Assembly: GCF_039830145.1 (NCBI RefSeq)
Contig: NZ_CP156082.1
Location: 1-64,000, forward strand
Direction of reading: 5' to 3'
Origin: Croceibacterium sp. TMG7-5b_MA50
Lineage (GTDB): Bacteria; Pseudomonadota; Alphaproteobacteria; Sphingomonadales; Sphingomonadaceae
Length of the DNA stretch: 64,000 nucleotides
Part shown: positions 1 through 64,000 of the stretch, in pieces
Position numbering within the stretch: the first letter of the stretch is position 1
Layout: each line of letters opens with the position of its first letter
Made by a program: the position numbers and the translations under genes
The notes under the pieces: generated by a model
Told to the model about the DNA's origin: nothing
Databases searched by the model: none
What the model saw: the letters and a program-made list of their open reading frames with translations, nothing else

Positions 1-1485
1 ATGATCAGGATGGGACCGCAGGCAGGCCGCGCGACGGGTGCGGCCGACCGGGCGGCGAGCGGGAGAGACGCGGTGGAGGATGCCGAGGCGGTGGCGCTGG
101 CGGCGGACTGGGCCGACATCGTCTCCGGCCTGCGCAAGGATCTGGGGCACCAGCTGTTTACGCAATGGATTCGTCCGATCGAGCTTGGCCCGCTATGCAA
201 GGCGACCGGCACGCTGGACCTGTACCTGCCGACCGAATTCTCCGCCAACTGGGTGCAGGACCGCCTGCAGGACCGGCTGGCGCTCGCCTGGAAGATTGCC
301 CGCGCCGAGGTGCGGACCGTGCGGATCGCGGTCCATCCGGGCCGGCGCAAGGCGGCCGACCTGGAGCTGCGCACCGGCGAGGACGGCCTGGGCCATCGCG
401 CTGCCAATGACGGCCTGCGTCTGGTCACCCCCACCATTCCGGAAGAGCCGACGACCAACGCCCCGGTCGGACTCGATCCCACGCTGACCTTCGCCGCCTT
501 CGTCACCGGCACCGCCAACATCCTGGCGCGCAACGCGGCTGAGCGCATGGCGGCGGCGGAGCAGCCGCAGTTCTCGCCCCTGTATCTCAAGGCCGCGACG
601 GGGCAGGGCAAGACGCACCTGCTGCACGCGATCGGCCATGCCTTCACCCAGACCCATCCGCGCGGGCGCATCTTCTACTGCTCCGCCGAGCGGTTCATGG
701 TCGACTTCGTCCAGGCGCTGAAGAGCGGTGAGATGATGGCGTTCAAGACCCGGCTGCGCGGGTTCGACCTGCTGCTGGTGGACGACCTCCAGTTCATCAT
801 CGGCAAAGCCAGTGCGCAGGAGGAACTGCTCTACACGATCGACGCGCTGCTGGCAGAGGGCAAGCGGCTGGTCTTCGCCGCCGACCGGGCGCCGCAGGCG
901 CTGGACGGCGTGGAGCCGCGCCTGCTGAGCCGGCTGTCGATGGGCCTCGTCGCCGATATCCAGCCGGCGGACATCGAACTGCGCCGCCAGATCCTCCATT
1001 CCAAGCTGGCCCGCTTCGCGCCGCTGGCCGTGCCGGAGGATGTGATCGAGTTCCTCAGCCGCACGATCAGCCGCAATGTGCGCGAGCTGGTGGGCGGGCT
1101 GCACAAGCTGATCGCCTACGCCCAGCTGACCGGGCAGGACGTGTCGCTGCAGCTGGCGGAAGACCAGCTGACCGACATCCTGTCAGCCAATCGCAAGCGG
1201 ATCACCATCGACGAGATCCAGCGCACGGTCTGTTCCTTCTACCGGATCGACCGCAGCGAGATGGCGAGCAAGCGCCGGGCGCGGGCGGTGGTGCGGCCGC
1301 GGCAGGTGGCGATGTACCTCGCCAAGGTGCTGACGCCGCGCTCCTATCCGGAGATCGGCCGCAAGTTCGGCGGGCGGGACCATTCGACGGTGATCCACGC
1401 TGTGCGCCTGATCGAGGATCTGCGCGCCCGCGATGCCGAGATGGACGGCGACGTGCGCAGCCTGCTGCGGCAACTGGAAGACTGA
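1..1485 (+). CDS. dnaA: Chromosomal replication initiator DnaA
   Basis: Initiates chromosome replication by binding DnaA boxes and melting oriC in an ATP-dependent manner. The 494-residue product has an N-terminal domain I (about 35-110), a linker, and an AAA+ core. The core has a Walker A at 198-206 (AATGQGKTH), a Walker B around 257-265 (LLLVDDLQF) and a sensor/box VII region near 305-317. The C-terminal DNA-binding signature around 432-470 contains YPEIGRKFGGRDHSTVIHA. The P-loop is slightly unlike the common GxxGxGKTH form but keeps GKT. The window begins on its ATG. A second ATG at codon 4 is possible, and the upstream region cannot be seen. Confidence 0.97.
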   Translation: MIRMGPQAGRATGAADRAASGRDAVEDAEAVALAADWADIVSGLRKDLGHQLFTQWIRPIELGPLCKATGTLDLYLPTEFSANWVQDRLQDRLALAWKIARAEVRTVRIAVHPGRRKAADLELRTGEDGLGHRAANDGLRLVTPTIPEEPTTNAPVGLDPTLTFAAFVTGTANILARNAAERMAAAEQPQFSPLYLKAATGQGKTHLLHAIGHAFTQTHPRGRIFYCSAERFMVDFVQALKSGEMMAFKTRLRGFDLLLVDDLQFIIGKASAQEELLYTIDALLAEGKRLVFAADRAPQALDGVEPRLLSRLSMGLVADIQPADIELRRQILHSKLARFAPLAVPEDVIEFLSRTISRNVRELVGGLHKLIAYAQLTGQDVSLQLAEDQLTDILSANRKRITIDEIQRTVCSFYRIDRSEMASKRRARAVVRPRQVAMYLAKVLTPRSYPEIGRKFGGRDHSTVIHAVRLIEDLRARDAEMDGDVRSLLRQLED

Positions 1486-1508
1486 TCGCGCCGCCCCACA
1501 TACCTGCA

Positions 1509-2258
1509 ATGCTGGAACCCGATCGCCTGCAGCGCTTCGCGCGCCATATCGTGCTGCCTGAGCTGGGCGGCGTGGGTCAGCAGCGGCTGGCCGATGCGCG
1601 CGTGGTGCTGATCGGGCTGGGCGGAATCGGCAGCCCGGCGCTGCAATACCTCGCCGGTGCCGGGATCGGGCACCTGCTGCTGGTGGATGACGACCGCGTC
1701 GATCCCACCAACCTGCAACGCCAGACCATCTATACCGAGCGGGATGTCGGCCATTTGAAGGTGGTCGGGGCCAAGCGCTGGACCACCAACTTCGACGCGG
1801 CGCTCGACATCGAGCTGAGTGACGAGCGGATCAGCCGTGACAATGCCGGGGCGCTGGTAGCCGGTGCCGATCTGGTGGTGGACGGGTGCGACAACTTCGC
1901 CACCCGGCTGGCCGTGTCGGACGCCTGCGTTGCGGCCGGCGTGCCGCTGCTGAGTGCGGCCGTCGGGCGGTTCCAGGGGCAGGTGGCGGCCTTCAAAGGC
2001 GCCCCCTGCTACCGCTGCTTCGTGGGCGATGCCTTCGATGCGGAGGATTGCGACACCTGCGCCGCCGACGGCATGCTGGGGGCGATGGCCGGGTGGGTCG
2101 GCACCTTCGCCGCATTGCAGGCGGTGCGTATCCTGACGGGCACGATGGGCGACCCGCAATGGGGCCGGCTGCACCTGCTGGATGGGCTGGCGCCGGGGAT
2201 GCGCAGCATCGCCATCGCCGCCGATCCGGGCTGCTCCGCCTGCGGCGCTGCGCGCTGA
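1509..2258 (+). CDS. HesA/MoeB/ThiF-family adenylyltransferase
   Basis: E1-like enzyme of the MoeB/ThiF/HesA family. These enzymes adenylate the C-terminal glycine of small sulfur carriers such as MoaD or ThiS. The 249-residue protein shows the nucleotide-binding GLGGIGS (36-42), the DDDRVDPTNLQRQ region (60-72), and two zinc-type Cys pairs, C167/C170 and C242/C245. The segment GMLGAMAGWVGT follows C184, the position of the MoeB semi-conserved cysteine. It starts 23 bases after dnaA. The substrate carrier cannot be told from the sequence. MoeB is plausible because the window also carries modABC, but ThiF-like function is not excluded. Confidence 0.88.
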   Translation: MLEPDRLQRFARHIVLPELGGVGQQRLADARVVLIGLGGIGSPALQYLAGAGIGHLLLVDDDRVDPTNLQRQTIYTERDVGHLKVVGAKRWTTNFDAALDIELSDERISRDNAGALVAGADLVVDGCDNFATRLAVSDACVAAGVPLLSAAVGRFQGQVAAFKGAPCYRCFVGDAFDAEDCDTCAADGMLGAMAGWVGTFAALQAVRILTGTMGDPQWGRLHLLDGLAPGMRSIAIAADPGCSACGAAR

Positions 2259-2280
2259 AAGTTGACACTAACTTGACACC
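2259..2280 (+). repeat. 22-bp tandem TTGACAC element, copy 1
   Basis: Begins directly after the stop of the MoeB/ThiF-like gene and holds two TTGACAC units four bases apart. The same 22 bases with a single mismatch occur in the opposite orientation at 47243-47264. The 120 bases that follow, up to the end of cobB, show no convincing gene and only a short GC hairpin. The role is unknown; a regulator operator or a promoter is possible because TTGACA matches a -35 consensus. Confidence 0.6.
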
Positions 2281-2400
2281 TGAATCGGCCCGCCGGCCGA
2301 CGCGTTAATGTGCCCGTGAACCGGCGAAACGTGAGATGCGGTGGGACAAGGCATGGCATGGGCCTGCCATGACAGAGGTGAGCGATGTAGGACAGCGGCG

Positions 2401-3102
2401 CTATCGTCGCAGCACCCCAGCCACCCAGTCCGGCACCAGCACGCTGGCAGGACCGAGGCGCGTCTCGTCGAACAGGCGCGAGCCGAGGCTGCGATCGAGG
2501 TTCAGCTCCAGCGTCGCCGCGCCGGCGTCCCGCGCGGCCTGCACGAAGCCGGCGGCGGGGTAGACCGCGCCCGACGTGCCGATGGAGACGAACAGGTCCG
2601 CATCGGCCAGCGCGGCGAAGATGCGGTCCATTTCATACGGCATCTCCCCAAACCAGACGATATCGGGCCGGAGGGCCGGGGACCCGCAGGCCGGGCACGG
2701 CGGATCGCCCGACAGCGATGCCGTCCAGCGGTGCCGCGTGTTGCAGGCGGTGCACCACGCCGACAGCGCCTCCCCATGCATGTGCAGCACGCGCGCGGCG
2801 CCTGCCCGTTCGTGCAGATCGTCGATGTTCTGGGTCACGATCAGCAGTTCGCCAGTCCACTCCCGGTCCAGCCGCGCCAGCGCCGCGTGCGCGGGGTTCG
2901 GTTCCGCCGCCAGGACCGCCGCGCGGCGCAGGTCGTAGAAGCGCTGCACCAGCGCCGGGTCGCGGGCGAAGGCCTCGGGCGTCGCCACATCCTCCACCCG
3001 GTGATCTTCCCACAGCCCATCCTCCGCCCGGAAGGTGGCGAGGCCGGACTCGGCGCTGATCCCGGCGCCGGTCAGGATCACGATGTTGCGAATGGCTGTC
3101 AT
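2401..3102 (-). CDS. cobB: NAD-dependent protein deacylase, sirtuin (CobB-type)
   Basis: Sirtuin that removes acyl groups from lysines using NAD. The 233-residue form starting MTAIRNIVILTGAG has the GAGIS NAD motif (12-16), TQNIDDLH (90-97), catalytic H109, and a zinc site from C117, C120, C136 and C139. Y56 and R59 in FYDLRR match the Tyr/Arg pair that lets class III sirtuins (E. coli CobB, SIRT5) act on succinyl- and malonyl-lysine. The start at 3102 fits the family best; an ATG at 3111 and a TTG at 3138 are in frame upstream. It is divergent from dapB with almost no space between them. Confidence 0.93.
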   Translation of the reverse strand: MTAIRNIVILTGAGISAESGLATFRAEDGLWEDHRVEDVATPEAFARDPALVQRFYDLRRAAVLAAEPNPAHAALARLDREWTGELLIVTQNIDDLHERAGAARVLHMHGEALSAWCTACNTRHRWTASLSGDPPCPACGSPALRPDIVWFGEMPYEMDRIFAALADADLFVSIGTSGAVYPAAGFVQAARDAGAATLELNLDRSLGSRLFDETRLGPASVLVPDWVAGVLRR

Positions 3103-3137
3103 GGTCGCCATGAAGCACGGGCAAGGGAGGGACGGCA

Positions 3138-3866
3138 ATGGCGCGGATCGGCATCATCGGCAGCGGCGGACGCATGGGGCAGGCGCTCGCCCGCGCGATC
3201 GAGGTCGCGGGGCACGAGCTTGCGGGCGGCACGGACCGCGGCGAGGACCCGGCCCGGCTGGCCGATGCGAGCGATGCGCTGGTCGACTTCTCCGTACCCG
3301 CGGCGCTGGAGGCGAACATCCACGCGGCGGTCGGCGCGGGCGTGCCGATCCTGATCGGCACCACCGGGCTGGAGCCGGTGCATCACGCCCTGATCGAGAG
3401 CGCGGCGGGGGCGATCCCGGTGCTGCAGACCGGCAATACCTCGCTTGGCGTCACGCTGCTGGCGCATCTGGTGCAGGAGGCGGCCGCGCGACTGGGGCCG
3501 GACTGGGACGTGGAGGTGCTGGAGATGCACCACCGCATGAAGGTCGATGCGCCCAGCGGCACCGCGCTGCTGCTGGGCGAGGCGGCGGCGGCGGGGCGGG
3601 GGATCGATCTCGCCGAGCACAGCGAGCGCGGGCGGGACGGGCATACCGGCGCGCGCGCATCGGGCGCGATCGGCTTCGCCGCCCTGCGCGGCGGCACCGT
3701 GGCGGGGGAGCACAGCGTGATCCTGGCGGGCGAGCATGAGCGCATCGTGCTGTCGCACAGTGCGGAGGACCGGATGATCTTCGCCCATGGCGCGATCCGC
3801 GGCGCCGGCTGGCTGATCGGGCAGCCTGCGGGCCGGTATTCCATGGCGCAGGTACTGGGCATTTGA
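3138..3866 (+). CDS. dapB: 4-hydroxy-tetrahydrodipicolinate reductase
   Basis: NAD(P)H-dependent reductase of the diaminopimelate/lysine pathway, converting 4-hydroxy-tetrahydrodipicolinate to tetrahydrodipicolinate. It is 242 residues long, with the nucleotide motif GIIGSGGRMG (5-14), GTTG at 74-77, and the signature EMHHRMKVDAPSGTA (129-143) holding the catalytic His pair and Lys. A GGGAGG ribosome site precedes the ATG. Its stop overlaps the TTG start of nth, so the two are probably co-transcribed. dapE, another gene of the pathway, lies about 19 kb away. Confidence 0.96.
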   Translation: MARIGIIGSGGRMGQALARAIEVAGHELAGGTDRGEDPARLADASDALVDFSVPAALEANIHAAVGAGVPILIGTTGLEPVHHALIESAAGAIPVLQTGNTSLGVTLLAHLVQEAAARLGPDWDVEVLEMHHRMKVDAPSGTALLLGEAAAAGRGIDLAEHSERGRDGHTGARASGAIGFAALRGGTVAGEHSVILAGEHERIVLSHSAEDRMIFAHGAIRGAGWLIGQPAGRYSMAQVLGI

Positions 3867-4543
3867 AGCGCGACCAGATCTTCGAGTTCTTCCGCCGGCT
3901 GGCCGAGAATGACCCCGACCCGGTCACCGAACTGGAATACGGCAATACCTACCAGCTGCTCGTCGCCGTGGTGCTGAGCGCGCAGGCGACCGATGCCGGT
4001 GTCAACAAGGCGACCCGCGCTTTGTTCAAGGAGGTAACCACGCCGGAGCAGATGCTGGCGCTGGGCGAGGACGGGCTGAAGGCGCACATCAAGACCATCG
4101 GCCTGTTCAACGCCAAGGCGGCGAACGTGATGATCCTGTCGCGGCAATTGGTGCAGCGGCATGGGGGCGAGGTGCCGCAGACCATGGACGAACTCGTCGC
4201 GTTGGCGGGCGTGGGGCGCAAGACCGCCAATGTGGTGCTGAACTGCGCCTTCGGGGCGGAAACCTTCGCGGTGGACACCCATGTGTTCCGCGTGGGCAAT
4301 CGCACGGGTCTGGCGCGGGGCAAGACGCCGGAGGCGGTCGAGGCGAAGCTGGAGAAGCGGGTGCCGCAGCCGTTCCGCCGCAATGCCCATCATTGGCTGA
4401 TCCTGCACGGCCGCTACACCTGCAAGGCGCGTCTGCCCGAATGCTGGCGGTGCCCGGTGACCGATCTGTGCGCCTACCGCCCCAAGGTGCTGGAACGGCC
4501 GGCAAAGCGCCCCGTTGGCAAGGGTGTGGCGCAGGCCGCCTGA
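3863..4543 (+). CDS. nth: Endonuclease III
   Basis: DNA glycosylase/AP lyase that removes oxidised pyrimidines in base excision repair. The 226-residue product has the helix-hairpin-helix LAGVGRKTANVV with catalytic K120, catalytic D138 in VDTHVFRV, and the [4Fe-4S] ligands C187, C194, C197 and C203 (spacing 6-2-5). It starts with TTG, overlapping the TGA of dapB; no later in-frame start keeps the conserved N terminus. Length and motifs match E. coli Nth closely. Confidence 0.97.
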   Translation: MKRDQIFEFFRRLAENDPDPVTELEYGNTYQLLVAVVLSAQATDAGVNKATRALFKEVTTPEQMLALGEDGLKAHIKTIGLFNAKAANVMILSRQLVQRHGGEVPQTMDELVALAGVGRKTANVVLNCAFGAETFAVDTHVFRVGNRTGLARGKTPEAVEAKLEKRVPQPFRRNAHHWLILHGRYTCKARLPECWRCPVTDLCAYRPKVLERPAKRPVGKGVAQAA

Positions 4544-4570
4544 CGCCCCGCCGCAGCCGGAGACCTGCCG

Positions 4571-4990
4571 ATGCGACCGCTTGCCCTGTCATCCCTGCTG
4601 CTCCTTGCCGCATGTACGGTGGCGGAGGATGCCGCGACTGGAACGGCGGCCGATGCCGATGATGTGCCCGCCGCCCGCGTGCTCGGCCCGGGTGAGCGGT
4701 GCCTGCAGGCCAGCCTGATCCAGAATACCGATGTGCAGGGCGCGCAGGTGATCGATTTCCGTATGCGCGACGGGCGCACCTTTCGCAGCACCCTGCCGGC
4801 ATCATGCCCCGGGCTCGCGTTCGAGCAGCGCATTGCCTACGACGTCAGCGTCGGCCGGCTCTGTCATACGGACACGGTCACCGTGCTGCACTGGGGTGGC
4901 GGTAATACGGTACCCGGCGCGCGCTGCCGTCTGGGCGAGTTCGTGCCGGTCGAACTGATCGAACCGGACCGGGACGGCACGCTGGACTGA
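4571..4990 (+). CDS. Small lipoprotein, DUF6491-like
   Basis: Predicted lipoprotein of 139 residues. A short hydrophobic signal ends in LLAAC with the lipidated cysteine at position 15. The mature part has several cysteines (RCL, SCPGLAF, RLCHTD, ARCRLG) and a motif like RDGRTFRSTLPASCPGL, which resembles the DUF6491 lipoproteins common in sphingomonads. Function is unknown. It follows nth by 27 bases and may be read with it. The family assignment is by motif likeness only. Confidence 0.72.
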   Translation: MRPLALSSLLLLAACTVAEDAATGTAADADDVPAARVLGPGERCLQASLIQNTDVQGAQVIDFRMRDGRTFRSTLPASCPGLAFEQRIAYDVSVGRLCHTDTVTVLHWGGGNTVPGARCRLGEFVPVELIEPDRDGTLD

Positions 4991-5052
4991 GGGTGGCCCT
5001 GCTTGGCGGACGGCGAGATCGGCGCTAAGGGCCGCGTTTCCGGTCAGGCACC

Positions 5053-6060
5053 ATGAACAACGATTTGGCACATCCAAACGGCGGCGAGCGGTCGCCCCTA
5101 ACCGTCGCAGAGACGGCCAGCCTGACCGCGCGGATCACCTGGCTGTCCGTCGGGGTGGGCGGTACGCTGATGCTGGTCAAGGCGGGCGCCTGGTGGGTCA
5201 GCGGGTCGGTCGCGCTGCTCGCCTCCGCCGCCGATTCGGCGCTGGACTTCGTGGCGGCGCTGGTGACGTTCTGGGCGGTGCGCGTCGCCGTGCTGCCCGC
5301 TGACGCGGAACATCGTTACGGCCATGGCAAGGCGGAGGCATTCGCCAGCCTGCTGCAGGCCGGCCTTGTCTTCGCCTCCGCCGCACTGGTCGGGCAGCAG
5401 GCGATCCATCACCTGCTGGAACCGCAAGCCGTGGCGGCGGAAGGGCTGGGCGTCCTGGTCATGGCGCTGTCGATGGGGCTGACGCTGGCGCTGGTGCAGG
5501 CGCAGGCGCGGGTGATCGCGCGGACGAGTTCGGTCGCCATCAAGGGGGACCGGGCGCATTACCTGGCCGATCTGGTGTCCAATGCCGCCGCCATGGTCGG
5601 TCTGGCGCTGGCGCAGGTCACTGGTAATACGCGCTGGGATGCGCTGGCGGCGCTGCTGGTGGCGGCCTGGCTGGTGAAGGGCGCGGTCGAGGTGCTGCGC
5701 GCCGCGGCCAACGAGCTGCTGGACCGGGAGGTCGACGATGCGGAGCGCGAGGCGCTGCTGGCATTGGCGCTGGACGATCCGCAGGTGATGGGCGTCCACC
5801 AGTTCCGGTCGCGCCGGTCGGGACCGATCCTGCACGTGCAGATGCATATGGAACTGGAGCCGACCCAGCCGCTGATCGCCGCGCACGACGTGGTCGAGGC
5901 GGCGGAGCGGCGCATCCTGGCCGCGTTTCCCGGTGTGGACCTGGTGATCCATGCCGACCCGTTCGGCCATTCCGAAGACCATGACGAGGATTTCGACGGG
6001 CTGACAGTGGGTCATGCCGCCGACCGGGTGGTCAATCCGAAGGCGCGTTCCGGGCGGTAG
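5053..6060 (+). CDS. Cation diffusion facilitator family transporter
   Basis: Proton-coupled exporter of divalent metal cations (FieF/CzcD-like) in the inner membrane. The 335-residue protein has about six membrane segments. The metal-site motif in helix 2 is D61-x3-D65, followed by HRYGHGKAE (87-95), with H169-x3-D173 in helix 5. The C-terminal cytoplasmic domain contains VHQFRSRRSGP and VIHADP. The Asp/His combination at the metal site fits zinc or iron, but the substrate cannot be fixed. Its 3' end overlaps the convergent thiD by 29 bases. Confidence 0.92.
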   Translation: MNNDLAHPNGGERSPLTVAETASLTARITWLSVGVGGTLMLVKAGAWWVSGSVALLASAADSALDFVAALVTFWAVRVAVLPADAEHRYGHGKAEAFASLLQAGLVFASAALVGQQAIHHLLEPQAVAAEGLGVLVMALSMGLTLALVQAQARVIARTSSVAIKGDRAHYLADLVSNAAAMVGLALAQVTGNTRWDALAALLVAAWLVKGAVEVLRAAANELLDREVDDAEREALLALALDDPQVMGVHQFRSRRSGPILHVQMHMELEPTQPLIAAHDVVEAAERRILAAFPGVDLVIHADPFGHSEDHDEDFDGLTVGHAADRVVNPKARSGR

Positions 6061-6802
6061 CCCCGGCGAACAGGCCCAGCGGCCCGTTGCCGCCGCCGAG
6101 CCCTGGCGCGGCGAGCAGCGCGCGGCGGACAAAGGCCCGCGCCTCCACCGCGGCAGCTTCCAGCGGCAGGCCACGGCCGAGCAGCGTGGCGAGCGCGCTG
6201 GCCAGCGTGCAGCCGGTGCCGTGCGTGTGGAGGGTGACGATCCGCTCGTCATGCCAGGCGATGTCCGGATGACCGGGCTGCACCAGACGGTCCTCGATCA
6301 TGTCGCCCGCTGCGTCGCCACCCTTGGCCAGATAGCTCACGTTGCGGGCCGTCATCCCCGCCGCGCCGCCGAGCGCCGCCAGTTCGGGCACGTTGGGGGT
6401 GGTCACGGTGGCGAGGCGCATCAGCCGTTCGAAGGCGGCGATGGTGTCGGTATCGGCCAGGATCGCGCCGGTGGTCGCCACCATGACCGGGTCGAACACG
6501 ACCGGCAGGCCGCTGCCTTCCAGCCGGTCGGCGACGGCGTGGGCGATGGCGGGGCTGCCCAGCATGCCGATCTTCACCGCGTCGGCGCCGATATCGTCCA
6601 GGCAGCTGGCGACCTGCGCCATCACGAAGGCGGCGGGCATCACCTCCACGCCTTGCACGCCCAGCGTGTTCTGCGCCGTCAGCGCGGTGATGGCGCTCAT
6701 GCCGTAGCCGCCCAGCAGGGTGATCGCCTTGAGATCGGCCTGGATGCCGGCGCCGCCGGAGCTGTCGGACCCGGCGATGGTGAGGATGCGCGGCGGCGTC
6801 AT
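6032..6802 (-). CDS. thiD: Bifunctional hydroxymethylpyrimidine kinase/phosphomethylpyrimidine kinase
   Basis: Ribokinase-fold enzyme that phosphorylates hydroxymethylpyrimidine and its monophosphate in thiamine synthesis. The 256-residue protein starts [19 protein letters not shown], the family hallmark, and ends with the HGTGCTLASA anion-hole motif (194-203, C198). The start at 6802 overlaps the stop of the DUF1272 gene, giving the unit glmM > DUF1272 > thiD read leftward. An open frame continues upstream but does not carry family sequence. Confidence 0.95.
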   Translation of the reverse strand: MTPPRILTIAGSDSSGGAGIQADLKAITLLGGYGMSAITALTAQNTLGVQGVEVMPAAFVMAQVASCLDDIGADAVKIGMLGSPAIAHAVADRLEGSGLPVVFDPVMVATTGAILADTDTIAAFERLMRLATVTTPNVPELAALGGAAGMTARNVSYLAKGGDAAGDMIEDRLVQPGHPDIAWHDERIVTLHTHGTGCTLASALATLLGRGLPLEAAAVEARAFVRRALLAAPGLGGGNGPLGLFAGATARNAPSD

Positions 6803-7029
6803 GCGGGCGTGTGGCGCCGGTGGGAGGAGGGGGGATGCGCGTCCAGCCAGCGCTTGGCGCGGGTCGGCCGGTCGGTCAGTTCCCCGCCGCATTCCGGGCA
6901 GCGATCGTCCAGCGCCTCCGCGCACTCCGCGCAATAGGTGCATTCGAAGGAGCAGATGAAGGCGCCGGGCGATTGCGGCGGCAGGTCGGTGCCGCAGCGC
7001 TGGCAATCGGGCCGCATCTCCAGGCTCAT
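6799..7029 (-). CDS. DUF1272 small cysteine-rich protein
   Basis: A 76-residue protein with several CxxC-type pairs ([21 protein letters not shown]), typical of DUF1272 and likely to bind zinc. No function is established for the family. Its ATG overlaps the glmM stop and its stop overlaps the thiD start (ATGA at both junctions), so all three are translationally coupled. The RPTRAKRWL segment after the last Cys pair is a usual family feature. Confidence 0.88.
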
Positions 7030-8366
7030 GCCGCGGCCGCCCGCACGGCGCCGCAGATCGCGTCCACCACCCGGTCCACCGCGCGGGCATCGTCGCCTTC
7101 GGCCATGACGCGGATCTTCGGCTCCGTGCCCGACTTGCGGATCAGCACCCGGCCGCTGCCGGCGAGCGCAGCCTCCCCATCCCTGATCGCGGCCTGCACC
7201 GATGCGTCGGCCAGCGGGTCGCCGCCGGCGAAGGTCACGTTCTTCAGCACCTGCGGCACCGGATCGAACAGATGCAGCAGGCGGCTCGCCTTCTGGCCCG
7301 TCTGCACCAGCGCGCCCAGCACCTGCAGCGCGGCGATGCAGCCGTCGCCGGTGGTGGCATGATCGGTCAGGATCATGTGGCCCGACTGCTCCCCGCCGAC
7401 ATTGTAGCCGCCGGCACGCATCGCCTCCAGCACATGGCGGTCGCCGACCTTGGTGCGGATCAGTTCCAGATCGTGTCGGGCGAGCAGGCGTTCGAGGCCC
7501 AGATTGCTCATGACGGTCGCCACCACGCCGCCGCCGCGCAGGCTGCCCGCCTCGTTCAGGCGGAGGCCGATCAGGGCCATGATCTGGTCGCCATCGACGG
7601 GTACTCCGCGCTCGTCGATCACGATCAGGCGGTCGGCGTCGCCGTCCAGCGCGATGCCGATGTCGGCCTTCTCGGCGATGACCCGCTGGCGGATAGCGTC
7701 CAGGCTGGTCGATCCGACGCCGTCATTGATGTTGAGGCCGTTGGGCGCGACGCCCATCGCCACCACCTCCGCGCCTAATTCCCAGAACGCCTCCGGCGCG
7801 ACGGTGTAGGCGGCGCCGTGGGCGCAATCGACCACGATCTTCAGCCCGTCGAGCCGGACGTCGCTGGGCAGCGACTGCTTGATAGCATGGATGTAGCGAC
7901 CGCGCGCATCCTCGATCCGGCGGGCGCGGCCGATCGCATCATTGGTGGCGAGCGGCTGGTCCGCCTGCATCGCCGCCTCGATCGCCGCCTCGTCCGCGTC
8001 GGACAGCTTGAAGCCGTCCGGCCCAAATAGCTTGATGCCGTTGTCGGCGTAAGGGTTGTGGCTGGCGGAGATCATGACGCCGAGATCCGCGCGCATCTCC
8101 CGCGCGAGCAGAGCGACGGCGGGGGTGGGCAGGGGGCCGGTCATGATGACGTCCATGCCGACGCTGGTGAACCCGGCGGCGAGCGCGGTTTCCATCATGT
8201 AGCCGGACAGGCGCGTATCCTTGCCGATCACCACCCGGTGCCGGTGGCTGCCGCGCAGGAAGTGGCGGCCGGCGGCCTGGCCCACCTTCATCGCGGTCGC
8301 CGCGTTCAGCAGCGTGCCATTGGCCTGCCCGCGAATACCATCTGTGCCGAAATATGCGCGTTCCAT
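7026..8366 (-). CDS. glmM: Phosphoglucosamine mutase
   Basis: Interconverts glucosamine-6-phosphate and glucosamine-1-phosphate for UDP-GlcNAc and cell wall synthesis. At 446 residues it has the normal length. It starts [13 protein letters not shown], carries the phosphoserine loop [12 protein letters not shown] with catalytic S102, the Mg-binding DGDADR at 241-246, and the sugar-phosphate loop [12 protein letters not shown] near the C terminus. The open frame runs on upstream to about 8954, but that part is a GC shadow antisense to the symporter gene. Confidence 0.97.
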
Positions 8367-8451
8367 GCCGCTCCATGTACCGGGAGTGATTGTCAGACGG
8401 GACCGTCCATGCCGCTTGCACAAGGCATTGTCACGCCTACAGAATGGCGCG

Positions 8452-9729
8452 ATGCCTCCCGAACCCGTCAGTGCCGGCGCGCACTCCCCCGACAATGTCG
8501 ACCCGCCGATCGTGCAACTGCCCGCCGGCTGGACCTTTGCCGCACTGATCGCGGGTTTCGGCGCAGGCTGGCTGCTGTCGGACAGCGCGGCCGCCGCGCC
8601 ATTGCAGGCCATCACCGGCCCGATCGGCAATCTGTGGCTCAGCGCGTTGCAGATGACGATCATCCCGCTGGTCGCCAGCCTGCTGGTCACCGGCATCACC
8701 GGCATGGTCGCGACGGCCCGCGCCGGGGCCACCGCCCGCCGCACCCTGCTGGCGTTCTGGGCGGTGCTGACCGGCGGCACGCTGGCGGCGGCGTTCCTGA
8801 CCCCCATCCTGCTGGAGGTGTTCCCGATCCCCGCCAGCGCGGGGCAGGCGTTGCTGGCGGGCGCCGCCCCGCCGGGGGAGGTGCCGGGCATCGGCAGCTT
8901 CGTCGAATCGCTGGTCACGCCCAATGTGGTCGCCGCTGCGGCGGATACGGCCATGCTGCCGCTGATCGTGTTCTTCGTGGCGCTGGCCTTCGCCCTGACG
9001 CGGCTGGCGCCGGTGCGGCGGACCCCGCTGATCGAGCTGTTCGCCGGGCTGGGCGATGCGATGCTGGTGGTGATCGGCTGGGTGCTGTGGCTGGCGCCGG
9101 TGGGCGTGCTGGCGCTGGCCGTCGGGGTCGGGCTGCGGAGCGGCGGCGGCGCGCTGGCCGCGCTCGCCCACTACATCCTGCTCGTCTCGTCCCTGGGCGG
9201 GATCGTCATGGCCGCCGCTTACGTGCTGGCGCGGCTGGGCGGGGGGCTGCCGATCGGCCGCTTCGCCCGCGCCGTGCTGCCGGCGCAGACGGTTGCGCTC
9301 TCCACGCAGAGCTCGCTCGCCAGCCTGCCGGCGATGCTCGGTACCTGCCGTGCGCTGGGTCTCAGGGAAACGAGCGGCGACTTCGTCCTGCCCCTGGCGG
9401 TGGCGCTGTTCCGGGCCACGGGGCCGGCGATGAACCTGGCGGTGGCGATCTATGTGGCCGACCTCGCCGGCATTACCCTGACACCGCTGACGATGGCGGT
9501 GGGCGTCCTCGTCGCGCTGGTCACGACGGTCGGTTCGGTCAGCCTGCCCGGCGCGGTCAGCTTCGTCACGGCGATCGGCCCGATCGCGATCGCGATGGGC
9601 ATCCCGGTGGAGCCGCTCGCCTTGCTGGTGGCGGTGGAGATGGTGCCGGACCTGATGCGGACGGTCGGCAACGTCACCATGGACGTGGCGGTCACGTCCT
9701 ACGTCGATCGGTCAGGCGGCGATCGCTAG
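8452..9729 (+). CDS. Dicarboxylate/amino acid:cation symporter (DAACS family)
   Basis: Polytopic transporter related to GltP/DctA, 425 residues from the ATG at 8452. Family signatures are the SSLASLPAM loop (serine-rich reentrant segment), the [16 protein letters not shown] transmembrane motif, and the [12 protein letters not shown] reentrant hairpin. These replace the more usual NxxGT forms, so the substrate may differ from glutamate or C4-dicarboxylates. It diverges from glmM. The last four bases overlap the convergent AI-2E gene. A second, more canonical family member sits at 23980-25302. Confidence 0.9.
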
Positions 9730-10901
9730 ACCGGCGGGTCCTCCGCCACCGGATCGGTGGCGGGGAACAGCGGCTCCCCGAAGATGAAGCCGATGACATT
9801 GGGTCGACCGAGGTGGTCGAACAGGGCGGTCAGCGCCAGCAGGATCGGCACGGACAGCAGCGCGCCGAATACGCCCCAGATCCAGGTGAAATAGCTGAGC
9901 GCCAGCAGGATCATCACCGGATTCATGGTGAACCGCGCGCCCAGGATCGCCGGCGTCACCACATTCGCCTCCACCGCATGCAGGCCCAGATAGGCGGCGG
10001 CCGGCATAAGCCCCACCAGCGGCACATCCGCCGTACCCAGCCCGAACAGCGCCAGCAGCGCCATCATCGCCAGTGGCCCCAGATAGGGCACGAAGTTCAG
10101 CAGCGTGGCGAGGCCGCCCCACATGACCGGCGCACCCAGGCCCAGCACCCATGCGCCCAGCGCCACCACCACCCCGACGCCCAGATTGATGAGCGCGACT
10201 GTCAGGATGTACGCCGCGACCCGGTCCTGCACGTCGCGCATCACCCGCGCGGCCTTCAGGCTGGCGCCGAAATGCTGCCGGTCCAGCAGCAGGCGACGGC
10301 GCAGCCGTACGCGCGCCTCGATCATGAAGAACGCCATCAGGAAGGTCAGCAGGACCTCCAGCAGCACGGACGGGGTGGCGAAGGCGAGCTGTTCCAGCAT
10401 GGAGGGGGTCGCCAGCACCACCTGCTGCCCGTCAGCGCCACCCACGATGGCGGCGATGCGTTCGTTCAGGCGGGAGAACCAGACGAAATTGCCCTGCAGG
10501 TGGCGGAAATGCTCGCCCACCCGCTCCACCATGGCGGGCGCCGCTTCGAACAGGGTGACGGCAGGGCGTAGCACCACGGCCAGCGCCATCGCGACCACCG
10601 CGAAGAACAGCAGCAGCGCGGCGAAGCTGGCCAGCGCGTTGGGGAGCCGCCACAAGGCCAGCCGGTCCGCCACCGGCGACAGGACGATGGTGAGCATGAT
10701 CGCTGTGACCAGCGGCAGGAACACCACGGACCCGATCGACAGTACGAAGGGCAGCGCCAGGAACAGCCCGGTCGCCAGCAACACCACCAACGCGGAGATC
10801 AGCCGCAATTCCTGCGCGGCAAAGGTCATCCGGTTGCCGGTGCCATCCGCCGGGGCGAGTGATGCCGGTTCGGGCGGCAGAAGCGGATCGGTGCCGATCA
10901 T
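9726..10901 (-). CDS. AI-2E family transporter (PerM/YdiK-like)
   Basis: Integral membrane protein of 391 residues with the usual layout: paired N-terminal helices, a soluble middle domain of about 100 residues, and a cluster of C-terminal helices. That cluster includes NFVPYLGP, GLHAVEANVVTPAILG and LALSYFTWIWGVFGALLSVPIL, strong AI-2E/PerM landmarks. Members have been linked to export of small molecules or sodium/proton exchange; the substrate here is unknown. It lies 20 bases downstream of ecfG on the same strand, so some read-through from the stress operon is possible. Confidence 0.9.
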   Translation of the reverse strand: MIGTDPLLPPEPASLAPADGTGNRMTFAAQELRLISALVVLLATGLFLALPFVLSIGSVVFLPLVTAIMLTIVLSPVADRLALWRLPNALASFAALLLFFAVVAMALAVVLRPAVTLFEAAPAMVERVGEHFRHLQGNFVWFSRLNERIAAIVGGADGQQVVLATPSMLEQLAFATPSVLLEVLLTFLMAFFMIEARVRLRRRLLLDRQHFGASLKAARVMRDVQDRVAAYILTVALINLGVGVVVALGAWVLGLGAPVMWGGLATLLNFVPYLGPLAMMALLALFGLGTADVPLVGLMPAAAYLGLHAVEANVVTPAILGARFTMNPVMILLALSYFTWIWGVFGALLSVPILLALTALFDHLGRPNVIGFIFGEPLFPATDPVAEDPPV

Positions 10902-10921
10902 GCCGCCCTGTAGCGCGGTTG

Positions 10922-11548
10922 CTACTTGGTGGGAACGGCGCGGCCGCGCCCGGCGGCAACTTCGTCCAGTTCCTCCAGGATGGCGCGATGGGCGATCGGG
11001 TCGCCCACTGCACGATCGGGGATGGAGCCTTCCTCGATCATGGCTGTCAATGCGGCGCGGGCGCGGCCCACGCGGCTCTTGATCGTGCCGACCGCACAGC
11101 CGCAGATCGTCGCCGCCTCTTCGTAGGAGAAGCCGCCTGCACCCACCAAGAGCAGCGCCTCGCGCCGTTCGGGCGGCAGGGTCAGCAGTGCGCGATGCAT
11201 ATCGGACAGATGGATCGGCTCCTCCTGCCCGGCGGGTGCGGTCAGGATCCGTTCCGCTGCGGTCTCGTCATACTCGCCGCGGAAGCGGTTGCGACGCATG
11301 TCGGTAAGATAGGCGTTGCGCAGGATCACAAAGGTCCAGGCGCGCATTGAGGTGCCGGGCTCGAACCGGTCCTGCGCGGCCCATGCCTTCAGCAGGGTCT
11401 CTTGCACCAGATCGTCAGCCATGTCGGGGCGACCGCACAGGCCGCGGGCGAAGGCGCGCAGGTGCGGGACCACGCCTTCCAGCTCCCGCTTGAAGGCCTT
11501 CTTGTCGTCAGCGCTGCGCTTGGGCAGCTCGCGTACTTCCGTATTCAT
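10922..11548 (-). CDS. ecfG: EcfG-type sigma factor of the general stress response
   Basis: Extracytoplasmic-function sigma factor of 208 residues. Region 2 spans about 20-90, with DDLVQETLLKAW and RAWTFVILRNAY. Region 4 spans about 115-168, with LPPERREALLLVGAGGFSYEE and VGTIKSRVGRAR. The GAGGFSYEE segment and the coupling to nepR (ATGA overlap at 11545-11548) are diagnostic of EcfG. In alphaproteobacteria it directs the general stress regulon when NepR is sequestered by phosphorylated PhyR. The operon is preceded by a matching GGAAC-N16-CGTT promoter, which implies autoregulation. Confidence 0.95.
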   Translation of the reverse strand: MNTEVRELPKRSADDKKAFKRELEGVVPHLRAFARGLCGRPDMADDLVQETLLKAWAAQDRFEPGTSMRAWTFVILRNAYLTDMRRNRFRGEYDETAAERILTAPAGQEEPIHLSDMHRALLTLPPERREALLLVGAGGFSYEEAATICGCAVGTIKSRVGRARAALTAMIEEGSIPDRAVGDPIAHRAILEELDEVAAGRGRAVPTK

Positions 11549-11742
11549 TTGCTGGCGTCGTCGAGCTTGGAGAGCAGATCCTTGAAACTGTCGGGGATCG
11601 GTTCGTCCACCACTTGGTCATACAGCTGCTTCAGCCCGGTTGCCCAGACAGGATCGCCCTTGCCGCTTTTCATCGCCCGGTGCGTTCCGTCCGGCGATGC
11701 CCGATCAGCCGCAGGCATGTGCTTTTTCTCAGCGCCAACCAT
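11545..11742 (-). CDS. nepR: NepR-family anti-sigma factor
   Basis: Small anti-sigma factor of about 65 residues. The conserved core near the C terminus reads GLKQLYDQVVDEPIPDSF followed by KDLLSKLD, the NepR helix pair that holds EcfG and is released by PhyR. The ATG at 11742 has GAAGGA directly against it; an ATG at 11718 would give 57 residues and is also possible. The open frame reaching 11931 is not expected to be translated, since the promoter lies inside it. It is coupled to ecfG by a four-base overlap. Confidence 0.9.
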   Translation of the reverse strand: MVGAEKKHMPAADRASPDGTHRAMKSGKGDPVWATGLKQLYDQVVDEPIPDSFKDLLSKLDDASK

Positions 11743-11832
11743 TCCTTCAACCACCCCGCCCCGACACAATGGACCACCCCGCGTCCCGGCGCGGATCCGG
11801 CGATCAAGCTGGATTGTACGCAGGAACGATCG

Positions 11833-11849
11833 GCGGAAAAACTTTCCGC
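11833..11849 (-). promoter_or_regulatory. Hairpin in the nepR leader
   Basis: Perfect 7-bp inverted repeat (GCGGAAA / TTTCCGC) with a three-base spacer. It lies just downstream of the start site predicted from the EcfG promoter, so it would be near the 5' end of the nepR mRNA or act as an operator. No T-run follows, so it is not a terminator. Function is unknown. Confidence 0.35.
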
Positions 11850-11860
11850 AGACGTCCAGG

Positions 11861-11885
11861 AACGGAATGGGTGACATCCGGTTCC
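11861..11885 (-). promoter_or_regulatory. Sigma-EcfG promoter of nepR-ecfG
   Basis: On the minus strand GGAAC (11885-11881) and CGTT (11864-11861) are 16 bases apart, the exact EcfG consensus. Predicted transcription starts near 11854, leaving a leader of about 110 bases before nepR. This is the usual autoregulated promoter of the stress sigma operon. Confidence 0.8.
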
Positions 11886-11978
11886 CATACCAATCGGGAA
11901 AGCGGTTACCGGGCTGTGGCCGGCGCTCCACCGGGTCAAGATGTTAGGGCAAGTGCTGGGGACTGCCAACACGGCGCA

Positions 11979-13748
11979 ATGATGGGTTGGTTGAACAGCG
12001 CCCTTGCACAGCTGCAACAGCGATTTGGCCAGCCCGGCCGGGATAAAGCCGGGCGGCGCAGCAAGCTTGCCGCCGCTGCCGGGCGCCGGCAGGCGACGCA
12101 ACGCTGGCTGATCCGTTATCCGCGGGCGGTGCCGGTCGCGATCTTCCTATTGATTGGCGCGATCACCATCATCGCCGTGACCGCCATCCAGCGGGGGGAG
12201 GACGGACGCGCCGCGGCGCAATTGCGCGTGCGGGCCGGCGGCATCTCCGCCGCGCTGGAGCGGCGGGCCAATTCCAGCAGTGCGTATCTGCGTGCCGGTG
12301 CCGCCCTGATGGCGAGCATGGACGATGCGGGCTCCGCCTCGCAATTCCGTCGCTTCGTCTCCGAATTGCGGCTCGATGCCGATTATCGCGGCGCCGACGG
12401 GATCGGGTGGGCACCCGTGGTCCGGCGCGCGGAGATCCCGGCGTTCAATGAGCTGGTCAGCCTGCAATCGCCAACCCCGGTGCAGCTGCATCCCGCACTT
12501 AGCCCCGACCAGCTGTTCGCCGTGCCCGTGACCTTCCTGCAGCCCGATACGGAGCGTAACCGGCGCGCGCTCGGCTTCGACATGTTCTCCGAACCGGTGC
12601 GGCGCGCCGCCATGCTGGAGGCGGAGCGGACCGCCCGGCCCACCGCGACCGACAAGGTGGTGCTGCAACAGGAACAGTCCGGATCGAAGGGGGCGGGCTT
12701 CCTGATCTACATGCCCGTGTTCGAAGGGGCGGTGGGCGGCCGGCAATTGCGCGGCTTCATTTACAGCCCGTTCAATGCGCAGGACTTCCTCGCCGGCGTG
12801 CTGGAGCAGGAGGAGGCGAGCATCGCCAGCATCCAGCTGTTCGACGGCACCGCCGCGCCCGAACACCTGCTGGCTGCCGCCGGCCCGCCGGACGCCGACG
12901 GCGAGACGGTGACGGAGATAGTATCCATCGCCAACAATCCCTGGGTGCTGGAAGTGCGTGCCGCCGACAAGCGCGGCCTGTCGCTGCTGTCCATGGCGAC
13001 CATCATCTTCGGCATGATCATCGCCGGCATGCTCGTCCAGCTGGTGCGGCTGCTGACCCGCCAGGCGCTGGAGGACGAGGCGCGGCTCGCCTGGTTTGAG
13101 GAGCAGTCATCGATCCGTATGTCGCTAACGCGTGAGTTGAATCACCGGGTAAAGAACACGCTGGCCAATGTGCTGTCGATCATCGCCCTGACGCGGCGCC
13201 GCGCGACCGAGCTTAACGATTTCGCCGACGGGCTGGACGGCCGCATCCGTGCCCTGTCCGCCACGCACGACCTGCTGACCCAGTCCGAATGGGGCACGAC
13301 GCCGGTGCGCGCGGTCGTGGAGGCGGAGCTGTTGCCCTATGCGGACGCCAGCGATCACGAGATCGATCTGGCCGGGCCGGACATCGCGCTGGCGCCGAAC
13401 GAGGCATTGTCGCTGGGCCTTGCCATGCACGAACTGGCGACGAATGCGGCGAAGTATGGCGCGCTCAGCCGCGCCGGCGGTAAGGTGCGGGTGCACTGGC
13501 GCCTGGTGGCGGACGCGCTGATCCGGATCGACTGGCAGGAAAGCGGCGGGCCGCCGGTTGCGCAGCGGCGCAATCGCGGCTTCGGGTCGGACCTGATCGA
13601 ACGGATCGTCGCGGCGGAGCTGAAGAACCCGGTCAAGCTGACCTTCGACCCGGCGGGCGTGCAGTGCATGCTGACCATTCCCGTTCGGCAACCGACCGAA
13701 TTCGCACTGCGCGCCAGTCGTGCGCGTTCGCTGGCCCCGGCGGCCTGA
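11979..13748 (+). CDS. CHASE-domain HWE-family sensor histidine kinase
   Basis: Membrane sensor kinase of 589 residues, divergent from nepR-ecfG. It has a transmembrane helix at about 49-70, an extracytoplasmic CHASE domain (about 85-320), a second helix at about 333-357, and an HWE/HisKA_2 kinase core. The core has H388 in ELNHRVKNTLANV, HELATNAAKYGALS (483-496), W518-Q-E520 and GFGSDLIERI. Kinases of this type next to nepR-ecfG (PhyK-like) phosphorylate PhyR in related bacteria; that role is inferred from position. ATGs at 11979 and 11982 are equally possible. The frame further upstream crosses the nepR promoter and is not convincing. Confidence 0.92.
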   Translation: MMGWLNSALAQLQQRFGQPGRDKAGRRSKLAAAAGRRQATQRWLIRYPRAVPVAIFLLIGAITIIAVTAIQRGEDGRAAAQLRVRAGGISAALERRANSSSAYLRAGAALMASMDDAGSASQFRRFVSELRLDADYRGADGIGWAPVVRRAEIPAFNELVSLQSPTPVQLHPALSPDQLFAVPVTFLQPDTERNRRALGFDMFSEPVRRAAMLEAERTARPTATDKVVLQQEQSGSKGAGFLIYMPVFEGAVGGRQLRGFIYSPFNAQDFLAGVLEQEEASIASIQLFDGTAAPEHLLAAAGPPDADGETVTEIVSIANNPWVLEVRAADKRGLSLLSMATIIFGMIIAGMLVQLVRLLTRQALEDEARLAWFEEQSSIRMSLTRELNHRVKNTLANVLSIIALTRRRATELNDFADGLDGRIRALSATHDLLTQSEWGTTPVRAVVEAELLPYADASDHEIDLAGPDIALAPNEALSLGLAMHELATNAAKYGALSRAGGKVRVHWRLVADALIRIDWQESGGPPVAQRRNRGFGSDLIERIVAAELKNPVKLTFDPAGVQCMLTIPVRQPTEFALRASRARSLAPAA

Positions 13749-13759
13749 CACTGGACCGA

Positions 13760-13779
13760 CTATATCCGGTCGAATATAG
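13760..13779 (+). promoter_or_regulatory. Mo-box-like dyad before modA
   Basis: Perfect inverted repeat CTATAT-N8-ATATAG, the only AT-rich patch in this stretch, ending six bases before the modA start codon. It resembles the TATAT/ATATA dyads bound by ModE-type molybdate regulators that repress mod operons. No modE gene is in the window, so the regulator is inferred. Confidence 0.6.
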
Positions 13780-13785
13780 CGGGGC

Positions 13786-14565
13786 ATGACTTTCCGCACC
13801 GCCAGCCGATCACTGCTTTCCGCTGTCGTCGGCATGCTGCTCGCCGGGTTGCTGGCCGCCTGCTCCGCCGAGCGGGACGGGACGGCGGGCGGGGGCCCCG
13901 TGGTGCTCGCCGCGGCCAGCCTGCAGGAGGCGCTGAGCGATGCGGGCGCTGCCTGGGCCGCACAGGGCCATCCGGCACCGCGCCTGTCCTATGCCGGGTC
14001 TAGCGTGCTGGCCCGGCAGGTGGAGGCGGGCGCGCCGGCCGACCTGTTCGTGTCGGCGGACGAGCAATGGATGGACTATCTGGAGGAACGGCGCCTGCTG
14101 CGCCCCGGCACGCGGGTGACGATCGCCAGCGGTGAACTGGTCCTGGTAGCTCCCACCCGGAGCATGGCGTCTGGCCTCGTGGCGCTGGCGCAGGGGCAGG
14201 TCGCCATGGCCGATCCCGTCGTGGTTCCTGCCGGTCGCTACGGCAAGGCGGCGCTGGAGCAGCTGGGCCTGTGGGCCGGCGTGGCGGATCGGGTGATTCC
14301 GGCGGAGAACGTCCGGGCGGCGCTGGCGCTGGTGGAGCGCGGCGAGGTGCCGCTGGGCATCGTCTACGCCACCGATGCCCGCGCGTCAGACCAGGTGAAG
14401 GTCATCCACCGCTTCGCGCCCGGCAGTCATCCGCCGATCCGCTACCCCGCGGCTGTGCTGGCAGGGGCAACGCATGCGGATGCGGCGGCCTTCCTGCAAT
14501 TCCTGCGATCGCCGGCTGGCCAGCGGCTGCTGGCGGCGCGCGGTTTCGGCCCGGCTGCCGAGTGA
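13786..14565 (+). CDS. modA: Molybdate ABC transporter substrate-binding lipoprotein
   Basis: Captures molybdate or tungstate for the ModBC importer. The 259-residue protein has a signal ending in GLLAAC with the lipidated C26, so it should be tethered to the membrane. Ligand-pocket segments typical of ModA are visible: VLAAASLQEAL (serine at the anion site), YAGSSVLARQVEAGAPADLFVSAD, and GIVYATDA. First gene of modABC, two bases ahead of modB. Confidence 0.95.
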   Translation: MTFRTASRSLLSAVVGMLLAGLLAACSAERDGTAGGGPVVLAAASLQEALSDAGAAWAAQGHPAPRLSYAGSSVLARQVEAGAPADLFVSADEQWMDYLEERRLLRPGTRVTIASGELVLVAPTRSMASGLVALAQGQVAMADPVVVPAGRYGKAALEQLGLWAGVADRVIPAENVRAALALVERGEVPLGIVYATDARASDQVKVIHRFAPGSHPPIRYPAAVLAGATHADAAAFLQFLRSPAGQRLLAARGFGPAAE

Positions 14566-14566
14566 C

Positions 14567-15262
14567 ATGTCCCTGACCGCCGCCGAATGGGCGGTGATCG
14601 GCCTGTCGCTGCGCGTCAGCTTGGTCGCGACCGCGCTGATCCTGCCGCCGTCCTGGGTCATCGCCTGGCTGCTGGCGCGGCGGCGCTTCCCGGGGCGGGC
14701 ATTGCTGGACGCGGCGGTGCACCTGCCACTGGTGCTGCCGCCGGTGGTGACCGGCTGGCTGTTGCTGCTGCTGTTCGGACGGGCAGGCCCTGTCGGCGGC
14801 TGGCTGGAGGCGCAATTCGGCATCACGCTAGTATTCCGCTGGACCGGGGCCGTGCTCGCCGCCGGAATCATGGCCCTGCCGCTGACCGTACGGGCCATGC
14901 GCCTGTCGATCGAGGCGGTGGACCGCCGGCTGGTCGAAGCGGCGCAGACCCTTGGCGCGTCGCGCGTCCGCGCCTTGCTGACGATCACCCTGCCGCTCAG
15001 CACGTCGGGCATCGCCGCTGGGGCGACACTCGGCTTCGCGCGCAGCCTGGGGGAGTTTGGTGCCACCATAACCTTTGCCAGCAATATCGCCGGGGAGACG
15101 CGCACCCTGCCGCTGGCCATCTATACCGGGCTGCAATTGCCGGGCGGCGAAGGCGGCGTCGCCCGGCTGGCGATCGTGTCCATCCTGCTGTCGCTGGGAG
15201 CGCTGGTCCTGTCGGAATGGCTGGTGCGGCGTGCCGGCGAAGGGCGCGCCCATGCGCTTTGA
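14567..15262 (+). CDS. modB: Molybdate ABC transporter permease
   Basis: Inner-membrane permease of 231 residues with about five helices. The cytoplasmic EAA loop reads EAAQTLGASRVRALLTITLPLS, continuing into the usual G-rich turn, and the C-terminal half holds FARSLGEFGATITFASNI, a ModB hallmark. The ATG at 14567 closely follows the modA stop. It overlaps modC by 11 bases. Confidence 0.95.
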   Translation: MSLTAAEWAVIGLSLRVSLVATALILPPSWVIAWLLARRRFPGRALLDAAVHLPLVLPPVVTGWLLLLLFGRAGPVGGWLEAQFGITLVFRWTGAVLAAGIMALPLTVRAMRLSIEAVDRRLVEAAQTLGASRVRALLTITLPLSTSGIAAGATLGFARSLGEFGATITFASNIAGETRTLPLAIYTGLQLPGGEGGVARLAIVSILLSLGALVLSEWLVRRAGEGRAHAL

Positions 15263-15890
15263 CATCAGCCTGCAGCACCCGTTCGGCGCGCTGGCGAGCG
15301 GCGTGAGGCTGCACAGCGATGCACGGCTGACCGCGATCACCGGCCCGTCTGGCTGCGGCAAGACGACGATGCTCAACTGCATCGCCGGCCTGGTGCGCCC
15401 GGCGGCGGGTCGGATCGTGGTGGACGGCACCGTCCTGTTCGACGCGGCGGCCGGGATCGACCTGCCGCCGCATCGCCGGCGCGCCGGCTACGTGTTCCAG
15501 GACGCGCGGCTGTTTCCGCATCTGACCGTCGCGGGCAATCTCGCCTATGGCGCCCGACTGGCAGCGCCAGGGAACCGGTGGATCGGCCAGGAAGAGGTGA
15601 TCGATCTGCTCGGCATCGGCCTCCTTCTTCACCGCCGCCCGTCCGGGCTGTCCGGCGGGGAGGTGCGGCGGGTGGCGATCGGCCGGGCGCTGCTGTCCGC
15701 ACCCCGCTTCCTGCTGCTGGACGAGCCGACCGCGTCGCTGGACAGCGCGCGGACCGGGGTGCTGCTGGCCCTGATCGAGCGTATCCGCGATTCGCTGCCG
15801 GTCCCCATCCTGCTGGTCAGTCACGCCGCGGCGGAGGTGGAGCGATTGGCCGGACATCGGTTTGTGCTTGGCGAACAGGCACCTGCTTAG
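15252..15890 (+). CDS. modC: Molybdate ABC transporter ATP-binding protein, short form
   Basis: ATPase of the molybdate importer, 212 residues. It has Walker A GPSGCGKTT (31-39), Q-loop Q83, the signature LSGGE (133-137), Walker B LLLDEP (154-159) and switch H191. It ends soon after the nucleotide-binding domain and lacks the C-terminal TOBE/Mop molybdate-sensing domain that makes E. coli ModC about 350 residues. This could mean loss of trans-inhibition by molybdate. Short ModC forms occur in other bacteria, so the gene is probably intact and not truncated. Confidence 0.93.
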   Translation: MRFDISLQHPFGALASGVRLHSDARLTAITGPSGCGKTTMLNCIAGLVRPAAGRIVVDGTVLFDAAAGIDLPPHRRRAGYVFQDARLFPHLTVAGNLAYGARLAAPGNRWIGQEEVIDLLGIGLLLHRRPSGLSGGEVRRVAIGRALLSAPRFLLLDEPTASLDSARTGVLLALIERIRDSLPVPILLVSHAAAEVERLAGHRFVLGEQAPA

Positions 15891-15957
15891 CAGGGCAAGC
15901 AATTGCCGATAGGCGGCAACAGGCGTAAACTGGCGCTCCTTGGCGGGGAGGGCGAGC

Positions 15958-16755
15958 ATGAGCGAGTTCATCGGCAGCGGCGACACTTTCAGCGATGGTG
16001 CGATCGAACAGGCGGCGAAGGCACTGGGCTGCCAGGTTGCTGCGGTCCGGGCGGTGATCGATGTGGAGAGCCGGGGCGGTTACCTGACGGACAAGCGGCC
16101 CAAGATCCTTTTCGAACGGCATTATTTCAGCCGCCTGACAGGACGGCGGCACGATGCCAGCAATCCCGACATCTCCCACCGGCGCTTCGGCGGCTACAAG
16201 GGCGGGGCGCGGGAATACGACCGGCTGAACCAGGCCATCGGGCTTAATCGCGAGGCCGCGCTGCGTTCCGCCAGCTGGGGCGCGTTCCAGATCATGGGCG
16301 ACAATTGCAAGGCGTGCGGGTTCGACGATGTGGATGACTTCGTCTCCGCCATGGTCGAATCGGAAGACCGCCAGTTGCAGGCTTTCGTCGCGTTCGTGAA
16401 GGCGAACCGTCTGGATGACGAGCTGCGGCGACTCGATTGGGAAGGGTTCGCCCGCGGCTATAATGGCCCGGCGTTCCGGGCGAATAATTACGACAAGAAA
16501 ATGGCTGCCGCCTTCGCCTTCCACGCCGCCGGGCCGCCGCGCACCTCCGCGGGGCGGCCGCTGCTGAAGATGGGCGCCACGGGCGAGGACGTGGAGGATC
16601 TGCAGGAGGCGCTGGGCCTGAAGGTGGATGGCGATTTCGGTCCGGCGACGAAGCGGGCAGTCATCACCTTCCAGCAGGCGCGCGGCCTGGAGGCGGACGG
16701 AATCGTCGGCGCCGGCACGTGGGAAGCGCTGGCCGACAAGCTGGACCGTGCTTGA
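15958..16755 (+). CDS. N-acetylmuramidase with peptidoglycan-binding domain (endolysin-like)
   Basis: A 265-residue cytosolic-looking lytic enzyme without a signal peptide. Residues 15-190 match the DUF3380 N-acetylmuramidase fold: VIDVESRGG with likely catalytic E37, ILFERHYFSR, ASWGAFQIMG (105-114) and ARGYNGP. Residues 203-256 form a PG_binding_1 repeat (LQEALGLKVDGDFGPATKRAV). This combination is typical of phage and prophage endolysins. No holin, spanin or other phage gene adjoins it, so it may be a domesticated remnant or a cell-wall remodelling enzyme. A strong GGGGAGGG ribosome site fixes the ATG at 15958. Confidence 0.88.
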   Translation: MSEFIGSGDTFSDGAIEQAAKALGCQVAAVRAVIDVESRGGYLTDKRPKILFERHYFSRLTGRRHDASNPDISHRRFGGYKGGAREYDRLNQAIGLNREAALRSASWGAFQIMGDNCKACGFDDVDDFVSAMVESEDRQLQAFVAFVKANRLDDELRRLDWEGFARGYNGPAFRANNYDKKMAAAFAFHAAGPPRTSAGRPLLKMGATGEDVEDLQEALGLKVDGDFGPATKRAVITFQQARGLEADGIVGAGTWEALADKLDRA

Positions 16756-16780
16756 CTCGACCTGGCGGTTTGCGTAACCG
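16752..16780 (+). promoter_or_regulatory. Possible housekeeping promoter for rpmH
   Basis: TTGACT overlaps the end of the muramidase gene, with TAACCG 17 bases further on. The -35 is good and the -10 is weak. A 6-bp hairpin GCGGTT/AACCGC (16765-16770 with 16776-16781) overlaps it and may act as a terminator for the preceding gene instead. Confidence 0.35.
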
Positions 16781-16844
16781 CGCCGCCTTGTTCGGCTGCC
16801 GTTTTCGCGGCGGCCTCATCATGTTTTGACGATCGGGATTAGAA

Positions 16845-16979
16845 ATGAAGCGCACTTTCCAGCCGAGCAACCTTGTTCGTGCGCGCCGTCACGGCTTCTT
16901 CGCGCGCAAGGCGACCCCCGGCGGTCGCAAGGTGCTGGCTGCGCGCCGTCGCCGCGGCCGCAAGGTCCTTTGCGCCTGA
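16845..16979 (+). CDS. rpmH: 50S ribosomal protein L34
   Basis: Small basic ribosomal protein of 44 residues. It begins [18 protein letters not shown] and ends in [11 protein letters not shown], both universal L34 landmarks. It stands first in the classic rpmH-rnpA-yidD-yidC cluster and starts 89 bases after the muramidase gene. rnpA begins 19 bases downstream, in a different frame. Confidence 0.96.
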
Positions 16980-16998
16980 GATCGATCGGGCGGGCGCC

Positions 16999-17373
16999 AT
17001 GTCCCGCTCCATCACCGTACTGACGCGGCGCGCGGACTTCGTCGCCGCCAACCGGGGCCTGCGTGTCGCGCGCCCCGGTTTCGTGCTGCTCAGCCGCCCC
17101 AATGGCGGGCACGGCATCCGTTACGGCATCACCGTCACCAAGAAGATCGGCAATGCCGTGGTCCGCAATCGCATGAAGCGCCGGTTCCGCGAATTGCTGC
17201 GGGCCGCGCTGCCGGCCGGTGGCCTGCCGGATCATGACCATGTGCTGATCGGCCGGGACGGCGGGGTGGAACGCGACTTCACCCTGCTGGGTGCCGAACT
17301 GGCCGTGGCGCTGGAACGCGCCGCCGCCGGCAAGGGTGATCCCCCGCGCAAGCCCCGCGCCGCCCGCCGGTGA
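16999..17373 (+). CDS. rnpA: Ribonuclease P protein component
   Basis: Protein subunit of RNase P that helps the M1 RNA mature the 5' ends of tRNAs. It is 124 residues, with the RNR signature [15 protein letters not shown] at 51-65 and the typical start [17 protein letters not shown]. The ATG at 16999 sits 19 bases after rpmH. Its stop overlaps the GTG start of yidD. Confidence 0.95.
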
Positions 17374-17591
17374 GGCAGCTGCCCGCCCGCCTGCTGATCC
17401 TGCTGGCGCGTGGCTGGCAGCTCGGCCCATCGCTGATCCTGCCGCCCACCTGCCGTTACCAGCCATCGTGCAGCCAGTACGCGATCGAGGCGCTGGGCCG
17501 CCATGGCGCGATCAAGGGTGGATGGCTGGCGGCCAAGCGGCTAATGCGCTGCCATCCCTGGGGGGGACACGGCCACGATCCGGTGCCCTGA
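17370..17591 (+). CDS. yidD: Membrane protein insertion efficiency factor YidD
   Basis: A 73-residue protein that assists YidC-dependent membrane insertion. It shows the family pattern [19 protein letters not shown] followed by [17 protein letters not shown]. It starts with GTG overlapping the rnpA stop (GTGA). Its position between rnpA and yidC is the conserved arrangement. Confidence 0.95.
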
Positions 17592-17642
17592 TGCACCGTC
17601 AACAGGCGGCTGCCTGCCCGCAAGTGAAAGCGATTCTGCGTC

Positions 17643-19385
17643 TTGAACAATCAGCGTAACCTGATCATCGCCGTGGTGCTGAGCCTCGTGCTGCTGCTCG
17701 GCTTCGACTTCGCGATGGGCCGCTTCTATCCGGAGGCGCCCGCCCCCGTGACCCCAACGGCCGACACGCCGGTGCAGCGCGCCGCGGTGGAGGCCGGCGT
17801 GCCGGAGCCGACCACCGGCGAGATGCGGGTGCGCGACGTCGCGACCGCGCTGACCAGCGCCGGGCGCGTGCGGATCGACGCGCCGGAGGTTGCCGGCTCC
17901 ATCAACCCGGTCGGCGCGCGGGTGGACGATATCGTCCTCAAGACGCACCGCCAGACGGTGGACCGCGACAGCGGCCCGGTGCGCCTGTTCGCACCGGCCG
18001 GCACGCCGACGCAGCAATTCGCCCAGTTCGGCTGGGTCGGGCAGGGCGTCGCCGTGCCGGGCGCCAACACGGTGTGGCAGGCGAGCGGCGGGCCGCTGGC
18101 GCCGGGTCGCCCGGTGACGCTGACCTGGAACAACGGGCAGGGTCAGGTCTTCACGATCCGCTTCGACATCGACGAATTCTACATGCTGACCGTGCGGCAG
18201 ACGGTGGGCAATGCCGGCAACGGTTCTGTGGCGCTGCGTCCCTACGCCTTCGTCAACCGGACCAGCCGGACGGCCAGCGCCGACACCTGGAACGTCCATT
18301 CGGGCCCGATCGGCCTGTTCGACGGCGCGGTCGATTTTGCCTGGAACTATGACGACGTGGACGAGGCGGAGACCGCCGATCCGGCCGGAGCCACGGGCTG
18401 GATCGGCTTCACCGACATCTACTGGCTGTCGGCGCTGGTCCCGCAGGATGGCGCGCGTGTCACCGGCACCTTCCGCGCGCTGGGCGACACCGATTATCGC
18501 GCCGACCTGATCTACGACCCCGTGACGGTCAATCCCGGGCAGCAGGCCAGCCGTACCACGCGGCTGTTCGCCGGCGCCAAGGAAAGCGAGGTTCTCGACC
18601 ATTACGAGGATGCCGGCGTCACCAATTTCGGCCTGGCGATCGACTGGGGTTGGTTCCGCTGGTTCATGAAGCCGATCTTCTGGCTGCTGCGCACGCTGTT
18701 CGACCTGACGGGCAATTTCGGCGTGGCCATCATCCTGCTGACCTGCATCATCCGCGGCCTGATGTTCCCGGTCGCGCAGAAGGGCTTCGCCTCCATGGCG
18801 CAGATGCGCGCGGTGCAGCCCAAGATGAAGGCCCTGCAGGAACGCCACAAGGACGACCGCGCGACCCTGCAGCAGGAGATCGGCAAGCTGTACCGCGAAG
18901 AAGGCGTGAACCCGGTAGCGGGCTGCCTGCCGCTGCTGTTGCAGATCCCGGTGTTCTTCGCCCTGTACAAGGTGCTGCTGATCGCGATCGAGATGCGGCA
19001 CAAGCCGTTCGCGCTGTGGATTCGCGACCTGTCCGCGCCCGATCCCGCCACGATTCTGAACGGCTTCGGCCTGCTCGACTTCCAGCCGCCCAGCTTCCTG
19101 GCGATCGGCGTGCTGGCGGTGCTGCTGGGCTTCACCATGTGGCTGCAGTTCCGGTTGAACCCGCAGGCGCTGGATCCGATGCAACAGCAGGTGTTCTCCA
19201 TCATGCCGTGGGTGCTGATGTTCGTGATGGCGCCGTTCGCGGCCGGTCTGCTGCTGTACTGGATCACCAGCAACATCCTGACCGTGGCGCAGCAGCGTTA
19301 CCTCTATTCGCGGCACCCGCAGCTGAAGGCCGCGATGGAGGCTGACCGGGCGGAGAAGGCGCGCGCCGCGGCGGCGCAGAAGTAG
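17643..19385 (+). CDS. yidC: Membrane protein insertase YidC
   Basis: Inserts and folds inner-membrane proteins, alone or with SecYEG. The 580-residue protein has an N-terminal helix (about 7-24), a large periplasmic beta domain (about 50-330) and a C-terminal insertase core of five helices starting near 338. The core includes the conserved groove arginine R371 in IIRGLMFPV and the YREEGVNPVAGCLPLLLQIPVFFALY segment. The start is TTG. A short basic tail (EKARAAAAQK) follows the last helix. Confidence 0.96.
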   Translation: MNNQRNLIIAVVLSLVLLLGFDFAMGRFYPEAPAPVTPTADTPVQRAAVEAGVPEPTTGEMRVRDVATALTSAGRVRIDAPEVAGSINPVGARVDDIVLKTHRQTVDRDSGPVRLFAPAGTPTQQFAQFGWVGQGVAVPGANTVWQASGGPLAPGRPVTLTWNNGQGQVFTIRFDIDEFYMLTVRQTVGNAGNGSVALRPYAFVNRTSRTASADTWNVHSGPIGLFDGAVDFAWNYDDVDEAETADPAGATGWIGFTDIYWLSALVPQDGARVTGTFRALGDTDYRADLIYDPVTVNPGQQASRTTRLFAGAKESEVLDHYEDAGVTNFGLAIDWGWFRWFMKPIFWLLRTLFDLTGNFGVAIILLTCIIRGLMFPVAQKGFASMAQMRAVQPKMKALQERHKDDRATLQQEIGKLYREEGVNPVAGCLPLLLQIPVFFALYKVLLIAIEMRHKPFALWIRDLSAPDPATILNGFGLLDFQPPSFLAIGVLAVLLGFTMWLQFRLNPQALDPMQQQVFSIMPWVLMFVMAPFAAGLLLYWITSNILTVAQQRYLYSRHPQLKAAMEADRAEKARAAAAQK

Positions 19386-19386
19386 G

Positions 19387-20046
19387 ATGGAGACGCCCGC
19401 CCCGCCCGAGCTGCCGCCGGAGTTGGTGGAACAGGCGCGCCGCCTGTTCGCCGGCCGGGTGGAGTTCCTGCTGTCCGCCCCGCAGCTGCAATTCCTGCCG
19501 GAGCCGGACTTTCCGGAAGTCGCGTTCAGCGGCCGGTCCAACGTGGGCAAGAGCAGCCTGATCAACGCCGTGACTGGGCGCAAGGCGATTGCCCGCGCTT
19601 CCGTCACGCCGGGCCGGACGCAGGAGCTGAACTTCTTCGAGGTGGGTGACCCGGTGCAGATGCGCCTGGTCGACATGCCCGGTTATGGCTTTGCCAAGGC
19701 GCCCGTGAAGGTGGTGGAGCGCTGGAAGCAGCTGGTCCGCACCTTCCTGATGGGGCGCACGGTGCTGCGCCGGACGCTGGTGCTGGTGGACAGCCGGCAC
19801 GGCATCAAGCCGCCAGATCTCGAGATGATGAAGATGCTGGACGAGGCGGCCGTCGGCTATCGCCTGGTGCTGACCAAGGCGGACAAGGTGAAGGCGAGCG
19901 AGCTGGAAGCCACCCGTGCCGCCGTCGCGGCGGAGGCGCGCAAGCATTCCGCCGCCTACCCCCAGCTCCACGTCACCAGCGCGGAGAAGGGCATGGGCAT
20001 CGCGGAACTGCGCGCCGCCATCCTGGCCGACGCGCTACAGCGCTGA
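19387..20046 (+). CDS. yihA: Ribosome biogenesis GTPase YihA/YsxC
   Basis: GTPase needed for late assembly of the 50S subunit, 219 residues. G1 is GRSNVGKSS (49-57), the G2 threonine lies in SVTPGRTQ, G3 is DMPGYG (96-101), and G4 is TKAD. It starts one base after the yidC stop region and is the last gene of the cluster. In many alphaproteobacteria argB follows here; in this window a convergent c-di-GMP gene takes that place. Confidence 0.95.
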   Translation: METPAPPELPPELVEQARRLFAGRVEFLLSAPQLQFLPEPDFPEVAFSGRSNVGKSSLINAVTGRKAIARASVTPGRTQELNFFEVGDPVQMRLVDMPGYGFAKAPVKVVERWKQLVRTFLMGRTVLRRTLVLVDSRHGIKPPDLEMMKMLDEAAVGYRLVLTKADKVKASELEATRAAVAAEARKHSAAYPQLHVTSAEKGMGIAELRAAILADALQR

Positions 20047-20062
20047 CCGCCCGCGTCAGCGC
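20040..20062. terminator. Hairpin shared by convergent yihA and EAL-GGDEF genes
   Basis: Perfect 8-bp stem GCGCTGAC/GTCAGCGC with a 7-base loop, spanning the ends of both converging genes. No T-tract follows on either side, so it would be an atypical or Rho-assisted terminator. Confidence 0.45.
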
Positions 20063-21939
20063 GGCGCGCGGGTCCGGCCCGGCGTGGTCGCGAAACTCGC
20101 CACCGCGGGTTCGGCGAGGAAACTGCTGCGCAGCGACTGCGTGCCCGTTAGTGCCGGATCGCCCCGGCGGTTGACCCGCTGTGCCAGCAGCGCCGGCAGG
20201 CTGATCCGGTGCAATCCCTCCACACTGGCCTTGGCCGCGCTCTTGCCCTCCGCCAGCGCGCCGACGATCTCTTCCGGCGTCAGTTCGGGCCGGTCGGCCG
20301 GCAGATGCAGCAGCACCGCGGCGGCGCGGATCAGCGGGAAGAAGCGATGTTCGCCGAAGCGGTCCTTGGCGCGGAAACCGCCGGCGGAACGGTGCTCCTC
20401 GCTGTAATGCGCCTCCGCCCGCAGGCGGAAGGCATTGACCGTCTGCCGGGTCAGGCTTTCGGCGGCATCTTCCGTCACCGGGAAGCAGGCAAAGAAGTCG
20501 TCCCCGCCCACATGCCCGACGAAGCCGCCGCTGTCGCGTGCGGCGGCCTGCAGCACGTCGGCGAAGTGGAGGATGATGCGGTCACCTTCCGTGAAGCCAT
20601 AGGCGTCGTTGAACGCCTTGAAATTGTCGAAGTCGAAGAACACCACACTGTGCGGATGACCCACGGCGGAGCGTAGCAGGAACCGTTGGATCGAACCGTT
20701 GCCGGGCAGCCCCGTCAGCGGATTGCGATCACGCGCTTCCTCCACCGCCCGCTCGCTGCTCAATTGCAGCACGTGCTGGCTGCTCAGCATTCCGGCGAGC
20801 CGGCCGTCCACCGTCAGGACGATGCCGCGCGCATCGGGCGCGGCCATCGCGCTTTCGATGATGGCCTCCACCGTGGCGGTCGCCTCGGCCGTGGGGCATG
20901 GGGCGGCGAGGTCGCCGGCGGTCTGCCGAAGGCCGCGGTTCTCCACCAGCGCGGCGCCGTATCCGCTGAACAGGAAAGCGTTGAGCGCGGCCTCGTACAG
21001 CGCGCCCATCACATGCCCGCCGGCATCCACCACCGGCAGCATGCCCAGCGCAACGCCCTGCCGGAACCGCGCCACCGCGTCGGCCAGTGGGGTGGTATGA
21101 TGCAGCGGCTCCACGGCGATGACCATGTCCGCGATGCGTCGCGGAATGCCGCCATCACGGCGCAGCCTGCCGGCGACACCCGACGTGTCCGCCATTTGCG
21201 GGATCCGCGTCGGTCGCCCGGTCAGGAAACCCTGCGCCATGTCGCAGCCCAGTTCGCGCAGGGTGCGGAAATCGGCCTCTTGTTCGACCTGGACCGCCAC
21301 CGACGGAATGCCCAGCGCGTGGCCGAGCCCGATCAGCTTGGCGACGACCGCCTGCGCCCGGGTGTTGCGCGCAACGCCGGATGTCAGGTCACCATCCAGC
21401 TTCAGGTAATCGGGGCTGGTGCCCAGCAGGCACGCGATGTCGCCGGCGCCGTTGCCGAAGCCGGATAGCGCGACCCGCAGGCCGTGCTTCGCCATGATGC
21501 GCAGCAGATCGGGCGAGAGGCGGCGATCGGTCCCGCACAGCTCCACCACCAGGCTGCCCGGCGCGATGCCGGCGTCGCGCGCCAGTGCCGCCAGGCGGAG
21601 CGGCAGGTGCTCCCCTTCCTGCAGCAGACGAGGGTCGATATTGCAGAACAGGCGGGTGCCGGGCGGCAGCTCCTGCTCCGCGAAGCTGGCCACTGCGGCC
21701 GCTGCCAGCGCTAGGTCGACCTCGATCAGGCGGCCTTCGCTGGCGGCAAGGTCCAGCAGATCACACGCGGTGGCCGGATCGTGCCCATCGGGCAGGCGGG
21801 CCAGCGCTTCGAAGCCCTGCGGCTCCAGCGTGCCCATGGCCACGATCGGCTGGAACGCGAACTGCAACCCCGCGGCATCGACCAGCCCGGCCATGGGGCG
21901 CTTGCTGGGGCGCGGCATACCTGACCTGTGCAAGTTCAT
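20056..21939 (-). CDS. EAL-CBS-GGDEF c-di-GMP signalling protein with degenerate EAL site
   Basis: A soluble protein of about 627 residues in the unusual order EAL (20-245), CBS pair (about 263-396), GGDEF (about 400-560). The EAL motif itself survives (FEALARL, 43-49). However, the metal-binding DDFG reads S159-G160-F-G and the EGVE motif reads V216-Q217-V-E, so phosphodiesterase activity is unlikely. The GGDEF loop is GGDDF (478-482) within FDFDNFKAFNDAYG, so cyclase activity is possible but not certain. The CBS pair may sense adenine nucleotides. Starts at 21969, 21939 and 21918 are all possible; 21939 has the best purine-rich leader. Confidence 0.87.
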   Translation of the reverse strand: MNLHRSGMPRPSKRPMAGLVDAAGLQFAFQPIVAMGTLEPQGFEALARLPDGHDPATACDLLDLAASEGRLIEVDLALAAAAVASFAEQELPPGTRLFCNIDPRLLQEGEHLPLRLAALARDAGIAPGSLVVELCGTDRRLSPDLLRIMAKHGLRVALSGFGNGAGDIACLLGTSPDYLKLDGDLTSGVARNTRAQAVVAKLIGLGHALGIPSVAVQVEQEADFRTLRELGCDMAQGFLTGRPTRIPQMADTSGVAGRLRRDGGIPRRIADMVIAVEPLHHTTPLADAVARFRQGVALGMLPVVDAGGHVMGALYEAALNAFLFSGYGAALVENRGLRQTAGDLAAPCPTAEATATVEAIIESAMAAPDARGIVLTVDGRLAGMLSSQHVLQLSSERAVEEARDRNPLTGLPGNGSIQRFLLRSAVGHPHSVVFFDFDNFKAFNDAYGFTEGDRIILHFADVLQAAARDSGGFVGHVGGDDFFACFPVTEDAAESLTRQTVNAFRLRAEAHYSEEHRSAGGFRAKDRFGEHRFFPLIRAAAVLLHLPADRPELTPEEIVGALAEGKSAAKASVEGLHRISLPALLAQRVNRRGDPALTGTQSLRSSFLAEPAVASFATTPGRTRAPR

Positions 21940-22115
21940 CGACCGTCCCCGTCGCCACACCGGCCGCATGTTGCCATCGCCGGGGTAAACGGGCCGTTAG
22001 CGAACCGGCATGAATCAGCCGTTCCGCAACTTTACGGCTCCGTCACCCCGTTACGCGAACAGAGTTCCGCCTCGACAAGCTGCAATCTGACTGATTAGGA
22101 GGGGCGGCACAAGCC

Positions 22116-22137
22116 GGCTGGCAAGGGGTTGCCGGCC
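22116..22137 (+). other. Hairpin in the GST gene leader
   Basis: GGCTGGCAA and TTGCCGGCC pair over nine positions (one G-U) around a GGGG loop, about 40 bases before the GST start. The surrounding intergenic stretch 21940-22178 separates divergent genes and must hold promoters for both. No clear -35/-10 was seen. Confidence 0.3.
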
Positions 22138-22178
22138 CGGATACCCGCGCGGGGGCGCACAATGCAGCGGAGGCCTGC

Positions 22179-22838
22179 GTGAAGCTGATTATCGGCAACC
22201 GGAATTATTCCAGCTGGTCGCTGCGTGGCTGGCTGGCGGCGCGCCAGTCCGGCCTGCCGTTCGAGGAGTTGACCGTCCATATCGACGGCGATGACTGGCA
22301 GGCGACCAAGCGGCTGGACGGCGAGTTCCAGCCTTCCGCCGGCAAGGTCCCGGTCTTGTGGGACGGCGACGGCGTGGTGTGGGATTCGCTCGCCATCCTC
22401 GAATACCTGGCGGACAAGGTCGGACGCGACCGCTTCTGGCCGAAGGAGCCGGCCGCGCGCGGCATGGCCCGGGCGATGGTGGCGGAAATGCACAGCGGAT
22501 ATCTTCCGCTGCGGCGCCTGTGCCCCATGAACATCCGCCGCCGCATCACGGGCCTGACCCTGACGGAGGAGGCGCGGGAGAACATCGTGCGCATCCTCAG
22601 CCTGTGGGCGGAGGCGCGGGCGCGGTTCGGCGCGGGCGGGCCATTCCTGTTCGGCACCTTCAGCGCGGCCGACATCTTCTACGCCCCCGTGGTCAGCCGC
22701 TTCGTCACCTATGGCGTCGGCGTGCCCGGCTTTGCCCAAGCCTACATGCAGGCGGTGTGGGATCACGCCTGGATGCAGGAATGGATCGCCGCGGCAGAGA
22801 ACGAGGAATGGGTCATCGAACAGTTCGAGGTGGCCTGA
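22179..22838 (+). CDS. Glutathione S-transferase family protein
   Basis: A 219-residue GST. The N-terminal thioredoxin-like domain starts MKLIIGNRNYSSWSLRGWLA, where the SSWS serines sit at the glutathione-activating position. It has the cis-proline motif KVPVL and the glutathione-contact WDSLAILEYL. The helical C domain follows from about 90. GTG start with CGGAGG upstream. The substrate is unknown. Its last 31 bases overlap the predicted dapE start. Confidence 0.9.
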   Translation: MKLIIGNRNYSSWSLRGWLAARQSGLPFEELTVHIDGDDWQATKRLDGEFQPSAGKVPVLWDGDGVVWDSLAILEYLADKVGRDRFWPKEPAARGMARAMVAEMHSGYLPLRRLCPMNIRRRITGLTLTEEARENIVRILSLWAEARARFGAGGPFLFGTFSAADIFYAPVVSRFVTYGVGVPGFAQAYMQAVWDHAWMQEWIAAAENEEWVIEQFEVA

Positions 22839-23983
22839 TCACCCCGTCTGCCCATCGGGGGCCTGACGCCCCGGAACTCGCCGCCCGGCTGCTCGCCTGT
22901 GCCAGCGTGACGCCGGCGCGCGGGGCCGTGTTCGATGCCCTGGCCGCCATGCTGGAACCGCTGGGCTTCACTTGCCACCGCTTCATCAGCGGGGGAGAGG
23001 TGGAAAATTGCCTCGCCATCCGGCCGGGGCCGGTCGGCAGCCGCCATTTCGCCTTCGCCGGCCACCTGGACGTGGTGCCCGCCGGTGACGGCTGGACCGG
23101 GGACGCCTTCCTGCCGGAGGTGCGTGGCGACCTGCTCTACGGCCGGGGTGCGGTCGATATGAAGGGGGCGATCGCCTGCTTCGCCGCGGCGTGCGCGGAC
23201 ATTCCGCCGGATGCGGGCACGATCAGCCTCATCATCACGGGTGACGAGGAGGGGGAGGCGATCCACGGCACCCGCGCCCTCATCACCTGGATGGACGAAC
23301 ACGGCATTTGGCCGGACCTGTGCCTAGTGGGCGAACCCACCAGCGTCCACCGGCTGGGCGACACGATGAAGGTCGGCCGCCGCGGTTCGGTCAACATTTG
23401 GCTGGAGGTGGCGGGCCGCGAGGGGCACGTCGCCTATCCGCACCTGGCCGACAATCCCGCGCCCAGGCTGGTCGCCATGCTGGCGGAGCTGAACGCGCTG
23501 GTGCTGGACGAAGGGACCGAGTGGTTCCAGCCGTCCAACCTGGAGATCACCGATATCGCCATCGGCAATCCTGCCACCAATGTCATTCCGGGCCGGGCCA
23601 CCGCGCGCCTGTCCATCCGCTTCAACGACCGGCATACCGGCGACGCGCTGGCAGCGGAGGTATCCGCCATCGCCGCGCGGCACGGCGGCACGGCGCGCGC
23701 GGTCATTTCCGGGGAGCCGTTCCTGACCCCGCCGGGCGCCTTCTCGCGGCTGGTGGCGGACGCCGTCGAGGCTGAGACCGGCCTCACCCCCGAATTGTCC
23801 ACCAGCGGCGGCACGTCCGACGCCCGGTTCCTGAAGTCGGTTTGCCCCGTCATCGAGCTCGGCCTGCTGAACGCCACCATGCACAAGCGTGATGAAGCGG
23901 TGGCAGTGGCGGATTTGGATGCCCTGACCCGTATATACCGGCGTGTCGCGATCGCGGCCCTGACCCTTGGAGTAGCTGAATGA
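22808..23983 (+). CDS. dapE: Succinyl-diaminopimelate desuccinylase
   Basis: Dinuclear zinc amidohydrolase that frees L,L-diaminopimelate for lysine and peptidoglycan. From the ATG at 22808 it is 391 residues. Zinc site residues are H86 and D88 in GHLDVVP, D117 in GRGAVDMKG, the catalytic/ligand DEEG (146-149), and a late His in NATMHKRDE. STSGGTSDARF is a DapE hallmark. The family usually starts about 15 residues later than this ATG; the only nearby alternative is a CTG at 22835, so the start is uncertain. Its stop overlaps the next ATG by four bases. Confidence 0.92.
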   Translation: MGHRTVRGGLITPSAHRGPDAPELAARLLACASVTPARGAVFDALAAMLEPLGFTCHRFISGGEVENCLAIRPGPVGSRHFAFAGHLDVVPAGDGWTGDAFLPEVRGDLLYGRGAVDMKGAIACFAAACADIPPDAGTISLIITGDEEGEAIHGTRALITWMDEHGIWPDLCLVGEPTSVHRLGDTMKVGRRGSVNIWLEVAGREGHVAYPHLADNPAPRLVAMLAELNALVLDEGTEWFQPSNLEITDIAIGNPATNVIPGRATARLSIRFNDRHTGDALAAEVSAIAARHGGTARAVISGEPFLTPPGAFSRLVADAVEAETGLTPELSTSGGTSDARFLKSVCPVIELGLLNATMHKRDEAVAVADLDALTRIYRRVAIAALTLGVAE

Positions 23984-25302
23984 GCACCGATGCCGAACAG
24001 ATGGCGGCCGAAGCCGCGCCGATCGGGCATGGGAAGCTGCAATGGCGCATCCTGATCGGCTTCGTCGCCGGGTTGGCGGCGGGGCTTGCCGCCTACACGC
24101 TGACGCCGGGGGCGGACTGGATCGGCACGGTCGTCACCTACATCACCGGGCCGATCGGGCAGGTGTTCCTGCGGCTGCTGTTCATGCTGGTGATCCCGCT
24201 GCTGTTCAGCGCGCTGGTGATCGGCGTGGCGGAGATGGGGGAAATCCGCTCCCTGAAGCGCATTGGTCTGCGCACGCTGGCCTACACGGTCGTGGTCTCG
24301 GCCATTTCCGTCGCGCTGGCGCTGCTGCTGGTCAACGTGCTGCGCCCCGGTGACGGCGTCGACCCGGTCGCCGCGCGCGAATTGCTGGCGCAGGGCGGGC
24401 AGGGCGCCGCCAGCATCGTCGCCGCCAGTTCGGAAACACAGCCAGGCGTGGCGCAGCTGATCGCCATCGTGCCCAGCAACATCGTCGCCGCCATGGCCGA
24501 CAACGACATCTTGGCGGTGATGTTCTTCGCGCTGGTCTTCGGCATCGGCATGCTGCTGGTGCAGACGCGCCGCACCGCCGCGCTGAAGGACGGGATCGAG
24601 GGCTTGTTCGAGATTGCGATGCGGCTGATCGGCATCGTCATCCAGTTGGCGCCGATCGCCATCTTCTGCTTCATGTTCAACCTGTCCGCCCAGTTCGGGT
24701 GGGACCTGCTTTTCAAGCTAGCCGCCTACGTCGGTGTGGTGGTGCTGGCGCTGGCGCTGCAAATGTTCGGCGTGTTTTCCGCCATCCTGGCGTTCGTGGC
24801 AAAGAAGAGTCCGATCGCCTTCTTCCGCGAGACGCGGGAGGCCAGCATCATGGCCTTTTCCACGGCCAGTTCCAACGCGACGCTGCCCACCGCGCTGCGG
24901 ATCGCCGATACGGAGCTGAAGCTGCCCGGCCGCGTCGCCCGCTTCGTGCTGACGATCGGGGCCACCGCCAACCAGAACGGCACGGCCATGTTCGAAGGCG
25001 TGACGGTGCTGTTCCTGGCACAGTTCTTCGGCGTGGACCTGTCGCTGGGCGATCAGTTGTTCGTGATGCTGGTGGCGATCCTGGCCGGCATCGGCACTGC
25101 CGGCGTGCCGGGCGGATCGCTGCCGGTGGTGGCGCTGATCCTGGCGAGCGTAGGCGTGCCGCCGGAGGGGATCGGCCTGATCCTGGGCGTCGACCGTTTC
25201 CTCGACATGTGCCGCACGGCGCTGAACGTCGTGGGCGATCTCGTCGCGGCGCAGACCATCTCCTCCCTGTCGGAGAAGGATGCGGTCGCGACCGCCGACT
25301 AG
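23980..25302 (+). CDS. Dicarboxylate/amino acid:cation symporter (GltP-like)
   Basis: Sodium- or proton-coupled transporter of 440 residues. It has the canonical DAACS motifs: AFSTASSNATLP (serine-rich hairpin), the NQNGTAMFEGVTVLF helix, GTAGVPGGSLPVV, and DRFLDMCRTALNVVGD with the substrate-binding aspartate and arginine. These fit an acidic amino acid or dicarboxylate substrate. It is coupled to dapE (ATGA) and ends four bases inside the convergent mutM. Confidence 0.94.
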   Translation: MSTDAEQMAAEAAPIGHGKLQWRILIGFVAGLAAGLAAYTLTPGADWIGTVVTYITGPIGQVFLRLLFMLVIPLLFSALVIGVAEMGEIRSLKRIGLRTLAYTVVVSAISVALALLLVNVLRPGDGVDPVAARELLAQGGQGAASIVAASSETQPGVAQLIAIVPSNIVAAMADNDILAVMFFALVFGIGMLLVQTRRTAALKDGIEGLFEIAMRLIGIVIQLAPIAIFCFMFNLSAQFGWDLLFKLAAYVGVVVLALALQMFGVFSAILAFVAKKSPIAFFRETREASIMAFSTASSNATLPTALRIADTELKLPGRVARFVLTIGATANQNGTAMFEGVTVLFLAQFFGVDLSLGDQLFVMLVAILAGIGTAGVPGGSLPVVALILASVGVPPEGIGLILGVDRFLDMCRTALNVVGDLVAAQTISSLSEKDAVATAD

Positions 25303-26114
25303 CGCTGGCAGCGGGGGCAGTACCAGGTGCTGCGCCCGCCCTGCACGATGCGGGTGATAGTGCCGCCATCATCGCGCAGGCACGGCTCGCCCTCCCGGTC
25401 GTACACGGCGAAGGAGCTGGCGAAATAGCCGAGTTGCCCGTCAGGATGGGCGTAGTCGCGCAGCGACGATCCGCCTTGCTCGATAGCCAGTTCCAGGACA
25501 GCGCGGATCGCCGGGACCAGCCGCACCAGCGCCGCGCGCGACACCGCGCCCGCCGGCTTCAGCGGGCTGATCCGCGCCCGGTGCAGCGCCTCGCACACAT
25601 AGATGTTGCCGAGGCCCGCCACGATCCGCTGGTCCAGCAGCAGCAGCTTGATCGCCTGCTTGCGGGTCGTGAACGCGGCGTGGAGATGCGCAGCGGTCAG
25701 GTCCGGTCCCAACGGTTCCGGTCCCATGGCGGCAAAGGCCGGGTAATCGTCCAGCCCCGCCGTGTCCGCCAGGGCGACGAAGCCGAAGCGGCGCGGATCG
25801 CACAGCGCCAGCAGGTGATCGCTTGTGCCCAGCAGCAGGTGGTCATGCGTGCCGATCGCGTCCGGGTCGATCCGCCAGCGCCCGCTCATGCCCAGGTGGA
25901 AGATCAGCGTCCGATCCCGGTCGGTGTGGATCAGGCCATACTTGGCCCGGCGGCCCAGGCCGATGACGCGCGCACCGGTCAGCGCCTGCACCAGATCGGG
26001 CGGGAAGGGGAAACGCATGTCGGGCCGGCGCGGCTCCACCCGATCCAGCCGGGCGCCGTCCAGCACGCGGGTCAGCCCGCGCACCGTCGTCTCTACTTCG
26101 GGAAGTTCGGGCAT
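25299..26114 (-). CDS. mutM: Formamidopyrimidine-DNA glycosylase with altered zinc finger
   Basis: Base-excision repair glycosylase/AP lyase for 8-oxoguanine and FaPy lesions. The 271-residue protein starts MPELPEVET with the catalytic Pro and Glu, and the H2TH region (LDQRIVAGLGNIYVCEAL) is intact. The C-terminal zinc finger normally has four cysteines in C-x2-C...C-x2-C. Here the first pair reads C245-L-R-D248-D, so the second cysteine is an aspartate with one extra residue, while C266 and C269 remain. The DNA reads TGC CTG CGC GAT GAT. Asp could still bind zinc, or binding may be weakened. Confidence 0.95.
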   Translation of the reverse strand: MPELPEVETTVRGLTRVLDGARLDRVEPRRPDMRFPFPPDLVQALTGARVIGLGRRAKYGLIHTDRDRTLIFHLGMSGRWRIDPDAIGTHDHLLLGTSDHLLALCDPRRFGFVALADTAGLDDYPAFAAMGPEPLGPDLTAAHLHAAFTTRKQAIKLLLLDQRIVAGLGNIYVCEALHRARISPLKPAGAVSRAALVRLVPAIRAVLELAIEQGGSSLRDYAHPDGQLGYFASSFAVYDREGEPCLRDDGGTITRIVQGGRSTWYCPRCQR

Positions 26115-26180
26115 AGATCAGGCAGATAGGCGGCGGCCTGCCTGTCGCCAAGCCGTGCGCCGGGCGCTAGGGGCCACACC

Positions 26181-27098
26181 ATGTCGTCCGCATGGTCGTC
26201 CGAACGCCGCCAGTTCCAGGCCTTCGCCCTGCTGGGCCTCGTCATGGTGTTGTGGGCGGGCAATTCCATCGTCGCGCGGGCGTTCAGGCTGGACATCCCG
26301 CCCTTCACCCTGGCGCTGGGTCGGTGGGTGATCGCGTCGGCCATCATCCTGCCTTTCGCCTGGGGTCAGTTGCGGCAGGACCGGGCGGCGCTGCTACGCA
26401 GTTGGCATGTCGTCCTGCTGCTGGGGCTGCTGGGCATCGGCGCGTTCAACGCGCTGCTCTATACTGGCCTGCAATATTCCACGGCCACCAATGCGCTGCT
26501 GCTGCAGGCGCTGACCCCGGCGCTGGTGACCGTGCTGGACCGGGTGCTGTTCGGCACGCGCACCACGCCACTCAGGGTGCTGGGCATCGTGGCCTCGATC
26601 GCTGGCGTCGCGACCATCGTGTTCGCCGGCGATCTTGCAGCCGCCATGCGGCTGGCGTTACGCCGGGCGGACCTGTTCCTGCTGGGTTCGGCGATGGTCT
26701 GGACGTTCTACACTCTGCTGCTGCGGCTGAAGCCGCCGGTGGCGGGCACCAGCCTGGTGGCGGTGACCTTCGTCATCGGCATCCTCGCCATGGCGCCACT
26801 TGCCATGTGGGAATGGGCACGGGGCCTGACGGTGAACTGGTCCGGCGGGGTGGTCGGCGCCTTCCTGTATGTCGGCATCCTGCCCTCGCTCGTCTCCTAC
26901 CTCATCTACAACTGGGCGGCGGGCGTGGTCGGGCCGGCGCGCGCCACGCAGACGCTGACGCTGATGCCGCTGTTCGGCGCCATCCTGTCCGCTGCCTTGC
27001 TGGGGGAGGCGCTGCACCCGTACCACTTCGCCGGCATGGCGCTGATCGTCGCGGGCATCGGCCTGTCTGCCCTTGGCGCGCGGCCTTCGGCATCCTAG
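26181..27098 (+). CDS. DMT-superfamily EamA transporter
   Basis: Drug/metabolite transporter-type permease of 305 residues with ten predicted helices in two EamA repeats. The first has LVMVLWAGNSIVARAF and LQYSTATNALLLQALTPALV. The second has SLVSYLIYNWAAGVVGPARATQTLTLMPLFGAILSA. Substrates in the family range from amino acids to nucleotide sugars and cannot be read from sequence. It precedes ubiE by 10 bases and may drive the downstream run. Confidence 0.9.
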   Translation: MSSAWSSERRQFQAFALLGLVMVLWAGNSIVARAFRLDIPPFTLALGRWVIASAIILPFAWGQLRQDRAALLRSWHVVLLLGLLGIGAFNALLYTGLQYSTATNALLLQALTPALVTVLDRVLFGTRTTPLRVLGIVASIAGVATIVFAGDLAAAMRLALRRADLFLLGSAMVWTFYTLLLRLKPPVAGTSLVAVTFVIGILAMAPLAMWEWARGLTVNWSGGVVGAFLYVGILPSLVSYLIYNWAAGVVGPARATQTLTLMPLFGAILSAALLGEALHPYHFAGMALIVAGIGLSALGARPSAS

Positions 27099-27108
27099 AG
27101 GACGAAGC

Positions 27109-27855
27109 ATGAGCGATATGCCCCCCGCAGAGCAGGTTTCCTTCGGCTACCAGGATGTCGCGCCGGAGGAGAAGACCCGGCGTGTCGGCGCCGTCTTCAG
27201 CAACGTGGCGGCGAAGTACGACGTCATGAACGACGCCATGAGCGCGGGGATGCACCGCCTGTGGAAGGACCGCTTCGTGCGGCGGGTAAAGCCCCGCAGC
27301 GGGGAGGCGATTCTGGACATGGCGGGCGGCACCGGCGACATTGCCTTCCGCATGGCAGCCAGCGGCGCGGCGGTGACCGTCGCCGACATCAACCAGGACA
27401 TGCTGGACGTCGGCGTGGAACGCGCGGTGGAACGCGGGATCGACACGCTGGTCTGGTCCCGCCAGGACGCATCCGCGCTGACCTATCCAGACCGCGTGTT
27501 CGACGCCTACACCATTGCCTTCGGCATCCGTAATGTGACCGACGTACAGGCGGGCCTGAACGAGGCTTACCGCGTGCTGCGCTATGGCGGGCGGTTCTTC
27601 TGCCTGGAGTTCTCGACCACCACCTGGCCGGGCTTCAAGGAAGCGTACGACCTTTATTCGCATCAACTGGTGCCACGCATCGGGCAGGCCATCGCGGGCG
27701 ATGCGGAGAGCTACCGCTACCTTATCGAATCGATCCGCCGCTTCCCCTCCATGCCGGAGTTCGAGGGCATGATCCGCAAGGCGGGCTTCGTGCGGACGAA
27801 GGTGGAGCCGATCCTGGGCGGGGCGGTGGCGATCCATTCCGGGTGGAAGGCCTGA
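27109..27855 (+). CDS. ubiE: Bifunctional demethylmenaquinone/2-methoxy-6-polyprenyl-1,4-benzoquinol methylase
   Basis: SAM-dependent C-methyltransferase of ubiquinone synthesis, 248 residues from ATG 27109 (GAGGACGAAGC ahead). Landmarks are VFSNVAAKYDVMNDAMSAGMHRLWKD, the SAM motif ILDMAGGTGDIAFR, and ALTYPDRVFDAYTIAFGIRNVTD. The C-terminal segment YRYLIESIRRFPSMPEF followed by GFVRT is also typical. Followed by ubiB 10 bases on, as usual in alphaproteobacteria. Confidence 0.97.
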   Translation: MSDMPPAEQVSFGYQDVAPEEKTRRVGAVFSNVAAKYDVMNDAMSAGMHRLWKDRFVRRVKPRSGEAILDMAGGTGDIAFRMAASGAAVTVADINQDMLDVGVERAVERGIDTLVWSRQDASALTYPDRVFDAYTIAFGIRNVTDVQAGLNEAYRVLRYGGRFFCLEFSTTTWPGFKEAYDLYSHQLVPRIGQAIAGDAESYRYLIESIRRFPSMPEFEGMIRKAGFVRTKVEPILGGAVAIHSGWKA

Positions 27856-27865
27856 CCGCCGCTTC

Positions 27866-29425
27866 ATGACCGCACCTGCCACGCACATCCTGCGCCTGCT
27901 CGGCTGGGGGCGCACGCTGGCGCGCCATGGCGCGCTGCGCCCGATCGAGCGGAATGCGAATACGCCCGGACCGGTCCGCCGGCTGGTCCGCGTTGCGCGG
28001 TTTGGCACGCGTCAGCCGGCGGAGCCCGACTTCGCCGCGGCCTTCCGCGCGATCGGGCCGGCGGCGATCAAGCTTGGCCAGTCGCTCGCCACCCGGCCCG
28101 ACATCGTGGGCGACGATGCGGTGCGAAACCTCCTCAGCCTGCAGGACAACCTGCCGCCCGTCCCGTTCGAGGCGATCCGCGCGCAGATCGAACGCAGTTT
28201 CGAGGCGCCGCTCGACCGGCTGTTCGCCTCCGTCGACCCGGTGCCGGTCGGTGCCGCCTCCATCGCGCAGGTCCACAAGGGCGTCACGCTGGACGGCCGC
28301 ACCGTCGCCATCAAGGTGCTGCGCCCCGGCGTTCGCGAACGGCTGGCGCGCGATATCGACACCTATGAATGGGCCGCCGCCCATCTTGAGGCGCTGGGCG
28401 GGGAAGCCGGTCGCCTGCGCCCGCGTCTCACCATCGCGAATTTCAAACGCTGGACCAATCGGGAATTGGACCTGCGCCGCGAAGCCGCCAGTGCCAGCGA
28501 ACTGGCCGAGGCGATGCGCGGCTTCGGCGGGTATAATGTGCCCGCCATCGACTGGGACCGGACCAATGGCCGGGTGATGACGGTCGAATGGATCGATGGC
28601 ATCAAGATCGCCGACATCGCCGCCCTGCGCGCCGCCGGCCACGACATGCCGGACCTCGCCCGCCGGCTGGTGCTCGCCTTCCTGACGCAGGCGATCAGCG
28701 GCGGGTTCTTCCATGCCGACATGCACCAGGGCAATCTGTTCGTGCGCGCCGATGGCGGCATCGTGGCGATCGATTTCGGCATCATGGGCCGCATCGACCA
28801 GCGCGCCAGGCAATGGCTGGCGGAGATCCTGTACGGTCTCACCACCGGCAATTACCGGCGCGTGGCTGAGATCCATTTCGAGGCGCAGTACGTGCCCGGC
28901 CACCATTCGGTCGAGGAATTCGCCACCGCCCTTCGCGCGGTGGGCGAACCGATGCGCGGCAAGCCGGTGAGCGAGCTGAGCGTGGGCCAGATGCTGGACG
29001 GCCTGTTCGCCATTACCCGCGACTTCGACATGCAGACCCAGCCGCATCTGCTGCTGTTGCAGAAGACCATGGTGATGGTCGAAGGCATCGCCACCCAGCT
29101 CGATCCCGGCATCAACATGTGGGATGTCGCGGCGCCCTTCGTGCGCAGCTGGATCCGTGACGAGTTGGGGCCGGAGGCGGCGCTGGCCGACCGCATCCGC
29201 ACAGACACCGAAACGCTGCTGCGCATCCCGGCGCTGATCCGCCGGCTGGAGGAGCAGTACCCGCCCCGTGGCGGCGCGCCGGAGGCGCCGCCGCTGCCCA
29301 AGGTGGGCCTCCTGTGGGAACGGCGGGGCCAAGGGCGCGGCCGGTTCTGGCCGGGCTACCTGCTGGCGGCGATCGGCGGCGGGCTGCTGGTCTGGGCCGG
29401 TGCCGTGACCGGGTGGCTCGCATGA
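27866..29425 (+). CDS. ubiB: UbiB/COQ8-family ubiquinone biosynthesis kinase-like protein
   Basis: Atypical protein-kinase-like ATPase needed for ubiquinone synthesis, 519 residues. It shows the KxGQ motif AAIKLGQSLATRPD, the A-rich nucleotide loop PVGAASIAQVHKG, the lysine in TVAIKVLRPG, FFHADMHQGNLFV and the metal motif AIDFGIMGRI. The C terminus has a single hydrophobic helix (YLLAAIGGGLLVWAG), the usual membrane anchor. Its stop overlaps the start of the following membrane protein gene. Confidence 0.95.
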   Translation: MTAPATHILRLLGWGRTLARHGALRPIERNANTPGPVRRLVRVARFGTRQPAEPDFAAAFRAIGPAAIKLGQSLATRPDIVGDDAVRNLLSLQDNLPPVPFEAIRAQIERSFEAPLDRLFASVDPVPVGAASIAQVHKGVTLDGRTVAIKVLRPGVRERLARDIDTYEWAAAHLEALGGEAGRLRPRLTIANFKRWTNRELDLRREAASASELAEAMRGFGGYNVPAIDWDRTNGRVMTVEWIDGIKIADIAALRAAGHDMPDLARRLVLAFLTQAISGGFFHADMHQGNLFVRADGGIVAIDFGIMGRIDQRARQWLAEILYGLTTGNYRRVAEIHFEAQYVPGHHSVEEFATALRAVGEPMRGKPVSELSVGQMLDGLFAITRDFDMQTQPHLLLLQKTMVMVEGIATQLDPGINMWDVAAPFVRSWIRDELGPEAALADRIRTDTETLLRIPALIRRLEEQYPPRGGAPEAPPLPKVGLLWERRGQGRGRFWPGYLLAAIGGGLLVWAGAVTGWLA

Positions 29426-30588
29426 TGCTGGGCACGGTGATCGGCCCGCGCGTGCAGCCGCTGACGCCGCTTGGCCGGTGGGAGGTGCTCGGCCGTCCGC
29501 TGCGCGCCCTGCGGCCCGGGCCGGCGCTCGCCGGTCTGCTGCTGTTGCTGCTCGCCCTGGTGTGGAGCGGCGTCGCTATGCAGCGGTTCGAGGAGGTCAA
29601 GCAGGCCCGCGCCGCCGAGGTCATGAAGAAGCGCAAGATGGGCCGCAAGGGTGACATCGCGCTGTACCAGCGGATCAACGACCGCTTGGCCCGCGGGCAG
29701 GACTACTACACCGTCGCGCTGGATGAGCAGCGCAACAACCATTATCCGGTGAAGCCCTTCGTCACAGTGCGCATGCCGACGCTGGCCTGGTCTTCGCTGC
29801 TGCTGGGGCCAACGGCGTGGAAGTGGCTCGGCATGGGGCTGCTCGCCGCCGTCGCGCTCGCCTGGGCGACCCATCTGCGCCAGCTTGCCTCCGCGCCGGA
29901 ACGGCTGCTGGTGCTGGGGGTGACGGTCGCCGCCGGATGGCAGGCGCTGATGCCGCAGATCGGGCTGAAGCACGACGTGGTGGCCGGCCTGCTGCTGTCG
30001 CTCGGCTTCGCGCTCTACCGCCCGCAGCGCTGGTGGCCCGCATGGTTCGCGGTGCTGCTGGCCGTGCTGGTGCGCGAACTGGCAGTTCCGTTCGTGCTGG
30101 TCTGGGCGGCGGTCGCGCTGCTGGGCCGTCGCTGGACGGAACTGCGCGCCGTGCTGCTGCTGCTCGCGCTGTGTATCGCCGCCATCGCGCTCCACGCCTG
30201 GAACGTCCATGCCGCGCAATTGCCCGGCGATCCCGCGTCCCCGGGCTGGAGCGAGCGGCTGGGCCTGCCGCTGGTCTGGGGCAGCTTCGCCGACGTCACC
30301 CTGCTGCGCTACCTTCCGGCGTGGAGCGCCGGACCGCTCGCTTTGCTGGCGCTGGTCGGCTGGGCCGGGATCGGCGGGCGCACCGGGCTGTTCGCGCTGG
30401 CGTGGTTCGGCGGGATGAGCGTCGCGGTCGCCCTGTTCGCGCGGGCCAACACCTTCTACTGGGTACTCGTCATGCTGCCGGGGTACTTCGTGGGTCTGGC
30501 GCTGGCGCCCCGCGCGCTGGCCGACTGGATACAGGCGGCGCGCGGCCGCATCCGCCGCCCGCGCCACGGCACGCTGCTGGGCGCATGA
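29422..30588 (+). CDS. Polytopic membrane protein of unknown function, GT-C-like
   Basis: A 388-residue protein with an N-terminal helix (about 33-51), a soluble loop of some 75 residues, and about eight further helices. The loop pattern GDIALYQRINDRLARGQDYY, then a YP..P dipeptide region and VRMPTLAW, recalls the first periplasmic loop of GT-C glycosyltransferases (acidic residues, then YY, then a PTL turn). That link is inferred from pattern only. It is translationally coupled on both sides, to ubiB (ATGATG overlapping TGA) and coaBC, so it is part of the operon. No family was recognised with confidence. Confidence 0.75.
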   Translation: MMLGTVIGPRVQPLTPLGRWEVLGRPLRALRPGPALAGLLLLLLALVWSGVAMQRFEEVKQARAAEVMKKRKMGRKGDIALYQRINDRLARGQDYYTVALDEQRNNHYPVKPFVTVRMPTLAWSSLLLGPTAWKWLGMGLLAAVALAWATHLRQLASAPERLLVLGVTVAAGWQALMPQIGLKHDVVAGLLLSLGFALYRPQRWWPAWFAVLLAVLVRELAVPFVLVWAAVALLGRRWTELRAVLLLLALCIAAIALHAWNVHAAQLPGDPASPGWSERLGLPLVWGSFADVTLLRYLPAWSAGPLALLALVGWAGIGGRTGLFALAWFGGMSVAVALFARANTFYWVLVMLPGYFVGLALAPRALADWIQAARGRIRRPRHGTLLGA

Positions 30589-31829
30589 GCGGGCAGCGGC
30601 GCATCCTGCTGATCGTGGGCGGCGGCATCGCGGCCTACAAATCGTGCGAGCTGGTCCGCCTGCTGGCCAAGGCCGACGTCGCTGTCACCTGCGTGCTGAC
30701 CGATGCCGGGGCCGAGTTCGTGACGCCGATGACGCTCGCCACCCTGTCCGGCAATCGGGTCCACACATCGCTGTGGGACGCGGGCGAGGAGGCGGAGATC
30801 GGCCACATCCAGCTCAGCCGCGCGGCGGACCTGGTGGTAGTGTGCCCGGCGACGGCGGACCTGCTGGCCAAGATGGCGCACGGCCTGGCGAGCGATCTTG
30901 CCACCACGCTGTTGCTGGCGACCGACACGCCGGTGCTGGCGGTTCCGGCGATGAATGTCCGCATGTGGCAGCACCCTGCCACGCAGCGGAACCTCGCCAC
31001 CCTGCGCGGCGATGGCGTGACGGTTATGGAGCCGGACGAGGGGCCGATGGCCTGCGGCGAATACGGCCCCGGCCGCCTGCCGGAGCCGGAGCAGATCGCG
31101 GCGGAGATCGCCCGCCTGCTGGGCCGGGTGGTGGCCGATCCGCTGGCCGGCCAGCCGGATTTCGCCCCCGCAGCCCCGCGACCGCTGAATGGCCGCCACC
31201 TGCTGGTGACCGCCGGGCCGACGCACGAAGCGATCGACCCCGTCCGCTTCATCGCCAACCGGTCGAGTGGGCGGCAGGGCTTCGCCATCGCCGCCGCCGC
31301 CGCCGATGCGGGCGCCCGCGTGACTCTGGTGGCGGGGCCGGTCTCGCTATCCACTCCGCCGGGTGTCGACCGGGTCGATGTGGAGAGCGCGAGCGAGATG
31401 CAGGCGGCGGTGCACGCCGCGTTGCCGGCGGATGCCGCCGTGATGGTGGCCGCCGTCGCCGACTGGCGCCCGGCCGCCGCCGCCACGGCCAAGCTGCCCA
31501 AATCGGGAATCGCCGACAGCGGCATCCCGTTGGCCGCCAATCCCGACATCCTCGCCGAACTCGCCCGCGATCCGCAGCGCCCGCGCCTGCTGGTCGGCTT
31601 CGCGGCCGAGACCGGCGACCCGCTGGCAAGCGCGACCGAGAAGCGCATCCGCAAGGGCGCGGACTGGATCGTCGCCAACGACGTGTCGGGTGACGTGATG
31701 GGCGGCAGCGCCAATCAGGTCCACCTCGTGACCGACAGCGGGGTGGAAGACTGGCCGCATCTGCCCAAAGAGGAGGTCGCCCGCCGCCTCGTCGCCCGCA
31801 TTGCAGAGGCACTCGCCACCGATGACTGA
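30585..31829 (+). CDS. coaBC: Bifunctional phosphopantothenoylcysteine decarboxylase/phosphopantothenate-cysteine ligase
   Basis: Makes phosphopantothenoylcysteine and decarboxylates it to phosphopantetheine for coenzyme A. 414 residues. The CoaC half has GGGIAAYKS (12-20), catalytic H74 in [14 protein letters not shown] (121-124) and catalytic C157 in [12 protein letters not shown]. The CoaB half from about 200 has [25 protein letters not shown] and [10 protein letters not shown]. The internal ATG at 30585 overlaps the previous stop; upstream frame is shadow. Confidence 0.97.
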
Positions 31830-32280
31830 TCCCGTTCCCGTCCGCATCCTGCGCCTGCCGCACGGCGCCGGCCTGGCGCTGCCAGCCTATGCCACGGCAG
31901 GGGCCGCCGGGATGGACGTGCTGGCGGCGGAGGACGTGACGCTGGCGCCAGGCATGCGCCATGCCGTGGGCACCGGCCTCGCGCTGGCGATCCCCGCCGG
32001 GTACGAGATCCAGGTTCGCCCGCGGTCCGGCCTGGCGCTTATGCACGGTATCACCGTGCCCAACACCCCCGGCACGATCGACAGCGATTATCGCGGCGAG
32101 CTGAAGGTCATCCTGATCAATCACGGGGCCGAACCCTTCGCCATCCAGCGCGGCGACCGCATCGCTCAACTGGTGCTCGCGCCCGTGGTGCAGGCTGCGT
32201 GGATGGAGGCGGAGACGCTGGACGAGACGGCGCGCGGCGCCGGCGGCTTCGGCTCTACCGGCGGCCACCTGCGCCTCTGA
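31822..32280 (+). CDS. dut: dUTP diphosphatase
   Basis: Hydrolyses dUTP to dUMP, keeping uracil out of DNA and feeding dTMP synthesis. The 152-residue trimeric-type enzyme shows the motifs AGAAGMDV (27-34), RPRSGLA (66-72), [10 protein letters not shown] (84-93, catalytic Asp/Tyr region), RGDRIAQLV, and the flexible C-terminal arm [10 protein letters not shown]. It overlaps the coaBC end by eight bases. Confidence 0.97.
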
Positions 32281-32288
32281 CCCGGACC

Positions 32289-33482
32289 GTGCCAGCCGCC
32301 CCTTACGATGCCATCGTCCTCGGCGCGGGAGCGGCGGGGCTGATGTGCGCCGGGGTTGCGGGGCAGCGCGGACGCCGCGTGCTGGTGCTCGATCATGCGG
32401 CCCGGCCGGGCAACAAGATCCTGATCTCCGGCGGCGGGCGGTGCAACTTCACCAATATCGGTACCGCGCCCGATCGGTTCCTGTCCGCCAACCCGCATTT
32501 CGCCCGCTCCGCGCTCGCCCGCTACACGGCCGCGGACTTCGTGGCGCTGGTCGATCGGCATGGCATCGCCTGGCACGAGAAGACGCTGGGGCAATTGTTC
32601 TGTGACGGTTCCGCCCGGCAGATCGTCGATCTGCTGCTGGCGGAATGCGACGCCGCGGCGGGCCACAGTGGGCAGGTAGAGGTGCGCTGCGGGGACGCGA
32701 TCACCGATGTCGCTCATGCGGACGGCGTCTTCCGGGTCACGGCGGGCAGGCAGGAGCATCACGCACCGGCGCTGGTGGTGGCCACCGGTGGACCATCCAT
32801 CCCGAAGCTCGGCGCCACCGGCTTCGCCTATGACCTCGCCCGCCGGTTCGGTCTGAAGGTGGTGGAGCCGCGCCCGGCGCTGGTGCCGCTGACCCTGCCG
32901 GGGGAGGAGCTGCTGTTCCGCCAGCTTTCCGGTATTGCGGCGCCGGTCGTCGCCAGCACCGGGAAGACGAGCTTCGCGGAGGCTGCCCTGTTCACGCACA
33001 AGGGGCTGTCTGGGCCGGCGATTCTGCAGGTCTCGTCCTATTGGCGGCACGGGCAGGCTGTCGGGATCGACTTCCTGCCTGACGCGCCCGCCGGTTGGCT
33101 GCGCCAGGCGAAGCGCGATGCCCCGCGCCAGACGGTGCCGCGCCTGCTGGCCCGCCACCTGCCGGACCGGCTGGCGGAGGCGCTGGGCGAACGGCTCGCG
33201 CTTGGCGGCGATCTGGGGAACCTGCCCGATGCGAAGCTGGCGGCGGCGGAGCAGCGTCTGTCCGCCTGGCAGTTCACACCGTCGGGCAGCGAAGGCTATG
33301 CCAAGGCGGAGGTTACGGCGGGCGGGGTCGCCACGGCCGGCCTGTCGGGGCAGACCATGGCGGCGCGCCATCTACCGGGCCTGCACTTCATCGGGGAGGC
33401 GGTGGATGTCACCGGCTGGCTCGGCGGGTATAATTTCCAATGGGCCTGGGCCAGCGGCTGGGCCGCCGCGCAGGCACTATAG
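32289..33482 (+). CDS. BaiN/HI0933-like NAD(P)/FAD-dependent oxidoreductase
   Basis: Flavoprotein of 397 residues starting at a GTG eight bases after dut. The FAD motif GAGAAGLMCA is near the N terminus, followed by GNKILISGGGRCNFTN, a strong HI0933-family signature. Further landmarks are ATGGPSIPKLGATGFAYD, ALFTHKGLSGPAILQ and GEAVDVTGWLGGYNFQWAWASG. Physiological substrates of these enzymes are unknown except for bile-acid and some reductase roles, so no substrate is proposed. Confidence 0.93.
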   Translation: MPAAPYDAIVLGAGAAGLMCAGVAGQRGRRVLVLDHAARPGNKILISGGGRCNFTNIGTAPDRFLSANPHFARSALARYTAADFVALVDRHGIAWHEKTLGQLFCDGSARQIVDLLLAECDAAAGHSGQVEVRCGDAITDVAHADGVFRVTAGRQEHHAPALVVATGGPSIPKLGATGFAYDLARRFGLKVVEPRPALVPLTLPGEELLFRQLSGIAAPVVASTGKTSFAEAALFTHKGLSGPAILQVSSYWRHGQAVGIDFLPDAPAGWLRQAKRDAPRQTVPRLLARHLPDRLAEALGERLALGGDLGNLPDAKLAAAEQRLSAWQFTPSGSEGYAKAEVTAGGVATAGLSGQTMAARHLPGLHFIGEAVDVTGWLGGYNFQWAWASGWAAAQAL

Positions 33483-33485
33483 AAA

Positions 33486-33515
33486 AGGCGGCGAACCCTT
33501 GCCGGGCCGCCGCCT
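33486..33515. terminator. Bidirectional intrinsic terminator
   Basis: 8-bp stem AGGCGGCG/CGCCGCCT with a 14-base loop, flanked by AGAAAA on the left and GTTTCTGTT on the right. It can therefore stop transcripts from the flavoprotein gene and from the convergent DUF4136 gene. Confidence 0.65.
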
Positions 33516-33542
33516 GTTTCTGTTGTCGCTGGAGCGCCGCCG

Positions 33543-34244
33543 TCAGCGGTTGTCGCGACGGACCGGCTGATCCTCCGGCGCGATGGAGATGCGCAGCGTC
33601 TCGCCCGAATTGCCCGGGAAGTCGGTGAACATCGCCTCGACCAGGTTGGGCACCAGGTACTGCAGCCGGTTGCTGGTCGACACGGCCTGCGCACTGCCTT
33701 CGAACAGACGCTGACCATCGGCCACGCGGTCGATCTTCACGTCGATGCCGCTGGTGTAGATGGTGTAGCTGCGGACATCGTTGCCCCAGCCGCCGCCCCA
33801 GCCGCCCCAGCCGCCGCCGTAGAAGCCCGGATGGAAGCCGTAGCCCCAGCGGCTGAACCGGCCGAAGCCGCCACCCCAACCGCCCCAGCCGCCCCACGGA
33901 CCGAAGCCGGCCGACGGGTAGGAGCGGACGCGTTCCCGACCGTTGTCCACGCCATAATCGAACCGGACCAGCAGCGTCGCGCTGTCGGGGGAGGCGGCGC
34001 GGGCATAGCCAAGCTGCCCCATCTCCGCCGCGATCCGCTCGGCATAGGTGCTGAATTCGAGACTGTTGGCGAGGGCCGGATCCTCCGGCACGATGGCAAA
34101 GCTCTGGCCCGTGGGGGCAGGCAACTGCGCCTGGAAGCGGGATACATCCGCGTTGAACGGGGTCGCACAGGCGGCAACCCCGGCCAGCAGCAGCGGGGCA
34201 CTGACCAGCTTGGCGCGGTGGGTTAGTCGTGACACGAACGACAT
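33543..34244 (-). CDS. DUF4136 lipoprotein with Gly/Trp-rich insert
   Basis: Envelope lipoprotein of 233 residues. The signal ends LLLAGVAAC (C26 lipidated). DUF4136 signs are the YAERIAAEMGQLGYARA segment, LLVRFDYGVDNG, and the C-terminal VDVKIDRVADGQRLFEGSA and AMFTDFPGNSGETLRI. Residues about 113-154 form a low-complexity stretch of Gly, Trp, Phe and Tyr (GGWGGWGGGFGRF and similar), an insert commonly seen in sphingomonad members. Function is unknown. The 168 bases upstream to trpS hold its promoter; no clear motif was seen. Confidence 0.88.
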   Translation of the reverse strand: MSFVSRLTHRAKLVSAPLLLAGVAACATPFNADVSRFQAQLPAPTGQSFAIVPEDPALANSLEFSTYAERIAAEMGQLGYARAASPDSATLLVRFDYGVDNGRERVRSYPSAGFGPWGGWGGWGGGFGRFSRWGYGFHPGFYGGGWGGWGGGWGNDVRSYTIYTSGIDVKIDRVADGQRLFEGSAQAVSTSNRLQYLVPNLVEAMFTDFPGNSGETLRISIAPEDQPVRRDNR

Positions 34245-34412
34245 GCGATTCTCTCCAGCGATGCTGGGCCGGCACGCCAGACGCGGGAATGCGACCCGTC
34301 TGGGATATAGGGGACGCCCGGCCCCAATACGATAGCCCGCGCTATATGCGCGACGCGGTGAACGGCGATTGAATGGATCGCCGTCCTAAACCGTTGCAAA
34401 ACAACCGTTTGT

Positions 34413-35426
34413 TTATCGCACCATGCCCAGCGCCTGGTAGGTCCGCTCCAGCGTCGGTCCGGCCAGCGCGCGCGCCTTCGCCGACCCGTCCGACAGCACC
34501 GAGTCGAGCGCCGCACGATCTTCCAGCAATTGCGTGAAGCGCGTGGTGATCGGCGCCAGCACCTCCACCAGCAGCTCGCCCAGCTTCGGCTTGAACGCGC
34601 CAAAGCCTTGCCCGGCATGCTCCGCCAGCACCGTGTCCACGCTGCTGTCCGCGAGCGCGGCATAGATGGTGACGAGGTTCAACGCCTCAGGCCGGTCAGC
34701 GAGGCCGGCCTTCTCACCCGGCAGCGGCTCGGGATCGGTCTTCGCCTTCTTGACCTTCTTCATCACCTCGTCCGGCGCATCCGTCAGGTTGATCCGGCTC
34801 ATGTCCGATGGGTCGGACTTGCTCATCTTGGCGCTGCCGTCGCGCAGGGACATGATCCGGGCGGCGGCTGGCGGGATGATGGGATCGGGCAGGGTGAAGA
34901 CCGGCGCATCCTCCGATGCGAAGTCGTTGTTGAATTTCTGCGCGATGTCGCGGGCCAGCTCCAGATGCTGCTTCTGGTCCTCCCCCACGGGTACATGCGT
35001 CGCCTGGTACAGCAGCACGTCCGCCGCCTGCAGCACGGGATAGGTGAACAGGGCGACGCTGGCGCCCTCCCGGTTCTTGCCCGACTTGTCCTTGAACTGC
35101 GTCATGCGGCCGAGCCAGCCCATGCGGGCGGTCCCGTTCAGCAGCCACTGCAGCTCCGCATGCTGGGGCACCTGCGCCTGGTTGAACAGGATGGAACGCG
35201 CCGGATCGATCCCACAGGCGACCAGCGCGGCGGCCAGCTCCAGCGTGCCGGCGCGCAAGGCAGCGGGATCGTGCGGCATGGAGATGGCATGCATGTCCGC
35301 CAGGAAGAACAGGCATTCGCCGCCTGACGGCAGATTGTCCTGCATCCGCACCCAGTTGCGGATCGCGCCGAGGTAATTGCCGAGGTGGAGCTGCCCGGTG
35401 GGCTGGATGCCGGAGACGATACGCAT
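34413..35426 (-). CDS. trpS: Tryptophan-tRNA ligase
   Basis: Class I aminoacyl-tRNA synthetase charging tRNA-Trp, 337 residues. The HIGH-type motif is GQLHLGNYLG (11-20) and KMSKS is at 200-204. Other landmarks are FFLADMHAIS, VPVGEDQKQHLELARDIA and QFKDKSGKN. The ATG at 35426 gives the usual N terminus MRIVSGIQPTG; frame extension upstream is shadow. It lies 25 bases downstream of murJ on the same strand. Confidence 0.97.
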   Translation of the reverse strand: MRIVSGIQPTGQLHLGNYLGAIRNWVRMQDNLPSGGECLFFLADMHAISMPHDPAALRAGTLELAAALVACGIDPARSILFNQAQVPQHAELQWLLNGTARMGWLGRMTQFKDKSGKNREGASVALFTYPVLQAADVLLYQATHVPVGEDQKQHLELARDIAQKFNNDFASEDAPVFTLPDPIIPPAAARIMSLRDGSAKMSKSDPSDMSRINLTDAPDEVMKKVKKAKTDPEPLPGEKAGLADRPEALNLVTIYAALADSSVDTVLAEHAGQGFGAFKPKLGELLVEVLAPITTRFTQLLEDRAALDSVLSDGSAKARALAGPTLERTYQALGMVR

Positions 35427-35451
35427 GGGGCGTGCCCCTACCACATCGCCC

Positions 35452-37056
35452 CTACTCGGCAAGGTCGACGGGCTTCTGCGGCCGGCGTCGGCGCAGCTGC
35501 GCGATGAGATCGCGGTCGATCGCGCCGATCGCCCAGGCGACGACAAAGAACGCCGCCGCCCCGCCACCAACCAGCACCGCCAGCGACCAGACCCGCGCGC
35601 CCACGCTGCCGCCGAAATATGGGGAGAGCCAGGGCACCAGCCAGACGAGCAGCGCGCTCATCACCGCGGTCGCCACGATCTGCCGGGCAACCCGCCCGCC
35701 CAGCTTGGTGGTGAAGCGGAACCAGCCGCGCCATTGCAGCACCGCATACAGCGTCAGCACGTTCAGGGTCGCAGTGAAGGCGGTCGCCGCCGCGAGCCCG
35801 ACGATGCCGTATCGCGGCACGACGTAGAAGTTGAGCGCGATGTTGATCGCCAGCGTGCCGGCGGCGCACCACACGGGGGTGCGCGTGTCCTCCCGGCTGA
35901 AGAACGCCGGCTGGAACACCTTCACCAGCACATAGGCGGGCAGGCCGCAGACCAGCGCCACCACGATGTCCGCCATGATCGCGCCGTCCGCGGGCGTCAT
36001 CCGCCCGCCGACGAAGAAGGCGGTGACGAAGGCGGGCGCGCAGATGGCGAGCGCGGCGGCGGCAGGCAGGGTGAGCAGCGTCGCCACCTCCACCGCATTG
36101 GTCTGCAGTCGCTGCGCCTCCCGTGCGTCGCCGCTTTGAATATGGCGTGCCAGCATCGGCAGGATCGCGGTGCCCAAGGCGATGCCGAAGATGCCCAATG
36201 GCATCTGGTTCAGCCGGTCCGCCAGCTTCAGCAGTGTCAGCGAACCCTGCGGCAGGCTGGTGGCGAAGAACGTGTCGACCAGCTGGCTGATCTGGTAGAT
36301 GCCCGCGCCGAACGTCGCCGGCAGGATTAGCATGCCCAGCCGCCGCACGTCCGGCGTGAAGCGCGGTGCCGTAACCTTGAGCCGCACGCCGGCCCGGCGC
36401 GTGGCCCAGCCCATATAGGCGAGCTGCGCCACCCCCGCGGCGGCCAGGGCGAAGGCCTGCGCATAGGCGACCGCCGCATCGTTGCCGCTGGCCTGCCGCC
36501 AATAATACCCTGTGATGATGCCTGCGATCAGTACGACATTCAGCAACACCGGCACGAAGGCGCCGGGGGCGAAGCGGCTGCGTGCGTTCAGCAGGCCCGA
36601 CAGCATCGCCACCAGGCTGACCAGCAGCAGATAGGGGAAGGTGATACGCGACAGCGTGACCGCCAGCTCGAACTTGCCCGGCACGCTCTGATATTCGCGC
36701 GCCAGCAGCCAGACGATGCCTGGCATCACCAGCATGGCGAGGGCGGAAAAGCCCAGCAGCACCCAGACGAACACGGACAGGACATTACCGGCGAAGCGGT
36801 CCGCGGCCTCTTCCCCGCCCCCTTCGCTGTCGGCCCCATGCAGGCGCCGCGTGTACATCGGCACGAAGGCGACGGAGAACGCCCCTTCCGCGAATAGCCG
36901 GCGGAAGGTGTTGGGCAGGGTGAAGGCCAGCTGCCACGCATCGGCGGCGAGGCCGGCGCCCAGCACGCGGGCGACCAGCATGTCGCGGATGAACCCGAAT
37001 ACCCGGCTGACCGCGGTCAGCCCGCCGATCGTGCCGACGTTACGAACCAGGCTCAT
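35452..37056 (-). CDS. murJ: Lipid II flippase MurJ
   Basis: MATE/MOP-fold flippase moving lipid II across the inner membrane, 534 residues with about 14 helices. N-terminal signature NVGTIGGLTAVSRVFGFIRDMLVA, conserved FRRLFAEGAFSVAFVP with the functional arginines, and LPNTFRR are visible. It begins 26 bases after the end of secB, giving the leftward run secB, murJ, trpS. Confidence 0.96.
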   Translation of the reverse strand: MSLVRNVGTIGGLTAVSRVFGFIRDMLVARVLGAGLAADAWQLAFTLPNTFRRLFAEGAFSVAFVPMYTRRLHGADSEGGGEEAADRFAGNVLSVFVWVLLGFSALAMLVMPGIVWLLAREYQSVPGKFELAVTLSRITFPYLLLVSLVAMLSGLLNARSRFAPGAFVPVLLNVVLIAGIITGYYWRQASGNDAAVAYAQAFALAAAGVAQLAYMGWATRRAGVRLKVTAPRFTPDVRRLGMLILPATFGAGIYQISQLVDTFFATSLPQGSLTLLKLADRLNQMPLGIFGIALGTAILPMLARHIQSGDAREAQRLQTNAVEVATLLTLPAAAALAICAPAFVTAFFVGGRMTPADGAIMADIVVALVCGLPAYVLVKVFQPAFFSREDTRTPVWCAAGTLAINIALNFYVVPRYGIVGLAAATAFTATLNVLTLYAVLQWRGWFRFTTKLGGRVARQIVATAVMSALLVWLVPWLSPYFGGSVGARVWSLAVLVGGGAAAFFVVAWAIGAIDRDLIAQLRRRRPQKPVDLAE

Positions 37057-37082
37057 CCGCCGGCCCCGCCTGTGCTAGAGGA

Positions 37083-37607
37083 TCAGGCCTCGCCCGCCGG
37101 TTCGCCGGCCAGCTGTTCCGCCTGGCTGCGCTGCTGCTGCAGCTGCTGCAGGTACAGGCCGTTAAAGTCGATCGGATCGAGCAGCAGCGGCGGATAGCCG
37201 GCATCGCGGACAGCATCGGCGATCACGCGGCGGGCGAACGGGAACAGGATACGCGGCGCCTCCGCGTAGGAGAATGCATGGCGCTGGTCGTCGTTCATGT
37301 TGCGCATGCCGACGAGGCCGCAATAAGCCAGCTCCACCAGGTAGGCGGTGCCCTGGCTGGTCTTGGCGGCGGTGGTGATCTTCAGCTCGACCTCGGTGAA
37401 CTCGTCATTGATCTTGCGCGCGCCGATGTTGAACTGCACGTCCAACTGCGGCTGCTCCTGCCACTGGTAGCTTTCCGGCGCGCGCGGGTTCTCGACCGAC
37501 AGGTCCTTCACATATTGCGTCACCAGCCCGGCGACGGGCGCCGTGTCGTGGCCGTTGGCGCCATTGAGATTGTCGAGACTGGTCAGCACGTCGCCTTCTT
37601 CGGCCAT
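37083..37607 (-). CDS. secB: Protein-export chaperone SecB
   Basis: Cytosolic tetrameric chaperone that keeps preproteins unfolded for SecA. 174 residues, with LVTQYVKDLSVENP, VQFNIGARKINDEFTEVELKI and the C-terminal PLLLDPIDFNGLYLQQL, all SecB landmarks. The ATG at 37607 is chosen because the frame upstream lacks family sequence. It diverges from timA; the 231-base gap between them carries both promoters, and nothing else was recognised there. Confidence 0.96.
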   Translation of the reverse strand: MAEEGDVLTSLDNLNGANGHDTAPVAGLVTQYVKDLSVENPRAPESYQWQEQPQLDVQFNIGARKINDEFTEVELKITTAAKTSQGTAYLVELAYCGLVGMRNMNDDQRHAFSYAEAPRILFPFARRVIADAVRDAGYPPLLLDPIDFNGLYLQQLQQQRSQAEQLAGEPAGEA

Positions 37608-37838
37608 GATCGTAAGCGCTTTCGGTAAAGGAATGCAGGCGCGACCAGCGCGCGGGCGGATAGGAAGCGCGGCGAGTAGCATCGCGCCCGCGCCGCTGCA
37701 ACGGCCAGCCCGTCGCTGGCGGGGCACCAGCCGCCCTCCGCTGCGTTGCGTATTTGTGATCCGCGCCTATTTCTGGCAGGAACCAAACTTTCTTAAGGCC
37801 GGACGGTTACAGCCGCTGGCCTGCAGCGGGACAGAAAC

Positions 37839-38504
37839 GTGATCGAGATCGTCATCCTCGCCATGATCGCAGCCTTCCTAGGGCTGCGGCTGTATTCCGT
37901 GCTGGGCCGCCGGGCCGAGCATGAGGAGGAGCCGGTGGTGCCGACACGCTTTGATCGCGCCGACGGGGCCGCCCCCCGCCCGCTGTCCGCTCCGCAGACC
38001 GATCGCGTCCGTCCCCAAGCGGAGGCGGCGCGCCCCATCGCCGGTGTGCCCGCCGCGGCGGAAACCGCGCTGCGGCAGATCGCCATGGCGGATCGCCGGT
38101 TCGACCCGGCACAATTCGTCGGCGGCGCACGCGGCGCCTACCGCATGATCCTGGAAGCGTTCTGGCGCGGCGACCGGGAGGAACTGCGCAGTCTGTGCGA
38201 CGATGACGTCTATGCCAGCTTCGCCAGCGCGATCGACGCGCGCGAGGCGGCGGGCGAGACGCTCGACAACCGGCTCGTCCGGATAGAGGATGTGCGGATC
38301 GAAGGCGCCAGCCTGACCGGCCGCACCGCGCGCATTGCGGTCCTCTTCGTGGCGGACATCGCCGCCGTCACCCGTGACCGGAACGGCAATGTCATCGCCG
38401 GATCGCTGGTCGACGCGATCGAGGCGCGTGACGTCTGGACCTTCAGCCGCGATCTCGACTCGGCCGATCCCGACTGGCTGCTGGACGAGACGGACGAGGG
38501 CTGA
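37839..38504 (+). CDS. timA: Tim44/TimA-family adaptor protein
   Basis: A 221-residue protein with an N-terminal membrane helix (about 3-19), a proline/charge-rich linker and a C-terminal Tim44-like domain from about 75. The domain includes FDPAQFVGGARGAYRMILEAFWRGD, RLVRIEDVRIEGASL and DVWTFSRDLDSADPDWLL. GTG start. Alphaproteobacterial relatives of mitochondrial Tim44 typically lie divergent to secB. The exact role is not settled; membrane-protein adaptor functions have been proposed. Confidence 0.92.
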   Translation: MIEIVILAMIAAFLGLRLYSVLGRRAEHEEEPVVPTRFDRADGAAPRPLSAPQTDRVRPQAEAARPIAGVPAAAETALRQIAMADRRFDPAQFVGGARGAYRMILEAFWRGDREELRSLCDDDVYASFASAIDAREAAGETLDNRLVRIEDVRIEGASLTGRTARIAVLFVADIAAVTRDRNGNVIAGSLVDAIEARDVWTFSRDLDSADPDWLLDETDEG

Positions 38505-38531
38505 GGCCTGGCACTCGCGATCGCCTGACCT

Positions 38532-39092
38532 ATGGCCCGCCCCCCGCGCGGCTTGACCGCCGGGGAACAGGCGGCATGGAGCCGGCTGGCCCATAGCGTG
38601 ACCCCGCTGCCCGGCCGGCGCTTGCCGCCCCGACCGGTGCCGGCGGTGGAACCGCCCGCCACACCCTCTCCGCCGCCGCCGCCCGGTCGCGCGGCGCCGC
38701 CAGCCCCTTCATCCGCACGCGGCCACACGCCGCCACTGGCGCAGCAGCAGGGGCTGGACGCCGGCTGGGATCGGCGACTCGCAAGGGCGGCGATCGCGCC
38801 CGATTTCACCATCGACCTGCACGGCCACACGCTGGACCAGGCCTACACCCGCCTGCACATGGGCATCGGTCAGGCGCATGCGATGGGCGCGCGACTGGTG
38901 CTGCTGGTGACCGGCCGGCCGCGCCCGGCCGATCCGGCGGATCGCGGCACCAGCCGGGGGGCGATCCGCGCCAAGGTGCTCGACTGGCTGGCCGCAGGCC
39001 CACATGCGTCGGACGTGGTCGCCATCCGCAACGCCCATCGCCGCCATGGTGGCGATGGCGCGCTGTACCTTGTGCTGCGCCGCCAGCGTTAG
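38532..39092 (+). CDS. Smr/MutS2-domain protein
   Basis: A 186-residue protein. Residues 31-62 are Pro-rich and probably disordered. The C-terminal Smr domain (about 92-185) has the DLHGHT motif (95-100) and ends HRRHGGDGALYLVLRR. Smr domains are nicking endonuclease-like or RNA-binding. It usually follows timA and mltA in alphaproteobacteria; no mltA is present between them here. Confidence 0.92.
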   Translation: MARPPRGLTAGEQAAWSRLAHSVTPLPGRRLPPRPVPAVEPPATPSPPPPPGRAAPPAPSSARGHTPPLAQQQGLDAGWDRRLARAAIAPDFTIDLHGHTLDQAYTRLHMGIGQAHAMGARLVLLVTGRPRPADPADRGTSRGAIRAKVLDWLAAGPHASDVVAIRNAHRRHGGDGALYLVLRRQR

Positions 39093-39221
39093 ACCCGTTT
39101 TTGCCCGCGTGCGGGTATCGGTTTCGCAGGGCACGGGGAAAGTAGCTGCACCTGCAACAATGATAACGCTATAGCCCCTGCTGCGCACCTCCGGATCGGG
39201 TGGGCAGGGGAGGGGCTGAAC

Positions 39222-40451
39222 GTGCACATGAACCCGGCGGAGGCGTTCCTCCTGGCCATGCTGGTGATCTACACGCTGCCATGGCTGGTCTGGCGCCTGG
39301 CTCGGACGGAGCCGTGGGCGCCGCTGGTGGTGGTGCAGATCGTCGGCGGTATTCTGCTTGGCCCCGGCGTGCTGGGCGTCGCGTGGCCCGGCGCATATGC
39401 CGCGATCTTCACCCCGGCCACGATCGGATCGCTTAACGGGATCGCCATGTGGGCGGTCATGCTGTTCGTGTGGATCGCGGGGATCGAGCTCGACACGGCG
39501 GAGGCATGGCAGCGGCGGGCGGAGACGGGGCTCACCGCCGCGCTTGCCTTGCTGGTGCCGCTGCTGGCGGGCAGCGCCGCGGCATGGCTGCTGCTGCGGG
39601 CACCCGGCTGGCGGGGCGCCGCCGGGCAGGATTGGCAGGTGGTGCTGGGCATCGGCATGGCCTGCGCCGTCACCGCGCTGCCGATCCTGGTCCTGTTCCT
39701 GGAACGGCTGGAGATCCTGCGCAGCGCGCTGGGGCAGCGCGTGCTGCGCTATGCCAGTCTGGACGATGTGGCGATCTGGGGTGTGCTGGCGCTGATCCTG
39801 CTCGACTGGGATCGGGTCGGGCGGCAGGCCGGGTTCCTGCTCGGCTTCATCCCCGCCGCCCTCGCCATGCGCTGGCTGCTGGCGCGGGTGCGACCGGCCG
39901 ATCGCTGGGCGATCAGCCTGGCATGGCTCGCCGCTTGCGGCTTCGCCGGCGATTGGGCTGGGCTGCACTTCATGGTCGGCGCCTTCCTGTCCGGCATGGT
40001 GCTGGATGCCAGGCTGTTCGACCAGGCGACGATGGACCGGTTCCGCGGTTTCGTGCTGCTGGCGCTGATGCCGGTGTTCTTCCTCTCCACCGGCCTGCGT
40101 ACGCAATGGGGCATGGGCGGGTGGACGGTGTTTGCCGCCGCCGCGCTGCTGCTGGCCGCGGCCGTCGGCGGCAAGCTGGCGGGGGTGGGCCTGGCCGGCC
40201 GCATCCTGCGCTGGCCACGGGGAGAGGCGCTGACGATCGGCTGGCTGCTGCAGACCAAGGCGCTGATCATGATCATCTTCGCCAACATCCTGCTCGACCG
40301 GCAGATCATCAGCGCGGACACCTTCACCGCGCTGCTGCTGATGGCGCTCGGCAGCACGATGCTGACCATGCCGATGGTGCGGCGGCGCCTTTATGACAAA
40401 GCCGGCCCCCTCCCGCATGGGGAAGGAGCCGGCTCCGGCGACCCATTCTAG
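39222..40451 (+). CDS. Cation:proton antiporter, CPA2-like, without TrkA domain
   Basis: A 409-residue antiporter of the Na/H exchanger fold with about twelve helices. Landmarks are VVVQIVGGILLGPGVLG, MWAVMLFVWIAGIELD, and RYASLDDVAIWGVLALI with the Asp pair expected at the ion site. No C-terminal RCK/TrkA domain is present. A GTG at 39222 has GGGGAGGGG seven to twelve bases ahead; an ATG two codons later is the alternative. Its last codons overlap a hairpin that probably terminates katG. Confidence 0.9.
   Translation: MHMNPAEAFLLAMLVIYTLPWLVWRLARTEPWAPLVVVQIVGGILLGPGVLGVAWPGAYAAIFTPATIGSLNGIAMWAVMLFVWIAGIELDTAEAWQRRAETGLTAALALLVPLLAGSAAAWLLLRAPGWRGAAGQDWQVVLGIGMACAVTALPILVLFLERLEILRSALGQRVLRYASLDDVAIWGVLALILLDWDRVGRQAGFLLGFIPAALAMRWLLARVRPADRWAISLAWLAACGFAGDWAGLHFMVGAFLSGMVLDARLFDQATMDRFRGFVLLALMPVFFLSTGLRTQWGMGGWTVFAAAALLLAAAVGGKLAGVGLAGRILRWPRGEALTIGWLLQTKALIMIIFANILLDRQIISADTFTALLLMALGSTMLTMPMVRRRLYDKAGPLPHGEGAGSGDPF
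40401..40435 (-). terminator. Probable katG terminator inside the antiporter 3' end
   Basis: AGCCGGC and GCCGGCT pair perfectly around a partly paired C-rich/G-rich middle. Read on the minus strand it lies about 35 bases after the katG stop and is followed by TTTG. It sits within the last codons of the convergent antiporter gene. Confidence 0.5.
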
Positions 40452-40469
40452 GGCTCTTGCTTGGGAAGA

Positions 40470-42689
<2,220 letters not shown>

Positions 42690-42745
42690 GATCGAGTCCT
42701 CTCCTCGTATGATGGTGCGAAGCTACTCCTGCCAAACAGACTGCA

Positions 42746-42763
42746 CCAACGCGACGTTCCGAT
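42746..42763 (-). promoter_or_regulatory. Shared upstream element, katG copy
   Basis: On the minus strand it reads ATCGGAACGTCGCGTTGG, 56 bases before the katG start codon. An 18-base match with two differences lies 64 bases before ahpC (45218-45235). Probably a promoter core or activator site of a peroxide regulon; no OxyR gene is in the window. Confidence 0.5.
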
Positions 42764-42800
42764 GATGTTGAGAGAGAAAGTCGTTCAACAAACGATCGAC

Positions 42801-42845
42801 CCCCAAACAAAACGGCGCGCCGCAGCCCCAGCCGCGACGCGCCGT
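42801..42845 (-). terminator. Intrinsic terminator of ahpF
   Basis: ACGGCGCG/CGCGCCGT 8-bp stem with further internal pairing (CGCGGC/GCCGCAG-type), followed on the minus strand by TTTTGTTT. It is placed just after the ahpF stop and upstream of katG. Confidence 0.75.
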
Positions 42846-42866
42846 GATGTTGGCCGATGAGGCGGA

Positions 42867-44465
42867 TCAGGCGTCGGCGTAAGCCTGCGCGATCTCCTCC
42901 ACCGCCTCGTTGCGGATCAGGTAGTCGAAGGCGGACAGGGCCGCCTTGCTGCCTTCGCCCATGGCGATGATGATCTGCTTGTACGGCACGGTCGTGACGT
43001 CCCCCGCCGCGAAGATGCCGGGCAGGTTGGTGGCGGCATGGGCGTCGATCACGATCTCGCCATGTGGTGACAGTTCCAGCCCGCTGTCCTTCAGCCATTC
43101 GGTGTTGGGGACGAGGCCGATCTGCACGAACACGCCCTCAAGCGCGACCGCCTGTTCCACGCCGGTGGCGCGGTCCTTGTAGCGGAGGCCGCTCACACGG
43201 GCGCCATCGCCGGTCACCTCCGTCGTCTGGGCGTTCAGCAGAATGTCGACATTGGCCATGGACCGCAGCTTGTCCTGCAGCACCTGGTCGGCGCGCAGCT
43301 TCGTGTCGAACTCCACCAGCGTGACATGGCCGACGATGTTGGCGAGGTCGATCGCCGCCTCCACGCCCGAATTGCCGCCGCCGATCACCGCCACGCGCTT
43401 GCCCTTGAACAGCGGGCCGTCGCAGTGGGGGCAGTAAGCCACGCCCTTGTTGCGGTACTCCTGTTCGCCGGGCACGCCCAGGTTGCGCCAGCGCGCACCG
43501 GTGCTGAGCACCAGCGACCGCGCCTTCAGGGACGCGCCGTTCTCGAACACCACCTCATGCATGCCGCCAGCCTGCCGCGCCGGGATGAGCTTCGTCGCGG
43601 TCTGCAGGTTCATGATGTCGACCGGGTACTCGGCCACATGCGCCTCCAGCTGCGCGGCCAGCTTCGGCCCTTCGGTGTATGGCACGGAGATGAAGTTCTC
43701 GATCCCCAACGTATCCAGCACCTGCCCGCCGAAGCGTTCGGCCGCGACGCCGGTGGCGAAGCCCTTGCGTGCGGTATAGACCGCCGCCGCCGCGCCGGCG
43801 GGACCACCACCGACGACCAGCACCTCGAACGGCTTCTTGTCGGCCAGCTTCGCCGCGGCACGGGCGGATGCGCCGGTGTCCAGCTTCGCCAGGATCTCCT
43901 CCACGCCCATCTTCCCGCTGGCGAACATCTCGCCGTTCAGGAAGGTCGCGGGCACGGCCATCACGCCCCGCTCGTCCACCTCGGCCTGGAACGATCCGCC
44001 CTCGATCAGCGTGGCGGTGATGTGCGGGTTGTAGAGCGCCATCAGCGTCAGTGCCTGCACCACGTCCGGGCAATTGTGGCAGGACAGGCTGAAATACATC
44101 TCGAAGGCGTATTCACCTTCCAGACCGGCAATCTGCTGCAGCACCTCGTCGCTCACCTTGGGCGGGTGTCCGCCGGCCCACAGCAGCGCCAGCACCAGTG
44201 ACGTGAATTCGTGCCCCATCGGCAGCCCGGCGAACCGGACCCACTTGCCCGCATCGCTGGCGCGGCGGATGATGAAGCTGGGCTTGCGCGCATCGTCCCC
44301 GTCGAACGTCGCGTTGACGAGGTCGGACAGGGCCGCGATCTCGGTCAGCAGCTCGCGCGTATCCGCGCTCCGCTTGCCTTCGTCCAGCGAGGCGACGAGT
44401 TCGATCGGTTCGCGCAGATTGCCCAGGTACTGGCGCAATTGCTGCGTCATGGTGGCGTCGAGCAT
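42867..44465 (-). CDS. ahpF: Alkyl hydroperoxide reductase subunit F
   Basis: Flavin disulfide reductase that recycles AhpC using NADH, 532 residues. The N-terminal double-thioredoxin domain has C129-x2-C132 in SLSCHNCPD. The FAD domain follows with [10 protein letters not shown], and the thioredoxin-reductase-like active disulfide is C345-x2-C348 (CPHCDGPLF). The C-terminal [16 protein letters not shown] is typical. It lies downstream of ahpC, separated by a strong hairpin. Confidence 0.97.
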
Positions 44466-44501
44466 GGGGGAACTCCTGTGCCGTGTTCTACAGATGCGAA
44501 A

Positions 44502-44542
44502 GCCCGGGGCGTCCTGTCCGATAAGATCAGGATACCCCGGGC
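44502..44542 (-). other. Hairpin between ahpC and ahpF
   Basis: Perfect 8-bp stem GCCCGGGG/CCCCGGGC, a 2x2 internal loop, and a second 5-bp stem TCCTG/CAGGA around an 11-base loop. No T-run follows on the minus strand. It could stabilise the ahpC message or partly terminate before ahpF, giving more AhpC than AhpF. Confidence 0.6.
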
Positions 44543-44586
44543 CATGCGACCCGATGCCAGGGGCTCGGGGTGTTATGGGCTAAACG

Positions 44587-45153
44587 TCAGAGCTTGCCGA
44601 CAAGGTCCAGCGAGGGGGCCAGCGTCTCGCTGCCTTCTTCCCACGCGGCCGGGCAGACCTGGCCGGGATTGTTGCGGACATACTGCGCGGCGCGGATCTT
44701 GCGGACCAGCTCGTTCGCGTTGCGGCCGACGCCTTCGCAGGTGATCTCCATGATCTGGATCACGCCGTCGGGATCGATCACGAAGGTCGCACGATCGGCC
44801 AGGCCGCTCTCCTCGCGCAGTACACCGAAGTTCTTGGACAGCGTGTGCAGCTGGTCACCCAGGAAGGCGTACTTGATCTTGCCGATCTTCTCGGACGTGT
44901 CGTGCCACGCCTTGTGGCTGAAATGCGTGTCGGTCGACACGCCGAACACTTCCACGCCCAGCTTCTGCAGCTGTGGGTAGTGCTCGTTAAGGTCCTCCAG
45001 CTCCGTCGGGCAGACGAAGGTGAAGTCGGCGGGGTAGAAGAAGAAGATCGCCCACTTGCCCGCGATGTCGGCTTCCGTCACGTCGAAGAACTCGCGACCT
45101 TCCTGATAGGCGGTCGCCTTGAACGGCTTGATGGTGCTGCCGATGATACCCAT
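44587..45153 (-). CDS. ahpC: Alkyl hydroperoxide reductase subunit C (peroxiredoxin)
   Basis: Typical two-Cys peroxiredoxin reducing hydrogen peroxide and organic peroxides, 188 residues. Peroxidatic C48 in PADFTFVCPTE and resolving C167 in GQVCPAAW are present. The start MGIIGSTIKPF at 45153 matches the family; upstream frame is not conserved. First gene of the leftward ahpC-ahpF pair. Confidence 0.97.
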   Translation of the reverse strand: MGIIGSTIKPFKATAYQEGREFFDVTEADIAGKWAIFFFYPADFTFVCPTELEDLNEHYPQLQKLGVEVFGVSTDTHFSHKAWHDTSEKIGKIKYAFLGDQLHTLSKNFGVLREESGLADRATFVIDPDGVIQIMEITCEGVGRNANELVRKIRAAQYVRNNPGQVCPAAWEEGSETLAPSLDLVGKL

Positions 45154-45217
45154 GGGTCGAAATGCTCCGTTGTGGCGGTGTGTCTGACCGGCAGATAGTG
45201 CGGTGCAGCACATCTCG

Positions 45218-45235
45218 CCAACGCAACATTCCGAT
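45218..45235 (-). promoter_or_regulatory. Shared upstream element, ahpC copy
   Basis: On the minus strand it reads ATCGGAATGTTGCGTTGG, matching the katG element at 16 of 18 bases. Next to it on the upstream side are repeated GATTGC units (45232-45251), which could be part of a LysR-type regulator site. Confidence 0.5.
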
Positions 45236-45288
45236 TGCATTGATCGATTGCGATAATGGGTGCCGCCGACGCGATGCGACGAACTGGC

Positions 45289-45927
45289 CTAGCGCCTTAC
45301 CGTGAACAGCATCGGGCCCATGGTGGTGTCGCATCGGCCGGAGATTTCCTGCGCGTCAGCCGCGATCCGGCCCGTGCAGTCCCCGCGCGACCCGTGGATC
45401 GCGTTGATGAAGCTGTAGCGCAATTGCCGCCCATCCACCTGCCCATCGCCCTGCGCGACCAGCTGGCCCATTGCGAAGCCTTGGATCGTCACGGCGGCGC
45501 CATCCTGCTCGATCCGGTACGTGGCGCCATCCGCATCGCGCCAGTCGCCCGCGATCTGCACGATGGCCGGCTGCACCGGCTCCTCGTCCACGGGGGAAAG
45601 CTTCGTGTCATCGGCGGCCGCATCGTCCGCGCCTGTGTCGGCGAGGGTGTCCGGCGTGTCGGTGGGGGTGTCGGTCGGGCCATCGTCGGGTCCAGCATGA
45701 ATCGGCACCGCCTCGCTGCGTTCGCGCAGCACCGCGCCGACCACCCCGGCCAGGCCCAGCACCAGCGCGCCGAACACCAGCAGCCGCGTCCGCTCCCCGG
45801 CATCGCGGAACAGCAGCACGGCGACGAACCCGGCGACCAGCGTGACAAGGGAAACGACGCCCAGCGGAGAGCTGGCCGCCGCGGCGATGATCCGGTCCCA
45901 GGGCATCTGCGCCGCGGCTGTTTCCAT
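45289..45927 (-). CDS. Membrane protein of unknown function with acidic linker
   Basis: A 212-residue protein with two N-terminal helices (about 20-40 and 49-67), a Thr/Asp/Pro-rich linker of TDTP-like repeats (about 83-112), and a C-terminal soluble domain. In that domain WRDADGATYRIEQDGAAVTI and GRCDTTMGPMLF suggest a small beta-barrel-like fold with two cysteines. No known family was recognised. It stands alone between ahpC and aroC and reads leftward. Confidence 0.75.
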   Translation of the reverse strand: METAAAQMPWDRIIAAAASSPLGVVSLVTLVAGFVAVLLFRDAGERTRLLVFGALVLGLAGVVGAVLRERSEAVPIHAGPDDGPTDTPTDTPDTLADTGADDAAADDTKLSPVDEEPVQPAIVQIAGDWRDADGATYRIEQDGAAVTIQGFAMGQLVAQGDGQVDGRQLRYSFINAIHGSRGDCTGRIAADAQEISGRCDTTMGPMLFTVRR

Positions 45928-46023
45928 CGACTCGGCGCTGCCCCCCGGCTTCCACCCCTATCCCGCCGCCGATGTTGCGCCATGTTCCCGGCGGGCGCCA
46001 GCACCTTTGTTGATGAAAGCGCT

Positions 46024-47097
46024 TCAGCCCACCTGCGCGCGGTGCAGCAGCTTATGGTCGGCCAGCACCAGCGCCATCATCGCCTCCACCACCGGCACCC
46101 CGCGAATGCCGACGCAGGGATCGTGGCGGCCCTTGGTGGCAAGCTGCGTCGCGGTGCCGTCGCGCGTCACGGTGTCCTGCGGGATCAGGATGGAACTGGT
46201 CGGCTTGAACGCGATCCGCACCACCACCGGCTGCCCGGTGGCGATGCCGCCGGCAATGCCACCCGCATGGTTGGCGGTGAATTCCGGCCCGCCGCCATCG
46301 GTGCCCGGGCGCATCGGATCGGCATTGTCCTCCCCCCGCAGGGCGGCGGCGGCCATGCCTTCGCCGATCTCCACGCCCTTCACCGCATTGATGCCCATCA
46401 TCGCGGCGGCAAGATCGGCGTCGAGCTTGGCATAAAGCGGCGCACCCCAGCCGGCGGGCACGCCGGTGGCGACGCATTCGACCAGTGCGCCCAGGCTCGA
46501 CCCGTCCTTGCGCGCCGCATCGACCAGCCCCTCCCACCGTGCGGCAGCGACCGGGTCGGGGCAGAAGAACGGATTGCGCCCGATCTCGGCAGCATCGAAA
46601 TTGGCGGGGTCGATCGCGTCGCCACCGATCGCGCTGACCCAGGCGGTGATCGTCACTTCAGGGATGACCAGCCGCGCTACCGCGCCCGCCGCCACCCGCG
46701 CTGCCGTCTCCCGCGCGCTCGACCGCCCGCCGCCGCGATAGTCGCGGAAGCCGTACTTGGCGTCGTAGGCGTAATCGGCGTGGCCGGGGCGATAGGCTTT
46801 CGCCACCTCGCCATAATCCTTGGACCGCTGGTCCGTGTTCTCGATCATCAGGCTGATCGGCGTGCCCGTAGTTCGCCCCTCGAAGGTGCCGGACAGGATG
46901 CGCACCTCGTCCGCCTCCCGCCGCTGCGTGGTGAAGCGGCTGGTGCCGGGCTTCCTTGCATCCAGGAAGGGCTGGATCGCGCCTTCGTCCAGCGCCAGCC
47001 CCGGCGGGCACCCGTCCACCACCGCGCCCAGTGCCGGCCCGTGGCTTTCCCCCCAGGTGGTGAAGCGAAGGACGCGCCCGAATGTGTTCCAGCTCAT
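46024..47097 (-). CDS. aroC: Chorismate synthase
   Basis: FMN-dependent lyase making chorismate from EPSP, the last step of the shikimate pathway. 357 residues from [20 protein letters not shown]. Landmarks are the [14 protein letters not shown] flavin region, [35 protein letters not shown] and [19 protein letters not shown]. Upstream frame to 47298 is shadow and runs across the TTGACAC element. pheA near 63 kb uses a downstream product of the same pathway. Confidence 0.97.
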
Positions 47098-47242
47098 GCG
47101 GGGCAGGCTATTGCGGCAAGCTGGCGGGCCTGTCCACTTTCCTACGCCCGGCGCATCTGGCAGGGACGGCCCATGACCGATCACGGCCTCTTCCCCGCAC
47201 CCTCGACCTGTCGCCGCGCCGGTGGCCGCGGCAGCCGTGGGA

Positions 47243-47264
47243 GGTGTCAACTTAGTGTCAACTT
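47243..47264 (-). repeat. 22-bp tandem TTGACAC element, copy 2
   Basis: Reverse-strand copy of the element at 2259-2280, 21 of 22 bases identical, in the gap between divergent aroC and ruvA. It points toward aroC and lies about 146 bases before its start. The 212-base gap (47098-47309) holds no gene that I can support. Confidence 0.6.
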
Positions 47265-47309
47265 CCGCGGATTGGACGACACCGTGCCCACCTTGCACCG
47301 GGCCGGCCG

Positions 47310-47912
47310 ATGATCGCCCGCCTTTCCGGCCGGCTGGCGGAAACGGGCGTCGACTGGGCGATCATCGATGTCAGCGGCGTCGGCTACATGGTCCATTGTT
47401 CCAGCCGCACGCTGGCCGCGCTCGGCAATGTGGGGGAGGGGTGCACGATCCACACCGACCTGCAGGTGAGCGAGACGGACATGCGCCTGCTCGGCTTCGC
47501 CAAGGGGGAGGAGCGGGACTGGTTCCGGCTGCTGACCCATGTGCAGGGGGTGGGATCGAAGGTGGCGCTGGCGATCCTCTCCGCCCTCGCTCCGGCCGAG
47601 CTGCGCGATGCATGCGCCGCGGGTGACGCGGCGACGGTGGCGCGGGCGAACGGCGTGGGGCCGAAGCTGGCGGCGCGCATCGTCAACGAGTTGAAGGACC
47701 GGGCCGGCGCCATGCCCGGCGGCGGCGGAGTGGCCAGCGTCGCCGCTGCGGCTCCCGGCAGCGCCAGCGGCGACGCGGTCAGCGCGTTGCAGAACCTTGG
47801 CTTCAAACCCGCGGTCGCGGCTGGCGCCGTGGCGCGGGCGCAGGACGAACTGGGCGAGGGTGCCGACCTCAACACGCTGGTGCGCGTGGCGCTGAAGCTG
47901 GCGTCGGGGTGA
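47310..47912 (+). CDS. ruvA: Holliday junction branch migration protein RuvA
   Basis: Binds four-way DNA junctions and loads RuvB, 200 residues. It starts [13 protein letters not shown], with the acidic-pin region [22 protein letters not shown] and helix-hairpin-helix segments [11 protein letters not shown] and [16 protein letters not shown]. The C-terminal domain III ([13 protein letters not shown]) binds RuvB. No ruvC precedes it, although ruvCAB is the common order. Confidence 0.96.
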
Positions 47913-47916
47913 GATC

Positions 47917-48948
47917 ATGAGCACCAATCCCGACCTTTCGCCGCAGCGCATGGCCGAAGACGCCGACGCCGCGCTCCGTCCCAAGTCGCTACGCGACTTC
48001 ACCGGGCAGGAAGCCGCGCGGGAGAACCTGCGCGTGTTCATCGAATCCGCTCGCAGCCGGGGGGAGGCGATGGATCATGTCCTGTTCTTCGGCCCGCCGG
48101 GCCTGGGTAAGACCACGCTGGCGCAGATCGTGGCCAAGGAACTGGGCGTCGGCTTCCGCGCCACCAGCGGCCCCGTGATCGCCAAGGCGGGCGACCTCGC
48201 CGCTCTCCTCACCAACCTCGAACCGCACGACGTGCTCTTCATTGACGAGATCCACCGCCTGAACCCGGTGGTGGAGGAGGTGCTGTACCCTGCAATGGAG
48301 GACCGCGCGTTGGACCTCATCATCGGGGAAGGGCCGTCGGCGCGCAGCGTGCGGATAGACCTGCCGCCCTTCACCCTGATCGGCGCCACGACGCGGCAGG
48401 GCCTGCTGACCACTCCCTTGCGCGACCGCTTCGGCATTCCCCTGCGGCTGGTGTTCTATACCGAGGGGGAACTGACCCGCGTCGTCACCCGCGCCGCAGG
48501 GCTGCTTGGCCTCGCCATCGATCCCGATGGCGCACGGGAGATCGCCCGCCGTTCGCGCGGTACCCCCCGCGTTGCCGGACGGCTGCTGCGGCGCGTGCGC
48601 GACTTCGCCCATGTGGCGGGGCGCGACGTCGTGACCCGCGCGCTGGCGGATGACGCGCTGACCCGGCTGGAAGTGGACAGCCTCGGTCTCGACGCCATGG
48701 ACCGCCGCTACCTCCAGATGATCGCCGGCATCTACAAGGGCGGCCCGGTCGGCGTGGAGACGCTCGCCGCCGGCCTTGCCGAACCTCGCGACACGATCGA
48801 GGAGGTGGTGGAACCCTACCTCATCCAGCTCGGCCTCGTCGCCCGCACCGCGCGGGGCCGGTGCCTGAACGATGGCGGCTGGAAGCACCTGGGCCTGAGC
48901 CCACCGACGGGGCCGCAGGGTGGATTGTTCGACGACGCCGAAGGTTAG
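47917..48948 (+). CDS. ruvB: Holliday junction helicase RuvB
   Basis: AAA+ motor for branch migration, 343 residues, five bases after ruvA. It has [12 protein letters not shown], Walker [32 protein letters not shown], the sensor region [20 protein letters not shown], and the winged-helix C terminus. The signature [18 protein letters not shown] is RuvB-specific. Confidence 0.97.
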
Positions 48949-48953
48949 GCACG

Positions 48954-48984
48954 AAAAAGGGCGGCCCCGTCGCCGGAGCCGCCC
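48954..48984 (-). terminator. Intrinsic terminator of acnA
   Basis: GGGCGGC/GCCGCCC 7-bp stem followed on the minus strand by TTTTTCG. On the plus strand the hairpin is followed by CTCTTCC, so it may also help end ruvAB transcripts. Confidence 0.75.
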
Positions 48985-49007
48985 CTCTTCCTCAGCGCTG
49001 ATCCGGC

Positions 49008-51680
<2,673 letters not shown>

Positions 51681-51711
51681 GGGTGATCCTTCTGCTGTGC
51701 TGGCCCTGCAC

Positions 51712-51779
51712 GGCGGTTTCCCGCCATATTTTTCCGCTGGCGCTTGCGCGTTCGCAGGCGCAACGTCAAGCGCCAGCGG
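51712..51779 (-). promoter_or_regulatory. Structured upstream region of acnA
   Basis: Two dyads lie in the 205-base gap before acnA. One is a perfect 13-bp inverted repeat CCGCTGGCGCTTG/CAAGCGCCAGCGG (51734-51746 and 51767-51779), with an alternative inner stem TTGCGC/GCGCAA. The other is a 5-bp hairpin with a GAAA tetraloop on the minus strand (51712-51725). Neither is followed by a T-run in the acnA direction. Could be an operator or an mRNA leader element. Confidence 0.5.
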
Positions 51780-51782
51780 GGT

Positions 51783-51807
51783 GGAACGGCAATGGCGGGC
51801 ACCCGTT
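51783..51807 (+). promoter_or_regulatory. Sigma-EcfG promoter before the L,D-transpeptidase gene
   Basis: GGAAC (51783-51787) and CGTT (51804-51807) are exactly 16 bases apart, the same arrangement as the nepR promoter. Predicted start near 51814, about 70 bases before the first ATG of the gene. Confidence 0.6.
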
Positions 51808-51885
51808 GCTGGAAGGTACGATATGCGCGCGGCGGCTGCTTGGATTCACGCTGCAGCAAGCGCGGGGCGCGCAGGACCACGACGG

Positions 51886-53322
51886 ATGACGAAGCAGCAG
51901 ATGCGAAAGACAGGCGAGATGAATACGGCGGTACGGTTGGGGCGTGGCTGGCAGGTCGCGGTGGCGGGCGCATTGGGGTTGGTGCTGGCGGGACCGGTGT
52001 CGGCACAGGCCGGGCGGCCGCAATCGCTGCTGCCCGCGCAGCAGACCGGCACGCCGGTGACGCCGCCGGTGCAGCGCACGCAAGTGCCGACTGTGTCGCA
52101 ACCCGTGGTTCAGGCGCTGACCCTGCCGCCGGTGCCGCAATACGCCGCGGTGATGCGCTGGCCGGCGGACCGTGCCCGCTCCTTGCTGGAGGTGATCGAG
52201 GGCATTGGCGCCGAGGGGCTCGACCCGGCGGATTACCAGCCGGCGGCGCTGCGCAGCGCGATCGAGGCGGGCGAGGGCGCCGCGCTGGACGAGCAGGCCA
52301 GCCGCATGTTCACCTGGCTGGTGGAGGACCTGCGGGACGGGCGCACCCCGATGGAGGCGCGCCGGCAATGGTTCGTCGTCGATCCCGATCCTGATCTGCT
52401 GCCGACCGGCCGGATCATGGAGCAGGCGCTGGCCGACGGCAACGTCGCCGGTGCCCTTGCGGAACTGAGCCCGACCAACCCCGATTATGCCGCCCTTAAG
52501 GAGGAACTGGCGAGCACGCCGCGGGCATCCACGTCGCGCCGCGCGCTGATCCGCGCCAACATGGACCGTTGGCGCTGGCTGGCGCGGGATCTGGGCAATC
52601 AGTACCTGCTGACCAATGTGCCCGAGTACCAATTGCGCATGGTGGTGAACAACCGCATCGTGCGGTCGTACAAGACCATCGTCGGCAAACCCGGTCGCAC
52701 CGCCACGCCGCAATTGGCGGAGACGGTGGAAGGGGTGATCTTCAACCCGACCTGGACCGTGCCGCAATCGATCGTGCGGGGCGAAGGGCTGGGCAACCGC
52801 GTGATGGGCAATCCCGGTTGGGCGCGGGCCAACGGCTATCGCGGCACGCGGGGCGAGAACGGGTTCATCACCGTGGTGCAGCAGCCCGGACCCGGCAATT
52901 CGCTGGGCATGATGAAGCTCGACATGCCCAATCCGCACGCGATCTTCCTGCACGACACGCCCAACCGCAACCTGTTCAACAACGACAACCGCGCGCTCAG
53001 CCATGGCTGCATCCGGACGGAGCGGGCGCTGGAACTGGCCATGACCATCGCCATCCTGGGCCAGGGCGCCAGCAAGGAGGAGGCGGTGGAGATCGCCAAG
53101 TCCGGCGAATATACGCGCGTGCCGGTGACCCGGCAGATGCCGGTCTACATCACCTATTTCACCATGGCGCGCGACATCGACGGGGAACTGCGCAGCTTTG
53201 ACGACATCTACGGCCGCGATGCGCCGGTGCTGGCCGCGCTGAAGGCGCCGCGAGTGGAGCAGCGGGCGCGAACGACGGACGAGGAGTTGATCGTGATCGA
53301 GGACGATTTGCAGACGACCTGA
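51886..53322 (+). CDS. L,D-transpeptidase (YkuD domain, YcbB/LdtD type)
   Basis: Periplasmic enzyme expected to form 3-3 crosslinks in peptidoglycan or attach proteins to it. 478 residues from ATG 51886; in-frame ATGs at 51901 and 51919 are also possible. The signal peptide VAVAGALGLVLAGPVSAQA is followed by a helical scaffold domain (about 80-230) and the YkuD catalytic domain with H373-G-C375 in SHGCIRTERALELA. GEGLGNRVMGNPGWA is typical of YcbB-like proteins. Preceded by a sigma-EcfG promoter match. Confidence 0.93.
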   Translation: MTKQQMRKTGEMNTAVRLGRGWQVAVAGALGLVLAGPVSAQAGRPQSLLPAQQTGTPVTPPVQRTQVPTVSQPVVQALTLPPVPQYAAVMRWPADRARSLLEVIEGIGAEGLDPADYQPAALRSAIEAGEGAALDEQASRMFTWLVEDLRDGRTPMEARRQWFVVDPDPDLLPTGRIMEQALADGNVAGALAELSPTNPDYAALKEELASTPRASTSRRALIRANMDRWRWLARDLGNQYLLTNVPEYQLRMVVNNRIVRSYKTIVGKPGRTATPQLAETVEGVIFNPTWTVPQSIVRGEGLGNRVMGNPGWARANGYRGTRGENGFITVVQQPGPGNSLGMMKLDMPNPHAIFLHDTPNRNLFNNDNRALSHGCIRTERALELAMTIAILGQGASKEEAVEIAKSGEYTRVPVTRQMPVYITYFTMARDIDGELRSFDDIYGRDAPVLAALKAPRVEQRARTTDEELIVIEDDLQTT

Positions 53323-53389
53323 TCGGGGCGATCAGGTGCCGGGCGCGCGCATCCGCGCGTCTGGCCCTCCGCCTGGCGACAGAGCGGGG

Positions 53390-53426
53390 ACGGGTTTACA
53401 GGCGGCAGGTAGTCGCCCGTTTTTTC
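53390..53426 (+). terminator. Intrinsic terminator of the L,D-transpeptidase gene
   Basis: GGCG/CGCC core, with ACGGG/CCCGT as an alternative longer stem, followed by TTTTTT at 53420-53426. It stands between two convergent transpeptidase genes. Confidence 0.6.
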
Positions 53427-53443
53427 GCCAGCTTCCTCTCCGC

Positions 53444-54067
53444 TTAGCTGATGCCGAGGCTGTCGGCGTAGAGCAGGCGTCCGCCTGACAGGTTCCACAG
53501 GGCTTCGTTGAAGTCGGTCGGGTCCATGGCGAAGCAGCCATTGGACCGGCCCATGCGCCCGTAAGTGGCCACATGATCTGCCGTGGCATATTGCGCCGAA
53601 TGCATGACGATGGCGCGGGGCAGGGCGTTCACATTGGTTGGATCCAGGCCGCCCAAGCGGATGGAGGTGCCGTAGCGGCCCTTGTACCATTCCCACGTGA
53701 CATAGGCACCGCGGCTGGTGCAATTGGACCCTTCGACGTCCGAGTAATAGTTGAGGTAGCCGTCATGCTCCGGGTCGGAGCCGCTGCCATGGCACACCCG
53801 GAACGAGCGGACAGTGCCGTTCTCCAGATTGGCAAAGTGAAATCGCGGTACGGCAGAATGGACCGCGAAGTCGGCAATGCCCGCAATGTCGCGGCGCCAC
53901 AGCACAGCGCCGGCGCGCTCCACTTCCCGCCGGGCGATATCGAGAATGGCAACATCGCGCGGGGATGCGCTGCTGGCCTGAGCCCAGACACGTGCCGGCA
54001 TGGCGGCAGCACCGGCGGCGGCCAGCGCCCCTGTCAGAAGTCCCCTGCGATCCACTCTTGCGACCAT
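53444..54067 (-). CDS. Murein L,D-transpeptidase, YkuD_2-type catalytic domain
   Basis: A 207-residue secreted protein with a twin-arginine-like signal (DRRGLLTGALAAAGAAAM, ending near VWAQA at 31). The catalytic region has H156 in AIVMHSAQY and C178 in GRSNGCFAMD, a variant of the YkuD SHGC motif found in the murein L,D-transpeptidase catalytic family. It is unrelated in sequence to the neighbouring YcbB-type enzyme, which converges on it. The precise reaction is inferred from family. Confidence 0.87.
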   Translation of the reverse strand: MVARVDRRGLLTGALAAAGAAAMPARVWAQASSASPRDVAILDIARREVERAGAVLWRRDIAGIADFAVHSAVPRFHFANLENGTVRSFRVCHGSGSDPEHDGYLNYYSDVEGSNCTSRGAYVTWEWYKGRYGTSIRLGGLDPTNVNALPRAIVMHSAQYATADHVATYGRMGRSNGCFAMDPTDFNEALWNLSGGRLLYADSLGIS

Positions 54068-54121
54068 GCCCCGTTATAGACGCCGGAGTCTAGCCATCGG
54101 CTGAACAGGGCAGCGCGGCGT

Positions 54122-54148
54122 GGAACCGATCCGTCGTGCCGAAGCGTT
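54122..54148 (+). promoter_or_regulatory. Possible sigma-EcfG promoter before a lipoprotein gene
   Basis: GGAAC and CGTT are 18 bases apart, slightly wider than the usual 16-17. The predicted start near 54155 would leave a leader of about 22 bases including the AAGGAG ribosome site, a good fit to the gene at 54177. Confidence 0.35.
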
Positions 54149-54176
54149 TGGTTTCGCAGGAGAGAGCAAGGAGAGA

Positions 54177-54701
54177 ATGGCGATGAGACAATGGCCGCTA
54201 CTCGCCGCGCTGCTGCTAGGCGCGTGCGCCACCAGCCAGGCACCCGCGCCTGTCGAGAATGCACCAATGCCGACACCGGCTACATCGCCGCCGCCGGCTT
54301 CTGTTGCCGGACCGGGGACTCGCATCATCGATCGGGCCGCTGCCGACCGGTTGCTGGCCGCCGATGGTGCGACGCTGCAATGGATCAGTTGGGATCGGCG
54401 TGGCACGGTGCGAGTGGTGGAGCAGGGCGGTACGATCCGGCTGGACGCGGCGCAGGATCAGCCCGCCGGGCCGGGGCGGCTGTCCGTGTCCGGCGTCGTA
54501 CGGGAGATCGGGAGCGACTACTTCATCCTAGACGGCACGATTCGCATCACCGATGCGCCTGATCCCGGCCGGCGGTGCGAGGCGGACAAGCTGTGGCATT
54601 TCGCCGTCACCCAGAACCGTCCTTACTGGCGACTGCGCGAATTTGAATGGTGCGACGGGCTGACCGACTATGTCGACATCTATATGGCCGGTACCGGGTA
54701 G
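54177..54701 (+). CDS. Lipoprotein of unknown function
   Basis: A 174-residue predicted lipoprotein. The signal starts MAMRQWPLLAALLLGAC with C17 lipidated, followed by a Pro/Ala-rich linker. The folded part contains LQWISWDRRGTVRVVEQGG, YFILDGTIRITD and two C-terminal cysteines (RRCEADKLWHF, FEWCDGLTDYVDIY). No family was recognised. An ATG two codons on is an equally good start. It may be stress-induced (see promoter). It overlaps the end of the convergent HDAC-like gene by 22 bases. Confidence 0.78.
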   Translation: MAMRQWPLLAALLLGACATSQAPAPVENAPMPTPATSPPPASVAGPGTRIIDRAAADRLLAADGATLQWISWDRRGTVRVVEQGGTIRLDAAQDQPAGPGRLSVSGVVREIGSDYFILDGTIRITDAPDPGRRCEADKLWHFAVTQNRPYWRLREFEWCDGLTDYVDIYMAGTG

Positions 54702-55597
54702 CGGGTGTTTTCCGCCGCCATCGCCAGCATCGACCGGGCGTGGCGCTGGCCGATGACCATGGGATCGGTGCCGTAGCCGCCGCCCAGAGCACTCGCCACC
54801 GGCAGTCCGCGTCGTCGCGCCTCCGCCAGCACGAAGCGGTCACGGGCCTGCAGCCCATCATCACTCAGTGCCAGTCGTCCCAGGCGGTCGTCGACATGCG
54901 GGTCAACGCCCGCCTGGTAGAGGACCATGTCCGGGCGGAATTCATCCAGCACGTCCGGCAGCACGTCGGCCAGTTTGGCGAGATAGGCGGCATCCTCCAT
55001 CCCATCAGGCAGGGGCACGTCCAGCGTGGAGCGGGCCTTGCGCGCCGGGAAGTTCTTTTCCGCGTGGAACGACAGGGTGAACACCTCGTCTCGCCCGGCC
55101 ATCAGGCTGGCGGTGCCGTCCCCTTGATGCACATCGAGATCGACGATCAGGACGCGGTCCGCGTTCCCTTCCGCCAGCAGGCGGTTGGTGGTGACGGCGA
55201 GATCGTTGAACACACAATAGCCCGCGCCCGTGTCGTACAGCGCGTGGTGGCTGCCCGCCGCACTGTTGGCGGCATAGCCGTGCCGCCGGGCGATTTGCGC
55301 CGCCAGCCAGGTACCGCCGCTGGTATGCGCGACACGACTGGCGATGTGCGGCGTCACCGGGAAGCCGATCCGCCGTTCCTTGACCGGCGGCACGGCGGCG
55401 GCGAACACCTCAGCCACATAGGCAGGATCGTGTACCGCCTCCAGCCAGGGTCGCGGCATGGGTTCGGGCGCATGTTCGGTGATCGGCTGGCCGGAGCCGC
55501 GCAGTGCGACCATCACAGCCTGATACTTGTCGAACCGGAAAGTGCCGCGCGTGGGCGCGGGGGCCATGTAGTCGATGTGGTGGACGACGTGGAGCAC
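54680..55597 (-). CDS. Histone deacetylase-like (acetylpolyamine/acetoin-type) hydrolase
   Basis: Zinc amidohydrolase of the arginase/HDAC fold, 305 residues from a GTG at 55597. Conserved features are AAGSHHALYDTGAGYCVFND with the His pair 117-118, the zinc-binding IVDLDVHQGDGT (D155, H157), and YQAGVDPHVDDRLG with the third zinc Asp. Bacterial members deacetylate polyamines or small molecules; lysine deacetylation is also possible. An ATG at 55645 would add 16 residues and overlap the GNAT gene. Its neighbour is an acetyltransferase. Confidence 0.88.
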   Translation of the reverse strand: MLHVVHHIDYMAPAPTRGTFRFDKYQAVMVALRGSGQPITEHAPEPMPRPWLEAVHDPAYVAEVFAAAVPPVKERRIGFPVTPHIASRVAHTSGGTWLAAQIARRHGYAANSAAGSHHALYDTGAGYCVFNDLAVTTNRLLAEGNADRVLIVDLDVHQGDGTASLMAGRDEVFTLSFHAEKNFPARKARSTLDVPLPDGMEDAAYLAKLADVLPDVLDEFRPDMVLYQAGVDPHVDDRLGRLALSDDGLQARDRFVLAEARRRGLPVASALGGGYGTDPMVIGQRHARSMLAMAAENTRYPVPAI

Positions 55598-55604
55598 GCG
55601 CGCG

Positions 55605-56090
55605 TCAGGCAGCCCGCGCGGCAAGGGTGTCGAGCGCGGCGCCATCGACCCGCATCACCGTCCAGTCAGCCATCGGCCGCGCACCGAGCGCACGGTAGAA
55701 GCCGATCGCCGGGGCGTTCCAGTCCAGCACCGACCATTCCAGCCGCGCACAGTCGCGCTGCGCCGCCAGCCACGCCAGGTAAGCCAGCAGGGCGGTCCCA
55801 AGCCCGCTGCCGCGCGCGGCGGGGCGCACGAACAAATCCTCCAGATACAGGCCGGGTCGCCCTTCAAAGGTTGAGAAATTGTGGAAGAACAATGCGAAAC
55901 CCTGTGGCGCGCCGTCCACCTCTCCGATCACGACCTCCGCATGGGGAGTGGGTCCGAACAGGTACCCCTCCAGCGCGGCGGGATCGAAGCGCACCTCGCC
56001 ACCCAGCCGCTCGTATTCGGCCAGAGCGTGGATCAGTTCGCCGATGAGCGGCAGGTCATCCCGCGTCGCAGGACGGATCGACAGCGCCAT
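55605..56090 (-). CDS. GNAT-family N-acetyltransferase
   Basis: A 161-residue acetyltransferase. The N terminus is MALSIRPATRDDLPLIGELIHALAEYERLGG. The acetyl-CoA loop is PAARGSGLGTALLAYLA, with LEWSVLDWNAPAIGFYRALGA after it. The pattern is closest to the diamine/spermidine-type (SAT-like) GNAT proteins, judging from EYERL and the LDWN segment. It lies between ispG and the HDAC-like gene, all leftward, so acetylation and deacetylation genes may be co-expressed. Confidence 0.88.
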   Translation of the reverse strand: MALSIRPATRDDLPLIGELIHALAEYERLGGEVRFDPAALEGYLFGPTPHAEVVIGEVDGAPQGFALFFHNFSTFEGRPGLYLEDLFVRPAARGSGLGTALLAYLAWLAAQRDCARLEWSVLDWNAPAIGFYRALGARPMADWTVMRVDGAALDTLAARAA

Positions 56091-56099
56091 GGGTCGTGG

Positions 56100-57242
56100 T
56101 CATTCCGCCGGGACGGGCAGCGCGTCGGCCGGCATGGCAGCGGTGGCGGCCTCGATCTCCGCCGCCTTGGCTTCTACCAGCTGGACGATGTGGTCCAGCA
56201 TGGCGTCGCTTTCGACCGTGTGGCTGGTGATGCCTGACAGGTACACCATGTGCTTGCCCGCGCCGCCACCAGTAATGCCGATGTCGGTTTCCCGCGCCTC
56301 GCCCGGTCCGTTGACCACGCAGCCCAGGACGGAAAGCGACAGCGGCGTCTTGATGTGCTGGAGCCGCTCCTCCAGCGCCGTGACCGTGCGGATCACGTCG
56401 AAGCCTTGCCGCGCGCAGCTGGGGCAGCTGACCACGCGCACGCCGCGGGTGCGCAGGCCCAGCGTCTTCAGCATCTCGAAGCCGACGCGCACTTCCTGCT
56501 CCGGCTCGGCACTCAGCGACACTCGGATGGTATCACCGATACCCGCCCACAGCAGGTTGCCCATGCCGATGGAGCTCTTGACCGTACCGCCGATCAGGCC
56601 ACCGGCTTCGGTAATGCCAAGGTGCAGCGGGCAATCGACCGCTTCGGCCAGGCCCATATAGGCAGCGACCGCCAGGAACACATCTGACGCCTTCACCGCC
56701 ACCTTGTATTCGTGAAAGTCGTGATCCTGCAGCAGCTTGATGTGGTCGAGCGCGGATTCCACCAGCGCCTCGGGGCACGGCTCCGCATATTTCTCCAGCA
56801 GGTGCCGTTCTAGGGAGCCGGCATTGACACCGATGCGGATGGAACAGCCATTGGCTTTCGCCGCGCGTACCACTTCCGCGACGCGATCCGCCGAACCGAT
56901 ATTGCCGGGATTGATGCGCAGGCAGGCCGCGCCCGCGTCGGCGGCTTCCAGCGCACGCTTGTAGTGGAAGTGGATGTCGGCGACGAGCGGCACGTTGGCC
57001 GCGCGAACGATGTCGCGAAAGGCGCGGGTGCTGTCCGTATCGGGGCAGGACACGCGGATGATGTCCGCCCCCGCATCCTCGCACCGGCGGATCTGGTCGA
57101 TAGTGGCGCCCACGTCGGTGGTGGGGGTATTGGTCATGGTCTGGACGCTGATCGGGGCATCGCCGCCCACGGGCACGCGGCCGACCATGATCTGCCGGCT
57201 CTTGCGGCGCTCGATATCGCGCCAGGGTCGAACGGAGGACAT
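56100..57242 (-). CDS. ispG: 4-hydroxy-3-methylbut-2-enyl-diphosphate synthase (flavodoxin)
   Basis: [4Fe-4S] enzyme of the MEP isoprenoid pathway. 380 residues with cluster ligands C273-x2-C276-x31-C308-x6-E315, seen in [12 protein letters not shown] and [13 protein letters not shown], and the N-terminal [20 protein letters not shown]. It matches the short bacterial form without an insert. Diverges from the KefB/C-type gene, with 109 bases between starts. Confidence 0.97.
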
Positions 57243-57351
57243 GCCGCCACTATAGGCATTGTGCGCGACGGGGGGAAGGCATTGGGCCCGATTGCCTTAT
57301 CTTGTGCCATCGGCGACATGGGGCACGGACGAGAGACACGGGGGCTTCGGC

Positions 57352-59106
57352 ATGGAAACGCATGGCGGCGGCATGATGCTGCGCGAGGGATTGATCCTTC
57401 TGGGCTTTGCGCTCGGCTTCGTGCTGCTGTTCCGCCGCATGGGACTTGGCGCGACGCTCGGCTACCTGTTGGCGGGCATTGCCGTCGGGCCGCAGGTATT
57501 GGGCTGGGCGGGGGAGGCAGAGGCAATGAACCGTTTCGCCGAACTGGGCATCGTCATGCTGCTGTTCATAGTCGGGCTGGAGCTCAACCCCGGGCGGCTG
57601 TGGCGCATGCGCAAGGAGATCTTCGGGCTGGGCCTGCTGCAGGTGCTCGCCTGCGGGCTGGCACTGTCGCTGCTAATCGGCCTGGTCACCGGAATCAGCT
57701 GGGCCGCGGCGCTGGCGTTGGGCCTGCCGCTGGGTCTGAGCTCCACCGCGCAGGTGTTGCCGATGCTGCAAAGCTCCGGCCGGCTGCGGACGCCGAGCGG
57801 CGAGCGCGCCTTCGCCATCCTGCTGTTCCAGGATCTGTCGATCATCCCGCTGATCACCATCGTCGCAACCATGAGCCGCAACCCGGCCGACCAGGCGGGC
57901 CCGCCGGGATGGCAGCTCGGCCTGATGACGGCGGCGGCGATCGTCGGCCTGATACTGGCGGGCCGGTTCCTGATCCGGCCGATGTTCCGCCTGATCGCCG
58001 GACTTGGCGAGCGGGAGATGTTCGTCATGGCGGGCCTGTTCACGGTCGTCGCCAGCGCCGCAGTCATGGAGACGCTGGGCCTGTCGACGGCGCTGGGCGC
58101 GTTTATTGCCGGGGTGATGCTGGCCGACACCCCCTATCGGCACGAGCTGGAGACCAGCGTGGAGCCATTCCGCTCCCTCCTGCTGGGGCTGTTCTTCATC
58201 TCGGTCGGCATGATGCTGGACCTGGGCGCGATCGCCGACCGGCCGGTCTTCGTGGTCAGCATGGCGGCGGCGCTGGTGGCGGTGAAAGCGGCGGTGATCG
58301 CGGGTCTCGGCCTGGCCTTCCGCATGCGCTGGCGCGAGGCGGCGGGGCTGGGCCTGCTGCTTAGCCAGGGCGGCGAGTTCGGCTTCGTGCTGTTTGGCCA
58401 GGCCACCGCCGCGCTGCTGATCACGCCGGAGGCGGCGAGCCTGTTCGGCGCGATCGTGACCCTGTCCATGGCAACCACGCCGTTCCTGATGCAGGTTATG
58501 CGCCGCTTCGCCAAGGAACCGGTCGCCCCGGACGAGCGCCCGGGACCGACCGGCCACACGGCAGCCAGCGCGCTGGTCGTGGGTTACGGCCGGTTCGGGC
58601 AGACGGTGGCGCAGACATTGCTGGCGGGCGGGGTGTCCGTGACTCTGATCGACACAGATGTGGAGATCATCGATGTCGCCAAGGAGTTTGGCGCACAGGT
58701 CTATTTCGGCGACGGCACACGGCTCGACCTGCTGCGACAGGCCGGCGCCGGGGAGGCGCAGCTTATCCTGTTCTGCATCGATGACGACCAGGCGACTCCC
58801 GACCTGATCGATGCGGTCCACGATGCCTTTCCGCAGGCGTCGATCTATGTCCGCGCGTTCGACCGGCGCAGCGTTATCCGGCTGCATGGCCACCCTACCA
58901 CCTCCGTCGTGCGTGAGGTGCTGGGGTCCGCGATCATCATGGCGCGGCTGGCGCTGGCGAAGCTGGGCCTGGGCGCGGAAGAGATCGACCAAGCGGAGGC
59001 GACCTACCGCAAGATGGATCGCAAGCGGTTGCAACTGCAGTTGGAAGCCGGTGACATCCGCGCAGCCGGGGCAATGGATATGATGATCACGGAGAGCAGC
59101 CGCTAG
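57352..59106 (+). CDS. Monovalent cation:proton antiporter, KefB/KefC type
   Basis: CPA2 antiporter of 584 residues. The membrane domain (about 10-385) includes TLGYLLAGIAVGPQVLGW, LFIVGLELNPGRLWRMR, LPLGLSSTAQVLPML and LLLSQGGEFGFVLFGQA. A TrkA-N/RCK domain starts near 406 with VVGYGRFGQTVA and ends near 540. Probably exchanges potassium or sodium for protons; glutathione gating as in KefC is not proven. ATG at 57352 has GGGGGC ahead. Confidence 0.93.
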   Translation: METHGGGMMLREGLILLGFALGFVLLFRRMGLGATLGYLLAGIAVGPQVLGWAGEAEAMNRFAELGIVMLLFIVGLELNPGRLWRMRKEIFGLGLLQVLACGLALSLLIGLVTGISWAAALALGLPLGLSSTAQVLPMLQSSGRLRTPSGERAFAILLFQDLSIIPLITIVATMSRNPADQAGPPGWQLGLMTAAAIVGLILAGRFLIRPMFRLIAGLGEREMFVMAGLFTVVASAAVMETLGLSTALGAFIAGVMLADTPYRHELETSVEPFRSLLLGLFFISVGMMLDLGAIADRPVFVVSMAAALVAVKAAVIAGLGLAFRMRWREAAGLGLLLSQGGEFGFVLFGQATAALLITPEAASLFGAIVTLSMATTPFLMQVMRRFAKEPVAPDERPGPTGHTAASALVVGYGRFGQTVAQTLLAGGVSVTLIDTDVEIIDVAKEFGAQVYFGDGTRLDLLRQAGAGEAQLILFCIDDDQATPDLIDAVHDAFPQASIYVRAFDRRSVIRLHGHPTTSVVREVLGSAIIMARLALAKLGLGAEEIDQAEATYRKMDRKRLQLQLEAGDIRAAGAMDMMITESSR

Positions 59107-59112
59107 CGGCCT

Positions 59113-59149
59113 ATCTCAACTATTGTATCAAACGTTCATGATGTGAGAT
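59113..59149 (+). promoter_or_regulatory. Inverted repeat upstream of the TonB-dependent receptor
   Basis: ATCTCA (59113-59118) and TGAGAT (59144-59149) flank an AT-rich centre in the 135-base gap before the receptor gene. This is the lowest-GC spot nearby. It may be an operator; no regulator gene adjoins. Confidence 0.35.
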
Positions 59150-59241
59150 TTGTTGTAGGCATCGAGACATCGCGGCGCTAAGGGCGCGGGATCAAGCGGC
59201 GGACCGTGGGGCCGTTCGCATCCACAGAGAGGATCGCAAAA

Positions 59242-62046
59242 ATGCGTCTCGCACACTCCGTTTCGTTCGCCTGCACGTCCGGTGCAGCCTTGGCTATCGC
59301 CCTCCTGTCGGCCGCGCCCGCCTTTGCGCAGGATGCGCAGCAGACGCAGCCCGACCCGGTCGAGGAAGAGCAGCAGCAGCCCGCCGGCACCGAAGCCGCC
59401 GACACCGCCGCCGGCAACGAGATCGTCGTCACCGGCATCCGTGCCTCGCTCGCCAGCGCGCTCAGCGCCAAGCGCGATTCGGCGCAGGTGATCGATGCGA
59501 TCTCGGCCGAGGATATCGGCAAGTTCCCCGACAAGAACATCGGCGAGGCGCTGCAGCGCGTGACCGGCGTGCAGATCAGCCGCGCCGGCGGTGAAGGGCA
59601 GAGCATCTCCATTCGCGGTGCCGAGCCGGCGCTGAACCGCGTGGAGATCAACGGCCAGACGGCGCTCTCCACCAATGTCGGCGGCGGCCGTGCGGTCGAG
59701 TTCCGCGATCTGCCGGTCGAGTTCGTGAACCGGCTGGAAGTGGTGAAGTCCGCTACCCCCGACATGACCGAGGGCGGCCTGGGCGGCACGGTGCGCATCA
59801 TCACCCGCCGGCCGTTCGACGGCAACGGCGAATCCTATCTGGCCGGGTCGGCGCAGGGCATTTACGGCGATCTGGCCGACCGCATCGATCCCAAGTTCGC
59901 GCTGATCGGCAGCACGCTGTTCAACGACGACACGATGGGCGTCCTGCTGTCGGCTACCTACGAGGAGCGCAGCCTGTGGTACGATCAGCTGCGCACCACC
60001 GGCTGGCGCCAGATCGACGCCAATCCGGGCCTTGCCGGCGTACAGGCTCTGGACCTGAACAATGACGGTACCGGCGACTTCTACCCCGACATCCCGCGCC
60101 CGATCATCAACCGCGAGCTGACCAAGCGCGGATCGATCAACGGCATCTTCGAATGGCGCCCGACCGATGACCTGCGCATGTTCGTGGAAGGCACGCACAC
60201 CCGGTCCGACATGGATCTGGACAGCCAGTTCCTGCAGCTGGGCACCGTGCAGAACGTCGCCAATGGCGGCGTGGACCCGAGCCGCACCACGATCGGCCCC
60301 GACAACACCGCCAGCCGCGTCACCTTCGTCGGTGCCACTGCTGCGCCGGGTGGGCTGAGCGCCGCCTACCGCAACATCCTGGGTACGCAGGAGCGCCGCA
60401 CCTACAACGCGCAGGCGGGTTTCGAATGGACCACCGGCCAGCTGACGCTGAGCGGCCGAGGCAGCTATGCCAAGTCCGAAGCGTTCAATGACGAGATCAA
60501 CGCCACCGCCACCGCACAGGGCTTGTCGGAGCTGACGATCGACTACAACAACGATCAGCAGGCCCCTAACATCATACTGCCGATCGATCCCACGACCACG
60601 CAGGGCCTGACCCAGCTGATCGTGCTGAGCCGGCCGCGCTTCAACGATCAGGAGGAGATCAGCGGCAAGCTGGACCTCGAATACGAGCCGACCGGCGGCT
60701 TCTTCACCTCCTTCAAGGTGGGCGGCCAGTGGCGCCAGCTGACCGCGGACAGCAGGTACTTCGACAAGTCGATCACGCTTGACGGGACCAGTGGTGAGAC
60801 GAGGGTCAACAACTTTGACACCGGCACCAGCGTAACACGAGCCATTTCCACCGAGTCGCCGGCTGCGTTGACGGCCCGGCTGCGCAACATCGTCGGTAAC
60901 AATGCCACGATCGGCGACCATGATTTCTTTGGCGGGGCGGATAAGGGCTTCGACGGCGGGATCGATCGCTGGCTGAACCTGGGCCTGGGTGTCGCCAACG
61001 CGGTCGGCATCCCCGACCCGTATGATAACGACGTGCCGCTCGACACCTGGGAGGTGACGGAAGACAACTGGGCGGGTTATGCCCAGGCCGCGTTCGAAGT
61101 CGATCTCGGTTTCGTGCTGAAGGGTGTCGCCGGCGCGCGCGTGGTGGACACCAAGACCACCGCCAACGGCAACCAGATCCAGGGTGGCGACGTGACGCCG
61201 GTGTCGTTCGACGGCGGCTACACCGAGTTCCTGCCCTCCATCAACCTGACGGCGGAGCTGATCCCGAACCGGCTGCAGGCCCGCGCCACGGCGACCGAGG
61301 TGCTGGCCCGCCCGCTGCCGCAGCAGCTCGCCCCGCGCTTCACCCTCGACAATGTCGGGCTGACCGGATCGCGCGGCAACCCCAACCTGCAGCCATACCG
61401 TGCGCGCCAGTACGACCTGGGGCTGGAGTATTACTTCAACAACACCAGCTACTTCTCCGCGACCTATTTCCGCAAGGAGATCGGATCCTTCGTGCAGAAT
61501 GGCACCGAACTGTACACCGATCCGGTGAGCACCAATGTCTACACCATCACCGTGCCGATCAACGGTACGCAGGAGGTGACGATCAATGGCGCCGAGGTGG
61601 GTGGCCAGTACGTATTCGACTTCCTGCCAGGCATCCTGTCGAACATCGGCGTGCTGGCGAACTACACCTTCTCCGACGACAGCGGTTACGAGGAAACGGA
61701 CGCCTTCACCGGCGACCCGCTCAGCTTCCCGGGTCTCTCGCGGCACAGCTACAACCTGTCCGCCTTCTACGAGGATGACACGTTCAGCCTGCGCGGGTCA
61801 TACAATTGGCGGTCGGAGTTCCTGATCGTCGCCCGCGGTCGTGGCAACAACCCGGAATTCGGCGAGGCCTATGGCCAGTTCGACGCCTCGGCGAGCTACA
61901 ACATCGACGAGAACGCGTCGCTGTTCGTGGAAGCGGTCAACCTGACCAACGCCGTCCGGATCGAAAATGCGAACAGCGAATATCGTCGCACGATCCTGGA
62001 GACGTTCGGGCGCCGGTTCTATGCCGGCATGCGCATGCGCTTCTGA
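59242..62046 (+). CDS. TonB-dependent receptor (Xanthomonas/Caulobacter type)
   Basis: Outer-membrane barrel importing an unknown substrate with TonB energy, 934 residues. The signal peptide ends near APAFA-Q (30). A Gln/Glu/Pro-rich stretch follows, then EIVVTGIRASLASAL and a plug domain (about 65-190) with FPDKNIGEALQRVTGVQISR and VEINGQTAL. The barrel ends RRFYAGMRMRF with C-terminal Phe. This subfamily often imports carbohydrates or peptides in sphingomonads. No tryptophan halogenase, SapC or regulator gene is next to it, so the substrate cannot be guessed. Confidence 0.95.
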   Translation: MRLAHSVSFACTSGAALAIALLSAAPAFAQDAQQTQPDPVEEEQQQPAGTEAADTAAGNEIVVTGIRASLASALSAKRDSAQVIDAISAEDIGKFPDKNIGEALQRVTGVQISRAGGEGQSISIRGAEPALNRVEINGQTALSTNVGGGRAVEFRDLPVEFVNRLEVVKSATPDMTEGGLGGTVRIITRRPFDGNGESYLAGSAQGIYGDLADRIDPKFALIGSTLFNDDTMGVLLSATYEERSLWYDQLRTTGWRQIDANPGLAGVQALDLNNDGTGDFYPDIPRPIINRELTKRGSINGIFEWRPTDDLRMFVEGTHTRSDMDLDSQFLQLGTVQNVANGGVDPSRTTIGPDNTASRVTFVGATAAPGGLSAAYRNILGTQERRTYNAQAGFEWTTGQLTLSGRGSYAKSEAFNDEINATATAQGLSELTIDYNNDQQAPNIILPIDPTTTQGLTQLIVLSRPRFNDQEEISGKLDLEYEPTGGFFTSFKVGGQWRQLTADSRYFDKSITLDGTSGETRVNNFDTGTSVTRAISTESPAALTARLRNIVGNNATIGDHDFFGGADKGFDGGIDRWLNLGLGVANAVGIPDPYDNDVPLDTWEVTEDNWAGYAQAAFEVDLGFVLKGVAGARVVDTKTTANGNQIQGGDVTPVSFDGGYTEFLPSINLTAELIPNRLQARATATEVLARPLPQQLAPRFTLDNVGLTGSRGNPNLQPYRARQYDLGLEYYFNNTSYFSATYFRKEIGSFVQNGTELYTDPVSTNVYTITVPINGTQEVTINGAEVGGQYVFDFLPGILSNIGVLANYTFSDDSGYEETDAFTGDPLSFPGLSRHSYNLSAFYEDDTFSLRGSYNWRSEFLIVARGRGNNPEFGEAYGQFDASASYNIDENASLFVEAVNLTNAVRIENANSEYRRTILETFGRRFYAGMRMRF

Positions 62047-62051
62047 TGATG

Positions 62052-62083
62052 GATGGGGCGGCGTCTGGTGGCGCCGCCCCATC
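62052..62083. terminator. Hairpin between TonB receptor and GNAT gene
   Basis: Perfect 12-bp stem GATGGGGCGGCG/CGCCGCCCCATC with an 8-base loop, directly after the receptor stop and touching the end of the convergent GNAT gene. No T-tract follows, but the stem is very strong. Confidence 0.6.
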
Positions 62084-62607
62084 TACTTCAAGCGGCGTTC
62101 GTACAGAAATTCATCGTCGCAGGTCTGGCCAACCCAGAAGTGGATGTCGGCGACATGCGCGAAGCCGTGACGTTGGTAGAACCGCTGAGCACCATGGTTG
62201 CCGCTGTAAACCGATAGCTGGATAGCGTCGGCATTCCAGCCCTGCGCCTCGGCCAGTGTCCAGTCGAGCAGCGCGACACCCAGACCCCGGCCGGTGGCCA
62301 CACCGGCGCAATAGAGCTGGCTGAGCAGCACGGGCCGTTGCGGCTGTGGCGCGGGCCGCTCCACGAAATGCCCGCCCATCACGATCAGGGCATAGGCGAT
62401 CAGCTCGCCATCCTCTTCCACCACCGCGACCCGGGTCGCCGGATCGGCCAGCGCGCCCGCATACTTGCCCGCGGAGCGTTCGTGAGTGTGGAAGTGGGCC
62501 AGATCCGCCGGCGGGTAGAGGTGGCCGAAGGCGGCATCGAACGATTCGCGCGCCAGCCGAGCGAGTGACTCGGCATCGGCGGGCAAGGCGCGGCGCAGCA
62601 CGGTCAT
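62083..62607 (-). CDS. GNAT-family N-acetyltransferase
   Basis: A 174-residue GNAT protein. It has the acetyl-CoA-binding segment AGVATGRGLGVALLDWTLAEA and the C-terminal LSVYSGNHGAQRFYQRHGF typical of small-molecule or peptide acetyltransferases. ATG at 62607 overlaps the stop of the next GNAT gene upstream (ATGA), so the two form a coupled pair below pheA. Substrate unknown. Confidence 0.88.
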   Translation of the reverse strand: MTVLRRALPADAESLARLARESFDAAFGHLYPPADLAHFHTHERSAGKYAGALADPATRVAVVEEDGELIAYALIVMGGHFVERPAPQPQRPVLLSQLYCAGVATGRGLGVALLDWTLAEAQGWNADAIQLSVYSGNHGAQRFYQRHGFAHVADIHFWVGQTCDDEFLYERRLK

Positions 62608-63080
62608 GCGGTCAGTTCCATGTGCAGGCATTGGGAGAACTCGTCGGCGACATAGGTGCCGAACGGCTCGCAAGAGGTGAAGCCATGTTTGCGGTACAAG
62701 GCGACCGCCGGATGGAACGGCTCAGTCCGGCCGGTCTCCAGCCCCAGCCAGGTGATGCCGCGGCCGCGCGCTTCCGCCAGCAGATGCCGCAGGATCGCCT
62801 GCCCGGCGCCGCGTCCGCGCCACGCCGGATCGGCGCGCATCGACTTCAGCTCCCCCCGCCGCTCGTCTAGCTGCCGCAGCGCGCCGACGGCGGCCAGTCG
62901 ATCGCCGTCCCATGCGCTGTAGAAGCTGACGTCGGGCTGCCGCAGCCGCTCCACCGGCATGGCATGGACCGATCCCGGCGGAGACCAGCGGTGCATCTCG
63001 TCCAGATGGAAGCGGAGCAATGCGGTCACCGCATCGCCCGAGAGATCATCGGGGACGATGCGGTAGACCGACTGTGCCAT
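62604..63080 (-). CDS. GNAT-family N-acetyltransferase
   Basis: A 158-residue GNAT protein with ELKSMRADPAWRGRGAGQAI (acetyl-CoA loop R/Q-x-x-G-x-G/A) and LETGRTEPFHPAVALYRKHGF. The pattern resembles the PhnO/YhhY-like and phosphinothricin-type GNATs, which act on small amines. Coupled by ATGA overlaps both to pheA upstream and to the GNAT gene downstream. Confidence 0.9.
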   Translation of the reverse strand: MAQSVYRIVPDDLSGDAVTALLRFHLDEMHRWSPPGSVHAMPVERLRQPDVSFYSAWDGDRLAAVGALRQLDERRGELKSMRADPAWRGRGAGQAILRHLLAEARGRGITWLGLETGRTEPFHPAVALYRKHGFTSCEPFGTYVADEFSQCLHMELTA

Positions 63081-63988
63081 CAGCCGCGGACCCGCGCCTG
63101 GCGGTAGCTGCCGAGGATGCGCAGTTCGCGTGCGTGGAAAGCAAGTTCTTCCAGTGCGCGATCCACCGCCGGATCGCCCGGCGCGCCGATGATGTCGGCA
63201 TAGAACATGGTTGCGGCGAAGCTGGCGCCTTCCTGGTAGCTTTCCAGCTTCGTCATATTGACCCCGTTAGTGGCAAAGGCGCCCAGCGCCTTGTACAAGG
63301 CGGCGGGCACGTTGCGGACCTGGAACACCAGCGTGGTCATCGCTGTCGCGCCGGCCAGCACGTCCGGCCCGAGCGTCGCGGGATCAAGCGGCTGTGAAGC
63401 CAGCGCCACGAACCGGGTCATGTTGTCATGCGCGTCCTCGATCCGGTCGGCGATCAGTTCCAGGCCGTAGAGATCGGCGGCGAGTGCCGGCGCGATGGCG
63501 GCAATGGCCGGATCCCCCTGCTCCGCCACCCAGGCAGCGGCGCCAGCCGTGTCGGCGTGGCTCAACGGAACGATGCCGCGATCGCGAAGATAACGGCGCG
63601 TCTGGCCGAGCGCCTGCGGATGGCTGTAAGCGGCGGTGAACGGTCCCGGCCCGTTCGCCAGCAAGGCGTGGTGCACGGTCATGAAATGTTCGGCCACGAT
63701 GGAAAGGCCGCTGTGCGGCAGCAGGAAGTGAATATCTGCCACACGGCCGTGCTGGCTGTTCTCGATCGGGATCAGGGCGCTGCCTGCCGTGCCGGTGGCT
63801 ACCGCTTCCAGTGCATCTTCGAAACTGAAGCAGGGCAGCGGCAGGCAGCCGGGGTCCCACTCCAGGGCGGCCTTGTGCGAGTTTGCGCCGGGCGCGCCCT
63901 GGAAAGCGACGGCCCGCTCGGGTTCCTCCGCGGCGGCGCGGGTCATCTGCTCGACCAAGGCGAGCGCCGGGGCGGCGTAACTGTCCAT
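63080..63988 (-). CDS. pheA: Prephenate dehydratase
   Basis: Converts prephenate to phenylpyruvate in phenylalanine synthesis, 302 residues, with no chorismate mutase domain. The PDT domain begins AVAFQGAPGANSHKAAL and contains ALIPIENSQHGRV and the catalytic DNMTRF (188-193). An ACT domain follows from about 215 for phenylalanine feedback; the usual ESRP motif reads ESYQ (249-252). First gene of a leftward three-gene run with two GNATs. The last 12 bases of the window precede it. Confidence 0.96.
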   Translation of the reverse strand: MDSYAAPALALVEQMTRAAAEEPERAVAFQGAPGANSHKAALEWDPGCLPLPCFSFEDALEAVATGTAGSALIPIENSQHGRVADIHFLLPHSGLSIVAEHFMTVHHALLANGPGPFTAAYSHPQALGQTRRYLRDRGIVPLSHADTAGAAAWVAEQGDPAIAAIAPALAADLYGLELIADRIEDAHDNMTRFVALASQPLDPATLGPDVLAGATAMTTLVFQVRNVPAALYKALGAFATNGVNMTKLESYQEGASFAATMFYADIIGAPGDPAVDRALEELAFHARELRILGSYRQARVRG

Positions 63989-64000
63989 GGCACGGCGCTA

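Follow-up and report, generated by a model that had tools for sequence, protein, structure and literature searches.

A two-ended repeat module dispersed in a Croceibacterium genome and its predicted pairing with a solitary terminase small subunit-like protein

The locus and its two copies of the element

The window, that is, the entire analyzed stretch of 64,000 nucleotides at the start of contig NZ_CP156082.1 from Croceibacterium sp. TMG7-5b_MA50 (genome G000; 3.24 Mb), contains two copies of a short element: AAGTTGACACTAACTTGACACC at 2259-2280 on the plus strand and AAGTTGACACTAAGTTGACACC at 47243-47264 on the minus strand. A first-pass annotation had described these as lying on opposite strands and differing by one mismatch, which is indeed the case. 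Copy 1 has a ThiF-family gene (1509-2258) and a Sir2 gene as its neighbors, and its first base lies immediately 3' of the ThiF stop codon (2256-2258). Here the core of the element, AAGTTGACACTAACTTGACACCT (2259-2281, plus strand), is a direct repeat with an 11-base period. The same annotation had seen two TTGACAC units with four bases between them; the tandem arrangement stands, but a direct repeat of 11 bases (AAGTTGACACT, AAGTTGACACC) describes the units better.

The element also extends beyond the 22 bases originally delineated, as a second conserved box of the form TGTAGGACAG starts at position 2386. In copy 1 this box reads TGTAGGACAGCG (2386-2397, plus strand; C class, see below), and the whole module lies within an interval of 164 bases (2257-2420, plus strand). 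Copy 2 occupies 47137-47267 on the minus strand, between the divergent genes for chorismate synthase (start at 47097, minus strand) and ruvA (start at 47310, plus strand); its core is the above AAGTTGACACTAAGTTGACACC and its box is CGTAGGAAAG on the minus strand (CTTTCCTACG on the plus strand; 47137-47146), of the A class.

A two-ended module across the genome

The recurrence had been judged a very unlikely product of chance, and counting the motif genome-wide bears this out: the exact 18-base pattern TTGACAC-N4-TTGACAC occurs 28 times in G000 (13 forward and 15 reverse) as against none on either strand for its backward control, and a 21-mer allowing up to three mismatches recovers 41 copies (17 and 24 on the two strands; backward control 0). 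The element is one end of a repeat of roughly 130-150 bases with about 41 dispersed copies, comprising a core AAGTTKACACTAAGTTKACACC, a variable middle and the box [TCA]GTAGGA[AC]A. The box is found within 230 nucleotides downstream of the core in 34 of 40 copies; L033 was omitted from this count and from that of flank pairing since it overlaps L032, and the six copies lacking a box (L039, L040, L041, L048, L062 and L067) were left out of the module statistics.

The two ends and the middle differ sharply in conservation. The mean identity of the core across all 41 copies is 0.97, with the identical 23-mer AAGTTGACACTAAGTTGACACCT in 26 of them and a single G-to-T change in one of the repeats in 10 of the remaining 15. 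The boxes fall into two classes: 1) the C class, of the TGTAGGACAG type, with 18 copies, 12 of which have a core-to-box distance of 126-129 bases; 2) the A class, of the TGTAGGAAAG type, with 16 copies and a distance of 95-136 bases, barring one exception at 182. Among 13 C-class copies the far part of the middle has a mean identity of just 0.34 (0.31 when shuffled), and the 45 bases leading up to the box have 0.51. Nevertheless, 17 of 561 pairs of middles match at an E-value of 1e-4, indicating that at least subsets of the modules descend from common copies.

A flank hairpin, GCGCTG...CAGCGC, which looked convincing by eye, was rejected because pairing within copies was no better than that between copies (p = 0.31 and 0.92). 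A conserved RNA fold was not supported either: RNAalifold returned only small hairpins near the ends or none, and the column-shuffle z-scores for the fold are invalid because invariant columns dominate the alignment. By eye, the loci compared with sister species share no terminal inverted repeats and display no evident duplication of the target, the flanks of the empty sites there having diverged.

Of the 41 cores, 22 lie within the first 1.02 Mb of the 3.04 Mb of C1. Cores with the T variant number 2 of 22 in this region and 11 of 19 elsewhere, the boundary having been picked post hoc; regional homogenization of the G000 cores is possible. G000 also contains a module in another dialect (L199, C1:1190338), CGAAGTTGACACAATTGACACTGTCC, with a 9-base period, resembling some in G001 and G002.

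Position relative to genes

Examination of the gene contexts showed that 23 of the 41 cores lie between -7 and 40 bases past a stop codon on the same strand, the ThiF stop of copy 1 included. Sites labeled convergent number 19 of 41, versus 11 of the 49 pairs of neighboring genes across the window (p = 0.015). The gene calls used for the stop-codon and orientation counts, and the 11/49 baseline, come from a crude codon-usage caller that missed the ThiF gene beside copy 1.

Of the functions that had been proposed for the core, a tandem binding site is the best reading. Another, a promoter family, is unsupported at the core given that no -10 position is conserved after TTGACA across the 28 exact copies, that the cores tend to lie behind stop codons, and that other genera use cores with other letters (CCTGACACA, AAAAGTCAC or GAAGGTTAT). 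A promoter-like signal may lie at the other end of the module, that of the box.

Presence and absence in relatives

The earlier annotation had named a lack of further copies and of conservation as counting against the element; further copies do exist, and conservation in relatives proved to be split between the element and the module. The 22-mer itself, allowing up to two mismatches, is found in none of 58 relatives, four of which belong to the same genus, but at two of the nine orthologous loci compared there is a module with a different core. Across the family, which spans more than 100 genera, a 22-mer match was recovered in six of 397 genomes including G000 (five of the 396 others): G130 has 14 copies, and G143, G135, G184 and G333 have one or two each.

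For the comparison of loci we used stretches of the sister genomes G001 (300 kb) and G002 (400 kb), in which both flanks could be matched, in one sister or in both, for nine of the 41 loci. At seven of these (L030, L049, L050, L051, L052, L055 and L060) the sister has a gap of 0-77 bases containing neither core nor box. The interval of copy 1 measures 164 bases in G000 versus 10 in G001 and, with slightly different edges, 175 in G000 versus 21 in G002. GTAGGA is also absent from the corresponding Sir2-locus gaps of G003, G004, G008 and G010. At the remaining two loci, L029 (window copy 2, beside ruvA) and L054, the sister has a longer module combining another core with the same kind of box.

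The G002 module at the ruvA locus displays GTCRC seven times at a spacing of exactly 21 bases, and in its module at L054 GTCRC recurs mostly at 21-22 bases; the G001 module at L054 is without such an array. These GTCRC-array modules lie at about 24656-24992 and at 91589-91986 of G002:C2, and the 21-base step corresponds to two helical turns.

Further afield, the exact 22-mer occurs in a Burkholderiales metagenome-assembled genome (L208:4603-4624, minus strand) and in a viral contig (L209:2227-2248), in both cases with no box within 400 nucleotides; the latter contains further GTTTACAC-like repeats. A search of viral contigs gave 13 pattern matches, none of which was confirmed.

A solitary terminase small subunit-like gene

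One copy of the core, L048, begins 23 bases past the stop codon of an intact gene on the minus strand (C1:1733616-1734569), in the opposite orientation to it. The encoded protein of 317 residues matches PHROG 4044 (terminase small subunit, TerS) with an E-value of 6.8e-13, as do two relatives (8.9e-26 and 1.1e-21; three of the three proteins given). The G000 protein has no match in Pfam or NCBIfam, and the search of solved structures gave no significant match (best E-value 0.028). A tblastn search with the G036 relative recovered 39 phage records, and among the 20 listed four are annotated as terminase small subunits. Eight TerS-like relatives align over a helix-turn-helix (HTH) and the conserved block following it, the remainder being variable. 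Such relatives were found in all 12 genomes searched (61 matches).

The neighbors of the G000 gene include, by Pfam, SURF1, a histidine kinase, a response regulator, an MFS transporter, thiC and mipA; no phage gene was recognized among the nine neighboring proteins at this one locus, three of which were without a Pfam match. Likewise, no plasmid copies were recovered with the G130 protein as query, no defense families were found for two TerS-like proteins, and no transposase family was matched by the TerS-like proteins given.

Upstream of the G000 gene lies TTTCCTACT, which is one base off the box, and L048 is among the six copies without a box downstream. At two further loci, pairs of tandem cores lie in what is left of shortened TerS-like genes from another subfamily, the second, whose products start with MSNRRN: L032/L033 (C1:260974 and 261030) and L039/L040 (C1:586978 and 587069). 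Thus, the core is present at three TerS-like loci of G000.

Related modules as lineage-specific dialects

Searching 30 genomes with the box TGTAGGAMAGCG revealed an excess over its backward control in several genomes: 24 versus 1 in G000 (where 19 of the 24 belong to the core-bearing modules), 18 versus 1 in G014, 15 versus 1 in G010, 9 versus 0 in G036 and 7 versus 0 in G017. It is not clearly enriched in the sisters G001 (7 versus 5) and G002 (5 versus 3). We fetched 16 of the 18 box loci of G014, five of nine from G036 and four of seven from G017; four G010 and two G014 box loci were omitted by eye from the sequence logos. The G010 core CTGACACACCTGACACAC is exact in nine of 15 box loci and present with few changes in two more, the G036 core AAAAGTCACAAAAGTCAC is found in four of the five fetched loci, and the G014 loci contain pairs of GAAGTTGAC or GAAGGTCCC. 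The four fetched loci of G017 show no clear tandem core. Searching with a degenerate G000 core yielded 15 matches in G130 and 11 in G103, with any match at all in 11 of 149 genomes including G000. Repeats of this kind are found in related bacteria as lineage-specific dialects.

The middles of several modules from other genera (L156 and L157 from G010, L161 and L163 from G036, and L205, L206, L275 and L277) share TCAAAGAGC or GAAAGAGC, the reverse complement of which resembles the boxA of rRNA antitermination.

Association of gene and core

We considered 50 distinct TerS-like genes from the fetched loci (61 genome matches being listed in all). The reversed box TCCTACA occurs within 150 nucleotides upstream of 17 of the 50 and downstream of none. 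Conversely, a tandem repeat with a 9- or 11-base period occurs within 110 nucleotides downstream of 11 of the 50 and upstream of one; random 100-base tiles contain such repeats in 30 of 640, 170 of 3000 and 232 of 4000 cases. By these tests 39 of the 50 genes have no tandem repeat behind them and 33 no box. Nine of the 11 downstream repeats are clear cores by eye, namely those of G000, G130, G103 (two), G036, G009, G143 and G010 (two).

The adjacency furnishes predictions, in that a core read behind a gene should recur elsewhere in the same genome. The G009 core, read behind its gene and then searched for in 12 genomes, gave five matches, all in G009; three overlap one another and represent the gene's own four-unit array, and the two others are dispersed, both with a box. 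In the same kind of test a second G103 core gave nine matches, all in G103, and all eight copies away from the gene have GTAGGA[AC]A 106-130 bases further on. In the reverse direction, the dispersed G010 core, first met via its box, was then found 41 nucleotides behind a TerS-like gene. The prediction failed for G143, whose core is present only at its gene, with no dispersed copy at up to three mismatches. In G000, G130, G103 (twice), G036, G009 and G010 the core next to the gene matches the dispersed ones exactly or almost exactly. The similarity of proteins and that of cores, compared over nine pairs, are not significantly correlated (Mantel r = 0.31, p = 0.11).

Interpretation

Taken on sequence evidence, these observations make it fairly probable that the core is the binding site of the solo TerS-like HTH protein, carried in spreading two-ended modules, with each lineage having its own protein-core pair. 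The module would consist of a tandem core (two direct repeats of 9 or 11 bases), a variable spacer and the box TGTAGGA[AC]AG, with the core being read by a small HTH protein that is homologous to phage TerS and encoded by a solitary gene. TerS-like genes can bear both ends themselves, with CTKTCCTACA, the reverse complement of the box, 5' of the start and the core just past the stop. The short modules would then be gene-less forms that retain both ends and have colonized new sites, many of them past a stop codon. Each such pair would constitute a dialect, the uniformity of the core being maintained through selection by its protein. We infer that the protein binds the core, that the modules move or are copied by some machinery, and that they bring some benefit. 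Counting against this explanation, the middles are mostly unrelated, unlike those of a recently copied element, and no recombinase was recognized.

The most serious alternative, though still an unlikely one, is a host regulon, with the TerS-like protein as a domesticated regulator and with the core serving it as an operator or as an RNA polymerase roadblock at gene ends, so that the sites persist by helping the host and not through the spread of a module. It would sit well with near-invariant cores next to decayed spacers, with the convergent excess (19/41 versus 11/49 window pairs, p = 0.015, on crude gene calls) and with the two loci that retain a module in sister species. Yet seven of the nine compared loci differ by the entire two-ended module and not by an operator alone, this reading explains neither the far-end box nor the tie of that box to the upstream regions of TerS-like genes, and the flanking genes, judged from their ends, share no function that we recognize.

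An improbable further reading has the sites functioning in packaging in a pac-like manner, with the TerS-like protein marking host DNA for the large terminase of a phage or gene transfer agent (GTA) and the modules being spread by capsid transfer. This would account for the homology to terminase small subunits; on the other hand, no phage gene was recognized among the nine neighbors of the G000 gene (three without a Pfam match), and the GTA small terminase that has been described appears to be without the HTH and binds DNA non-specifically (PMC6854486).

Similarly improbable is a family of small RNAs, for which the box would be a promoter with a TA-rich -10 element about 22 bases on, roughly 100 bases being transcribed towards the core, which would act at the level of RNA or as a terminator. 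A TA does recur 21-23 bases after the start of the box in G010 (6/11 at 21), G014 (8/14 at 22) and the C class of G000 (5/18 at 23), at 22 in 5/12 other modules of 11-base dialects, and, for the box ahead of TerS-like genes, at 22 in 8/17 and at 24 in 5/17, but no TA offset reached the reporting threshold in the A class of G000 (16 copies) or the second dialect of G103 (8). The box with a TA 21-24 bases on has the look of a promoter common to some sets, though not to all. As for the RNA itself, no conserved fold was supported, flank pairing did not exceed that of shuffled sequences (p = 0.31 and 0.92), and Rfam gave no match at the gathering threshold in the window and two sub-threshold matches in five loci, both outside modules.

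Finally, a system of REP doublets with a REP-associated Y1 transposase (REPIN/RAYT) has a negligible likelihood: the repeats are short, dispersed, extragenic and lineage-specific with a cognate gene, have GTAG within the box, and coexist with a Y1_Tnp gene in four of 12 genomes (G103, G036, G143 and G009), but Y1_Tnp (PF01797) gave no match in G000, with its 41 copies, or in G001, G002, G010, G014, G017, G130 and G005, which rules the system out in G000 at the sensitivity of that search. The core, moreover, repeats directly and is not palindromic.

Returning to the pairing of a solo TerS-like protein with its core, we tentatively propose that a phage packaging recognizer now acts as the specificity factor in a system that is either selfish or of service to the host, in which a solo TerS-like gene co-diverges with its dozens of cognate tandem-repeat modules as lineage-specific dialects, two pairs can coexist (as in G103), and the modules propagate without encoding a recombinase, a combination that would be distinct from RAYT/REPIN, IS/MITE and phage pac. 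Among the papers listed for the open-licence literature we found no description of such repeats or of their pairing with a solo terminase, and one may exist elsewhere. If correct, the proposal would give solo TerS-like genes a testable role, namely that of encoding a protein that reads the core behind its own gene, and would link phage packaging proteins to a genome-wide repeat system. It would also supply natural HTH-to-site pairs for decoding recognition and raise the question of how modules spread with no recognized transposase.

Comparison with known systems

Phage TerS proteins mostly combine an N-terminal HTH, an oligomerization region and a TerL-binding end, and recognize the packaging site (PMC6854486); the SPP1 pac comprises direct repeats and overlaps the start of the TerS gene, and the isolated SF6 HTH domain binds DNA with little sequence preference (PMC4737164). 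The present system resembles these (PHROG 4044; SPP1/SF6 pac) in its family of HTH proteins, whose HTH and adjoining conserved region are homologous to TerS, and in having direct repeats near a small terminase gene. It differs in that the gene is solitary and chromosomal, with no recognized phage or packaging genes beside it at the one locus inspected, and in that the core is found past the end of the gene and has as many as 41 copies across the host genome.

REPIN/RAYT systems also display many short extragenic copies of lineage-specific sequence along with a cognate chromosomal gene; here, however, the protein is TerS-like and not a Y1 transposase, the two ends differ from one another, and the core consists of direct repeats with no palindromic inverted pairs. 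Similarly, MITEs are gene-less copies sharing both ends with a gene-bearing form, and the insertion-like empty sites in the sisters are reminiscent of them, but the gene-bearing form here encodes a TerS-like protein with no recognized transposase, the middles are very divergent, and the ends are not inverted repeats of each other, with flank complementarity not above that of shuffled sequences. The direct repeats of the Pho box and of OmpR-family sites, TGTCA-N6-TGTCA with an 11-base period, fit the G000 core on its other strand; in contrast, the present system has other dialects with a 9-base period and other letters, and clear cores behind TerS-like genes.
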